Source: Chlamydoabsidia padenii (taxonomy: Eukaryota; Mucoromycota; Mucoromycetes; Mucorales; Cunninghamellaceae). From it: a stretch of 64,000 nucleotides of DNA. The notes beneath the pieces are model-generated. The model was given only the letters and a program-made list of their open reading frames with translations, was not told the origin of the DNA and made no database searches. The translations under genes were made by a program, and so were the position numbers. The stretch covers positions 1,116,001 to 1,180,000 of the forward strand of contig JAIWND010000004.1 in the NCBI GenBank assembly GCA_025330725.1, in the 5' to 3' direction. Shown here one piece after another: positions 1 to 64,000 of this stretch (the stretch's first letter is position 1; each line of letters starts with the position of its first letter).

Positions 1-150
1 ACTCAAAATGCTCAATTCTTGGCTTTTGCTTTACAACAATTTTATGCAACCGGTGGTAAAACTAAGTTTGATATGGTGGAAACCTTCCACAAGTCTCCAC
101 AAGATTTTGATTATGAAGCCTTGATCAAGGAAGTCGAAAAAGTCATTTAG
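1..150 (+). CDS. C-terminal end of an unrecognised protein (5' part outside window)
   Basis: The first frame is open from base 1 to a TAG at 148-150 and gives 49 residues, ending in EALIKEVEKVI. The segment is mildly charged and looks like the end of a soluble, helical domain, with no membrane segment or cysteine motif. A plausible poly(A) signal (AATAAA) follows at about 212. I do not recognise the family from so short a piece. Its coding status rests on the clean frame, the fungal-looking codon use and the 3'-UTR-like sequence that follows. Confidence 0.6.
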   Translation, partial: TQNAQFLAFALQQFYATGGKTKFDMVETFHKSPQDFDYEALIKEVEKVI

Positions 151-639
151 AAGAAACTAGTCCACCCCCACACACATACATTATTATAGAATTAGATTTA
201 TGTATTAGTAACTAATAAAAATCAATTGTCTTTATTCTCAAATGGTGGATGCTTTTTACTGGGATAAAATATATAAATGGGAGTTGTGAACCATACTATG
301 CGATGTAATTGTACGTATACTAAACAAAAAGACCCCGGGTGATGTTACGTTGGCTATTATATAATTAGTATATACCAAATAAAGCGGGTTGGTCCATTGT
401 GTGTCTTTATTGCCAAAGTCTAGTCGAGGTGCTCCCCATTCATGTTAGCCAAGATCGTCATTGTCATTCTTTCAAAGATCCATTCGTCCTATTCAAAGCA
501 ACATGTTCATTCAATGGAATGTCGTCGCCAGCTTTATCTTGGGCGTAAATATCAGGCCAGCTCGAGGGGGGAAAAAAAGACTGGGCATGAAGTGAGGCGT
601 AGAAATCAGACCAATTCGGGTGAAAAGACTTTGGATTTT

Positions 640-755
640 TTTTTTAAACGCAAATTACTCGTCATATAGGTGAGCTCTGACCGTGAAAGAGGGTTCGTTT
701 AATCATGACATTCATGCAGAATCTGATTTTGAAATGTAAACCCCGACTTTGGACA
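640..755 (+). repeat. Dispersed repeat, copy A
   Basis: This block has a T-run, then AAACGCAAATTACTC, and about 60 bases later ATTCATGCAGAATC followed by GATTTTGAAATGTAA. It matches 2726-2845 in the same order and spacing with many substitutions. No coding potential is seen. It may be an old non-autonomous transposon pair. Confidence 0.5.
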
Positions 756-2178
756 GGGCAACATGTTGGCCGTAGAAATCAGACCAACTCGGGAGTATCG
801 TTATCAAACCGATGCCAATAAACCGAATGCGTACTTTTATGATGTATTCTCAGTAAAAAGTCAAGCATCCAGGCACTCATTTCAATCGAACCAAGTTTAA
901 GGTCATATGTACATGCCATTCCTATCACATGTATTAAGCCAAAAGGCAACCAACACCTAATACTTTTTCATATATCACAAAGTCCTATGTACACAAAGTG
1001 CTTGATATGATTTTTTTATTACATCCAGAGTCATTTCTATACTATATCTACAGCTATGTCTATACTATAGTGAGAAGGAGGGGGCGTGATAAAAAGAGAG
1101 CCTAAATTATGTGAGTGAAGAAGGGATGAGAGATAAAGAATGTCAGAGACCGTCACCACTTTTGTTCATCGTCCAATCCAACCCAATGTTGAAGAGTGAG
1201 CCGCTCGTTTCTTTCCTATTGTCTGATCATCTAATCCTACTGAATAAAGACATATTTAGCTGATCATTTTACTTTTCCCAGATCTATCGAGGCGGAGTTT
1301 TGTTGAGACGTTCATGCAAAGTGGGTGAGAGTTTTCATGATGAGACAGTTGATGATTTGTACCCAGTTTGACCGTGCGCCCGGCCATAGGCGTCGATTCA
1401 GGTAAATAAATGATCAGTCGCCCAAGTTGTTGCTTACGTTTGCTGGTATTTGGGTCACCTATTCACCTAGACAGAAAGAAAAAGAGAGAGGAGAGAGAGA
1501 AGAGAGGCATTAGTAGCAGAGCCTTGATAAAGGACCCATTTTACAGCATCTCCTCTTTTATTTTATTTTTTCCTGTTGTTTGATTGCTTTACCTTTTTCA
1601 CTAGTTTGTCCATCGCCAGTACATAGTCCATACACAAGGTGTTAGTATGTATCAATTCTACCTAAACATGAAGAAAGACGAAGAGAGAAGCAAAAGTATT
1701 AGTATCAAAGTCTTGATGAAGGGTGCAGACAGTTTCACATTACCATCCTATTTCCCTCCGTTAGAGATTCATCGTCATTAGTAAAACATACCCCATTACC
1801 ACAGAGCCAGTTGTTTCGTCACCGCTTTTGTTCATCTTCGCCTATTCGTTCCCAACTATCGTAAGTTTCATATTTGTGATGAAGCTGTGTATTCGTTGTA
1901 AGTGGTGGTAGTTGGCGAAAGTTGGCTTGTAATCAGTAGTTTTTCAATCCATCGTCAATGATACAATACAGTCATAATGCCATGTTAGGGGTGAGTAAAT
2001 AAGAGGAGAAAGAGAAAGGAGGGAAGAAGAAGAAAGAAAAAGATTAAAGTGGCACGACGCCTCTAAAAAACAAATCGTTTGCCCCTCTCTTTTTTAAACG
2101 CCGTTATTTGAAAGTGAGGAAGTGAAATAAACTTTTCGGGGTGGTAACAGATGTTGAATGTTGAAATCCCAAATTCCT

Positions 2179-2246
2179 GTGTAGACGGGCGAGGGCCCGT
2201 TGGAGGCACTCGAATCCCGTCCACATGGAGTGGAGCCTGTCCACAC
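2179..2246. repeat. Short imperfect inverted repeat
   Basis: GTGTAGACGGGC (2179-2190) pairs with GCCTGTCCACAC (2235-2246) at 10 of 12 positions. A second partial partner, CCCGTCCACAT, lies between them at about 2216-2226. The element is richer in G+C than its surroundings. Its function is unknown. Confidence 0.4.
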
Positions 2247-2352
2247 GAGCCAAAAATTTCTATGGTGAGCTACACTTTTTTTTTCACAAAAGCTAGGTTA
2301 AAACGATCTTGAGGCTATACTGCTCCATACAGTGGACTTGGTATATTGGCCA

Positions 2353-2440
2353 TTATGTAAAGTTTGTTGGAAATAGGCTAAGGAATGCACATGGTCACTT
2401 TTGTCATTAGTATCACTTGTTCATTGAGACGATAGAGCCC
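2353..2440 (+). repeat. Diverged copy of the 57-kb repeat
   Basis: The core GTAAAGTTTGTTGGAAATA, followed by CACATGG..CACTTT, CATTAGTATC and a GA-rich tail ending in GATAGAGCCC, parallels the two tandem copies at 57049-57203 and 57280-57431. This places one family at both ends of the window. Confidence 0.45.
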
Positions 2441-2725
2441 TCCTGAGATTTCAGGCGAGAGTAAGCGAGGTTTTAAAATAAGCTTGGTCTTTCATTCTAC
2501 TGAGAATGAAAGATGAAAATAGATATACGTCAGAAACAATAACTCTTAATAAACATACGTCAGAAATAATACCTCTTATTGAACGGAATTCAGAAATATT
2601 AACACTTAATAAAGATTTGGTAAAATTAACAATGATTTTATGTTGATGCCAAAATAACATTGTTTGATATTTTGGAATTTTAATGTTTTTGACCCAGATA
2701 ATAAACATATCATGATGAAAAGACT

Positions 2726-2845
2726 CTGGCTTTTTTTTTCAAACGTAAATTACTCTTCTCCTAGGCTACCCCTGGCAACGACACTTGGTTTGTTGGATTG
2801 GGAAATTCATGCAGAATCGGGATCTGAAATTTAACCACAGCCTTC
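2726..2845 (+). repeat. Dispersed repeat, copy B
   Basis: Partner of 640-755. It has a T-run, AAACGTAAATTACTC, a divergent middle, then ATTCATGCAGAATCGGG and ATCTGAAATTTAA. The shared order of conserved blocks argues for common descent rather than chance. Confidence 0.5.
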
Positions 2846-3219
2846 ACTTGCATGAATCAAATCTCATTGTTTTGCACGTACCCTTGGAAGAAGACATGGA
2901 AAATTATGATGCAAAGCAAGCCACAAGTTGATACAGGTTCACTCCAATGATACTAGAGCTCTAAGGGTCAGTAGCCATCCAAGAACCGACTATTTGCCGC
3001 CATATCATGAAGTAAAAAAAGGGGGGTAAACCATTGAAGGATATCTGCCGGAGATTGAACGAGTGCATAAAAACCAAAATGATCCGCACCGTGTTTACAT
3101 TGGGACCTTGCGTGAAAGTCAGCAATACAGACACACACATTCTACCACCAATTTCCATGGTCTAAGAAGCAAAACTATGGTGTGGAAAGATTCAACGGCA
3201 ACCCCGTCAAGTCAAACCA

Positions 3220-3520
3220 GTTGTGTTTTATGGGAATGCTGGTCAAGACCATGGTTCAAGGATAAAAGGATACCAGCGCCAAAGCACAACCAAGTTATAA
3301 CAATCTCTCGAGGAAAAGGCAACAGTCCATGAAACCTTACATTGAAACTATGCTGTCTCTGTGACTCTCGGGTTGTTCACCCACGGCAGCGGGATAGCAC
3401 CAAACTGAATTCAGGAATCGTGGTCTGTATCAACTCTGATTGCATTGGATGAAAAAAAAAAATGGACTTGATTCGCGGGGGCGGGATCAAAATGTAGCAA
3501 TGAACATTTTGAAAAAAGGA
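3220..3520 (+). pseudogene. Decayed Fanzor/TnpB-like transposase relic (C-terminal RuvC part)
   Basis: One plus-strand frame reads VVFYGNAGQDHGSRIKGYQ. About 80 codons later another frame gives RDQNVAMNIL next to an interrupted Cys-x4-Cys. In TnpB and the eukaryotic Fanzor nucleases, a VVxYG..xxGSRxKG-like segment precedes a zinc finger and a final RDxNAAxNI block that carries a RuvC aspartate. The order and spacing here fit that C-terminal half. Stop codons and at least one frame change interrupt the region, and no N-terminal half or terminal repeats are evident, so it is a dead fragment. The family assignment is by remembered motif pattern and is moderate. Confidence 0.4.
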
Positions 3521-4043
3521 GTTTACAAAATGGCGACCAATATCGATTATCCCGCTTTTACATCAGCAACAGCGCAAATTTTACTTAAGCACTTATTCAG
3601 TGGCAAGGTAAAATGTAATAATGGTAAGTTGCATGAATCCCTCATATATGTATTATCGCTAACTGACATCTTCATTCGCCGACTAATTACAGTACTTCAA
3701 AATTAAAGTTACGCCTACACTTCTTATAGCTCGCTTCTTTACCAATGCTATTGATCGAATTAGCTATGATGGTACTCGTTTTTACCCCCATCCCCCAATC
3801 ATATTTACTTGGGAGGTCTAGTATCCAGATTCTTTGTTAGAAATCAAAGAAAAAGAAAAAATGCATGATAGTTCGAGATGTAGGACTCTTGTGAAGAAAA
3901 CGACCAGTTGAAAAAGTCTTTACTGTCACATTCTATCGCGAGGTCCCATCCATTAGAAAAAGTTTAAATAAAAAGTCATTAGTCATAAAAAGTATTTTTG
4001 CTTTACACCTGATTTCAACTAAAATATGAAAATGCATATCAGC

Positions 4044-4053
4044 GGGATTTGAA
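4044..4053 (+). promoter_or_regulatory. GGGATTTGAA motif, 445 bases before the rhomboid start
   Basis: Exact 10-mer in the context AGCGGGATTTGAAAATGC. It is one of nine exact copies in non-coding DNA of the window. A regulatory role is inferred from recurrence only. Confidence 0.4.
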
Positions 4054-4497
4054 AATGCATGATTTCAAACAGTGGCCTGGCTTGAAGATTAGGCTTCTCG
4101 TACTAGCCGACACTTTAGATTAGCAGGTAATTTAGACCAGTATACCACTTTGTTCATTATATTAAGGTGAAATTTTGCTTGTTTAGAGTGAAACTTGGAC
4201 CATCATGCGGATCAAGGCCATAGAATCTCATCCTCTCCCCCGGTTAGAATAGCACAGTTCAGTATGGAGACTGTGGGGACCTGCATAAAAGTTGGAGGTT
4301 GGTATTTTAATTGTTTGTTTTTTATTTTGTCCACTAGATCTTGAATCTGCATCTATGCAAAATGATAATGCGGAGTTTCATGCATGAATGAAAGACTCAG
4401 GGGTAGAGGACGGAGAGAGTGATTTCGGGATAAAGGGAGGTTTGTTTGTTCCTCTATCCCTTTTTTTTTTTTTTTTCCTTCTTCTTTTTTTCCCAAC

Positions 4498-6350
4498 ATG
4501 ATGAATGGATTGAATGAAACCACAGTGTCTTCACCACAACAAAAAGATGCATCAACATTATATATGATTTTTGATGATGACGAGAAGAGCAAGACTTCAT
4601 CGGTTGCACCGAGAAAGAAAGAGATGACCCTATTCAGTTACCCCAAGAAAGAAGATCAGCATCATTGGTCTACAATCCCTTCGATTTTCAATGACAAGTT
4701 TTGTTATAACTTTGAACACAAGAACGAGAAGAACACCATCATCAATGATTACGAAGAAGAAGAAGAAGATTCTGGTTATCAAAAACAATCAAGCTGGTTC
4801 ATGGTGTTTCGATCGGGGTTGAAACCATTTGGGGTAAAAAGATGGCCGGTGGTGGCGACCTATATCTTACTAGCCGTGATGTTCTTGATCTTATCTGGTG
4901 AACTACTATTGAGCCAACAAACATCAAGTAAGATAACATTATAAAATTTAAATATCTTCATTCATCCATTGTATTTTTAGATGAATTCATGGAACTAGAT
5001 CCATTCAATATCATGCTTGGACCTTCGATTCAGGTGAGCGGGGGTTTAAAATACACGCCCTCCTCCTTTTTTTCATAAAACTCAATTTCATTTCTTTTTT
5101 TTTTACCTTTCTTTCTTTCTTTCTCTTTTGGATCAAGATACTTATTCAAACAGGTGCCCGATTCCCACCATGCATGCGACCGACCGAAGTGATGAAACCA
5201 GATGGACGCTTTGTGTGTTTAAATACGACTCTTTCCACCATGAATTCAACTTGGACAACAATACGAAAAATCGATAACAAGACAACCTCACCTCTTACCA
5301 AGACCTTAGATATTTTAGATCCCATTGGTGATGCTACTAGTCTGCTTCAAAACACCTCTTGCTCTTTACAAGACATTTGTGGAATGAGTGGGTTTGCTTA
5401 TCCTTCCATCCCTGATCAATCCTTTCGATTTTTTACTCCTTTGTTTATCCATACTGGTGTCCTTCATTATCTGGTCAATGCCTGTCTCCTTTGGTTTGTG
5501 GCAAAGGATTTGGAACGGGTGATGAATCCAATTCGGTTTACTGGTAAGTAAATACATATATATATACATTATGCCTTTGACACTTGTACTAAAAACGACT
5601 TATTTTATGGGGAGGGGTTGATTAGCCGTGTATATACTTTCGGGTATGTTTGGAAATGCTTTTGGTGCAAACTTTGCTATACCAACCAGTCGTAAGTACT
5701 TTTATTATACCTATACAATAGGAAACATACTTGGTACTCATTATCTTTATGCACTAAATTTTAGCATTCATGGGCTGCCATCCTTCTATCGCGGGTCTTT
5801 TTGGTTGCTCTTTTATTGACGTGCTTTTCATGTGGCCACTTGTGCATCAACCTTGTCGTCATTTGGTGAAAATCTTTGTCTTTGTTGGCAAGTATAGACG
5901 ATGTCTCCCTTTAAATACTAACTACTAAATTATCATCGGCTTTGTGTTATATAGTGTCCAGTTTTGTTTTGGGACTACTACCAGGGTAAAGAATAAATCA
6001 AAACGGGGTGTGTATGAATATACTAACTTACTGTCGATAGTGTGGATAACTTTACACTTGCAGGTGGTTTGATTGGTGGATTAATTATTGGTGTGGTGTC
6101 AATGCCTACGATTTACTACTCGAGACGATATCAAATCATGATCTGGTGTACTCGGTCTGTCGCTTTGATTCTTTACTTGGCCTTATCTATCCTTTTGTGG
6201 CGGATTTTTTACACGTCGGATGATCCTGGACAGGTAAACATGATTTCATACTTGTTAAAACATTGCAACTAACATCATCTAATCATACAATAGTCTTGTC
6301 CTTTTTGTAAACGTATGTCTTGTTTACCGATTGGTGGTTTCTGTCATTGA
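4498..6350 (+). CDS. Rhomboid-family membrane protein, predicted inactive (pseudoprotease)
   Basis: Eight exons (4498-4927, 4981-5033, 5138-5543, 5626-5691, 5765-5887, 5955-5985, 6041-6233, 6294-6350) give 452 residues. An acidic cytosolic N-terminus of about 114 residues precedes a first membrane helix (115-139). The rhomboid core follows. RFFTPLFIH and an H-x4-H-x3-N element mark the conserved loop and second helix, and the final helix carries GLLPGVDNF..GG. The protein ends with a Cys-rich tail (CPFCKRMSC). In active rhomboids the catalytic Ser lies in GxSG and the His in helix 6. Here those places read GCHP (His324) and DNFTLAGG (Leu376), so both catalytic residues are missing, as in iRhom-type proteins. 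Intron 5 uses a GC donor at 5888. A polypyrimidine tract sits just before the ATG. The family is certain; the cellular role (secretory-pathway regulation is the usual iRhom theme) is inference. Confidence 0.88.
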
Positions 6351-6579
6351 TCAAGGAATGACTGTATGTACTTTTTTTATATATCATTTGCTGGATGTAG
6401 TGTCCCTTCCCCCCACCCCCATCCACTAGTTTTATAGTAATACCCATAGTTTCTTTTTCAGAATCCCTGTTTATTAATTTAATAAAGATGTATACAACAA
6501 TATATAACTATAACTATAACTATAATAAAATGAATAAATATATATAACTGATGACTATACATAAATTTATATCCTATTT

Positions 6580-6832
6580 CTACATGATAACACAATCTAC
6601 AGAGCTATTGGTCACTGGTTTGGTCGCCTTGATCTTGTTTTTTTCAGGTAGATTCAATCGTTCCGCCGCCGGTGCAAAGCCTTTTGAGGCAGATTTGCCA
6701 AAGTATTCCAAAGCCCGAGGATAATCCGCTTCCACACCAATCCCACTTTCATAATAGGTCCTACAAAAAAAAAAGGGGGGGAGAAAGAGTTAGTTCAACC
6801 CATTCATCCATCATTTCCCCCTCTCTTTTTCT

Positions 6833-6900
<68 letters not shown>

Positions 6901-9695
6901 GGAACTTACCCCAACACAAATTCTGCTTCGGCCAATCCATGACTTGCCGATCGTTGACACCATTTGAATGCCAATTCGAGATTAGCAGGAATACCAGGAA
7001 CGCCTTGTAGATAAAACCGAGCGAGAGCCAACATGGCCAGTTCATGACCTTGTTCTGCGGCTTTACTGTAATGTTCAAAAGCACAAGGTAGATCTTGAGG
7101 TTGATCCAACAAGCCGAGTTCATAGACCTTGCCCAATTGATAGTATGCGCCAACCAGACCCGAGTGATGTGCTTTGAGAAGGTAATGCATCGCCATCCCA
7201 ACATTCTTGCGTGAGGCCAAACAGTCGCGTTCCATTCCCAAGGCTTCAATGTCGTCCGAGTATATACAGCTGAGATCATAGGCAGCCTGAGCACTGTCGT
7301 CTGAAGTAGCGTCGGCAGCTGATTTCAGGTATTCCAGTCCTTGTTTGATGTTCACCTTTTGATTGAGTTGACCACGCAGTAAAATCTTGGCCATTTTCTG
7401 TCATACACACAAAAGGAGGGGAGGTAAGAGTGAGTATGTATATATGTATGTTGCGGGGAGGAATATGAATGGTTACTTACATAGTTTGCTAATACGTGAC
7501 CTTTATGTGCTGCCGCCTTGTAATGGACCAATGTTTTCTTGTAATCCCCACGATCCTTCCAGTACCTAGCCACCTGATAAGACGCATCGATCCAACCATG
7601 TTTTGCAGCCACCCGAAGACACTTGAATGCCTTTTCATGATTGATGCCTTGATATATCATTCCCACACAGTCGTGATCATTCGTTGCATGCCACATTCCC
7701 TTGATATACAGTGCTTCAGGATATCCGCCCGCTGCCAATTTTTCAATCCAGTATTCCGCTTCTTCTTGTAATCGTCGCCTGGTTTTATCCGGTCCTGGTG
7801 AGTTTTTTCGTTTTGGTGATGATGATTCCTCGGTGGTCTTGTTGTTCACCTCGTACAGAGATGCCACCTCCAAAAGATAGTTGCAATACGTCATTTGTAC
7901 ATCCTTATTGTTTGTCTTGTTGGCCATACGTCGATAAGTTTTGATGGCATCCTTATCGTGGGTCAGGCTGAAGGAGGCAATGCTGAGTTTGGATTTGGAT
8001 GCTGTCGGTGGCATAAAGTTGACATCATGTGTTGTTGGTGGTGGAAGTGGATGTTGTAGTGAGATCATGCTATTGTTGATGTTCATACCGAGTGTTGCTG
8101 TTGCTGGGGGTAGAGCACTATTGTCATGAATACTGCTATTACCACTATTAAAACTGATGTTGCTGTTGGTGTGATTCAATGATAGGGTGGAGAGTCGATG
8201 GTCTACTGATGATCGAGATGAAGGTTCACGAAGGAGATCCGGGCGACTAGCCACCGATAATTGATCAGACATCCGACGATAAGACATGGCTTGATAGGGT
8301 TCCTGAAACATAGAAGAGTGGATACTGTTGCTTGCCAAAGTGGTATATGATGCAGAAGACCGCAAGTAACCTTGTTGTTGGCGTTGCTGCCTTTCACTTG
8401 ATGTTGAGGGAGGAGGATTGTTGTTGTTGTTGTTGCTTTCCAAGGCATGTCGGACCACAAAGAGATCATTACAAGATTTATATGAAGTAAACGTTGGACC
8501 ATTACCACCACGAGATCGATGAGGTTGTAGGTAAGAACTACCACTTCCTACACTACTGGTGACTTCAGACATTGTATCACTAATCATTTCTTCTTTGGAT
8601 GACCGGCGTCGTAGACTATGGAATGGTTGCATTGGTCGGTATTGAGATGACCAACTATGGTGTTTATTGTTGATGGTGATAGGACTGTTGATGCTGGACA
8701 TGCTACGAATGGAGCCCGTATCATGAGGTCCCAAGTGTTGCAAACCAGCAGCAGAAGAGATTGATCCTTGAGTCACAATAGATGGACTTGGTGTTGTTGA
8801 GTCCGCCTTGAGTAATGAGTGAGGATGAGTCTTGATATTTAATGCTGCTGCCAAGGTTGCTTGTTTATCGGTGAGTGAGTCATTAGAGGTGGTTGTCGAA
8901 CTCGTGTCGTGTGGTTTGCTAATACGCCAGTCTTTTGATTGTCCTTGTTGATTTTGGTGATTGGGTGTTGAATGTTGTTGAGAAAGTGAAAGAGAAGAAG
9001 ATCTGGAAGAGAGAGAAAAAAAAAAAAAAAAAAAAAGAAAAAAGATTGAATTTCAAATCCCGGTTTCCCGCCCCCCCCTCCTTTTTTTTGCCCACTTACA
9101 TATGCGATGGTTCAATGATTTCAGTCAAGTAAAGTGATGGTTTGTTTATATTTGAGCAGTTATCATCACCCTTTTTACCGTCATTTTTATCAACATCATC
9201 ATGTGTTGATTCTTTCCGTGGTGATGTATTTGTTTTGGTTGCCTTTAATGGGGTCGGAGTTGATGGATCAGGGCCGAATTGATCCTCTAGTAATCGTTCG
9301 ATGATAGCCTGGAATCGATCTTGTTGTTCATTTGATGTGCTGGGAGTGCTGGGGCGATCAGTGCTGGTATCATCTTCATCTTCATCTTCTGGGTGAGGAG
9401 AGGGTGGAATATCACTTTGTTCAGCAATGGGCTCCAAACCACCATGAGTAAAATAAGATGGAGTAGTGGTGGGTAGGGTGGGTAATGTTCGTCGTGGTGC
9501 GGTTTGATATGAAGGAGATGATGATTCACCATCACTGCCTTCATCACTATCATCCAGGGAGAGCTGGAATACATGTGCCTCGGTAGGTCGAACAGGGACA
9601 CTTTCTACTGTCACCATACGCTTGACAGGCATAATGGGTGCTTGATGATGATGAGTTTGTTGTAATGGTTGACGAGTATAGACTGATGATGACAT
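6580..9695 (-). CDS. CHS4: Skt5/Chs4-type chitin synthase regulator with Sel1 repeats
   Basis: Four exons on the minus strand (9695-9100, 9002-7481, 7397-6910, 6760-6580) encode 928 residues. The first half is low-complexity Ser/Asn/Gln/Pro sequence with many potential phosphorylation sites. The second half is a run of Sel1-like repeats, recognisable by A-x-x-x-L-x-x-x-Y and G-x-x-x-A-x-x-x-Y-x-x-A-A spacing; the last reads FVLGTYYESGIGVEADY. The extreme C-terminus is CVIM, a CaaX prenylation box. Sel1 repeats plus a CaaX end are the hallmarks of Skt5/Chs4, which recruits and activates chitin synthase III at sites of wall growth. Intron 3 holds a T15-A49 homopolymer junction (6834-6897). The 3' end is convergent with the rhomboid gene. 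A TATAAAG lies at 9872-9878 on the coding strand's upstream side. Confidence 0.88.
6834..6897. repeat. T15-A49 homopolymer junction in an intron
   Basis: About 15 T then 49 A in uninterrupted succession inside intron 3 of the Skt5/Chs4-like gene. It could fold as a T/A hairpin and is prone to slippage, so the true length is uncertain. Confidence 0.7.
9052..9061 (-). promoter_or_regulatory. GGGATTTGAA motif inside intron 1 of the Skt5/Chs4-like gene
   Basis: TTCAAATCCC on the plus strand, in context AATTTCAAATCCCGG, so it reads GGGATTTGAA in the orientation of the host gene. It is one of two intronic copies. Confidence 0.35.
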
Positions 9696-10042
9696 TCAAG
9701 TTTTTAAGGTGGATTGAGTAGAAGAAAAAGAAGAAGAAAACCAAGAGAACTCAAGCTTTTCTGTTGGTTTTTTTTTTTTTTTTTAAGTTAACTCAGTACG
9801 CCCCATTTTCGTCTGTTTGTTTTCATGCGACTTTCTTGATTTGGATGAACGATTCCCATTTCCATCACCCCCTTTATATCCCTCCTTTTACATTGTTGTC
9901 ATATGGTTAAAATAGCAATGGTATAAAAAGTGGTTTTATTTGTTGTTCAAGCAAGTAATAAAAAGGTATCATAATGTAATGTTAGAAATATCGGGGTTTA
10001 AAACTATATACTAAGGAGGACGAGCAATGAGCCATTTTTTTT
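9696..10042. other. Spacer with upstream region of the Skt5/Chs4-like gene
   Basis: No gene. It holds a T18 tract (9767-9784), a TATAAAG box on the minus strand (9872-9878) about 180 bases before the ATG at 9695, and the 3' flank of the neighbouring ankyrin-FYVE gene with a minus-strand AATAAA at 9935-9940. Confidence 0.55.
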
Positions 10043-11771
10043 TTATGCAGGATCCAAATCGACATGGCACTTGATACAAATACGTTGTTGTTGGGATTCC
10101 AATACATGTGGAGGCTCTATTGGTCCATTTGGATGTTGAAGGACCTGAGAGGCAGGCAAGAAGGCACGAGAAGGAGAGCACCGGTCGCATACAATCAACC
10201 CACATCGACGGCAATGGTGGCGCCTATTCAATAACCCAAACCGTCGGTTACACCTTCGACAGTCCTTGACATTAAGATTGGATTCCCATATAAAGGTTGA
10301 TGATGATCCTGATTCGTCGTCCTGCTGTGTATTGGTGTTATCATCGCCTTCACCATCAGGATGTGGCTGAAATGAATGACGATGGCTGCGGACTCCTGGA
10401 TTCACATTATCAAGATTGATTTTATCCACAAGTTCCATGGGTGTTGGTGAGATTGGTGCAAGTATGGCAATGTCCGCATTGATGTGATCGATTTTAGCTG
10501 AATGGACCTTGACCAAGTTGTTGGCACGTTCCTTACGTGACTGATTCGTATCATCTATATAGCAATTAAATGTGAATAAGTGAGGTGTGTTCTTGTGGAT
10601 TCATCTTTCTTTACCTTTTATACCAGCCAGTAAGAATTGAACAGATTCTTCATAAATTCGTAATAATTTTTTCATTGCCTGTAAACGTTGTCCAGTTTCA
10701 ACACCATCATAAGAGGCACCAACCACCATGTCTTGTGCAGCAGATAAATAATCACCGTGAGTCTCTGATTCATGTTCGAGATTCCTTGCAAAATCCACTT
10801 GTCGGTTCATCACACGGACCCAACGTCGCCTTCGGACCCATCCATTACCACTGGTCGGTGCCACCGGAGTCCACTGTTCATCCATTTCGTTTTCAAAAGA
10901 GCGAGCATACTGCCACCCCGAGGTAGGATCGACACGAGGATCACTTTGGTCGATTTGCCAGTCAGTAATCCAAAACCAGTTTGCCTTACCACTATTGTTA
11001 CTTTGTCGAGGGGGTTCTACTTTATCCTTGGAGGAGGGTAGACCGGATGGATGTAATGACCAGGGTCCTCGAGTATCTTGCTTGGTCAGGTAGGCTGAAT
11101 CGAATTGAGGACGAGATAGACCGAGGAGAGAAGTAGCGCGTTGGTTTTCATGAAGAGTCACCATCACCGTGACATGATAATCAAGTACATCGTACTGAGA
11201 GTTCCTTGTTGTAGAGGAGAGACCACCTATTTATATATATATATATATATATCAATTACTTCCATTCCTTGTCTATATCTATGTGTTTTGTTCTGTTTTG
11301 TTTTACCTTGTGTGTGCCACCATTTCTTTTCAGCCTTTTCCAATAGTTCGCAAATATAAGCTTCACGGGAGGCAGCACTTGCATCATACGCAGCTTCACC
11401 AATATTGTTCTTCAGTAAGGGGTTTGCATGTGCTTCATCCAAAAGATATTCAACGATAGAAATGTGTCCCTTTGATGCTGCGTTGACTAGTTCGTGATAA
11501 AATAAAATATCTAAAGTCAGTCATGCATCATTTTTTACCCCGTATATATTACTTACTGAGAGGAGTATGTCCCAATTTACTACGTACGTCAACGCGAGCA
11601 CCATGATTAACGAGAAGTCGTACAATAGGGAGATAGCCACGGGCACAAGCATTGTGAAGAGCCGTCCATCCATCCTTGTCTTGTTGGTGTATGTTGGCGT
11701 TTTTCGATTGAAGATACTTGACTATGTGATACCGTCCATTATACGCCGCCTTGTGAAGTGCAGTCTAAACC

Positions 11772-11830
<59 letters not shown>

Positions 11831-12240
11831 TCAGTATCTATACAATAGTAATAGATATTTTTTTTTTATCTTACTTCGCCTTCGTTGTCTTTTGCATCCA
11901 CCACAGCCGCATAGTCTTCGACAAGACATTCCACTACCTTCAGATGACCTCGAGTAGCAGCATAATGTAAAGGAGTCAAACCAGTAGAAGGATGAGGATC
12001 ATGAGCTGCTTTGATTGGATCAGGTAACAAGAGAAGGATTTGCTTGAGTAGAATAAGATTACCAATGGCAGCAAGGTTATGTAGAGTTTTTTGTTCCTTT
12101 GGTCTTTTCTTGATAGTACCTGAAGAATTCGTTGTTGTCTTGTAGTGTGGCAGGTGGATAAGATGGTTGTGAGCATCACCATAAAATCTATGAGTTTCGC
12201 CTGGTATAGGTGGAGTGCAAAACTCCATGGTCGTCGTCAT
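10043..12240 (-). CDS. Ankyrin-dysferlin(DysF)-FYVE protein, probable endosomal adaptor
   Basis: Five exons (12240-11875, 11764-11557, 11510-11307, 11226-10615, 10554-10043) give 633 residues. Residues about 45-255 are ankyrin repeats (GLTPLHYAATRGHLKVVE, TALHKAAYNGRYHIVKYL, GWTALHNACARGYLPIVRLL, then a weaker NAASKGHISIVEYLL). Residues about 340-400 form a DysF/Pex24-type domain with paired Trp motifs (WFWITDW, GWQYARSF, WVRRRRWVRVM). The last 80 residues are a FYVE finger with eight Cys/His positions and the RRHHCRRCG core. FYVE domains bind phosphatidylinositol 3-phosphate on endosomes and vacuoles; DysF units occur in peroxisomal and membrane-contact proteins. The role as a membrane adaptor is inference. 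Intron 1 contains an A51 tract, which reads as a polypyrimidine run on the coding strand before the acceptor. I know no standard gene name for this order. Confidence 0.85.
11776..11826. repeat. A51 homopolymer in an intron
   Basis: Fifty-one consecutive A on the plus strand, therefore T51 in the transcript of the ankyrin-FYVE gene, only about 10 bases before its 3' splice site. It probably serves as the polypyrimidine tract. Confidence 0.75.
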
Positions 12241-12850
12241 AAAGTTAAGAAAAGTGTTGAGAAGCGGAAAGACAAAGGAGAAAAGGAAGCAGGGTGAAAT
12301 AAGGATCGGAGGGATGTAAATTTCAAGCCCCGGCTGAAGCAGGCGAAAAGTGTCCTGCTTTCAGAATCATCATCATGATACATTTTGTATAGCATTAATG
12401 CTCTTTTTATCATATACCATTCAAATGAATGTGTTTATTTCATTGGCCTTTTCTTTTTTTTTTTTCTATCTCCTCCTCCCCTCCACAACCGGAGCGAATG
12501 AGATGAGATGATTATAATAGCGATTCATCCTATTATTCTACAGTACTGTATCTTGAAGTGCGGAGTTTCATATATTTCATTTTTTGGGAGGATTGATGGC
12601 CATCAGAAAAGAGTGTGTTCAATTTTAAGCTTGTACGAAAAACTCGTAATAAGTATATACTTTTATAATTTGGTGTTTGTGATTTTGATTGATACGGGGG
12701 TTTCTATTCTAGTAAATCTACTCTAGTATTCGACTAATAGGCCTACAGACGGACGGAATGTCGGAATTTGAAAATCATGAATATATTACGTGCACTTTTT
12801 TCCTGCGCACATCCCCTCCTTTTTCTTTCTTCTAAACTCTCCAAATTATA
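12241..12850. promoter_or_regulatory. Divergent promoter region, ankyrin-FYVE gene / p47 gene
   Basis: Six hundred bases between two divergent ATGs. Near-matches to the recurrent motif occur at each side: minus orientation near 12319 (TTTCAAGCCCCGG) and plus orientation near 12762 (CGGAATTTGAAAATC). There is a T-rich stretch near 12450-12470. No coding frame is convincing. Confidence 0.5.
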
Positions 12851-13522
12851 ATGTCTGATCATAGCGAACTAATTGACCAGTTCTCTGGTATGACCAATGT
12901 GACCAAGGATCAAGCCAAATTCTTTTTAGAAATGTCAAACTGGGATTTAGAAGTAAGTCAAAAAGAAAAAGGTCAAGGTACTGATAGTAACGTGTATGTT
13001 TTTTTTTTTTTTTTTTGGCTTTTGTAGATGGCTGTCACTCAATATTACGATACAAACAATGAAGAATCTGGAAATACTACTCCTTCCACTGCTGCTACTT
13101 CTGATGTTGGCTCAAGTGCTGTACCCGTGGTCGATACTACTCCTCGTGCACCTGCTTTTATTCCCACCAAACGATCAAACAACACGTCAAAGTCATCCAA
13201 ATCGTAAGTCTTTGATGGGGAGGAGGAGGAGGAAAAGACTGTTGATACTTAATATTATCCTTGTTTTGTTGATTGATAGATCCAACATTAAAACCTTGAA
13301 CGATGTTACTGCTCAAGGCGGTGATAGTGACGATGAACCTCAAAACTTCTTTGCTGGCGGTGAAAAATCGTAAGTTGGTGTGGGGGGGGAGTAGATGGAA
13401 TATGTACTAATTTAGCCTTGTCTCTTTCAAGTGGTATGCTTGTACAGGATCCTTCGAAACGTGGTAAAGGTAACAGTCTCGTGGATGAAATTCTGAAAAA
13501 GGCTGCTGCGTAAGTTGAAGGG

Positions 13523-13563
<41 letters not shown>

Positions 13564-14616
13564 ATCATCATATCAGACTAGCTTGACCGTTCTTTTTTAC
13601 TATTATAGTGGAGGTCCTGCACCGGAAGATCCTGATACAGATAAACCATCAAAACCTTCTTACTTTACTGGATCTGGATATACATTGGGTAGCGAAGAAG
13701 AACCTTCGATGTTGGTGAATGATCCTGCTGCCGCTGGACCATCTACAGAATCGCTTCCATCAGTTAGTAACTCCTTTAGAAGAAGAAGAAACAAGCACTG
13801 ATCTAATTCTCTCTTTTATGTAGGTTACCCGATACTTGACATTTTGGCGAAATGGATTTAGTGTTGACGATGGACCCTTGTTACGATATGACGATCCTGC
13901 CAATTCGGCCATGTTGGACTCCATCAATAGTGGGTACGTACATGGAAAAATGGAAATCATTGGACATTTACTCATCCTGGTTATTTACTTCTTTTTTTTT
14001 TTAACCATCATAGTCGCGCACCTTTGTCTTTATTGAATGTGCAACATGGACAACCTGTTGATGTCCGAGTGGCAAGAAGGCAAGATGAAGATTATGTCTC
14101 TCCTCCCAAGGCACCTCCTAAACCATTCGAAGGTAGTGGCAATCGACTTGGTAGCCCAGCACCTCCCTCCAATCCAACAACGACAACGACAACCACGCCT
14201 GCTTCTGTATCTGCTCCTGCACCCGAAATTGATGCTAGTCAACCTACAACATCAGTTCAGGTCCGTCTTGGTGATGGGTCCCGGTAAGTACACTCAATGC
14301 CTTATGGGATGATATAGATTGACTGACTGGCCCTTTTTTTGGGGGGGGGTGGAAATAGACTTGTGGTCAAGCTTAATCATACTCATACAGTAGGTGATCT
14401 TCGACGTTATATTGATAGGTAAGATGATTGGGTCAGGGCCTACTTACTCTTTGATAACTCATCCTATCTTTTTATTATAACACATGTAGCCAACGGCCTG
14501 GACAACGATCGTATGTTTTGCAAACAACCTTCCCTGTCAAACAACTCGGTGACGAAGGACAAACACTAAAGGATGCAGGATTATTGAATAGCGTAGTGGT
14601 TCAGCGGTATGAATAG
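12851..14616 (+). CDS. SHP1: p47/Shp1-type UBX cofactor of Cdc48
   Basis: Nine exons (12851-12952, 13028-13203, 13280-13369, 13432-13509, 13609-13762, 13824-13933, 14014-14283, 14359-14418, 14490-14616) encode 388 residues. The order is that of p47/Shp1. An N-terminal UBA-like domain (residues 5-45, F-x-G-M-T then [13 protein letters not shown]) is followed by an acidic, Ser-rich linker and a SEP domain ([17 protein letters not shown] and [16 protein letters not shown]). A C-terminal UBX domain ([10 protein letters not shown], then [16 protein letters not shown]) ends the protein. These proteins link ubiquitinated cargo to the AAA ATPase Cdc48/p97 in membrane fusion, ERAD and autophagy. Intron 4 contains an A39 tract (13523-13561). 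The start is the first ATG in frame with the UBA domain. Confidence 0.95.
13523..13561. repeat. A39 homopolymer in intron 4 of the p47 gene
   Basis: Thirty-nine consecutive A, here on the coding strand and close to the donor site. It therefore does not act as a pyrimidine tract. Confidence 0.7.
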
Positions 14617-14946
14617 CATCCGTTTTTTTTATTATAAATAAAACACCTGTTTTAACTCTTGATATTAGAATAAAGACTTTATATGCATACATGATATTTG
14701 AATGATTAGGATTTTTTTATTTATCTTTATTTACAAATCATATAGAAGACAAAACTATAAACTAGATGGGTGGGGAAATGAAGTACTAAATGTATAAATG
14801 TATAAATGTATAGGGGAGAAGAGTATGAGAAGATGAAGGGCATAAAGACATAAAGAATTAAAAATAAAAAGCATGAAGGGCTCGGGGTAAAAAAGATACA
14901 AGGTAGTACAAGAGCCAAGTCTTGGTATATTGGCAAGCCAAGGCAT
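14617..14946. terminator. Convergent 3' flanks of the p47 and C2H2 genes
   Basis: No gene. AATAAA at about 14637 lies just after the p47 stop. Several TTTATT elements (14719-14735), reading AATAAA on the minus strand, serve the opposing C2H2 gene. The direct repeat TGTATAAATGTATAAATG lies near 14790-14810. Confidence 0.5.
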
Positions 14947-16158
14947 TTAATGAGCAGGATGAGATTTGACTCTATGGCGCACCAGAGCATCCCGTCGAGA
15001 GAATGTAGCATCGCAGCCGGTACATGAATAAGACCGATTACCCAAGTGCACCGAAGAGATATGGCGTTCACGATCATGTTTCCTATCAAACCCAGCACCA
15101 CAGTGATCACAATTGAATTCCTTGATCCGATTCGCATTGTGAGTTCGAATATGAGTGTTGAGATTGTATCGCCTTGAGAATTTTCGTCGACAGATAGGAC
15201 ATCCATATTTCTTTTGATCAGAGGAGGTTTTCTTGGCGCGGGAGGTCTGTCGTTCCTGGCTATTGTCGTCAGAATTGGCATCTTGGCTATCGGTGCGTTT
15301 TCTTTTCTTGTTGCTGGTGCCTTTTTCCTCCTCTACTGGTTTGTTGTTGTCTGTGGTGTTGCTGGTTGAAGTAGATGAGGATGGTTGGTTTTGATCGAAT
15401 GGTTGATGACTAGTCAATGGGTAAAGTGCCTGTTCATCATCGTGTTGTGGAATGGGATCCAAAAGGCCGTCCAATGCATGGAATAAAAGAGGATTACTAT
15501 CGTTACAATAAGGCCAATCTGTTGATTCTTGACCCATCATCAATGGTTGCCCGTTATCCATTTGTTGTTGTTGGTCATTATGTAAGAGAATAGGCATGAA
15601 GAGTGGTGTTGAGATGTGTTCAGAAGAAGAGCAACTAGGGCTGCCATTCATAGCTTTGGATTTGTCAATCAATAGTTCCAAAGGGTCCCCAGTAAAGATA
15701 GGTTCTTGCTTGATGCTGTGGTCCTGATTGATGTATTGTCCTACTGAGATATCCGTCGTTTGTTGATGTTGCATGTTGTTCAAGTGAGGAGACAAGGTTG
15801 TATAAGGTGAGAAGCAAGCTGGTGATAAGATATCGTCCACACTGGAATCCAAATAGGGAGTAGAGATGACAGGAGAGGTGTTATTATTGATGGACTGGAA
15901 GGTTGAACCGACCGCAGGTGCTGCTGTTGTCTTGTTATCATAGGATAAAGGCCAGTGGTCTAAATGTGAAGGCATAAAAGAATAAGTGTTTCCTGCTATT
16001 ATTAATAATCATAAAAGAAAGGTGAGTCGTTTTTCTTTTTTTTTTTTTTTTTTTTTTGATACATCAATGGTATGTTTTAAATGTCAGTTACCTTTTTCCT
16101 GATAAGCTGTGCCACTCCATTTGTTGGAATTAAGATCATGGTAGTTGGATGAAGTCAT
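14947..16158 (-). CDS. C2H2 zinc-finger transcription factor (three C-terminal fingers)
   Basis: Two exons (16158-16092 and 15992-14947) encode 370 residues. Exon 1 supplies 22 codons, and the splice restores the frame before MPSHLDHW. About 250 residues of Gln/Ser/Asn-rich, acidic sequence, typical of a fungal activation region, precede a nuclear-localisation-like KKRKRTDSQ and three fingers: CPICRRKFSRRYNLNTHIRTH, CDHCGAGFDRKHDRERHISSVH and CTGCDATFSRRDALVRHRVKSH. The fingers end four residues before the stop. DNA-binding target and pathway cannot be read from the sequence. A TATATAAAG box on the minus strand at 16292-16300 lies about 135 bases before the ATG. Confidence 0.87.
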
Positions 16159-17098
16159 GTCGGTATGTACTTGTAAAGTGTAGGTTCAGAATACAGAAGG
16201 TCGAGAGAGAATAAAGAAGAAGAAGAAGAAAAGTGAAAAAAGTAAGATAAAAAGTGGAAAGAAAAGAAAGAAATGCAAAAAACCCCATCCGCCTTTATAT
16301 ACAAATGCGCTGTTTTAAAATTTTATGTTCCACGAATGACAATGAGTCAAAATTAGACCCTACCTGTTGCCATAGCAACTTGTGTTTCAGCTTCCGCCCC
16401 ATTGTCCTCTTTCGATATGCATAAAGTAAAACTGGCTCTTATAACTCGAGTTTGATTGTTCAGTTGATGGTGAACTGGCTCTATCTTTTTTTTTTTCTGA
16501 TTGAACTAGGTTCATCATTTGATATTTTGCCCCCATCACGTGTTGAATGACTGACGTGGATGTCTACATTATTGCCACTTTCTTTTTTTTTTTGCATGAA
16601 CTTGAGCAGGGATTGGCTGATGACTCATCAAAAGCCTACCAACAGGTTCAGCATTTTCGTCCTCCCTTTCCCTTCCTTTTCCGAATCGGGGTTTATTTAT
16701 CCACCCTTTAATTCATATAAATACATATAATAAGCACGAATACCATCCCCTTCAGTCATATAGACTTTTTTCTTGAATAAACATTCATCTGATAAAATGT
16801 GCCAAGAATCCAAAACTAAGGTATCAGCAGGGGGATTATAAAACTAGTAAATCAAGATAATGGTAGGCGGGATTTCAATTTCACATTGATTGACTGGTCT
16901 CCAAAAAAAAAAACCTGCCCCGTCTCCTTCTTTCCCCTTTTCCTTTTCTTTCCCTCAACTTTTACTTTTTTTTTGACTACTCCATCAGATAAGAGCATCT
17001 CTATATCTCTGCTTCTTATTTGGTCTATGCACTGAAACAAGCTCTTTCATAAAGCATTCCTCTTGTCTTACTGCTTTTTGTTAACTGTATATACACTT
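16159..17098. promoter_or_regulatory. Divergent intergenic region, C2H2 gene / RabGAP gene
   Basis: It contains a minus-strand TATATAAAG (16292-16300), a CACGTG E-box at about 16538-16543, pyrimidine tracts, and a one-mismatch copy of the recurrent motif, GGCGGGATTTCAATTTC at 16866-16882. A possible extra 5' exon (ATGTGCCAAGAATCC at about 16797) cannot be excluded for the downstream gene. No other gene is seen. Confidence 0.5.
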
Positions 17099-18873
17099 AT
17101 GCATGACTTGAAAAAGAATCTTGCCTTGGGTGTGAAGATGTCACTAGGTAATATAAAAAAACTCCTCCCCCACTATGAAGAAATACTCATCTACTTGTTT
17201 TAACTAGCTAAAAGTGTGCTCCGCGCCCAACGATTAGATCTCATACGACAAGCTATCCTCCACCATGACTTTACAACTTTGAAAAAGATGGCTCGTGAAC
17301 CTGAAGGATTTGTCCATGACGAATTAAGACGATGGATATGGTAAGAAGAAGGTTGTGGTGGGTAAAAGAAGAGAACTAACTAGTCAAGATTATGTATTTT
17401 TTAGGCCCATCTTATTACGAACTCATCATGGATCCTATATCGATGAAAAGGGCAGTGGTAAGTAAGAGACGGTCCACGATATAATGATACTAACTTGTAA
17501 TGTTTGTATCTAGCCAATGATATAGCCGACCCGATACAAATATATAAAGATGTCGAACGATCCTTATACTATTATCCACAAGGTAAAATACACATTGTGA
17601 TCAACTTGCGTTCTTAATTATTCTCTCTTTTATGTGTAGATATCACTCCTATCCTAAAGGCTCACAAACAACAAGAGCTCCATAGTATGCTGGTTGAAAT
17701 TCTATGGCGGAATCCCAGGTTAAAGTATTATCAGGTAAGGAAATAAGGGTCAGTGCGGGTTATGTTTGTTATTGATGTTTGATGCTGTTACTGATCTCAT
17801 TCTCTCTGTATGTCTATCTGTCTGTCTGTCTGTCTCTTTATTTACTCAGGGATTCCATGATATTTGCACGGTCTTCTTATTGGTTCTTGGAAAAAAGGCC
17901 GCCATTCCTGCGGCTGAAAATGTGGCACTCTTCTTCACCAGATATCCTTTTTTATTTTGATTGATTGGCTGCATGCTCACGTGGGTGGGTCACATTGTTT
18001 GTTTATATTGCCCTCAACTTGCTACCTTTTTTAATTACAGATGCGATGCTTGACTCCTTTGATCCGATATCGAAACAATTACGTTTGATGATGTCTATCA
18101 TCGAATATGAAGATTTGGAATTGATGGCTTTTATGGAACGGTAAAGCAAAACACATGAATGGAAAAAAAAGGGGGGGAGACTGATAGTTGTTGTTGTTGT
18201 TGTTGTTACGATGATATGACTTAGGTACAATGTCATGCCGTTTTATGCGCTAAGTTGGGTTTTGACTTGGTTTAGTCATGACTTGACGGATTTACGAAAG
18301 ATCACTAGATTATTTGACTTGTTTATCGCTAGCTCCGTCATGATGCCTCTCTATGTGGCCAGTGCTGTAAGTAATAAAAATAAAAATAAAAAAAAATACA
18401 TGGTCACTCTCTAATTTTTACCCTGGATATTCTAGATTACACTACTACGAAAAGACGAACTACTTGGAACCGACCCTGAATACTTGCATTCTCAAATGAC
18501 TCATATACCTCCAAATATGGACCTCGAACGGACTATAGAACTGGCGATTCAACTGGAAGCAAAGTACTCCTCACTACACTTACAAAAACGCAGCTGCATA
18601 TGGTTACACGACGAGTAAGTAGGGATATATACTGTAGAGGGAACTGTGCAATCTCCTCATCCTTCTTCTCTCTTTACTAACATTAGATCTACTATAAATA
18701 CTTGGTATGAAGATTGGGGGACGATCGGAAACAATGCACCAAATCGACTCAAGGCGGATCAATACTTGGCTAATGATGTACCAATAGAAGAATGGGAAGA
18801 CGAACTACTGAACGAATGGCTGGCAAAAAGGAAATACTCGATAGGTGATGGCTCCGATGAATTAGTTATATAA
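17099..18873 (+). CDS. TBC1D20/Gyp8-type Rab GTPase-activating protein
   Basis: Ten exons (17099-17147, 17208-17340, 17405-17457, 17514-17582, 17640-17734, 17850-17941, 18039-18140, 18225-18366, 18436-18614, 18687-18873) give 366 residues. The TBC signature is complete: LRRWIWPILL, the arginine finger region (LVEILWRNPRLKYYQGFHDI), then LSWVLTWFSHDLTDL and ITRLFDLFIASSVMMPLY. The architecture and wording match TBC1D20, an ER-linked GAP for Rab1/Ypt1. The human protein anchors by a C-terminal membrane helix; here the tail is acidic and hydrophilic with no anchor. Intron 6 (17942-18038) is AT-AC. Only this splice keeps the frame and gives FFTRDAMLDSF, parallel to the LRDFMDP region of the human protein. 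The start codon is the least certain part. Confidence 0.9.
17942..18038 (+). other. U12-type AT-AC intron
   Basis: The 97-nt intron begins ATATCCTTTT, an exact match to the U12 5' splice-site consensus. It has CCCTCAACT about 20 nt before the end, close to the U12 branch consensus TTCCTTAACT, and finishes in AC. No GT donor in the preceding exon gives the correct phase, and using the AG two bases later shifts the frame. Confidence 0.8.
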
Positions 18874-19058
18874 CTCTTTTAGTTTATATATATCAAATGA
18901 ATAAAAATGTATAAACTTGATCTGTAATAAAAATCTTCAAACGGATTGATAAATCTGACTAGGTGGAGGTGAAATGTGTTGTTGTAGCAGTTGTGCATTA
19001 TCATGCTTGTGAACCATCGTTTCACGTACGCATGATTGATATGCAGAAAGAATAAGGC

Positions 19059-19068
19059 GGGATTTGAA
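19059..19068 (+). promoter_or_regulatory. GGGATTTGAA motif upstream of eIF3h
   Basis: Exact copy in context AAGGCGGGATTTGAATTATG. It is the distal member of an inverted pair before eIF3h. Confidence 0.4.
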
Positions 19069-19262
19069 TTATGTGCCACTCTTTTGTTTGCTACGGGATC
19101 CCAAGAACAAAAAAGATGGTTGCTTTTACCAGTTATGATGAACTCTTTCTAATTGCACAAAGTGAATAAAAGTAAAGAAGGGCTTGAATAGACTCAATTA
19201 TAAAGGAACGGTCGGTGCTTTAGGATAGTGTTTGCTCAACATTAGCAGCATTGATCTCGATA

Positions 19263-19272
19263 TTCAAATCCC
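19263..19272 (-). promoter_or_regulatory. GGGATTTGAA motif (reverse) upstream of eIF3h
   Basis: TTCAAATCCC followed by GCC. It lies 118 bases before the ATG and is the proximal member of the inverted pair. Confidence 0.4.
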
Positions 19273-19380
19273 GCCGAGTGAGCACCGCCTCCTTGGGTGG
19301 CAAGTCACTGAAAATGAAAATTTTTGTTTTCGGCTCTCTTCTCTCTCTTCTCCTTCATTCCAACTCATCACTCCTTCCAA

Positions 19381-20750
19381 ATGGCTAACCTTCAATCTGA
19401 GCCTCTTAAAGTAGTGCAACTCGACGGTTTGGTAAGCGCAATATACAATCTACTTTTGATTGATTCTACGATGATTTAACTGTACACAAACTCATTCTTT
19501 ACTGTTACTTTTTTTTTTTCCATAGGTCGTTTTGAAAATCATCAAGCACTGTCGCGAATCTTATCCTAGCGATGTGACCGGTCAACTACTTGGTTTAGAC
19601 AATAAGGGTGCTCTGGAAGTCACCAACTGCTTCCCCATCCCTTCTGACGATGACGAAAACGCCAATGGTAAGAAAAACGTAGATACACGTCGGTAGCTCA
19701 ATGAACTAAACCCTCCCTCCCTTTATATAGCACAATACCAATTGGAAATGATGCGCTGTCTTCGTGCAGTCAATGTGGACAACAATACGGTGGGCTGGTA
19801 TCGATCTGCTCATCTTGGCAATTTTGTGGACCTCACCTTGATCGAAACCCAATACAACTACCAAAGCTCTCTTAGTGAACATTCTGTTGTGTTGATTCAC
19901 GATGTATCCAAGAGCACGGCACAAAGCAACCTCAGTTTACGGGCCTTCCGGTTACAAAAGGACTTTATGAAAGCTTATGAAGCCAAGAAATTCACAACGG
20001 AAAGGTAAGGTATAGGTTTAAAAAAAAAGGTGGGGGATGGATAATGATAGGATACTAACAAGTGGGGGGGGTTTTTTTATCATTATAGTCTTGCTGAAGC
20101 CAAATTGTCATTTACCAATATCTTTGAAGAATTACCTGTCCAAGTCCATAACTCTCATTTGGTGACATTGATGCTCCATAACATTGAAATGCCTACCTTG
20201 GATGCCAACCGACTCGAATCATTATCCACCTTTGCTTCTCAAAAGGCTACTCAAACCGAAATTGAAGATTCTCGACCTTTGGCTCCCAACTTTGATGTAT
20301 TGGATTTGGAATTGGATCCCTTTATGCAAAAGAATTTACAATATCTTTTGGATTGCTCGGATGCTCAACAACAAGAACAAAACAACTATCAATATTGGCA
20401 ACGAAGTGTGGCTAGGGAACAAACCAAGATGCAAGCCTGGCTTACAAGAAGGGTAAGAAATCTATTTGTTTGTTTGATGCTGATACTGATGCTGATGGAT
20501 GACCATACTAATCCATTATGTTTTACCTTTTTTATTTGAATAGAAACAAGAAAATGCACAACGTGTGGCTCAAGGTCAAAAACCATTACCTGAAGATGAA
20601 GTCAACACTTTATTCAAGCTTCCTACTGAACCTAGTCGTTTGGATTCCATGATCCTCAGCGCCCAAATGCACAACTTTACCAAACAGCTCAACCAATTCG
20701 CAGGTCCCAGTCTTGCTAGATTGTACAGCATTCAAGAATTGCAAAAATAG
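19381..20750 (+). CDS. EIF3H: Translation initiation factor eIF3 subunit H
   Basis: Five exons (19381-19431, 19526-19667, 19731-20004, 20089-20452, 20544-20750) encode 345 residues. The N-terminal half is an MPN domain: [33 protein letters not shown] and [12 protein letters not shown]. It lacks the full JAMM zinc ligands (the H-x-H and following positions are not conserved), as expected for the catalytically silent MPN subunits of eIF3. The C-terminal half is helical, with the region [16 protein letters not shown] conserved in eIF3h and a coiled Gln-rich stretch. The factor helps recruit mRNA to the 40S ribosome and is often lost in yeasts but kept in filamentous fungi. The start ATG matches the family N-terminus. 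Confidence 0.94.
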
Positions 20751-21235
20751 ATTATAGTTATCATCCCCTTTTTTTTTTATATACATCTTTCTCTCTCTCT
20801 CTCTCTCTCTTTCCCTTTGTTATATTCATTTTGTTTTAATAAATGTTATCTTCATTTTATATTAATATGTATATGATTGGTCTACTTGTTGTTATTGTCT
20901 TTGGATGTGGGGATGACCTTGGGAAGACTAAAACTGGCATTAATTACCTACTTGTGTTTCAAATACACTGTCTTTACCCACATGACATGTTTATTTTGTT
21001 TTCACCCCTTTTGGCTCGTGCCCCCTCATCATGTCATGACCACCATATCATCACCATTATTCTCAAACGTCTAACTTTTTTATTTTAGTCCTTGAAATTT
21101 TCTCCTCCCATGATCTTGCCCATCATTACGGGACGGGGATTGAAATATTGTTCCCGACATTGGACATATAAAGGGACGCCTTTTTTTTTTTTTTTTTCTC
21201 TTTTTTCTCTTTGTTCCTCAACTATTACACATACG
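20751..21235. promoter_or_regulatory. Spacer upstream of the second C2H2 gene
   Basis: It holds a TC microsatellite (about 20789-20810) in the eIF3h 3' flank, a TATAAAG box at 21168-21174 (62 bases before the next ATG), a near-copy of the recurrent motif (ACGGGGATTGAAATA, about 21133) and a T17 tract (21181-21197). No gene. Confidence 0.5.
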
Positions 21236-22041
<806 letters not shown>

Positions 22042-22652
22042 GCTACTACTCTTTTTTAGACCATACACGCATATGTTTATATCCATCCTATCATGGCTGG
22101 TTTACTTTGTCGTCATTTACTCTTTTATATAACTCAAATGCTTATATCACCATTATATGTCATGCTAGATTACTCCCCCTTCCCCTATTAACATAGTATA
22201 CCATCGCTTTTAACTAATATTTTGTCTACAATAAAACAAACTGACCCAATATGGGATTGTCGGGACTTTAATAATAGCTTCTGTATATGCAAATGTCATA
22301 TTGCATTGATCAAGGGCGGGTGATTTTCTGGTTGAAATGATTAACTTCCTTGTTTGACATGTATACATCATCAATGCATCCATTTCCCGCCTTTATTCCG
22401 ATTCCCCGCTTTGCACAATCGATCTTGTCACTTTATGCACGGAACCTTTTTTTTTTTTTTTTCTCGATTCACAATACCCACTAACAGCACTATATAAGAC
22501 CACCCATCATCAATTTTAAACACAACCTATAATATGTATGTATAAAGATATTCTTTTTTATTTTTAATATTATCAATATATGAGGGGAGGGGGTGTATAT
22601 GGGGGAGGGGACTATCCTAAAGATGTGTGTATAAGGGAGGACTATCCTAATT
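22042..22652. terminator. Convergent spacer between C2H2 and Cdc20 genes
   Basis: No gene. AATAAA is present at about 22230 for the plus-strand gene. The remainder is A+T-rich with a G-rich run near 22580-22610. A TATATAA-like element occurs near 22490, but no gene starts after it. Confidence 0.45.
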
Positions 22653-24621
22653 TTAACGTAGACTTGTAGTTTTCCGGATATAAGCAGAGCGTTCACTTTG
22701 AGCTTTCGGTAGGATCAGACCATGACTTCCATCATTATCAAAGATTCGCCAAAATTTCAAATTTTCATCCGCGGCGGTTGTTGCCAGGACTTGGCCATCA
22801 GGAGCAAGAGCAGAATGGAGGATACGGGAATCATGGCCAGGAATATCGGCGATCTTTTGCAAGCTAGGATAACTCCAGACACATAGTTGATTATTAGGGA
22901 AGCCATGTGTGGAGACAATTTCCTTGTAATGCCTTGACCAGTGGAGAGAGGTTACTTGAGCTGATGTCTGGACACTGTTGATGCGTGCCGTGGTCTTGGT
23001 ATTCCAAAAATGAATCTTCTTGTCTTCACGCCCACCGCCGGTTGCCAATACATGGTGATTCCATGGACACCAAGCCAATGCCTTAATCGCACCCCGATGA
23101 ATATCCTTGCTGAATTTAGGTCCTGTAGATGATGATGATGATCGGGCATCCCAGACGCATACCAAATGATCGTTACCGCCACTTGCCAAGCTGATACCAT
23201 CGGGTGACCATTCCAGTCCACACACTTCATCTTCATGTTTCAATAGTTCCGCCGTCTTGTGTTCCTTGACCCGCACATCATGATGCCAGATCGACCCATC
23301 CTTTGCACCAGAGGATAAAAGATGCTTTTGCCAAGATAAGACACCCACTCTGCATCGACGTCCCAACAGAGATCGTAGCTTGGTATTCGCCTCCACGTCC
23401 CAGATCTGAGTGTCACCAGACTCGATACCAACCGCAAGATAGCTCCCATCATCTGACCAGCAAAGAGAAGTGATTGGATCTTCTCCATCATAGTTTAGAG
23501 CCTGTGTAGATCCATTATCGGCATTCCAGAGATACACAGATTGGTTCAAACCGACAGCCAACACGTTTTGATCTGACCAGTCCAAGAGATTAAGATAGTA
23601 GTCGTCTTTCATAAAAGGAGCATCCAGAATCTTTTCGGGCGCCGTCACAATATGTCGTTTGGGTGCTGGATCGTCTTCGCCAAGTGATGATACACCGAGT
23701 CGGCCACCTGCTTTATATAAAGGCATCAAGTTGTGTCGTGGATCTTCAATCTTGCTGAATTCTGGAGGTGGCGCTGTGAAGGATAGAATTCGTTTGCCAC
23801 GTGAATAGCCAAGTGCCTGGGCGACTCGTTCGTTGTAGCCGAGTGTGTCGTGGTCTAAATCGGTGGGTTCTTTAGTATTGGTGAGGTTGAATTGTGACGA
23901 TTGAATATCCATACTGGGTCGATGAGGAATAAACCGATCATACTATTATTTATATAAGCAGTATTAGTAAGAGATATTCCTTTTTTTTGGGGGGGGAGGA
24001 AGGAGAGGGGAATGTATTGCTTATATCACTTACGCTGCCCATTCGTTGAAGAGGTTTCTTTACAGGTCGAGGTGAATTCAACCAGTCATTGTCAACAGCT
24101 TTAATACCAGAGTGTCCAGAGTGAGATCGTTTTAGCATGTATTGAGGATCAGAGGATGCCAACTTTCGCTTGTCGCTGCTACCACGTGTCTTGGAGATGG
24201 AACGTAAAGATGGACTAGTTGTTGCTCTTGTAGTGGTTGATTTTGTAGTTGGTGTCGAAGAGGAGGAGGAAGAAGTGGTGGTGCCTTTGGTCGATTGGGT
24301 GGAGGAGGAATTTGTTGCTACATTGGAAGGACCAGAAGGTGGTGATTGAGTTGGTTTCTTCTGGAAGAGGTATTCCAACATACTTGGTTGCCGCTTTTTA
24401 GTATCCTTGGTGGGTGCTGTACATTTGGTCAATGGTGCTTTTGTTTTATCGAGAGTCTTGTCGGGAGTGGATGGTTGTTGTTGATTTTCCTTTTGATCGA
24501 CATTTGAGTGCTTGTTTACGGTATCGGATATAGGACCGTTTGTTTTACCCAATAAAGACTTGATTAATGGAATCGGCCGTTTCGCATCCGTGTTGATGGT
24601 TTTCAAAGTCGTATCCTCCAT
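22653..24621 (-). CDS. CDC20: Anaphase-promoting complex activator Cdc20/Slp1
   Basis: Two exons (24621-24034, 23942-22653) encode 625 residues. The N-terminal 200 residues are unstructured, with a KEN box at 44-46. The splice joins QRMGS to YDRFIPHR, creating the C-box (198-204) that contacts the APC/C. Seven WD40 blades follow (LNLLDWSDQNVLAVGLNQS, SLCWSDDGSYLAVG, GLEWSPDGISLASGGNDH and so on), forming the degron-binding propeller. Cdc20 triggers securin and cyclin ubiquitination at metaphase. The usual C-terminal Ile-Arg tail is replaced by Leu-Arg (the protein ends SLR). Cdh1 is the alternative identity; the KEN box and long N-terminus favour Cdc20, but the two families are close. Confidence 0.9.
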
Positions 24622-25049
24622 ATATACAAGATAAGGATGAGACCAAGATTACAACAAAGGATTATGATAACGCAAAAAGAAGAAAAAGAATTTTAAAGGA
24701 AAGAAAGAGAAGGAGAAAAGGGAAACACAAAATTATATTTTTGTGCGCATATGATTTTTTTTTTTTTTAACCGCGGCCCAAAAGAAAAAAAAAAATCAAG
24801 CGGGGAATATAATGTGACCCATTTTTTCATACAATGAAAAAAATTTCAGTTGTTGACAGTACCCACTAAACACTATTTTGCAAAGTAATGGCATTGCGTT
24901 CATCACTTTGATCATTTGATCGCAATATAGTTCCGAGATACAAACCTGTTTTAAAAGATTACTAGAAAAATACCTGGACCCTGAAGTCACGTGATTTAAA
25001 ATTAAGAATATGCTTTATATAGCACTTTAAAGTCTAACCTTCATCGGAA
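24622..25049. promoter_or_regulatory. Promoter region of Cdc20 gene and tRNA 5' flank
   Basis: No protein gene. It contains A-rich and T-rich tracts (T12 near 24757-24768), CGCGG and AAGCGGGGAA elements, and a CACGTG at about 24988. It precedes the tRNA-Gly at 25050. Confidence 0.5.
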
Positions 25050-25120
25050 GCGCGGTTGGTTAAGTGGTATAATCTTCGCCTGCCACGCGAAGGGCCGGGG
25101 TTCGATTCCCCGACCGCGCA
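25050..25120 (+). tRNA. trnG-GCC: tRNA-Gly (anticodon GCC)
   Basis: The 71-nt sequence folds as a standard cloverleaf. Acceptor arms GCGCGGT (25050-25056) and ACCGCGC (25113-25119) pair perfectly, followed by discriminator A. The D region reads TGGTTAAGTGGTATAA (an A box), the anticodon loop is CTGCCAC with GCC, and the T arm GGGGTTCGATTCCCC is the B box. There is no intron. It lies alone between Cdc20 and transportin, with T-rich sequence (CTTTTTG) after the 3' end as a Pol III terminator. Confidence 0.97.
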
Positions 25121-25857
25121 TATCTTTTTGCTTGACCTTCAAATTTGAAAGCCCGATTGCCTAATTTGGATAAATCATGCAAACATTTTTGTACCAAGTC
25201 ATCAGGTTTATAAATGCACGTCAACCAGTATTGGATTGGCCATTTCATTTTCTTTTGACGAGAAATTGTATCTAATCATCACCTTTAAATACCTTATTAA
25301 AGTAATACAGAGTAGCATGAATTCTACAGGAAAAGATGATTTTCTCATCCATTACATGCATAAAAGTAAACCAAATGTGATCAGTTATTATCAGTGAAGG
25401 TGAAAGATTCAAATGATAAACGGAATCAGGGTGTTGAGTCTAGGATAATAAGGCACATCGTGACCAACAAAAAAACTTGTACCTTTCAATATATATATAT
25501 ATATATATTGCCATCATGCCTAATCAAAGACAAGGGATTACAATTTCATCACTTTGTCCCGGAAGCATAGTTTAAAGGCGACCTGTGTGTATTTATTTGT
25601 ATAAAGGTCAATGATTTATTGTTTAATAGTAATAAAAGTATATCGACAAGTTGTGGAAGTGTGTAAGTAAAGAGAGTGAGCGAATATATAGAAAGGGAGA
25701 AGCAACGTGTTGCAAGGAATGAGGGAGAGAATGAGACTATAAATGACAAGTGTAGAAGGGTAAACAAAAAAAAGTAATGAGGGAAAGAATATAGGAGGGA
25801 GAAGGAGATATGCTGATATTAAGTTCCTTTTTCTTGTTGTTGTTACTGTCCACCGAT
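25121..25857. other. Spacer between tRNA and transportin 3' end
   Basis: No gene. It contains an (AT)10 tract at about 25490-25508 and several minus-strand AATAAA elements (TTTATT near 25592 and 25616) that suit the transportin 3' end. Short minus-strand frames here have no homology I recognise. Confidence 0.5.
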
Positions 25858-28800
25858 CTAAATACCATAGCGTTCTTGTAATACAGACTTGGTTTCTTGA
25901 GGAAGAGATGCAAGACCTTGTTGCCATTGTTGTTCACCAAACATGTTTTTATAACCAGACAAGATCTATAGGAAAGATTATCAAGTTAGTACCGATCATT
26001 TATTGATCCCCCAGCTTTTCCTATTTACTTACGTTTCCAAATGATGCATTTAACGATGGTGGTACAACACGGTAATTGGCAATAGCTGTGCAGAGGAGAT
26101 CGAAAGCCTAAACAGGTGGTTAGTAATCATATTGATCAGTCGGTTAATAGAAGAGATGATGACCACTTACCTTGACAGCACCTTCGGGGTTGGCCTTGAT
26201 AATTTCGCAAAGACCGCTAAATGCAGATGACTTTTCGTCATTATCTTTAACAGGAGTCAAAGATATCAACCAAGGATGTACAAAGTTTTCGAGATGAGGA
26301 GCAACCACAGTGGGACAGATCAAACCGAGACGACCAATAGTGATGGCAACATTTTCTAATAAGGTGCGTTGAATACCAGGGTTCACCATCAATGGGAATA
26401 GTCTTTGTAGCATGGGTTCTACGTAAGGTTGGATATCGTTGCCTATTGTCCCAGACAAAAAAAAAAAAAAAAAAAAAAATGTGGTCAGAAGTCAAAATCT
26501 TTTTTCCTTTCTTGTCAACCAGCTTACCTAATTTGATAGCAATTTCACCAGCAGCCCAGGTAGCATTGTTGCATACAGACACGTATTCAGCTTGAGGGTC
26601 GATCTGTTGGATGATAAGAGGCATGAATTGAGGTACCACAGCTCGAATATGTTCAAAGCAAGAGATAGCAAGATCACCGAGTAAAGCATAAGATGATTGG
26701 CGCACTTCTGCAACTTCGTCCTATATGATTCGAAAGATAAAGTAGTCAGTAACATGTAATAACAAACCCTTGTTTACTTACATTGACAGAGATAGACAAG
26801 AATTGGACAAGAGGAGGGTTTGTATTGGCGATAAGTGGTTCCGCGTCGGTGTTCAGAGCCTGTACAATACCAGACAGTAAGTCCAAAGCCACAATCATAA
26901 AGTCCTTGTCAGGTTCGTCCATGCCAGGGTTTTGAGCAGCGCGTTGACATTCTTCTAAAGTGTTGCGCACGAGATTCACACATCGAATGTAGACTGGTTC
27001 AGCGAATGGCTTGAATCCTTTTCCAAGAGCAGTCGTAACCGATGAGAGACACTATGTATTAACATGGAGAGATTAATTATTAAAATCATCAATGGATCCA
27101 TCAATATCATCTTTTCCTTTTTCATCGCTGTTCTTACCTCCAAGAGCGGGAAGAGATCAGTGCTATCATCTGGGGTGGCTTGCCATTGCTTAATGAGTGG
27201 CGGCATGATCATGTCAATATATTGAGGTACATTCAAAGCTTCAGACACAACATCGGCCAAAGTTCCAACAGTATCAAGGAGGTGCAACAGATTTTGATGT
27301 TGATACTTTTCAAATGCAGATACCAGGGTGGCCAGAATGTGATCCAAATAAGGGACCAACTGAATTGAAGCTTCTTCTTCCAACAATGAGAATGTAGAGC
27401 AGGCGGCTTCTTGTACCCGTTTGTTGTTATCAAGGATTCGTTGAAGCAAAAGTCCCACCAAAGGTTCCAAGTAATGTTTGTTAGCTTCAGGGCTTTGTAG
27501 ACTAACTTGAGCAATCCAGTTGGCGTATCGACCAAGAGTCCAACAAGTAATAGATCGCACAAGAGGCTATACATAAGATATAGAGTTGATTAGTCTATAC
27601 AAATTCTATTATTCCCTTTCCCCTCTTTTTTCTTTTTCCTTTTCCTTTCCTTTTCCTTACTTTGGTATCGTTCAAGTGAGTCAACAAATAAGGCACCAAT
27701 TCAGGCAAATGAGGGGCAATATCCTGTACACCACCTTCAGCAGCAGCACCCAAAGCCAAGATACCACATTCTCGATGGAGCCAATCAGAGCTTTCCAATT
27801 CAGTCTTCAGCAAAGGCATCAGGAGACCAATGGCATCCCCTTCATAAGAAGTACAGATGATGTCCAAAGCGGCCGCACTACACTTACGAATGTTCCATTC
27901 GTTGAATATATCATCATCTTCGTCATCATAATCGTCATCATCTTCATCGTCATCGTCATCATTGTCGCCACCATAGAGTCCACCCTTTTTCTTGCCACCT
28001 TCTTCCAAATCATCCTTGTCGGCGCGTTCAATTTCGACCACATTCGCCTTATGGAATCGAGGCTTGATATCTTGTTCATTGTCGGCCACATGAGCATCAT
28101 CATCTTCACTACCCATAGTTAACAAGTCAGTTTCAGAGTAGACCATACACTTGAGTAAGACAGGGATAATCTTGGGAAGGTAGCCATGAAGTTGTTCTCT
28201 AAACATATCCATTTCAGCAAAGACCAACCAGAATTCGCAAGCTTCCAAAGCCAAATCTTCTTCGTCGGACATGGTAGAATAGAGCATATAATCGACCAAG
28301 TTGGGCATGTGAGGGAGAAGTACTTCAGGACAGGTTTCAAACACATTAACCAAGGATTGACAGACAGATTTGCGCACTTCAACACTATCATCAGTAGCCA
28401 GCTTGAAGAGTCCTTCCAAATATTCGTTCATGCGATTCAATAATTGATCAGATCGCAAAACGATGAATTGTTGCACACATCGGACAGCAGAGAGTCGAAG
28501 TCCAGCACTAGGATGACCAAAGAAGCTGATGAATTTGGGGATCATAAAGTCTAGTGGGCAGACACCGTTCATCTCAAATTTAAGGTCGCGAGCGCAATCT
28601 TCACAGATTCTTTGCAAAGTGATCAGAGCATTCTACATCATAACAATATATAAATAGACAAAATTAGATACACAAAGTCGATAAGCCAAGCCAAGCCAAC
28701 CCTATCCCACTTTTTATCTTACCTCGACTACAATAGGTGATGGATCGTCCAATTTTTGCAATAAAACTTGTAAACCTTGAGGCCAGTTGTGTACTTGACC

Positions 28801-29276
28801 ACGAGTCATGATGGCAGAGATGACAAGACCAATAGTTTTACCAATGACTTCTTCACCAAGATGTTCCAAAGAGCACTGCTTGACATAGTCGATCACGTGT
28901 GGAGGGATTGTTGGATAAAAAGATCGAATGTTGTTTTTAAGAGTTAAACCAGCTACAGACCGAAGGTAATGGGTTTCTTGAGGCATTTGAGTGAGAATGT
29001 AAACTAGGTATGAGTTGTAATCCGGGACCTTGTTAAAGTATTCCAAGCGCTAGGCATGATAAAAAATCAAAAAAGAATGCAATTAAAGTTAGTAACAGAG
29101 TCCTTTTTCACCTGTCTAAACCATACAAGTAACGAGTGCAATGCTTTTTCCTCTTCTTCCTTTTTTTTTTTTTTTCTTACCTCTTGGACATTTTGATTGG
29201 TGGTAGGGTTGGAGGCTTCACGTAGTAATTCCAGGAGTTGTGATAGACCTTGGTCAGTAGGTTGCCAAGTACTCAT
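25858..29276 (-). CDS. KAP104: Transportin (karyopherin beta-2, Kap104-type nuclear import receptor)
   Basis: Nine exons (29276-29181, 29049-28723, 28632-27661, 27566-27138, 27051-26782, 26720-26528, 26442-26171, 26107-26033, 25965-25858) give 913 residues. The whole protein is HEAT repeats. Recognisable parts are the N-terminal Ran-binding repeats ([31 protein letters not shown]), a long acidic loop (about residues 330-370, runs of Asp/Glu with GGLYGG before it) between two HEAT units, [12 protein letters not shown] after the loop, and a C-terminus close to that of TNPO1 ([14 protein letters not shown], ending ERYGI). The acidic loop releases cargo on RanGTP binding. Transportin imports PY-NLS RNA-binding proteins and some ribosomal proteins. 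Length matches the family (about 890-920). Confidence 0.95.
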
Positions 29277-30513
29277 TTTGTATTGGCTAATTGGTGAGGT
29301 GAGTGTGGTTTAAAAAAAGAAGAGAGAGAGAGAGAGTTAGAATAAAAAAAATTTCGGGAGGCGTTGGGGCGCCTAAAAAGTCACAGTCGGCCAATCAATA
29401 GTCAAGATCGATGTGATGAGCTTACCTTTAGCATATCCATCTTCGGTCAACAGTATAGTCTTTTCCCACAATGGTTCATGTTAATACATCATATTATTAC
29501 TTGATTGTATTTCTATCACCATAATTATAATTAAAAAAACAAACTTGAGTCATCTTAAGTTTTTTTAGAATACTTTTTTACCTTTCATCTTCAGTCAAAA
29601 CATCGGAGTATGAATTACAATGACCCCTTTTGATCTGCCACATTGTCGTTGATGTTCATTGTTCAAAAGCTTGTCAAGATAACACAATCAGATCTAAATA
29701 TAGTTAAAAGCATTAGTCTATTTGTGTGAAAATACTTTATATTGACATTATCATTACCCCAGTGTTGCTTAATTCGTCCAGTTTCCTTGGTGTATCATGA
29801 ATATATAGACATCATGGTGGTAGCTTGTTGATTCTTGTTTTTTTCCTATCCATGATCAAAAACGTATTAGTTTGAGAGTCCATATAAAAGTCTTTGTTAC
29901 TCGTATTTACCTTTTATAAAGCCAAAGGGTCCATATTACGTTGCTAACTTGAAGACGAACACTCCGATTATACGTCTTTGTTCGTGGGTAACAGGGACCA
30001 GATTCTATACAAGTAAATAGCCAGAAAAAAGTTGGTTTCATGAATTATTGATCAAAATGAGGTTAGATACTGTGCTTACCATTTAATGATAAACCTGTTT
30101 GAGCGTCGAAGGATTAGTACAATCCGGAATGAATTGTATGCCCCTACAAAAGAAGAAATGGTTAGTACCAGAAACTAGCCTAGCCGTTAATACCTTTTAA
30201 CACACAAAGCCATTCAATAACGTGCCGTTTAATTGTATGTGTCGAATGTTGGGAATCTTGAAAGAGAGAAGAAGCGGGAAAAGGAAAAATCCCCCCCCTT
30301 TTTTTTTACCAATGATCGCCGGCGTTTGAATCTTGCTGGCCCTTCACTGACCCGCATAATTATAATGGGTAGGCGTCCCAACTGGCATGGTGTCATTATG
30401 TTGCACAGACAAAAACAACTGTAAGCCTCTTTTTTACAAAGTATAAATAAAAACTTCCCGGGGTGGAAAGGGAGGAGAATCTTTCTTCTTTCTTGAAAAT
30501 CACGAAAAAAGCC
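29277..30513. other. Upstream region between transportin and the chromatin/methylase gene
   Basis: The first 120 bases (purine-rich GA stretch, 29319-29336) are the likely transportin promoter. The middle holds exon-like blocks on the minus strand, listed separately. The last 270 bases, with CCCCCCC followed by T10 near 30292-30308, lead into the divergent large gene at 30514. Confidence 0.5.
29582..30240 (-). ncRNA. Possible spliced non-coding transcript (4-5 exon-like blocks)
   Basis: On the minus strand a series of blocks is bounded by good acceptor and donor signals: a first block ending at 30194, then 30143-30080, 30004-29911, 29845-29758 and 29693-29582. Acceptors read TTTTGTAG, TTGTATAG, ATGGATAG and ATATTTAG; donors read GTATTA, GTAAGC, GTAAAT, GTAATG and GTAAAA. 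The gaps are 47-75 bases, normal for introns in this genome. Spliced in this way, no frame stays open. Options are a long non-coding RNA, 5'-UTR exons of transportin, or remains of a dead gene. I see no convincing box C/D or H/ACA snoRNA. Confidence 0.3.
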
Positions 30514-33500
30514 ATGGCCCTGAATAAGGCTTTTACATGGCAAATAGGCGAAAAAGGTAATATTCCCAATATGTGATTTTAAACATGATAATAATCCTTT
30601 ATGATTTCAACCTTGATTACTTACTAGTGAGCAATACATCATCTTCTTCACCGTTGGCATCAATAACAAAGGGTGATGATGATGATGATGATGATCACCT
30701 GTCAAATCTATCCTCAGCAGTGAATAATCCACCAGCAAAACCTATGCCATCTGATAAAGACGCGAAGTTTGGTCGATTCATGGGGAAGTTGCTATTGAAG
30801 AAAAAAGTAACCACTTCCGCATCAACAACGTCTATTTCATCGACAACATTGTATCCAGGTTACCTTCGAGCGGAACGCCGGCGTAAACATGAAACGGATA
30901 AAGGGGAAAACCTTCTTTTGCCGGAATGCACACATTGGTTAAAGGTGGATTTAAAAAAGAAAAATTTAAATTCCGACAATTCTCTCCCTTCTTCTTCACT
31001 TTCTCCTCCTTCCCCTCAAGGCAAGAAATTTCGACACAACAATGGCAAACGTACACGGTGGGATGTTCCGCAAAGTCAGGATAAAGGTAAATATATGCCA
31101 ATACAACTGTTTATTTGTGTTTTGATATCAGCAATGATTCAACTTTACCTTTTTAACTCATTCCTTCTTTTTTTTTTTTAATCAAAAAAAAAAAAAAATG
31201 AATTAGATGCATCACCACCTCTACCTCTTGAAACCAAAACTAATTCATTAAAGCCAATGCCTACTGGTTTACACGAAGATGAAGATTCTTGTCAAGACTG
31301 TTATATACAAGCTATGAAACGCAAAAGCCTGGATGTGATTGAACTCTGTGATCAATGCAAGAAAAAATGGACTGTGTGGCCAAAGATCTTCTTCTCTCTC
31401 CTACAAGACACGGCTGCTGCTACCAACACACATGAACAACAACAAAATCACCAAAATGATATGGACTCTGAAAAAAAATCACCTTCTACAACAGAAAATC
31501 AACTCATCACCAAGAATAAATCAAGCACGGGACCAACCAAAAAAGCGACACCTAAATCAACCAAAGCAACAGTACGACGACGACGTACAGCCAAACCACC
31601 TCCTCCAGCCAAATCAAGAAATACTCACAGAAACAATCCTTCATCATCAAGTCAAGCGGTGGAAGCTTCCGACACTGTGGTACCAACTCCAGTCGGTGAC
31701 ACCATGGCACTTTCTACAACAACCTCACTACCACTTCAGGAAATGGTATCGGCAAAGCAGCAAAACAACACATTCAGTCAAAACATTCATGGCTATACTT
31801 ATCAGCAACAAGTAGAAGTCTTAAATATCAATGGTCACTGGTACGCTGCAACTTTGGTGGAAACCGATGGGGGTAAAATCAAGGTACATTATCAAGACTG
31901 GGACGATCAAGATGAATGGATTATAATGGGCAGCCAACGCTTGCGCACATTAGCAACAACAACAACAACAAAAACAACAAGTGCTCCAGAAAAAGGTGAT
32001 GAAGACAATCAAGCTGGTCAAGATTCTGCATCCAATAATACCGATAATGACGATGACGATGACGATTCATCTTCTACAATGTCAGATTATCATGATGATG
32101 ATAAAGGTAAACACTAATAAAAAAAAACAACAACAAAACAAAACAAAAAAAAAAAAAAACTTGTATTAACTTTGGATATTAAATTCATAGACTTGAACAA
32201 GAATACTTCCGGTCTATCCTCAATGGCTGTAAATACCGACACTCTTCTCGAGGGACCTGGGCCATATCCTATACCACTTACAAGCAATACTGATCCACTC
32301 CTCGAACAGTCCTATCAGCAACAAGAATCCAAAAATAAACCAGACAAAGATTATGTTACATCCACTCTTGATACTGATCCCGCCAAGATATTCAACAACA
32401 ATGAAGTATTTATGACCCGAAGGATGGCTCGCCAAATGGTTGATGAACATGGATTTTGTCCAAACTCTTTTGGTTATCACTATGGTCGAGCGGTGGCAGT
32501 TACTTATGAAACAGAAGGTGCAAACAAGAAGAAACAACATATGGAATGGGTTGGCTATCTTCGACAAATGCGTGGTAATCAAGTTCGCATCTGGTTTCCC
32601 GCCTCTCAGCAATCGGATTGGATGCTCAGTGGAAGTCGTCGGCTACGTCTTTTATCGGAACAAGAAGATGCTGACTACCGGACATTGGGATTCGATATTA
32701 CTGGTGATGATGGAGGGATCAACAAACAGAAAACACCAGCAAAACCAAGTCGTAGGCGATGTCCTCAGGCAGCTACATCAACTTCTCCTGCTACTGAACA
32801 CAATAATGACCAGCGAAAACATCATCAAACACCCATATCAACATCAAAAGTCTCTACAACTCAATCCACAGACGTTGATTCGACTGTCACTCCAGCAAAA
32901 ACCCAGCCAAATGTAAACTCTGACAATCTAGCCGGAATCAATGACACAACAATGGATGGTGGTGGTAATATGAAACCAAAGAACGACAAACTGCAGCGAA
33001 AACACAAATCAGCGGCACGTACCAACAAAACCAGCCAAAAGCCAAAAAACAATGAAAACCAACTACATCAACAAGAATTCTTGACAACAGGGGCTTTTGC
33101 GACTCGACGTACTATGCGACAACTTCAAGATGAACATGGGTTTGTGCCGAATCCTTATGGATATACCTACGATATGGCGGTAGAAATCTTGAACACCAAA
33201 TCTTCCAAGCATCAATTCTTCTGGGAGCGTGGCAGGTTGGTGGGTATGCGTCCGGGCAAGGTGCGTGTTCGGTACGATGGCTGGGGTGAAATCTACGACG
33301 AATGGATAATGGTGGGAAGCAGACGCATTCGGCTAGTCCAATCAACAACAGAAACACCTCAAGATGAAAGCAACAATAAAGTGTTACCGTCTTCCTCCAA
33401 CGACACATCTCCGTTGGATCAATCATCTTCTTCAATCTGTGCTGTCTCATCCTCTTCCACCAGTCAACACAATGTATCCACTGATAAAGGCGGTAACAAC

Positions 33501-36500
33501 TCACATTTATTGGAAACCAACTTTTTGCTGATGGAAACCAACCCGGAACTCGAAGATCAAGGCAAAAACAAAAAAAGGCAGCGACAAATTCTTGGTCCAG
33601 ATGACTACCATCGCTTGGGAATGATGATCAGCATTGAAGAATTGGAAGAAAAGGAACGGAAACGGCAAAAACGACGTAGTGAACAATTGGCACAAGTAGG
33701 TGGACATCCTGACTCGAGCAATGCTCAACCTGCACCACTTGCCTCGGTAACTTTGGACGGGAAACCTTCTACAACAAACAAAGCACGAAAAACGGGAACA
33801 GGAGCCAAGCAATCGCAGCAATCTCGTAAACAACAAAGGCGCAAACAACGGCGACGAAGACAAAATGATCTTTATCTCTCGGACAGCAACGAAGAAGATG
33901 GCGATGCTGATGAAGACGATGACGATGACTATCTTAACGCACTACAAGAAGATGATCAAGGCAACAGTGGTGGCGATGAAAATGCGACCAAGGATGGAAA
34001 CGACGACCCTCATCATGGTTTTGTAGCCAATGTCTATGGATACGATTATATGCAGCATGTACAACTTCTTCATCTGGACAAAAAATGGTACGAAGGCCGA
34101 CTCATTTCAATGGATCGCAACAGACTACGGGTGCATTATTGCGGTTGGCCAGACCTTTTCGACGAATACGTTACGGTGGGAAGTAGACGGCTTCAAGTGG
34201 TGGAAAACGATCACGAAGTGGAATGTTTGGAACCAGGATACATGACTCGATATGAAGATATACTCAAGAACAAACATCTTCATCAGGGGCAACATAGGTG
34301 CGGGACATTACCTTCAACATCTGGTACTTCTTCTTATTCTACCAAGCTCAGACGTCTTACATTGGCCAATGTGGGTGATGAAGATCCTGAAGAAGACCCA
34401 GCAAACGCAGGTATGCCAATTTTTATATTTAATGTATGATCATAATACTAACTCCCACCATGTTATTTCATCTACTAGTATCATGTCATCGCTGCAATGT
34501 GGTAATCAAACAATTCAGGTACTACTGTACGTATTGTGAATCCTCCATCGGTCAAGACGAATTCGCCAATAGCTTTGATCTCTGTCTCCAGTAAGTAAAC
34601 AACCACCCTCCTCTCCAATAATCCAACTTGTGTAAATTGTACTAAGCAGCATTGGCTGACTTTTTTTTTTTTTTTGTCTTATATCATTGTTGCAGATGCT
34701 TTGACCATAACTTCCCTTTCTGGCACGAACATCCTCGGTCAAGCTTTGCGGTGCAATCAGTAATCGACACAGATATCGGGCCACGTCCTATCAAAGGTGA
34801 ACTGGTTACTGTATGGGAAGAAGATGTGATGGGCGACGAAGACAGTATGCAGGCTCCCACTAATGTTCTTACATCAGACATTTTATTCGGAAATCAAGAG
34901 GCAACAGTGGATCAAACAACATCTTCAGCAGCACCTTTAACACCTATATCAACACCACCTACAACTATGATTACGGCTCCACTCACTTCTACACCAACGA
35001 TACCATCTCCTGAATCCTCTTCTACCAATCTATTACCATTATCACCAACGAAAACAGGATCAACAACACTGGAAGCAAGTCAAATCTTTTCGGGACAAAC
35101 CTCTATTGGATCAGACCAAGGCTACAAATATCTCAAACGATGGCAACGACGGAAGGTATGCTCTTTTTGCAACGACGACGATGACACTTCTGAAGATCTC
35201 GGCAAATTCATTGGTCCCTTTGTTATCACCTCCTTCAACAAGAATGGCACCGAGAAAAAGCGCTCCTTTTGGGTACATGATGCTTGTGCAAGACACAGTC
35301 CTGAAGTCTTCTGTACTCCCGAGGGTAAATGGTACAATGTCACACTTGCATTGCGACGCGGACGTGCTGTGGTAGGTCACTTTTTTTTTAATTTTTTTTT
35401 TTTAAAATTTTATATATCCTCCCTCTCCATGAAAAAACCTTCCATCTAATCTTCTTCTTTTTACTGTGAATAGCGATGCTTTGGATGCAAAGAAAAAGGT
35501 GCTACTATTGGTTGTTTCGAATCGAAATGCAACAAAAGCTTCCATCTCCCTTGTGCACAACGGCCTGTGAACTACTTTGAAAATGGTGTGATCTTTTGGT
35601 GCCCTACTCATGAAGCATATTACAACAAAATTGGTAAGCGATGTTTAAATCATCATGATCCCTATATCTTTGACTAATCCTTCTTCTTTTGATAGATACT
35701 TATGTCAATGTGTTTAGCTGTGATGGATGCAACAAAAAACTGGAAGAAGATTCATGGTATACCTGCTTACCTTGTGCGTCAAGTTACTTCTCATCATTTG
35801 ATTTATGCGCTGATGTAGGTCTTCTAAACACTTACCTCATTATCATTATCATTAGCATGCTAATATTCTTACTTTATACTTTATATAGTGCTACGAAAAC
35901 TTCCCTCAAGACCATGCTCACGGTGAAGATCAATTTGAAGAAACATGTAACGTCAAGAACATAAACTGCTCAATTATACTGATTTACTAACACTAATCTC
36001 TCCCTCTTCATATAGCATTTGAAATCATCAAGGAAATGGAGGCTCAAAAGGCGACCGAAGCAGCTCGTGCAAAGGAGGAAGTCCGAGAAAACAGTAAGTA
36101 TACAAAAAAAAAAAAAAAAAAAAAAAAAAAAACGCATACTTAGTTTTATGCTAATCGAATATATAATGTCATTAGACGCCAAGAACCGCAAAAAGCCCAC
36201 CTTTATGAAACGAAAACGCCGACGAGCCGATGGAACTACGGCAATCACCTGTTGCTACTGTGGAATCCAGGATGCTGATGAATGGCGGAAAGGATACGAT
36301 GGTGGCGTTTTGATGTGCGTTACATGTTATAATCTGGCACTTTTAGTAGACAACGATGGACGGCCTGGTGATAACAACTACAATGAAGATCGTGAAGGTG
36401 CCGATTCAATGGAAAACGACTCATGGGGAGCCACTACAAACGAACCTCCACTTGTATTTGATCCCGATCAGCCACATCAGTATCTTGCCTCCATTGACGA

Positions 36501-39090
36501 ATACACTCACAAGCCTTACCTTACACGTGATGCTCTATCTGCGACCAAATTCAGCGACACTTTGACAGGAGCACGCCTTGCAACATACGAACCCCAACCA
36601 AACCAACTCTTCTCATTGATCTTTGCTTCCACTTACTACGATATTCCTGGTCGTGCTCCTCGCTGGGCATCTCACTCTGGGACTGATTATCATGGTATGT
36701 ATTAAAAAAAGTGGTGACATGCAAACAAACTAACATATGCTTGTATCCATTTAGGGACATGGCTACCACAGACAGTGCGAAGGTAAATATCTAAAAAGAC
36801 ACAGAAGAAATCAGAGGTGTATTTGACTAACTGATTCCCCTGTCTTCAGATCTATTTTGAAATACACCAAGAAAAATGAACGCATCTTATCAAACTTCCT
36901 TGGACGGGGTACTGATGCTATCGAATGCTTCCTATTACAGCGAAGGTAAGTACAATACTTATAGGTGAATATGTATGTGGAGGGGGACATGATGACTGAC
37001 TGCACTCACTTGTATGACCTAGATGCACGGGTATTGATATTAATCCGGTAAGTACAAATATGAATGACTATCTGGAAGCTCTTTTATTGAATATTCCATT
37101 TCTTTAGGCTGCCGTTACTTTATCTCAGCGCAATTGCTGTTTTGAACTCCCGATCGGAATAACAGAAGCCAAATATCGACCTATTGTTTGTCAAGCAGAT
37201 GCAAGAAGCCTATCCGGCTCTCTCTTTGGCGACGAATCCTTCCATCACATACTGTCTCATCCCCCATACAAGGACTGTGTAGCATACTCGACACATTTGG
37301 AAGGTGATTTATCAAGGTAATGAAATACGGCATAATCACTGACTCCGACTAACATTGGGGTCTTTTTTTTTTTTTTTTTTTTTGATTTTAGATTCAATAA
37401 TATCGATGACTTTAAAGTGGAATACGAAAACGTCGTCAAACAAAGTTGGAGGTATGTATTTATATATCGATAAAGTGATGATAGTACTCACCAATTCGAT
37501 GTATTAGGGTATTAAAAATGGGTAGAAGACTGACTCTTGGGATCGGTGACAATCGTGAACACTGCTTTTATATCCCTGTATCATTCCAGCTGATGCGACA
37601 ATATATCAATGAAGGGTTTGAAATGGAAGAAATGGCAAGTATCATTAATCAATATGACTCGGTAATCTGGTACGAATAGCCTAACAATTTTCACCTTAAC
37701 ACATAGATCGTAAAACGTCAACGCTACTGCTCTGCGTTTGGATTAGGGACTTATCTTTGCGTACAATTCGACTTTTTGGTATTCACCCATGAATTTTTGG
37801 CCACCTTCCGCAAAGTTCCTCGGGAAAAGATAGATACAATGGCGCGATGCGATGGTAAGTAAGAAAAAAAAAAAAAAAAGTAATCAAGCAAAAATATGTG
37901 AACTCATCTCTCTGATTCCATGTCGGGATAGACAATTTGATGTGTGGAGATAGTGTCCAGGTGACTCGAACTTTGCGCGGTGTACCTTCCTCGGCTATAT
38001 CAAGAAAAAGTGTGGTGATGGGAACAGTATGGGTATTCAGGCCAAAAGAACAACATAGTTTCTCGAAACTTTGTATGTCTCGCATGGTGGAACGCTTTGG
38101 AAAGGACGATTGTAACTGGGAACATGTCCAGTTTATGTTTACGGCAGTGGAGGTAAGATCATTGTATTATCTGGTAACATAAATCATGGCTCATAACTAA
38201 CATTTTACTCCTATTTTGACGATTGGTTCTTTTTAATAGGAAAATACGATAGGCAGCAGCTGTATAGTGGAGTTGACAGACGAAGAGGGTAAAAAAAAAA
38301 AAAAAAGTCATGTATTTACAGGAATATGACGTTTGGATTTACTTTTTTTCTTCTTCTTTTGATCTAGCGGCATCGGATGAAGTACAGCAACAATCTGAAG
38401 ATGAATCATCACTCTCCAACTACGAACAAGAACGATTGAAGCGGATAGATGAAAACAACAAGATCTTGCTGAAATTGGTGAGTGGAATCTTGCATATACC
38501 TTTTTTAAATCCCGATCAGCTCACTCAAAAACTTTATTCTTATACCAATTGTAATGGTAAATCAGGGTTTGGTATCGGAACTCGGTGAAGAATCTGAAGA
38601 CACCATCCATTACGACAACATGATAAACAAACCAAGTCAAGAAGAAGCACCCCTTTGTATTGTCATCATGGAACACCCCGAAGAAAATGTCATCAAGGTG
38701 AATCAAATTGGTCTCTATCGGCAAACAGTTGTGGAAGCAGCATTGAAAGCGTGTGACACCTTGGCTCCATTGGGAATGTTTATTGTGGGAACCCAGGATA
38801 TCCGAGACCCAGACACAGGGAAACTATGGCCAATGTCAATGCTCATTTTGGAAGACATCGAAGGCGCTGTCGATCGATCGATCCTCAAACTCAAGGAAAT
38901 GGTGGTAACGGTGCCTGAAGGTCATTCAAGAAATCGAAAACTGCCTATATCTGAAGCAATGGCACAATATCAACAACAAGAAGAAGAAGATGAACAAGCT
39001 GTAATCATTGTCGACGGAGATAATGATGGTAGATCATCTGATCACTTGCCTATTGTCCATGCTATCTACTTGATCTTCCAGCGCCTTTAA
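30514..39090 (+). CDS. Chromatin-reader/DNA-methyltransferase fusion: Tudor-like x4, ZZ, extended PHD, ZZ, GATA-like finger, DNA methylase
   Basis: Twenty-two exons total 6,942 nt, 2,313 residues: 30514-30556, 30628-31086, 31207-32106, 32191-34410, 34479-34590, 34696-35371, 35474-35633, 35696-35814, 35889-35946, 36016-36093, 36176-36694, 36755-36782, 36850-36945, 37023-37047, 37108-37316, 37392-37451, 37508-37634, 37707-37854, 37932-38152, 38240-38288, 38368-38477, 38566-39090. In order: a two-CxxC finger (195-225); Tudor/PHF20-like repeats at about 362-415, 541-622, 769-851 and 1074-1140 (HGFxPNxYGYxY, then RVRYDGWxxxYDEWI, VGSRR); a ZZ finger (1208-1260); an extended PHD (1397-1520: CSFC, WVHDACA, CFGCKEKGATIGC, FHLPCA); a second ZZ (1524-1581); a GATA-like finger (1633-1668: CCYC, EWRKG, MCVTC); and a methylase (about 1745-1998). 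The methylase has YHGTWLPQ, the AdoMet loop NFLGRGTDAIE, GIDINP, catalytic-type SHPPY, WRVLKMGR, IGDNREH and FTHEFLATFRK. A further domain of about 300 residues ends the protein. Nuclear DNA methylation guided by histone marks is inferred. Confidence 0.88.
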
Positions 39091-39854
39091 CTCTTTTTAA
39101 CATTAGTATACCATCCTCCCCTTTATATCTTTGGCATACTTCTTCCCTTTAGATATAGTTTTATTGTTCTTGTTGATACCTAAATAAAATGATGTTGCTT
39201 TTAAACTATATTTGACTTTGTGAAATAAAATGAAGGAAGGAGATTCATGCAATCTGAAAATATTAAAGCGCCGATTGAACATATAGTGCGGTAATATGTC
39301 TCACATACAGTATATAACGAAAAGGACAAAACTTGCCGTCCGTCTAATAGGATAGTAGAAGACAATCCATACTGGAAAAAAGAAGACTCCCATTATGTCG
39401 GACTTGACTAGATTAGGCTATTATTAAAATCGTGCTTGTATTGACCGAAAGGCATCACTGAAAGATGTGATCATGAAAAAAGACAAGTGATATTCAGGCC
39501 ATGTCTTAGAAAAAGTAAATGATTCCTAAACAGCTGAGTTTTTTTTTCTGCATCCTTGTCGGAGATTTACGAGACTTGAACTTTCTGCATGAATGGGCAA
39601 TCCAGGAGAAGCATTTTCCTTGTATCGATGTAGTGACAATGACCAATGTATTGTTGACATTATGTCTTCCTTCAGTTGAAAGACCGTTTATTGTATGTGA
39701 AAGGAAAAAAACTATAAAAAAGGTTTACTACAAAAATGTAAAGTAAATGATCTACCATTTTATCAAAGAGAAACATCTAGTGGTTTCAATTAGGGGAGTC
39801 TAATCTGACTGGCAGATTAGACTCAAGCTCGCATTCGAGCGGAGTTTCGACCCC

Positions 39855-39893
<39 letters not shown>

Positions 39894-40012
39894 TTTCGTC
39901 TCATATAACCCTTGTGGCAAATTAATTTATCTTTTCCTTCTTCTTCTTTATCTATCTCTTTTATATACACTTTTGTCATTGGACGATTCGTTTACTTTGT
40001 TTATAACCTACA
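39091..40012. promoter_or_regulatory. Spacer upstream of VTC gene, with hairpins and T36 tract
   Basis: No gene. AATAAA signals (about 39184 and 39226) end the large gene. Closer to the VTC gene there are two adjacent hairpins (39796-39840) and a T36 tract (39857-39892) about 120 bases before the ATG. No CACGTG/Pho4-type site is seen here. Confidence 0.55.
39796..39840. repeat. Two adjacent perfect hairpins
   Basis: GAGTCTAATCTG (39796-39807) and CAGATTAGACTC (39813-39824) form a perfect 12-bp stem with loop ACTGG. Two bases later GCTCG (39827-39831) and CGAGC (39836-39840) form a 5-bp stem with loop CATT. Both lie about 175-215 bases before the VTC start codon. Confidence 0.7.
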
Positions 40013-42280
40013 ATGAAGTTTGGTGATTTGTTATCCAAGGAGACGTTTCTTCCTTGGCGATTATCATACCTCCAATACGATGTACTCAAGGTGGAATTAA
40101 AATTTCGACAACAAAAAGGCGACTGGACGAAACAAGATGAACAAGACTTTGTGGCTCTTTTGGACATTGAACTGGAAAAAGTGTACGACTTTGTGAATGC
40201 CAAGCTCGGTGAAGTAGAAGCCCGCATCAGCTATTGTGAACGATCGATCCGAACCTTTATGAACAATCCTCACTACTCCTCTGAACAAAACTGGGCGGTA
40301 ATGGACGAAGCATTAACAGAGATTCTATTCGACGTCAACGACCTTGCTAAATTCACACGACTCAACTATATTGGCTTTCAAAAAATCATCAAGAAACACG
40401 ACAAGTGGACCCAGCTCAACCTTCAACAAGAATTCGTACCCAAACTGCGTGCCAAACCACTAGACAAGCAACGATTTGATGTGGCCATTGTGTTTATCTC
40501 TTCTCTCCACGATCTCTGTCAACTCAAAGGTGAATCACGATCAGGCAATGCAGCGGCGGGCGGTGATCAGAATGCGTTTGAACGAGCCACGGCGAAATAC
40601 TGGATCCACCCCGACAACATCACTGAAGTCAAATCCATCATCATGCTTCATCTTCCTGTCCTTATCTTCAACGACAATAAACCGTTCGAACAATCCGATG
40701 CTGCCGTCTCGTCTGTGTATTTTGATAACACCGACTTTGATCTTTATACAGGACGGTTACAGCGTGACGAAGGTGCGGAGGCGATCCGATTCCGATGGTA
40801 TGGTCCCATGTCTTCCAACTCTATTTTTATCGAACGCAAAACACATCATGCTTGGTGGTTGGATGGTGCCTCCGTCAAGGATCGATTTCGACTAGATGCG
40901 AACGAGGTGGCGGACTTTGTCTCGGGCGAACTGACAGCATCAGCTTATGCGAACAGACTTGCAGCAAAAGGGGTGGACGATCAAATGGTCAAGGATAATC
41001 TCTTTATTGCAAATGGCATTCAGACTTCTCTCTCTGAAAAACACTTGCAACCGATGCTACGCGCTTTTTACAATCGTACGGCATTCCAATTACCTGGTGA
41101 TCAACGTGTGCGGGTCAGTCTGGATACCGATCTGACTTTTATTCGGGAAGACAATCTGGACGGTGTTCAGCGACGACAAAACGACACTCAATGGCGACGG
41201 CCGGATGTGGGTATCGATGCACCCTTTAGCTACTTGGACGAAGGTGACATTCTGCGATTCCCTTATGCTGTGTTGGAAACCAAACTACAAACTCATCTGG
41301 GCCAACAACCTCCTGATTGGTTAACAAATCTATTGGAATCTCATTTGGTGCATGAAGTGTCTCGATTCTCAAAATACTTGCACGGTGCTTCTCACTTTTA
41401 TCGTGATCGGATGCCTTTGCTTCCTTGGTGGTTGACAGAGATGGATTTGGATATACGGAAACCTCGGGCGACAAACTTTGGACTGACCCGATCAAGATCA
41501 TTTCGGCCTTTGATTGATGGTCGTTACAGTCGGGCAATGGAACATGAATCAAATCGGATCAAGGTGGTAGCGGAACATGCGAACAAGGCGGATGGTGACT
41601 ATACTTTACAGGATCCAGGTGCACAAGAAGGTCCGATATATCCGAATGAAAAATTATTGGAAAGACAAGTGGAAGCAGCAGAAGCAGTAGCGGCAGCAAA
41701 GGCGACAGCGGAAGCAGTAAAGGCAGCAGAGGATTCAAAATCACCAGCAACATCAGATCAAAAACAACCTATCGATGCACCTTATCTGGACGATGGAAAA
41801 AGCAAGACCAAAAAGAAGAATCCTATTTTTGCTGGGACTGACTCGACAAGGATTGCTATTGGTGCTACTGTAGTAGGAGATGAAGAAAAAAAGAAAATTG
41901 GTGTGACCAAGGTTAGGGTGGAGCCCAAGGTATTCTTTGCAAATGAACGTACTTTTATCTCTTGGCTACAATTCTGTGCTCTCTTGTTAACGGTGGCTCT
42001 CAATCTTCTCAACTTTGGTGATTACTCGGCAAGAATTTGCGGTGGGGTATTCCTAGGCATATCTGCATTGGTTGCGATATATGCTCTATACCGCTTTGAA
42101 AAACGGGCATGGTAAGTTGATGATCATCATTGTTACACTTTTTAATACTCACCTTTTCTTCTGCTTAGGATGATCAATCGACGAATCGCTGGCCGCTATG
42201 ACGATTTATGGGGTCCAGCTGTCCTTTGTGTCCTTTTAGTTGGTGCTCTTATTGTCAACTTTTACCTTCGGTTCCGTTAG
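40013..42280 (+). CDS. VTC4: VTC complex subunit (Vtc4-like polyphosphate polymerase)
   Basis: Two exons (40013-42111, 42169-42280) encode 736 residues. Residues 1-165 are an SPX domain (MKFGDLLSKETFLPWRLSYL, then KHDKWTQ), which senses inositol pyrophosphates. Residues about 195-480 form the triphosphate-tunnel domain, with TAKYWIHPDNITEVKS, the basic strand IRFRWYG, IFIERKTH, and YAVLETKLQ with the family's tunnel lysine. Three C-terminal membrane helices follow (ISWLQFCALLLTVALNLL, CGGVFLGISALVAIYALY, VLCVLLVGALIVNFYLRF). Vtc4 makes polyphosphate from ATP while moving it into the vacuole. Vtc2/Vtc3 share this layout without activity; the conserved basic strand and length near 720 favour Vtc4. 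An SPX transporter lies 19 kb downstream. Confidence 0.9.
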
Positions 42281-42487
42281 TTAGTTATATATAGCTTTTC
42301 CCTCCCCGCCTCCATATGGTTATCCTGTTGTATATATATTTATATAGTCGCCCCAACATGTATTTTTACTCCATTACCACAAATCAAAACCATTTTACTA
42401 TATTATACTTTATTTAAATAAAAAACATGGATCTAATAACTATCTAAAAAAGTGGAAGAAGGGTATAATAAACTAAAAAAGGGATTA

Positions 42488-43580
42488 TTATCCTTCGTGG
42501 GGTTGACCTGGATAAAGGATATCAAGCATGTTTAAATTGTCGGATAGTTCGCATAAATGATGTAGGCACCGTATAGGATATAGCACATCAACATACAAAC
42601 AGGTAGTGGCAAGCATCACATCCTCCGCCGAGATATTGTCCATGATATAATACAAATCCAGTAGCACATAGGTACAGATTAATCCTGCCAATCCGATCGG
42701 GGCCAATATTTCCAAGGCATCCAAATTAAATAAGAATCGAAGCCATGATGCATTCAAGCAAACGGTTGCTATTCCAAAAAACCTATGTACAAAAAGAATG
42801 AATTAGTTTGATCATCTTATATTATACTACACCATTAGAACTTACCATGGACTAGGTCCTGAGAATTTGAATTTCTCTTGAAGAGTGTAGCAGTAAAAAG
42901 CAATCAAGCCTGACACGACTAGATTCATTACCAATAGTCCTTCGTCATAACAAAAGGTTACCACTATAATATATAATACACAGTTAGAGCTATTACATAA
43001 AAGAACACCTTTTTTTTTTTTCATAATTACCTAGATCACCAATGATAAACGATAGTAAACAAGTGAAGAGGGTCAGTAGGACAATACGAGCAGGTGTTAC
43101 CAATTGAAAGTAAAGAAGCCATAGTTGCCAAAGGATCAGAGCCGCCAACAAAACACAAGGAATCAAAGGAATCCACCATTTAGAAATACTTGTTCAAGTA
43201 AGCATAATTAAAAAGGTACCTGGTAAGTATGTAAGTATATGTTGGTATATGATATGCTGTTTCTTTTCTTTTCCTTTATCAAGACCAACCTTATGAGTGA
43301 CCATTGGTGAATGTGTTGAAGACCTATAGTAGATGCAAGCATAACCAAAAGCTGTCCAAGAGTAATTAATATCACTTTTCCCACAAAACCTGTAAACTGG
43401 TCAGTTAATAAAGGAGCCTCGTTCTTTTTATGATTCCTACTTACCCATTTGCACTGGTATTGTGTTTCTTGACACTGAGGTTCCAAATAAATCAAGGTCC
43501 AAATGACTTGAATGATACCGTGAGAGTGAGGATACACTTGGGTATGAAGAGTGAGTTGGTAAAGTAAAAGGGGGTTCGGC
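42488..43580 (-). CDS. Bax-inhibitor-1/TMBIM-like multispan membrane protein (divergent)
   Basis: Five exons (43580-43445, 43389-43290, 43188-43031, 42963-42846, 42782-42488) encode 268 residues. A polar N-terminus of about 45 residues is followed by roughly seven hydrophobic helices: VGKVILITLGQLLVMLA, WWIPLIPCVLLAALILW, ARIVLLTLFTCLLSFII and others. The C-terminal motif Y-x-M-D-N-I-S-A-E-D-V-M-L-A-T-T-C-L-Y-V-D matches the YD..LI...DDYVLAA..LYLDI pattern of the BI-1/Lifeguard family, ER or Golgi proteins that affect calcium leak and stress survival. Other parts are divergent, so a fast-evolving TMBIM paralogue is the best guess. The ATG at 43580 was chosen because it is in frame with exon 2 after splicing. 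Confidence 0.72.
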
Positions 43581-43644
43581 CATGAGAAAATAAAGGAAGG
43601 GAAGAGAATGGAAAGAAAAGGTTTGGTTTTATGGAGCTAACATT

Positions 43645-43654
43645 TTCAAATCCC
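43645..43654 (-). promoter_or_regulatory. GGGATTTGAA motif in divergent promoter (TMBIM-like / Rax1-like)
   Basis: TTCAAATCCC on the plus strand in context CATTTTCAAATCCCGCC, 65 bases upstream of the TMBIM-like ATG and 189 bases before the Rax1-like ATG. Confidence 0.4.
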
Positions 43655-43842
43655 GCCATTCTACCTTTTTTTCTTTGTCAAACCCAGCTTCCTAATTTAG
43701 AGCCCCCCCTTTTTTTTCTTGATCATCATCCCCCTACTTTTTGAATAAATTTAAAGGAGACAAACAGAACTTCATTTATTTCATTTTTCTTCTTGTTTCC
43801 CATTACTTTTTTTTTTCTCTTTTATACCTTATAGACGACCGT

Positions 43843-45035
43843 ATGGAGAAACTCGCCCATCACCACGCCGATCCGCATGAATTCTCATTGACGATGCCTA
43901 CAAGAGAATACATCATTCATCTTCTTGATCAACTACCATCCCTGGACGAAGTACTTCAACGACAAAGCCGACCTCCTGTATGTCTTTATAATTACTATAT
44001 TGTATTGCGTGACAGATTACAAATGGAAACTCTTTTGGACTTTTGGCTAGATGTGCAACAAGCCGAAGTACTTTACCGCCGATACCTAAAGCAACAAACC
44101 AAGAAACAGAACAACAAAAGTTCAAGTAATAATAACAACAAGATGTCACCTATTGAAAGTATCACCGCCACCAGTTTTGCCAGTCAACCAGAAATGCTCA
44201 CTCATATGCTCCTCATGCAATCATCACCTAAACGATCCACCACTTTTACCACCACCTCTTCTTCATCCTCCTTCTCATTACAATCACCTCATACTTCACA
44301 GTCTGAAATGGTCGACACGAACGAACGAATTTACTTTCGATATATTGTCCCTCATGCGGAAAAGGAACTGGTCCAATTACCAGCGGCTTTACGGGATAAG
44401 ATCATTCAATCCTATAATAACAATGGCATGGATGATCCCAAGGTATTCCAGAACGCCAAACGGTATGTCCATATCTTGCTCCAATCCTCTTTTACTCTCT
44501 TTATACGCTACAAGGTGTTTATGAACTTGACTCTACCTCAACAAATTCTTCGTTTAGCAGCTGGCCTGTTTGCTCTTTTGGTGGGATTCTCTTTGGAATT
44601 TTCCTTGATCTTTTTAAATATCATTCCATGGTCATTACGGTTATGGGTAAGCAAGAAAAAAAAAAAAAAAAAAGAGGGAGGCTCGGCGGGGGTTTAATTT
44701 TAGCTTTTTCTTTTTGTCTTTTTGCATAATTTAGGGTGTCTTTCCTATTACTTTTGGTATCTATTGTCTTTGCTCAAGTATCTGTGGATTGGATCCGATC
44801 TGGGTGTTATGTTTTAATATAAGGTAATGGAATATATATGTATGTTTGTCTCTTCTAACCTCTCTTTCTCCATTTGTGTATTAGTGAAACGACTACCTTT
44901 AAGTTTAATGTTATCAAGCAAAACAAGGTCCGGAAGATCTTACGCCAAAGATCCATTGTCTTACTATCTGTGATGGTTGGATTGACATTCTTCTGTATGC
45001 TAATGTTTTGTGTGATACCCGGGAATAGACTTTAA
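43843..45035 (+). CDS. RAX1: RGS-domain membrane protein, Rax1-like
   Basis: Three exons (43843-44646, 44735-44823, 44885-45035) encode 347 residues. The N-terminal part is an RGS domain split by a Ser/Asn/Thr-rich insert. Helix-like LPSLDEVLQRQSRPP, NYYIVLRDRLQMETLLDFWLDVQQAEVL precedes the insert; ERIYFRYIVPHAEKELVQLP and DDPKVFQNAKRYVHILLQSSF follow it. Three C-terminal membrane helices come next (ILRLAAGLFALLVGFSLEFS, ITFGIYCLCSSICGLDPIW, VLLSVMVGLTFFCMLMFCVI). RGS plus three C-terminal helices is the layout of Rax1, a fungal landmark protein for bipolar budding and polarity. A membrane-tethered regulator of G-protein signalling is an alternative reading. The first in-frame ATG before the conserved part is used. 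Confidence 0.82.
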
Positions 45036-45282
45036 TGGTGATTAGAATAAGTTCTTTACAATTATAATGTTTTACTTTTATTAATTAATTGTTTTAAATA
45101 AAATGATGATATTGGCAATGATGCTTCTTTTTTCTATTTGTGATGACAGCTAACGTTTTGATCAGTTTACTCTGATTCATCCGTTTTGGGATATCTGGAT
45201 TTGAATTGTACAATAATACAAGTCCGCTGATATCGATTTTCTTTTTTCTCTCTCTCTCTCTTTCTTTTAAACAAATAATATA

Positions 45283-47063
<1,781 letters not shown>

Positions 47064-47371
47064 ATCCTTTCTTATTTACTTAATAGCTCCTCCTCCCCCT
47101 CCTCCACATAGACTATAATCATACACACATATATATACTTAGTCCTTAGTTTATCCCCTCCACTTTTACTTTTAATCAATAAACACTACTACTACTTGCT
47201 TGATTTGAATATCCGCCTTGGCATTTTTATCTCACATGAGGGTTTTGTGCCCCTTTATACCTGGATATGCTAATTTTAGATCACACTATTTTTTAAAACC
47301 CACTTTTTTTTTTTAAAAAAAAAAAATCTCTTCCTTCTTCTCTTCCACATTCACTTTTACTTTATATCACC
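47064..47371. promoter_or_regulatory. Spacer between DnaJ and proline-rich membrane protein genes
   Basis: No gene. AATAAA lies at about 47177. A near-copy of the recurrent motif, TGATTTGAATATCCGCC, lies at about 47200. A T10-A12 block (47305-47326) and C/T-rich sequence lead to the ATG. Confidence 0.45.
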
Positions 47372-48223
47372 ATGCAACATACTGATCCTCACCCAGACCC
47401 ATATGCGAATCAATATCCACCTCCACCTCCATTATCAAATTCAGAACATCGAGACAGTACCAGTAGTGCTAATGGCGGCTATACACCTCCACCTTTTATT
47501 CCGGCACCTCAACAAACATATACACCCCCCATGCAAGCCGCTTATCCAACACCTGCTATTCCTTTACAAGAACGACCACATATTACCTCAGTTGGTCATT
47601 ATGATGACCCATCCTTCCAATCAGTACCCATCATTAAAGACCCCAAGCTATATTATGGACAACAGCACGGTGCAGATCCTCATGCAGTGACAATGAACGA
47701 GTACAACCAAACCGAACAACATGAACGACTATACAATGGACAACAACAACAACGACATCAAGATAGCAGCTATTATAATATGAATGACGACGATGACGAC
47801 TATACACCATCCTACAACAACAAGAAAAAGTCTGGACCTATACTAGCACCCGTAGACGAAGCCGAAACGTATCGCCCCAAGGTATATCCACGAGAAGAAC
47901 ATGGACGAGGGTGTTGCTGCTACAATCCGGCCATGACGTGCTGCTCTTGCTTTTGTTTCCTCGTCTCTTTGGCATTCCTGGCGGCTGGGGTGGCTCTGAT
48001 CATTGCCGCCAAGGTGATCGGTGACAAGTGTAATACTCAATGTGGGGAAGCGACTGACAAGGCGGCCTCTTATGGTGTAGATGTTCAACCCTGTGGTGCG
48101 ATCTGTGATAAAGTAGTTCATGATGGTATGTTTTATGGTGGTATTGTGGTGGCTGCTTTGGCTGCTATAGCGGCTATTTGGAAAATATTCATGTGGATGT
48201 GTGCGGCTGGATCAAGAAGATAG
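47372..48223 (+). CDS. Proline-rich protein with Cys-cluster and two membrane helices, unknown function
   Basis: A single exon of 283 residues. The first 175 residues are Pro/Gln/Tyr/Asn-rich and hydrophilic (DPHPDPYANQYPPPPP and repeats of that kind), with a short acidic run DDDDDY. A cysteine cluster GCCCYNPAMTCCSCFCF, a likely S-acylation site, leads into a first helix (FLVSLAFLAAGVALIIAA). A short loop with four Cys follows (CNTQCG and PCGAICD, perhaps two disulfides), then a second helix (FYGGIVVAALAAIAAIWKIF) and a basic end. I do not recognise the family. The layout resembles small fungal plasma-membrane or endosomal proteins with a cytosolic disordered tail. The absence of introns is unusual among its neighbours. 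Confidence 0.8.
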   Translation: MQHTDPHPDPYANQYPPPPPLSNSEHRDSTSSANGGYTPPPFIPAPQQTYTPPMQAAYPTPAIPLQERPHITSVGHYDDPSFQSVPIIKDPKLYYGQQHGADPHAVTMNEYNQTEQHERLYNGQQQQRHQDSSYYNMNDDDDDYTPSYNNKKKSGPILAPVDEAETYRPKVYPREEHGRGCCCYNPAMTCCSCFCFLVSLAFLAAGVALIIAAKVIGDKCNTQCGEATDKAASYGVDVQPCGAICDKVVHDGMFYGGIVVAALAAIAAIWKIFMWMCAAGSRR

Positions 48224-48584
48224 ATAGAAATCCCCTCCCCCCGCCTCCCTCACTTTGTACTTTTAGTCAATATATTCCCTCTAGTTTATCACTCTTCTCT
48301 ATATTTATATATGCTATATCAAAAATAATAAAAATCTTTTAATTTTGTATCTCTTTATATTAGACTATTACTTGATTAATATTGTCGAATGTGGCCTTTA
48401 CCTGTTGTAGAAAAGTCTTGGCCTAAAAACATTACACCAACAATCTGACCCTGTTTTATTTTTGCATCAGCATAATCATTCCTTTTATTGAAACTCATAG
48501 GTAATCAATCAATCAATAATAGGCAGCATTCTTAATCCGAGCTTCATCACGAACATGAATGATCCGAAATTAATTAATGCGATC

Positions 48585-48594
48585 GGGATTTGAA
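48585..48594 (+). promoter_or_regulatory. GGGATTTGAA motif upstream of the Zn2Cys6 gene
   Basis: Exact copy in context GCGATCGGGATTTGAAAATG, 387 bases before the ATG. Confidence 0.4.
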
Positions 48595-48683
48595 AATGCT
48601 TTTTTAAACGGATTTTACATAGCATGAGTGTACCAAGGCGAAGTTAATTGTCATTCTGACCAATCAAATAAGACTTTTGTTCA

Positions 48684-48721
48684 ACCTCTTCCCACCTCTG
48701 CTCGACCTCTGTACAACCTCT
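48684..48721 (+). promoter_or_regulatory. Helically phased ACCTCT array (four copies)
   Basis: ACCTCT occurs at 48684, 48694, 48705 and 48716, spaced 10, 11 and 11 bases, so all copies face the same side of the DNA helix. It lies 260 bases before the Zn2Cys6 start. A multi-site binding array is inferred. Confidence 0.4.
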
Positions 48722-48980
48722 CCCAGCTCAAGACCTAGTCAGACCCGAATCAATGGAATCATTACCTTTATTGAAACAGGGCTCATAAAGTATTATGCGG
48801 GACCTGATATTAGAGTCCGGTGACATCACTTCAGGGTATGCTCTTTTTATTGACCCAATAGTTTGTGGAGCCTCGGTAAGAAAGCGGGGATTGAAAAATT
48901 TGTTTCATTTCAGGTGGTTAAAAGTTCTTTCTCTTTTTCTTTTTTACTCTTCTCCACATTTACTTTTTTTAACCCCACCC

Positions 48981-51658
48981 ATGGACATTGATCACCCTCA
49001 GAAACGTCAACGTGTTTCCAAAGCCTGGTAAGTTTTATCTATTAACAGTTGATATGGAACAATTACTAATACTCTTCAACCTTGTGCTGTCATTTTTAAA
49101 CTTTGGAATAGTGAACAATGTAGGAATAAAAAGGTGAAGTGTGGTGGTCAACTTCCAAGCTGCAGTAACTGTATATCTCAAAAGATGGAATGCACATACA
49201 AAGCTATCACAAGAAAGGTAATGATAAAAACAAAACCAAAAAAAAAGGGAAAACAACGCATGGGTGAATCATTTGTAATCACATCACATACACCATTGAA
49301 AGGAACTGTTTAATTAATCATGTTTTTCTCTTTTCTTTTTCTAATTACTTTAATAGCGCGGACCACCAAAGGGATACATAGAAGCCATAGAAGGACGACT
49401 ACATCGACTGGAAGCATTGATTGGCAGCATTATACAAGAAGACGATCCTCGATTCCAAGCAATCTTGACCGAACTGAAGGCTCCACTACAAACTGCGTCT
49501 GGTGAACTAATTCGACCGCGAAAATCAAGCAATGTTACTTCATCATATGATAACTCAATAGTATCGCCATCAGCAGCCTCGGCTTCCAATATACAACACG
49601 CAGGACTATTACTGGGACTGGAGTCATCATCACAACAACATCAGCAACAGCAACAAGGTGAGCCTCATCAACTGAAAATGGAAGAAGCAGACGAAGATTC
49701 TTATCCGGGCGTATCATCCATAGGCGGCGGCAATGAAGATCAAATAGGGTCCGAATCAAGTGACAATCTTGGCAATCTCTCGGTGGACGAAAGCGGTCAA
49801 CTACGATATTATGGTAAATCATCTGGCTTCTACATGCTACGAAACAGTCAGAATTTCCGCAATGGAGCCTTTCGATTCAACTCTAAAGGATACCGTGGTG
49901 ACTCGGACAGGTCAAACTCATTGGAACAACTCATCATCGATCCTTTTGAACTGCCACCAAGGGATTTATCTGAAAAACTCTTGGATCTCTATTTTACTCA
50001 CTTTTATACACTCTTGCCGATCATACACAAAGACTCATTTTGGGAATCTTATCACAGCACCAACAATCCACCTTCTCGATTGCTCCTGAATGCCATTTAT
50101 GCTGTTGCTTCTCGTATCTGCTCTGATGAACGTGTGCGTACCTCTCCTGACCAACCTACTACTGCAGGTGACGTCTTCTTTGAACGGGCTCGGATTTTAT
50201 TGGACTTTGAATATGACGACTTTAAGGTGTCTACAGTGCAATCTCTACTGCTGATGAGCAGTCATCAAAATGGTGCTTTGAAAAGTATACGTGGATGGAT
50301 CTATAGTGGCATGGTAAAAGGGAAAAAAAAGGAAAAGAAAAAAAAAAAAGGTAAATGGTCATACTAACAGCGCCTTGTTATCTATATTTTTTATTTTTTT
50401 ATAGGCATTCAGAATGAGCCAAAACCTTGGCTTACATTGCAATTGTGACAGTTGGGATCTAACTCATGCGGAAAAAGAAGAACGGAAACGGGTATTTTAC
50501 TGCTGTTTTGTCATTGACCGACTTGCATGTGCTATGCATGGGCGATCTCCAGTGATTGACGAACGTGATTGCGACACTCCTTATCCTCAAGACAACGACA
50601 AGTGTGACGAAGGCAAACGTATCGACAAGATTATGGACAACTTTCATGCATTGATTAAACTCTGTGATCTTCTGGGTGCGGTGCTACGGGATATCTACTC
50701 TGTCAGGGGCCGACAACAACTCAAACGAATGTCATCTCCGGACGCACTGATCGCGAAATTGGACAAGGCGCTAAACAACTGGATGGCAAAACTACCTTTG
50801 GCTGCACGTTATCGACCTCCCAACTCACGCATGGCTGAAGAATCGGTGGCACCGTCCTTGGCACTCTGTCAAATCCATATGCTCTACAATACCACTCTGA
50901 TCCTTCTTCATCGGCCATTTATTCCTGGGCCCACTCAAACCGAAGCACCATCCGTATTCCCTTCTCGCGAAATCTGCACTTATGCCGCCAACAAGATTCT
51001 CGACATTGTGGTTTCTCTGATGAAGGAAGAAAGACTGGCGAATGTGAACAATTACACCTTGTATTTTATGTTTACTGCTGGGATTATTTTTATTGGCGAT
51101 GCTTCGGATACCTCTTCGGAATCGATCGATGCCTTTGATGCTAAAATCAGTATTAACAAGATTATTCATGCCATGGATACAGTGGAAACAACCTGGATCA
51201 CTTCGGCACGACATTCCAATATCCTTGGGGAACTAGCAGGACTGCGGGATATCAATCTGGAAACAGTGAATGACGATTACAAACGACCAAAGCAACACCA
51301 GCAACATGCACCATCTATGGTGATGCCAAACTCTCCTATTCTCAAGGCCAGTCCATTTCCATCCACTCAGCAGCAGCAGCAACAATCACCTCAACAATTC
51401 AAGGCGCAACAATACCGAGTCCCTCAGACATCATATCAGGATAATGGGGGCAGCATGGATGATCGGCTCAGCACCAGCTCACAATCACCATCTACATCTT
51501 CCATCTTATTTGACAAACCGACCATGGAAGCGAATGCTACTTTGGATAATGATCGACCTTTTGATCCTTTAGGCACGGCTTTCTTTGGTGTGCCTTCCTC
51601 TTTTGATGTCAGCGAATGGACTTATTACCTTAACCGAATGAATCAACAGCAAAACTAA
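48981..51658 (+). CDS. Zn2Cys6 transcription factor with Fungal_trans domain
   Basis: Four exons (48981-49027, 49112-49217, 49357-50313, 50405-51658) encode 787 residues. Splicing exon 1 to exon 2 creates the binuclear cluster CEQCRNKKVKC-GGQLPSC-SNCISQKMEC (residues 16-43), with all six cysteines. A short linker (KRGPPKGYIEAIEGRLHRLE) starts a coiled-coil dimerisation element. The central region (about 180-480) has the Fungal_trans signature: LLDLYFTHFYTLLPIIHKDSF, LLNAIYAVASRI, then ERKRVFYCCFVIDRLACAMHGR with DCDTPYP. The C-terminus is Gln-rich. This is a fungus-specific regulator of metabolism; its target pathway is not evident from the neighbours. All intron junctions keep phase. Confidence 0.93.
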
Positions 51659-52162
51659 TCCAAATACCTTTCCCCCCCCCATCTCCACTGTAGGATAGAT
51701 TTGTATTTAATAGTCATTTATAAATACTTGATCAATGAAATAAAATGTGTACTTTATACAGCATCTCCCAATGTCAAAATTCAAAATCCGCCTTCTGTGT
51801 CAATTTATAAAGTCCGCATTGGGCGCTTCTTTTCTCTTCTCTTTGCACCCAACGGAAAAGAAAGATTGTACATTCTTCTTTTTTTTTTTCTTTCTTACTA
51901 CTGTCATACTTAGAACCATCCAACTTTGGACACCATCCATCCCCCTCCTCTCTCTCTCTTATTGATTTATCTTGTTAATATACCTGCTTTAATCAAGTTC
52001 CTAAGTAAGTAATAATGATCTTTTACCTGTCTTGTTATCATTCTTTTACTAACCCACTTTATGCTTATTTGTTTATTCAGTAGACTAGATCTTTATACAT
52101 ACAAAAATACATAGGCTCTCTTCAACTCTTTTACATACACTCGATTAAACACCATCAATACA
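51659..52162. promoter_or_regulatory. Spacer between Zn2Cys6 and Miro genes
   Basis: No gene. A minus-orientation near-copy of the recurrent motif with a CCGCC tail (TTCAAAATCCGCC, about 51780) lies 380 bases before the Miro ATG. A TC run lies near 51950. AATAAA at about 51739 ends the Zn2Cys6 gene. Confidence 0.45.
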
Positions 52163-55160
<2,998 letters not shown>

Positions 55161-55579
55161 CTTACTTTTAGTCCTTAGTCATTAGCTATAGATTTTATAT
55201 GGTTTATGCAGTTGTGTATTTTTATGGTTTGTCTAGTTTACTTTATTTTGTAATAAAACATGTTGCACTATCTTGTCACGCTATTGTGGGTATGTAAATT
55301 GTGGATTAGAACATTAAACAAAGGGTGGTATTGCAAACCTAGTGTTTTGTCCTGATTGAAGAAGGTATTAAACAAAGAGCCGAATTTTGCATAATTGCGG
55401 TCTTTCAAAAACGACCAAGATAAGACTGGTAATAATAACCAACACTTTATTTGATTTGCTACAGATATGTTTTATATATACTGCTTTTATTAAATTCACA
55501 ATAGGTTTAAGTGATGCTATTGCTAAAAAATAATAATAATAAGAGTAGTGGGGCTTGATCAGGTCTTCATCATGCTTGA

Positions 55580-55890
55580 CTAGTTTTGTGTTGTAGTGAT
55601 TGGGAAGAAGTGGATGTCGTCAAGTGCATTCATTACGGGTGGCTTCCTATCTGTATGTTAGACGTGTTGTGATTGATGATGATTGGATGTTTTATTACCA
55701 AGAGCCATTGTGTCAATGAGATATAGTTGAGAGGTTGCCAAGGTCCTTACCAGATCCACGCCATAGAGAAGCACCAACAAGTCCGATCTAATGGGACGGC
55801 CAGAAAAAAAAAATCATTTAGTATATGAGTTACAAGGAAGAAAAGCTTGATAAGTACAACTTACAAAGGCAATCATATCAGTTACAGTTC
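55580..55890 (-). pseudogene. Possible 3' end of a small spliced gene or gene relic
   Basis: Three minus-strand blocks with good splice signals (55890-55865, 55787-55751, 55650-55580) join in one frame to give TVTDMIAFIGLVGASLWRGS, then DRKPPVMNALDDIHFF and a TAG at 55582-55580. The first part could be a membrane helix. No upstream exons could be joined convincingly. A nearby ATG block (56262-56230, MENKAQM with a GTAAGG donor) and the stretch IGFGAGFGYSAMLHM (about 56120-56075) suggest more pieces. I do not recognise a family. Confidence 0.3.
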
Positions 55891-56842
55891 CTGCACGCCA
55901 CCATTAAGAGAGTTTGATACGGTAGAAGTCATTTCGTCGCAAGTTATTCCGTTCCCAATAGTGTCGTTGTTGTTACCATTCCACCCTGTCATAATTGAAT
56001 ATCCTGTAGCCCCCCCCCTAAAAAAGCTGCCTATCCAAGTCCATGTTTTAATATCAAGTAAAGAAGAGGTATTTGTTCATGTGGAGCATCGCAGAATAAC
56101 CAAATCCTGCACCAAAGCCAATCTTGTCACATCCAAGTAAGTGTGTCGGGATTGGTATGGTCGAATGTACCTGTTGATTATAATAACCAAGAAGAATGAG
56201 ATGATAATGATGATGATGATTGCATGTTTCCTTACCATTTGTGCCTTGTTTTCCATCAAGTGGGTTGATTGGTTATGTGTACTATGTGATGCTAAGAAAG
56301 AAACTGAGTGATCTGCCCTGCCCTCCCTTTTTTTTTCGTGTGAATCCAACGTACCGTAACCAAAAGAGTGGCCATGTACAATACATTAGTGGTCATCTAC
56401 CCGTATCGTTTTCCACAGTTGCCGTTACAGATATTCACAAGTGTCAAGAGTGCCAACCGCCCGTCGACAAGATTTATGGTGCCGCTAATACCCGTTCCTG
56501 ATCAGTGTCGTTAGCCAAAAGCAAACTTGTTCACTGGTCCATATTGAAACATTGCTGTAAATGCGAGGTGAAATCAATCGGGTTGCAAGATCTTGTCTTG
56601 ATAGTTTTGCATTCATAACGAGGGTCCTAAAGTTACAACTGTGATTGGTGTTGGTGGAAAGTGCCAAGTTATCAAAGGATACGAGAAGATTAGTACAGAG
56701 TGTAGTTGTTAATGTTGGTGATGCTTACAGATTCCCACCAAAAAAAAAGTCAAGTGTAGCCGCTATTATCCATGTTAATTGTTGTTGCAGCAAAGAAAGA
56801 AGAGGGGAAAAAAAAAGAAAAAATCCATTCTTATTTCCCCCA

Positions 56843-56852
56843 TTCAAATCCC
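56843..56852 (-). promoter_or_regulatory. GGGATTTGAA motif (reverse) in the 55-57 kb spacer
   Basis: TTCAAATCCC in context CCCATTCAAATCCCGC. It is not close to any start codon I annotate, which argues for a role other than a simple promoter element or for an unannotated transcript. Confidence 0.35.
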
Positions 56853-57048
56853 GCTTGTTCAAATAAAGGGTAAACTTCAACTTGCTAGTAGGCACAAAGA
56901 TACTTTCGCGGCAATGAGTCAATTACAAAAAGAAGATGAAGATGAAAGAAGCGCCTAGTTCAAAGTTATGTACTCATTATAATGGGAATTGCTAGGTGCA
57001 AGGGATTTGGTGTTCGGCGTTTGAAATTGAAGTTTCCTTCCGTCTAAG

Positions 57049-57203
57049 GACAGGTAAAAGTCATCGCAAGTCTGGACTAACCGACACAAGGGTCCTGGAG
57101 CTTGGCTTTTGCTATGACTTATGTTAAAAATATGCCATAGTGTTCACATCGCTACTTTAATTATTAGCATCTGTAGACAATTGGAGCGAGTAGAGCCCTT
57201 TCC
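57049..57203 (+). repeat. Tandem repeat, copy 1
   Basis: It begins GACAGGTAAAAGTCATCGCA and ends near GAGCGAGTAGAGCCC. It aligns along its whole length with 57280-57431, with scattered substitutions and small indels. It is followed by GGCGGGGTCTGAAAATG, a degenerate recurrent motif. Confidence 0.75.
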
Positions 57204-57279
57204 AAATCTTAGTAGAGACAGGCGGGGTCTGAAAATGAAGTCAGGTTCCTCTTCGTCCTTTTTTTCTTTTCTTATAAAT

Positions 57280-57431
57280 GACAGATAAAAGTCATCGCAA
57301 GCTTGGACTGAGCGACACAAGGGTCTTGAAGCTTGATCATTGCGGTAAAGTATGTTGGAAATATGTCATAGTATCCACATCGCCACTTTAATCATTAGCA
57401 TCCGTTAACAATTGAGCGAGTAGTGCTTTTC
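57280..57431 (+). repeat. Tandem repeat, copy 2
   Basis: It begins GACAGATAAAAGTCATCGCA and shares CGACACAAGGGTC, AAATATG-CATAGT and CTTTAAT-ATTAGCATC with copy 1. A third, more diverged copy lies at 2353-2440. No open frame is conserved between copies, so it is a non-coding repeat. Confidence 0.75.
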
Positions 57432-57648
57432 CAAAATCCCGTGCGCCTAGTAATTCCCATCATCATATTGTACAGAGACAAGAATCAGCGCCTGCCTCTC
57501 GGTTTGTAGGTATTTTATTTGATGTTTATCTTTAATTGTTATAGATGAAACGATATAGATTATGAAGAATAGATAGAGGATTATTAACATTACGAGGAAG
57601 AAAAGAGAGGGAGAGAAAAAAATCCATCCAAAAAAAGAAAACTGGGGT

Positions 57649-59611
57649 TTAATTTGGTACCTCCTGGTCACCCGATAAATAACTGTCATGGATGCTTGTA
57701 TTAGACAAAGTGTCAGTGTTTGAATCTGAAAAGGAAGATATCATCAAAGGAGGAGAAGAGAGAGTGGGTGAAGGTGGATCAGATGAATCGCGAGTAGAGG
57801 AAGAAGATTTAGCGCTTGCTTGATTCAAGTAGAGAATAGTCGAAGGAGGTCGCGGATTCATGCGTCGAGCGATATCTAATGAAACGGTTGGAATCGTACT
57901 TGAACTAACGACAGGGGCATTGAAATCTCGGGCAATGGTTGCTTTGATCAAAGATTGAATCCATGCCCTCATACTGACATCAGATTCGGCATAAAAGAAA
58001 AAAGTGCGTTCCGATTCATGCTGTGCTTTGAATGAATACTGACCAACACAAATCATTTCATCACAAACCATGCGATATCCACGTAGATTAATAATACCTT
58101 TCATTCGAACATCCTGTCAATAATAATAAAGAGAAAAGTTAGGAGCCTTGGATCATTCATGCAAATAAGAAAAACTTACCTTCGGACTTTTAAAATAGAA
58201 TAGATTGGATCCCTTCAAAACGAACCAGCGCTTATTCCAGGTCTTGTATTTATCACCTTGCTTATATAACCATCCTTCCATATCGGGCGTTACATGATCC
58301 TCTTGACTTTCCACCGACAGCTTACGACGATGGGAAGAGGAAGAAGTATAGTTGGATGGACGAATAGATGAATGAGGTTGTACTGACATGGGTGATTGAG
58401 GAGGAGAAATATAATGATATTGGTACGGTTGATCTGCTATACTGCTTTTCCTCCCAATCGAAGTATAGCTATGTGGTGTGATTTCCTCTAGGGAGCTTCG
58501 ATGTAATGAATATTTCTGTGGTGGGTGACCTTGACCGGTAAGCATCCAATGATAATCCTACAAAAGAAAAAAAAGCGGGGGTTAAAATCAAAGAGCTGAA
58601 TAAAAGGAGGATCCCACTTTTTACCTCTGTGGTGCTAAGACATGATTTCGATGGGTGCAAGTAAAACGGATCTTGTCGAAAGATCTCTTCACGAAGGGCA
58701 AGAATAGCACTATGTATCTTGAATCGTTTTCCAAAAGTACTAATTTCTAATTCTTTCAATGACTGAAGCGATAGTTCCAATAAAATGTCTCCTGTAATCT
58801 CTTGTTCTTTTTTTTTTATATCCATCGGGGTTTACATGTTGCATAATCGGGATTTGAATTGTTTTTAAAAAAGGAGCATGAATGAAAGGAACGAAAACAT
58901 GATATAAATTCTATTGTTAACTTACCAATAAATTGATCGACAACAGTGTCAAACCCTAATTGTTTTAGCCAATCAGCGACTTGCTCGGCCTCCCATTGTT
59001 CTGGAGGAATATGACTAAGTGTGGTGGAAAGCAAAGTGGCACGGACAGCTTTCTGTAGGTTCTTTGATACAAAGGTGATGTTGGGGGATAAGATAGGGGG
59101 ATTAAACATCATTACACTGCTGCTACGACTGCTGATCCGATCACCATTATCATCATCCTCATCGCTATCATCGGTTCTCATCGAGTACAGCGATTGATGC
59201 TGATGATGCTGACGATGCTGACGATGCTGTCGATGAGTATTAGTGGTAGTAATAGTAGTATTTGTATTGGTGGTTGCGACTGATGGGGTTGAAAGTGAAT
59301 GTGAGCTAGTTGAAACATCATCTTCTGTCATTTCATATTCCGCTTCGTCGTGATCAGCTGTATCAGATAAGGGCGGATCCGCCGAGGTATAGTTTACAGG
59401 AAACAACCCTTGCTGACCATCCACATTCCTTCCCTAAACAGAAATCTATATAAGTCAGCAGTAAAATGATTGTATGTGATCTTCTTACCTTCCACCAACC
59501 ATCTTCAAAACCATCATCTCTTTCCAAGACGATCACTGGATCACCAATGCGTAAAGTTATTTCATCTTCATTCTCCGCTTCAAATTGATGGATCACATAA
59601 ACGATATCCAT
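57649..59611 (-). CDS. SH3-SAM-PH polarity scaffold (Boi1/Boi2/Pob1-type)
   Basis: Five exons (59611-59489, 59433-58926, 58791-58625, 58557-58180, 58113-57649) encode 546 residues. Residues 1-60 are an SH3 domain (VIHQFEAENEDEITLRIGD, DGWWKGRN, GLFPVNY). Residues about 180-260 are a SAM domain (WEAEQVADWLKQLGF, GDILLELSLQSLKELEIS, FGKRFKIHSAI). Residues about 360-470 form a PH domain (MEGWLYKQGDKYKTWNKRWF, INLRGYRMV, FYAESDVSMRAWIQSL). A His/Gln/Thr-rich linker and a Ser-rich tail flank them. Boi proteins bind Cdc42-GTP, the formin and exocyst pathways and membrane phospholipids to support polarised secretion. Intron 2 carries one exact copy of the recurrent motif. The ATG starts directly at the SH3 domain. 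Confidence 0.92.
58849..58858 (+). promoter_or_regulatory. GGGATTTGAA motif inside intron 2 of the Boi-like gene
   Basis: Exact copy in context AATCGGGATTTGAATTG, antisense to the host gene. It is the second intronic copy, so the motif is not confined to promoters. Confidence 0.35.
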
Positions 59612-61530
59612 TGATGTAAAAAAAAGTTGAAAAATATAAGAAGGGAAAAAGAGAAAAAAATTAAAACACCAGATCTTTTACTTACTTTTTTGTTTTTATA
59701 CAGACATGCATTGAAACTGTTCATGATGATGAATTTCAAAAAAGGAGAAGGCTAGGAGAACCATGATTTCAAGGAGCTCATCTTTTGTTTTACTTTTTTT
59801 TTTTTTTTTTTTTTTTCCTCGACTTTTTTTCTTCCTCGACCAAAAAAGCAGAATGAGAGTTTCTAATTTGGAAAGAGACACTGACAAGTTCAAAAGGAGG
59901 TATGACTTTTAGTCTAGCATTCGATGAGATGTGTGAGTATGATTTGTTCAAAGGTACAGTAGATTGTTAAAAGGAAGGTGTTTTTTTGTTAGGGCTGATT
60001 ACAATCCCTTACGCCCTTCATATTGACTTGAAAGTAAATAGTCGATCATTACTTTCTATCTGTGAAGGTTGTGCTTCTATTCGTTCCACTCTAATGCATG
60101 TAGGTGTCTCTTTTTGGAAAGAGGTCCCTGAAATTAATTTTAGGCATAGCATGGGGGATTTTCGAACCCCGATCAATGCTTTCCTAGTTGTTTCAAAAGC
60201 GAAAATACTCACTCCATTCTACCCACCTAAAAAATAGGGGAGGGGGTACGAAAAATTTCTCCATACAAATGATTAGTGACAATGATGTTGGGCAATGGGG
60301 ATGAAATAAAAAGAATAGGTAGGTTGATAAAAGGAATCAGATTCAATCTGACCCCTTCTCTTTCTTTCCCCCCTTTTTTAGTACGTCTATGTATTAGAAA
60401 TTCAATTTCATTTGTTGCTTTGATTGTATTTATTGTCTTTTCATTCATCTGGTTCACTTGACAAGGACTTTTCATCCATTGACACAAAGGATACATAGCT
60501 GGGGGGCGGGCACGAGCTTTTCTTCTTTTAAAGATCAAGGAGTTCAAACCCCGCGCTGATCAGAAATAGAAAACTGAGACCATTCTCCTCCGTCATCTAT
60601 GTATTCAAAGCACTCGACCACATGGGATTTAGTATTCCCTAACCCACCCGCTCTTTGCTGGTTTTTCTCTCCTTAAACTCGATCACGCTATGTCATTGTC
60701 ATCTACTTGAGTCGACTTTTTAGTCCCATTCATGCAGGTTGCAAGTCCGACACACCTGAATTTGGTAAAGTAGATTTGAGACCCAGACTTGTTGATCCAC
60801 GGTCTTTTCGTAAAGGAGATCCCCATCGCCATATTGATCGGAACAAGAATGAATGGTGGTGTCATTCAGGAAAAAAAAAAGTAGGTTCTTTCTTCATTGA
60901 TGAACAAGGTGAAAACGAGGTGCGCTGAGTTCGCTTGTCTCTTCTCCTTTATCAGCCCCATCCAATCAGAAAGACAAGTCAAACTTTAAAGATACGCCGA
61001 GAAAAGTTTTCTACGGTTATTGTTCCCAAAAATCGGCGATTGAAAATACTTTTTTGTTTTCATTATAAATGAGTGTTGACCGAATGAAGAGGGAGATCCT
61101 AGAGAAAATCGATTCAAAAAAGAAAGCATATCATTGCATTGCATGATTGCTTGGCTCAAAAGGAACTGATGATGTGGTGCAGTCGATGATTGAAATAAAC
61201 CAAGCACGATGGAGTCATCCATTGACTTGATTGGGCGTCAATTTCTTGTGAGAGCCTGTGACTAGGGCGAGAAGAGGAAAGTGGTTGACCCATTCCAAGT
61301 ATTAAAAAAACAGGATTGGGTGAGTTCTGACCTCTTGACCTCTTCTTCTCTTCTTCTTTGCAAAGCACCTGTGATGATAAATGGATCATAAGTGAATGTG
61401 TAGGGTAAACTGTACAGGGCGGGATTTGAATTTCATTTTTTTTTTTTTTTCCTTCTTAATTCCCTCCGCTTGTTCTCTTTCTTTCCTTTTTTCTTCTCTT
61501 TCTTCTTCATTCTCTTCTTCACGAACGAAC
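59612..61530. other. Spacer between Boi-like and SPX transporter genes
   Basis: No gene could be supported. It holds a T22 tract (59795-59816) in the Boi-like promoter, and from about 59980 to 60950 sequence that is less A/T-homopolymeric with several medium frames on both strands (for example 59986-60237 plus, 60707-60928 plus). These lack splice-linked partners and match no family I know. GTTCAAACCCCGCGC (60540) and the exact motif at 61421 precede the transporter. Confidence 0.45.
61421..61430 (+). promoter_or_regulatory. GGGATTTGAA motif upstream of the SPX transporter
   Basis: Exact copy in context AGGGCGGGATTTGAATTTC, directly followed by a T15 tract and C/T-rich leader, 110 bases before the ATG. 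Confidence 0.45.
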
Positions 61531-64000
61531 ATGAAGTTCTCACATCAGATACAGTTTAATGCTGTTCCAGACTGGGCCGACTACTATCTACCGTAAGTAT
61601 ATAATTTTTTGTTTACTATTTGTTATTTGTGGCAAACAAACAAAAACAGCAACTCAAGTGGTGTCGTGTGCCTTCTTCTCACTTTAATGTTTATCTATTT
61701 TATTGCGATAGATACTCCAATTTGAAGAAACTCATCTACATTATTGAAAAGGATCAACTGGCATCAAAGCAGAATCATGGCGCGGATGAAGAATTTGGCC
61801 CTAGTGAACGGACAGCTCTCATGGACAACAGCGATGTCTCCTCTGTGGAAGAAACCAACCGTCGTTTTATTGAAGCTCTAAACAAGGCCTTGGACAAGAT
61901 TGTTAAATTCTACGCCAAGAAGGAAACTGAACTTTATGAAGAAATGGACCGCCTATTGTTTGACTATGACCGACTGGATGCACTTCAACAAACTCAACCA
62001 CCAAGTCCTACGACCTTGACCTCTCGATATGGTGAAGATGGTGATATCAATGCTAATGGTGGTGGTGGTGGTGGTGGTGGTGGTGGTAATGATTTCCCTC
62101 GTCGTGAAGCCTTGGTCGATGTAGAATCTTACACACTCCCTCCGAATATCCTCACACAGAACACAAGCGATATGGATTTCCATCACGATAACGACAATAT
62201 CACTGAAGAACAGCGTCGCCAACCAGATGAAGAAGATGGCCACAGGAACAACAGGAACAATACTGGTAAAGCAGCATCATGGCATGGAATGGAAATTAAG
62301 AAACGAACGGTGGATCTCTTTGTCTTGCTATCCGAACTCAAATCTTTTGTCGCCCTCAACATGACCGCCTTTTCCAAGATCCTCAAAAAGTACGATAAGA
62401 TCACCTCCAACAACCTCAAGCGGCATTATCTAACTCAGCATGTCAATCAGGCGTACCCATTCAAACCAGCCACCAAAGCACGTCTGAACGAAAGGATCCA
62501 GGAAACTGAACGGGGGTATGCTTTTTTGGTGACGGATAACAACAATTTGGATCTGGCTATTGATGAACTCAAGACTCATCTGCGTGAACATATTGTGTGG
62601 GAACGTAATACGGTGTGGCGTGATATGGTGGGTCAAGAACGCAAGACGCAAAGTGTCGGTCTAGGTGATGGTAAACAGGCGGTGCTTCGTACGCCTTGTG
62701 GCTCTTTTATCATCGATAGAGATCAACTGGTTCATGGCTTTTTTTTGGTCGCTTCGGTCTTGGTGTTTGCTCTCTTGCTCTCGGTGGATATATTTGGTCA
62801 TATTGAACAGAATAGATGTTTTGCAATTTTGGTATTCGCAAGTATGCTATGGGCTGGCGAGGTAGGTTATATTCTATTTAGAAGAAACTTGATAATATGA
62901 AACTGATCCTCTCCCTTTCTTGTATGTAATGTAGGTGATGCCACTATTTGTTACAGCTTTAATGGTGCCTCTTTTAATTGTGACGCTGCGGGTCATGCGT
63001 TCGGACGATGGTGAATTCACTCGACTGAAAGCCCCGGATGCAACAAAACGTGTATTTGCTGCCATGTTTTCGCCTGTCATCATGCTCTTGTTGGGTGGGT
63101 TCTCTATTGCTGGTGCTTTAAGCAAGTTTGGGATCGCAAAGGCTATGGCGACGTTTGTCCTCTCCAAGGCTGGCACCAAACCGAATCGGGTCTTGTTGGT
63201 CAACATGTTAGTGGCTACAGTCGCAAGTATGTGGATCAGTAATGTGGCTGCACCTGTCCTTTGTTTCTCTTTAATCCAGGTAAAAGAATACATAAACAAA
63301 CAAAAACATTTATACATTACATAGATCGACATGCTTACTTTTTTTTTTTTTTTTTTTTTTTTTGATTTTGGTTTTGATTGATTGATAGCCTATTTTACGT
63401 ACCCTACCTGTGGATGCTCGATTCGCCCCATGCTTAATCATTGGTATTGCTCTTGCTTCTAATCTTGGTGGAATGGCTTCACCGATCTCTTCACCACAAA
63501 ACATCATTGCTATTCAAAATATGACTCCTGCACCATCTTGGGGTGAATGGTTTATCATCTCGATTCCTCTCTGTCTGGTCGGCAACGGTATTATCTGGTT
63601 ATGGCTCATTTGGAACTATGCACCTGAAAAGCAGATCACACATATCCACCCAATCAGGGCGTCATCAGAACCTATCAGTTGGACCCAGATCTATGTGTGT
63701 TTGGTGACTCTGGCAACGATTGTCATGTGGTGTTTGGCTCATTCCTATGAAGATCTGTTTGGTGATATGGGGGTGATTGCGATCGTGCCCTTGATTGCTT
63801 TCTTTGGTACTGGGCTCTTGACCAAGGATGACTTTAACAACTTTTTATGGAACGTGATCATGTTGGCTATGGGTGGGATCGCGCTGGGCAAGGCTGTGGA
63901 AAGCTCTGGATTGTTGCATACGATTGCTCAAGGCATTGAACATTGGGTGACCGGATTCTCTGCATTTGAAGTCTTGGCGGTATTCAGCTTCTTGGTCTTG
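61531..64000 (+). CDS. SPX-domain phosphate transporter (Pho87/Pho90/Pho91-type), 3' end outside window
   Basis: Four exons are seen (61531-61592, 61712-62861, 62935-63279, 63389 to the window end), giving 723 residues without a stop. The SPX domain is split by a low-complexity insert: MKFSHQIQFNAVPDWADYYL, YSNLKKLIYIIEK, later FSKILKKYDKITS. The insert includes a Gly-repeat encoded by GGT at about 62059-62088. A divalent-anion:sodium-symporter-type membrane domain follows from about residue 370 (FLVASVLVFALLLS, PVIMLLLGGFSIAGAL, SMWISNVAAPVLCF, GGMASPISSPQNIIA). The last motif fits the substrate-binding hairpin. Yeast relatives are low-affinity plasma-membrane importers (Pho87/90) or the vacuolar exporter Pho91; the sequence alone does not choose. 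A recurrent-motif copy lies 100 bases upstream. Confidence 0.92.

What the first reader, a model, noticed from the sequence alone, without database searches (positions are those of the whole stretch)
30514..39090. Chromatin-reader platform fused to a bacterial-type DNA methyltransferase
Seen: one 22-exon gene whose exon phases all agree (6,942 nt) encodes four Tudor-like repeats, two ZZ fingers, an extended PHD, a GATA-like finger and then a methyltransferase with FxGxGT, GIDINP, HPPY, RVLKxGR, IGD and a terminal HEFLxxFRK strand. Known: the latter set is typical of bacterial N6-adenine/N4-cytosine DNA methylases, while the reader modules are eukaryotic. Early-diverging fungi carry abundant N6-methyladenine, attributed to MT-A70-type (DPPW) enzymes, and a captured bacterial N4C methylase joined to a chromodomain is known in bdelloid rotifers. 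Inference: this is a distinct fungal enzyme that could write or maintain adenine or cytosine amino-methylation at marked nucleosomes. I know of no described protein with this combination.
Basis: partly seen in the sequence, partly recalled or inferred. Interest (0 to 1): 0.93.

Follow-up and report, generated by a model that had tools for sequence, protein, structure and literature searches.

The report
Fungal chromatin-reading DNA methyltransferase family
This fungal gene joins histone-reading modules to a DNA-methylating enzyme of prokaryotic restriction-modification type, and closely similar genes occur across the early-branching fungi, so it may be an undescribed way for fungi to place DNA methyl marks according to chromatin state.

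Summary
In detail: the 22-exon model (30514-39090, +) reproduces exactly, 6,942 nt and 2,313 aa. The window is from Chlamydoabsidia padenii (Mucorales). The C-terminal domain is a class I amino-methyltransferase with intact SAM and HPPY motifs, nearest by sequence profile to DNA methyltransferases. Relatives occur in Mucoromycota, Mortierellomycota, Glomeromycota, Zoopagomycota, chytrids, Neocallimastigomycota and Rozellomycota; no Dikarya name was listed. The 30 eukaryotic rows sampled are one side of a 100/100 branch. Best reading: a histone-read/DNA-write adenine methyltransferase with an active and a dead domain in one chain. Activity, target base and reader ligands are inferred, not shown. 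Fold alone places the domain nearest tRNA methyltransferases, and published Mucor work credits its 6mA to other enzymes.

The parts
30514..39090 (+). whole coding region, 22 exons, 2,313 aa
   Evidence: spliced in silico, no internal stop; identical to public protein P0001 from residue 54
31287..31370 (+).
   Evidence: pattern found before residue 700 in 10 of 14 proteins examined, P0001 included; the P0105 match is its ZZ1 finger, so 9 of 14; function unknown
31788..31952 (+). Tudor/MBT-like repeat 1 (362-416)
   Evidence: Agenet and Tudor_4 just below Pfam cut-off
32448..32654 (+). Tudor/MBT-like repeat 2 (554-622), cage pattern absent
   Evidence: same repeat frame (HGF-P---GY-Y ... GSRRLRL) but no Y/F-x-x-W-x3-Y
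33135..33338 (+). Tudor/MBT-like repeat 3 (783-850), full aromatic-cage pattern
   Evidence: Pfam MBT; L3MBTL3 1.7e-9 and PHF20L1 3.7e-4 in PDB
34014..34202 (+). Tudor/MBT-like repeat 4 (1076-1138)
   Evidence: same repeat frame; motif LRVHYCGW
34410..34735 (+). ZZ-like zinc finger 1 (1208-1258), spans intron 34591-34695
   Evidence: cysteine/histidine pattern
35153..35623 (+). extended PHD (1398-1520), spans intron 35372-35473
   Evidence: Pfam zf-HC5HC2H above cut-off; KMT2D 3e-10, PHF6 2e-6 in PDB
35713..35924 (+). ZZ-like zinc finger 2 (1530-1575), spans intron 35815-35888
   Evidence: pattern; ZZ Pfam below cut-off in relatives P0145 and P0214
36247..36333 (+). GATA-like zinc finger (1633-1661)
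   Evidence: GATA Pfam 3.7e-4, below cut-off, in P0193
36622..37817 (+). active methyltransferase domain (1758-2000), exons 11-18
   Evidence: PF01555 above cut-off; PADLOC type II methyltransferase model 3.2e-39 for fungal-type relative P0121
36896..36916 (+). motif I FLGRGTD (SAM binding)
   Evidence: F/L-x-GRG in 149 of 150 eukaryotic proteins holding the domain
37030..37047 (+). motif II GIDINP
37255..37269 (+). catalytic motif IV SHPPY
   Evidence: HPPY in 150 of 150 eukaryotic proteins holding the domain
37635..37706 (+). GC-AG intron 17
   Evidence: no homologue row has the residues that the alternative in-frame site would add (28 of 28 contiguous)
38003..39087 (+). degenerate second methyltransferase domain (2037-2313); no GxG and no PPx in it

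Best explanation
The gene encodes a chromatin-targeted DNA amino-methyltransferase, most likely an N6-adenine writer. Shown by sequence: an N-terminal reader array (MBT/Tudor-like repeats, extended PHD, ZZ-like and GATA-like fingers) is joined to a complete class I DNA-type methyltransferase and then a second, apparently dead methyltransferase domain. Inferred: the repeats with an aromatic cage bind methyl-lysine on histones, and the ePHD and fingers bind nucleosomal DNA or histone tails. The active domain binds SAM at FLGRGTD, takes up a flipped base and methylates its exocyclic amine at HPPY. The dead domain acts as a built-in partner for DNA and target recognition, as METTL14 or MTA9 do for METTL3 or MTA1. 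The enzyme came from a prokaryotic long-form methyltransferase that already had the dead domain. It entered the fungal line once, before Rozellomycota split from other fungi, gained the readers, and was lost on the way to Dikarya.
For: Single ORF-consistent gene and identical public model from residue 54. PF01555 above cut-off. Profile of six prokaryotic relatives against the PDB: DNA modification methylase 2zie 1.4e-18, DNA N4C-methyltransferase 8s9n 2.4e-10, MboIIA 1.9e-9, DpnA 2.8e-8, ahead of Trm11 1.3e-6. PADLOC type II methyltransferase model: 3.2e-39 for P0121, 9.9e-135 for bacterial P0150 (this library holds defence proteins only, so it cannot rank RNA enzymes). Short bacterial forms: D12 adenine methyltransferase in the stretch held in 32 of 34 loci and DpnII endonuclease in 28 of 34 (Pfam-confirmed for DpnII in L050, L054, L060 and D12 in L050, L042). 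Catalytic motifs kept in 149-150 of 150 proteins. ePHD core in the same polypeptide in 113 of 135 eukaryotic proteins of 700 aa or more. C-terminal domain shared with prokaryotes and related to the methyltransferase second half. 30 eukaryotic rows on one side of a 100/100 branch.
Confidence: 0.57

Rival explanations
1. Same architecture, but the enzyme writes N4-methylcytosine rather than N6-methyladenine.
For: PF01555 holds both specificities (PMC8885841 passage). The second PDB match of the prokaryotic profile is a DNA cytosine-N4 methyltransferase (8s9n, 2.4e-10; sister entry 8s9m is described as the bdelloid enzyme). Mucor 6mA is credited to other enzymes.
Against: Short bacterial relatives stand in DpnII-type loci (28 of 34), where in pneumococcus DpnM and DpnA protect GATC from DpnII (PMC3573125, passages; that GATC methylation is on adenine is stated in the PMC12542736 abstract start). 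The motif is HPPY, not the SPPY shared by most bacterial N4C enzymes (PMC8885841 passage).
Confidence: 0.2
2. The domain methylates RNA (for example a guanine N2 like Trm11) and the reader array couples it to transcription.
Against: Both profiles rank a DNA modification methylase first. For P0121 and P0145 the best NCBIfam rows are adenine DNA methyltransferases, also far under cut-off. No THUMP hit is listed at E <= 1. Prokaryotic kin lie in restriction-modification loci.
Confidence: 0.09
3. The enzyme is active but does not keep a standing genome-wide mark. It acts briefly, for example on single-stranded or newly replicated DNA, as DpnA does.
For: Its bacterial short kin lie where DpnA would lie, and DpnA methylates single-stranded DNA (PMC3573125). 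Known 6mA in Mucor leaves little room for another bulk writer.
Against: No direct evidence.
Confidence: 0.1
4. Artefact: two neighbouring genes or a contaminant.
For: No RNA-seq was available. The first 53 residues are not in the public model.
Against: ePHD core and methyltransferase in one predicted protein in 113 of 135 over many phyla; 21 introns; only this locus matched in the 34 Mb genome.
Confidence: 0.02

Closest known systems
Prokaryotic long-form type II-like DNA methyltransferases (P0142 and most of L003-L049)
   Same: active domain 41% identical over 91% (P0142), same motif order, same C-terminal extension; PADLOC MTase_II PDLC03376 1.2e-92 for P0142
   Different: P0142 has an N-terminal helix-turn-helix (below Pfam cut-off) and no eukaryotic readers; the fungal C-terminal domain has long linkers
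Second methyltransferase of DpnII-type restriction-modification systems (DpnA role)
   Same: short bacterial relatives lie near D12 methyltransferase and DpnII endonuclease genes
   Different: short forms lack the C-terminal domain; whether classical DpnA is a member of this family was not tested beyond a distant profile match (2.8e-8)
Bdelloid rotifer N4CMT (PMC8885841, passages)
   Same: prokaryotic-type amino-methyltransferase joined to a histone reader
   Different: permuted beta class, SPPY, a single C-terminal chromodomain; here HPPY, unpermuted, large N-terminal reader array
Fungal MetB (PF02384) and MTA1 complex (MT-A70) (PMC11258239, PMC13297926, passages)
   Same: DNA methyltransferases of early-diverging fungi; MetB also of prokaryotic origin
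   Different: other families; no PF02384 or PF05063 hit is listed for the window protein at E <= 1
METTL3-METTL14 / MTA1-MTA9 pairs
   Same: active plus inactive methyltransferase working together (analogy)
   Different: here both lie in one chain; no MT-A70 hit

Membership tests
N6_N4_Mtase (PF01555) | score above the curated cut-off | tested here: met
   40 bits against 26.7
N6_N4_Mtase (PF01555) | motif order of the permuted beta class (IV before I) | tested here: not met
   matches as two stretches, best one to the profile's end; order here is I, II, IV
Prokaryotic methyltransferase family of P0142/P0150 | whole-domain homology and shared motifs (WATH, F.G.GT or FLGRGT, HPPY, GDLS) | tested here: met
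Prokaryotic methyltransferase family of P0142/P0150 | C-terminal degenerate domain of the long form | tested here: met
   hhalign score 133.1, P 98.9; 30 column shuffles at most 20.4
DpnII restriction-modification second methyltransferase | adjacent DpnII endonuclease and D12 methyltransferase | tested here: not met
   seen for bacterial short kin (28 and 32 of 34); among the ten window ORFs scanned neither was found
MT-A70 / METTL | PF05063 and DPPW | tested here: not met
   no hit listed at E <= 1; motif is HPPY
MetB | PF02384 | tested here: not met
   no hit listed at E <= 1; a separate PF02384 match lies on the same contig
N4CMT | SPPY and C-terminal chromodomain | tested here: not met
   HPPY, readers N-terminal
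Trm11 tRNA methyltransferase | THUMP domain (recalled as defining) | tested here: not met
   no THUMP hit listed at E <= 1
Trm11 tRNA methyltransferase | fold of the catalytic domain | tested here: met
   aromatic-cage pattern by sequence only
Histone-read/DNA-write enzyme | methyl transfer to DNA | not testable with these tools
   needs biochemistry

The most novel reading that the evidence does not exclude
An ancestral fungal DNA-methylation system, lost in Dikarya, in which one polypeptide reads histone marks and writes adenine methylation with an active methyltransferase permanently coupled to its own dead twin. It would be a third adenine-methylation route in early-diverging fungi besides MTA1 and MetB, taken once from a prokaryotic methyltransferase at or before the base of fungi.
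Probability: 0.44. Interest if true: 0.9.

Novelty: new variant of a known kind. Interest (0 to 1): 0.78.

Why it matters
Early-diverging fungi are a main group with abundant 6mA, and the passages seen of a 2026 review name the MTA1 complex and MetB as their adenine writers (PMC13297926). A deeply conserved protein with intact catalytic motifs and histone-reader modules would link chromatin state directly to DNA amino-methylation in these fungi, and offers one gene whose deletion can be read out with standard methylation maps. It is also a rare case where a prokaryotic methyltransferase of restriction-modification type became a fixed chromatin protein near the base of a kingdom. The built-in pseudo-methyltransferase gives a single-chain parallel to METTL3-METTL14.

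Tried and rejected
Viral origin: the fungal profile found no relative in IMG/VR (13 pattern matches, none confirmed). The prokaryotic profile gave four IMG/VR loci; L083 and L084 are strong and of the bacterial short form, L085 and L086 weak.

PF01555 search of the own genome: no match, although the gene is there; the search goes exon by exon and the exons are short, so it says nothing about copies. The protein search gave six matches, all within this gene.

Non-fungal eukaryotes and Dikarya: none named in the rows. Of the 148 proteins only the best 120 were listed, so 28 weaker ones were not seen, and one search scored only the 7,993 candidates sharing most words. Absence from Dikarya rests on the listed rows, judged by genus names; only two names were looked up. 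Unnamed metagenome proteins could be non-fungal.

Rows left out of the motif counts: nine proteins I judged prokaryotic, and 68 of 218 eukaryotic proteins holding under 80% of the domain; 22 of these 68 have HPPY and 46 do not. They are mostly fragments or proteins cut elsewhere; among the listed proteins P0075 and P0116 lack HPPY because their predictions skip that stretch.

Internal duplication: the first comparison of bacterial tail with bacterial methyltransferase half aligned only a gap-filled leader and was discarded; trimmed, it gave score 84.4, P 98.2 (30 shuffles at most 20.9). Fungal tail against bacterial second half: 43.2, P 71.3 (shuffles at most 25.8). Fungal tail against fungal second half: P 1.6. 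Of 41 bacterial tails 14 hold some GxG, 16 some PPx, and L019 a PPF, so degeneracy varies.

Tree: label euk_meta wrongly includes P0214, a named Rozellomycota protein; the donor could not be placed because the two sides are joined by a long, unrooted branch.

Literature: Iyer 2016 (PMC4738411) is not held. Mondo 2017 was met only as a citation and not looked up. Earlier description there is not excluded. One public record is already named 'DNA methylase N-4' (P0031).

Full report
1. The observation. A public protein from Chlamydoabsidia padenii (P0001) is identical from residue 54 on, so the window is from that species (Mucorales). That model comes from the same species and is not independent evidence. 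The independent evidence is the listed homologues, 38-74% identical to the C-terminal 924 residues, with varying coverage. The window lies on contig C34 of a 34.2 Mb assembly, and all six matches to the methyltransferase domain are within this gene.

2. Domains. Pfam on the window protein gives N6_N4_Mtase, MBT and two ePHD models above cut-off, and Agenet and Tudor_4 just below it. The third repeat matches L3MBTL3 (1.7e-9) and PHF20L1 (3.7e-4) chains; the ePHD matches KMT2D (3e-10) and PHF6 (2e-6). Repeats 3 and 4 keep the Y/F-x-x-W-x3-Y/F cage pattern and repeat 2 does not (cage positions of MBT domains are recalled). The ZZ and GATA calls rest on cysteine patterns and on sub-threshold hits in relatives. 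Readers vary between species: a simple cage-like pattern is found at least once in 75 of 109 domain-holding proteins of 1,500 aa or more.

4. Distribution. One search gave 148 proteins at E <= 0.001 among 5,989 candidates (120 listed); one search gave 67 among 5,238; one search gave 68 among 7,993. By genus names the named ones belong to Mucoromycota, Mortierellomycota, Glomeromycota, Calcarisporiella, Zoopagomycota and Entomophthoromycota, chytrids, Neocallimastigomycota, and Paramicrosporidium of the Rozellomycota (looked up). No Dikarya, animal or plant name was among the rows. Of 218 eukaryotic proteins collected, 150 hold at least 80% of the methyltransferase domain; HPPY is in 150 of these, F/L-x-GRG in 149. 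Of the 135 of 700 aa or more, 113 carry the ePHD core in the same chain. The 68 left out are told in Tried and rejected.

5. Origin. By record titles the long form comes from Chloroflexi, Armatimonadetes, archaea and many candidate phyla, the short form mostly from Clostridia. In a tree of 94 rows and 248 columns the 30 eukaryotic rows are one side of a 100/100 branch. A single transfer into the fungal line is the simplest reading. Donor and root are unresolved.

7. Which base. Of 82 loci, 43 were typed long, 34 short (21 of these by where the match ends; two of the 34 are IMG/VR contigs), 3 cut and 2 untyped. In the 34 short loci a D12 adenine methyltransferase is in the stretch held in 32 and a DpnII endonuclease in 28; four have a DUF6997 protein. 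In the 43 long loci D12 is in 3, DpnII in 5 (all weak, 1e-6 to 1e-9), DUF6997 in 2, one small partner family in 13 and another in 5; other endonuclease families were not sought. The query proteins came from nine of these loci, which match themselves, and the short loci are related to one another. Pfam confirmed DpnII for three loci and D12 for two. In the pneumococcal DpnII system DpnM methylates double-stranded DNA and DpnA single-stranded DNA against DpnII at GATC (PMC3573125, passages). This makes N6-adenine the likeliest base. It is an inference across a long branch.

8. Setting in biology. In Mucor lusitanicus the MTA1 complex makes symmetric 6mA. MetB deletion removed 70-75% of 6mA by SMRT and mainly affected asymmetric sites, and the discussion says mutants lose asymmetric 6mA completely (PMC11258239; abstract, passages and section 11). 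That species has the present gene (P0035), as does Phycomyces (P0193). The term PF01555 does not occur in that paper's main text. Passages of a 2026 review of fungal writers name MTA1c and MetB for adenine, and the terms 4mC and N6_N4 do not occur in its main text (PMC13297926). The window's genome also has MT-A70 matches and a MetB-type match on the same contig.

9. Verdict. The enzyme is best read as a histone-read/DNA-write adenine methyltransferase family near the base of fungi, with a single-chain active-plus-dead pair. Shown: gene, architecture, conservation, prokaryotic kinship and the second domain's descent. Inferred: DNA as substrate, adenine as base, reader ligands, partner role. 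Searches for earlier descriptions were made, in an open-licence library only; I saw titles and abstract starts, and opened PMC12695648, PMC13297926, PMC11258239, PMC8885841 and PMC3573125 (passages; one section of PMC11258239). None of what I saw describes this protein.

Noticed in passing
40007-42112 (+): Neighbouring gene with SPX, VTC and DUF202 domains; Parasitella protein P0079 carries VTC, DUF202 and PF01555 together, probably a fused prediction of conserved neighbours.
   Followed up: partly
L005:5571-6062, L022:5521-6078 and other long-form loci: A small protein of about 160-190 aa without a Pfam family lies beside 13 of 43 prokaryotic long-form methyltransferases; a second small family beside 5 of 43.
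   Followed up: partly
L059:5599-6879, L065:5082-6257: DUF6996-DUF6997-DUF7226 proteins lie near the methyltransferase and a D12 gene where sister loci have the DpnII endonuclease; candidate restriction endonucleases.
   Followed up: no
31287-31370 (+): CxxC-x15-CxxC motif near the N-terminus, kept in 9 of 14 proteins examined, possible further zinc-binding module.
   Followed up: partly
37635-37706 (+): Intron 17 is GC-AG; an in-frame GT site downstream would add residues not seen in 28 aligned rows.
   Followed up: yes
own genome G000:C34:1235910-1236257: PF02384 (MetB-type) match on the same contig as the window.
   Followed up: no
22656-23942 (-), 27598-28632 (-), 10046-10600 (-): CDC20/Fizzy WD40 protein, HEAT-repeat protein resembling a transportin (name recalled), FYVE-finger protein.
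   Followed up: no
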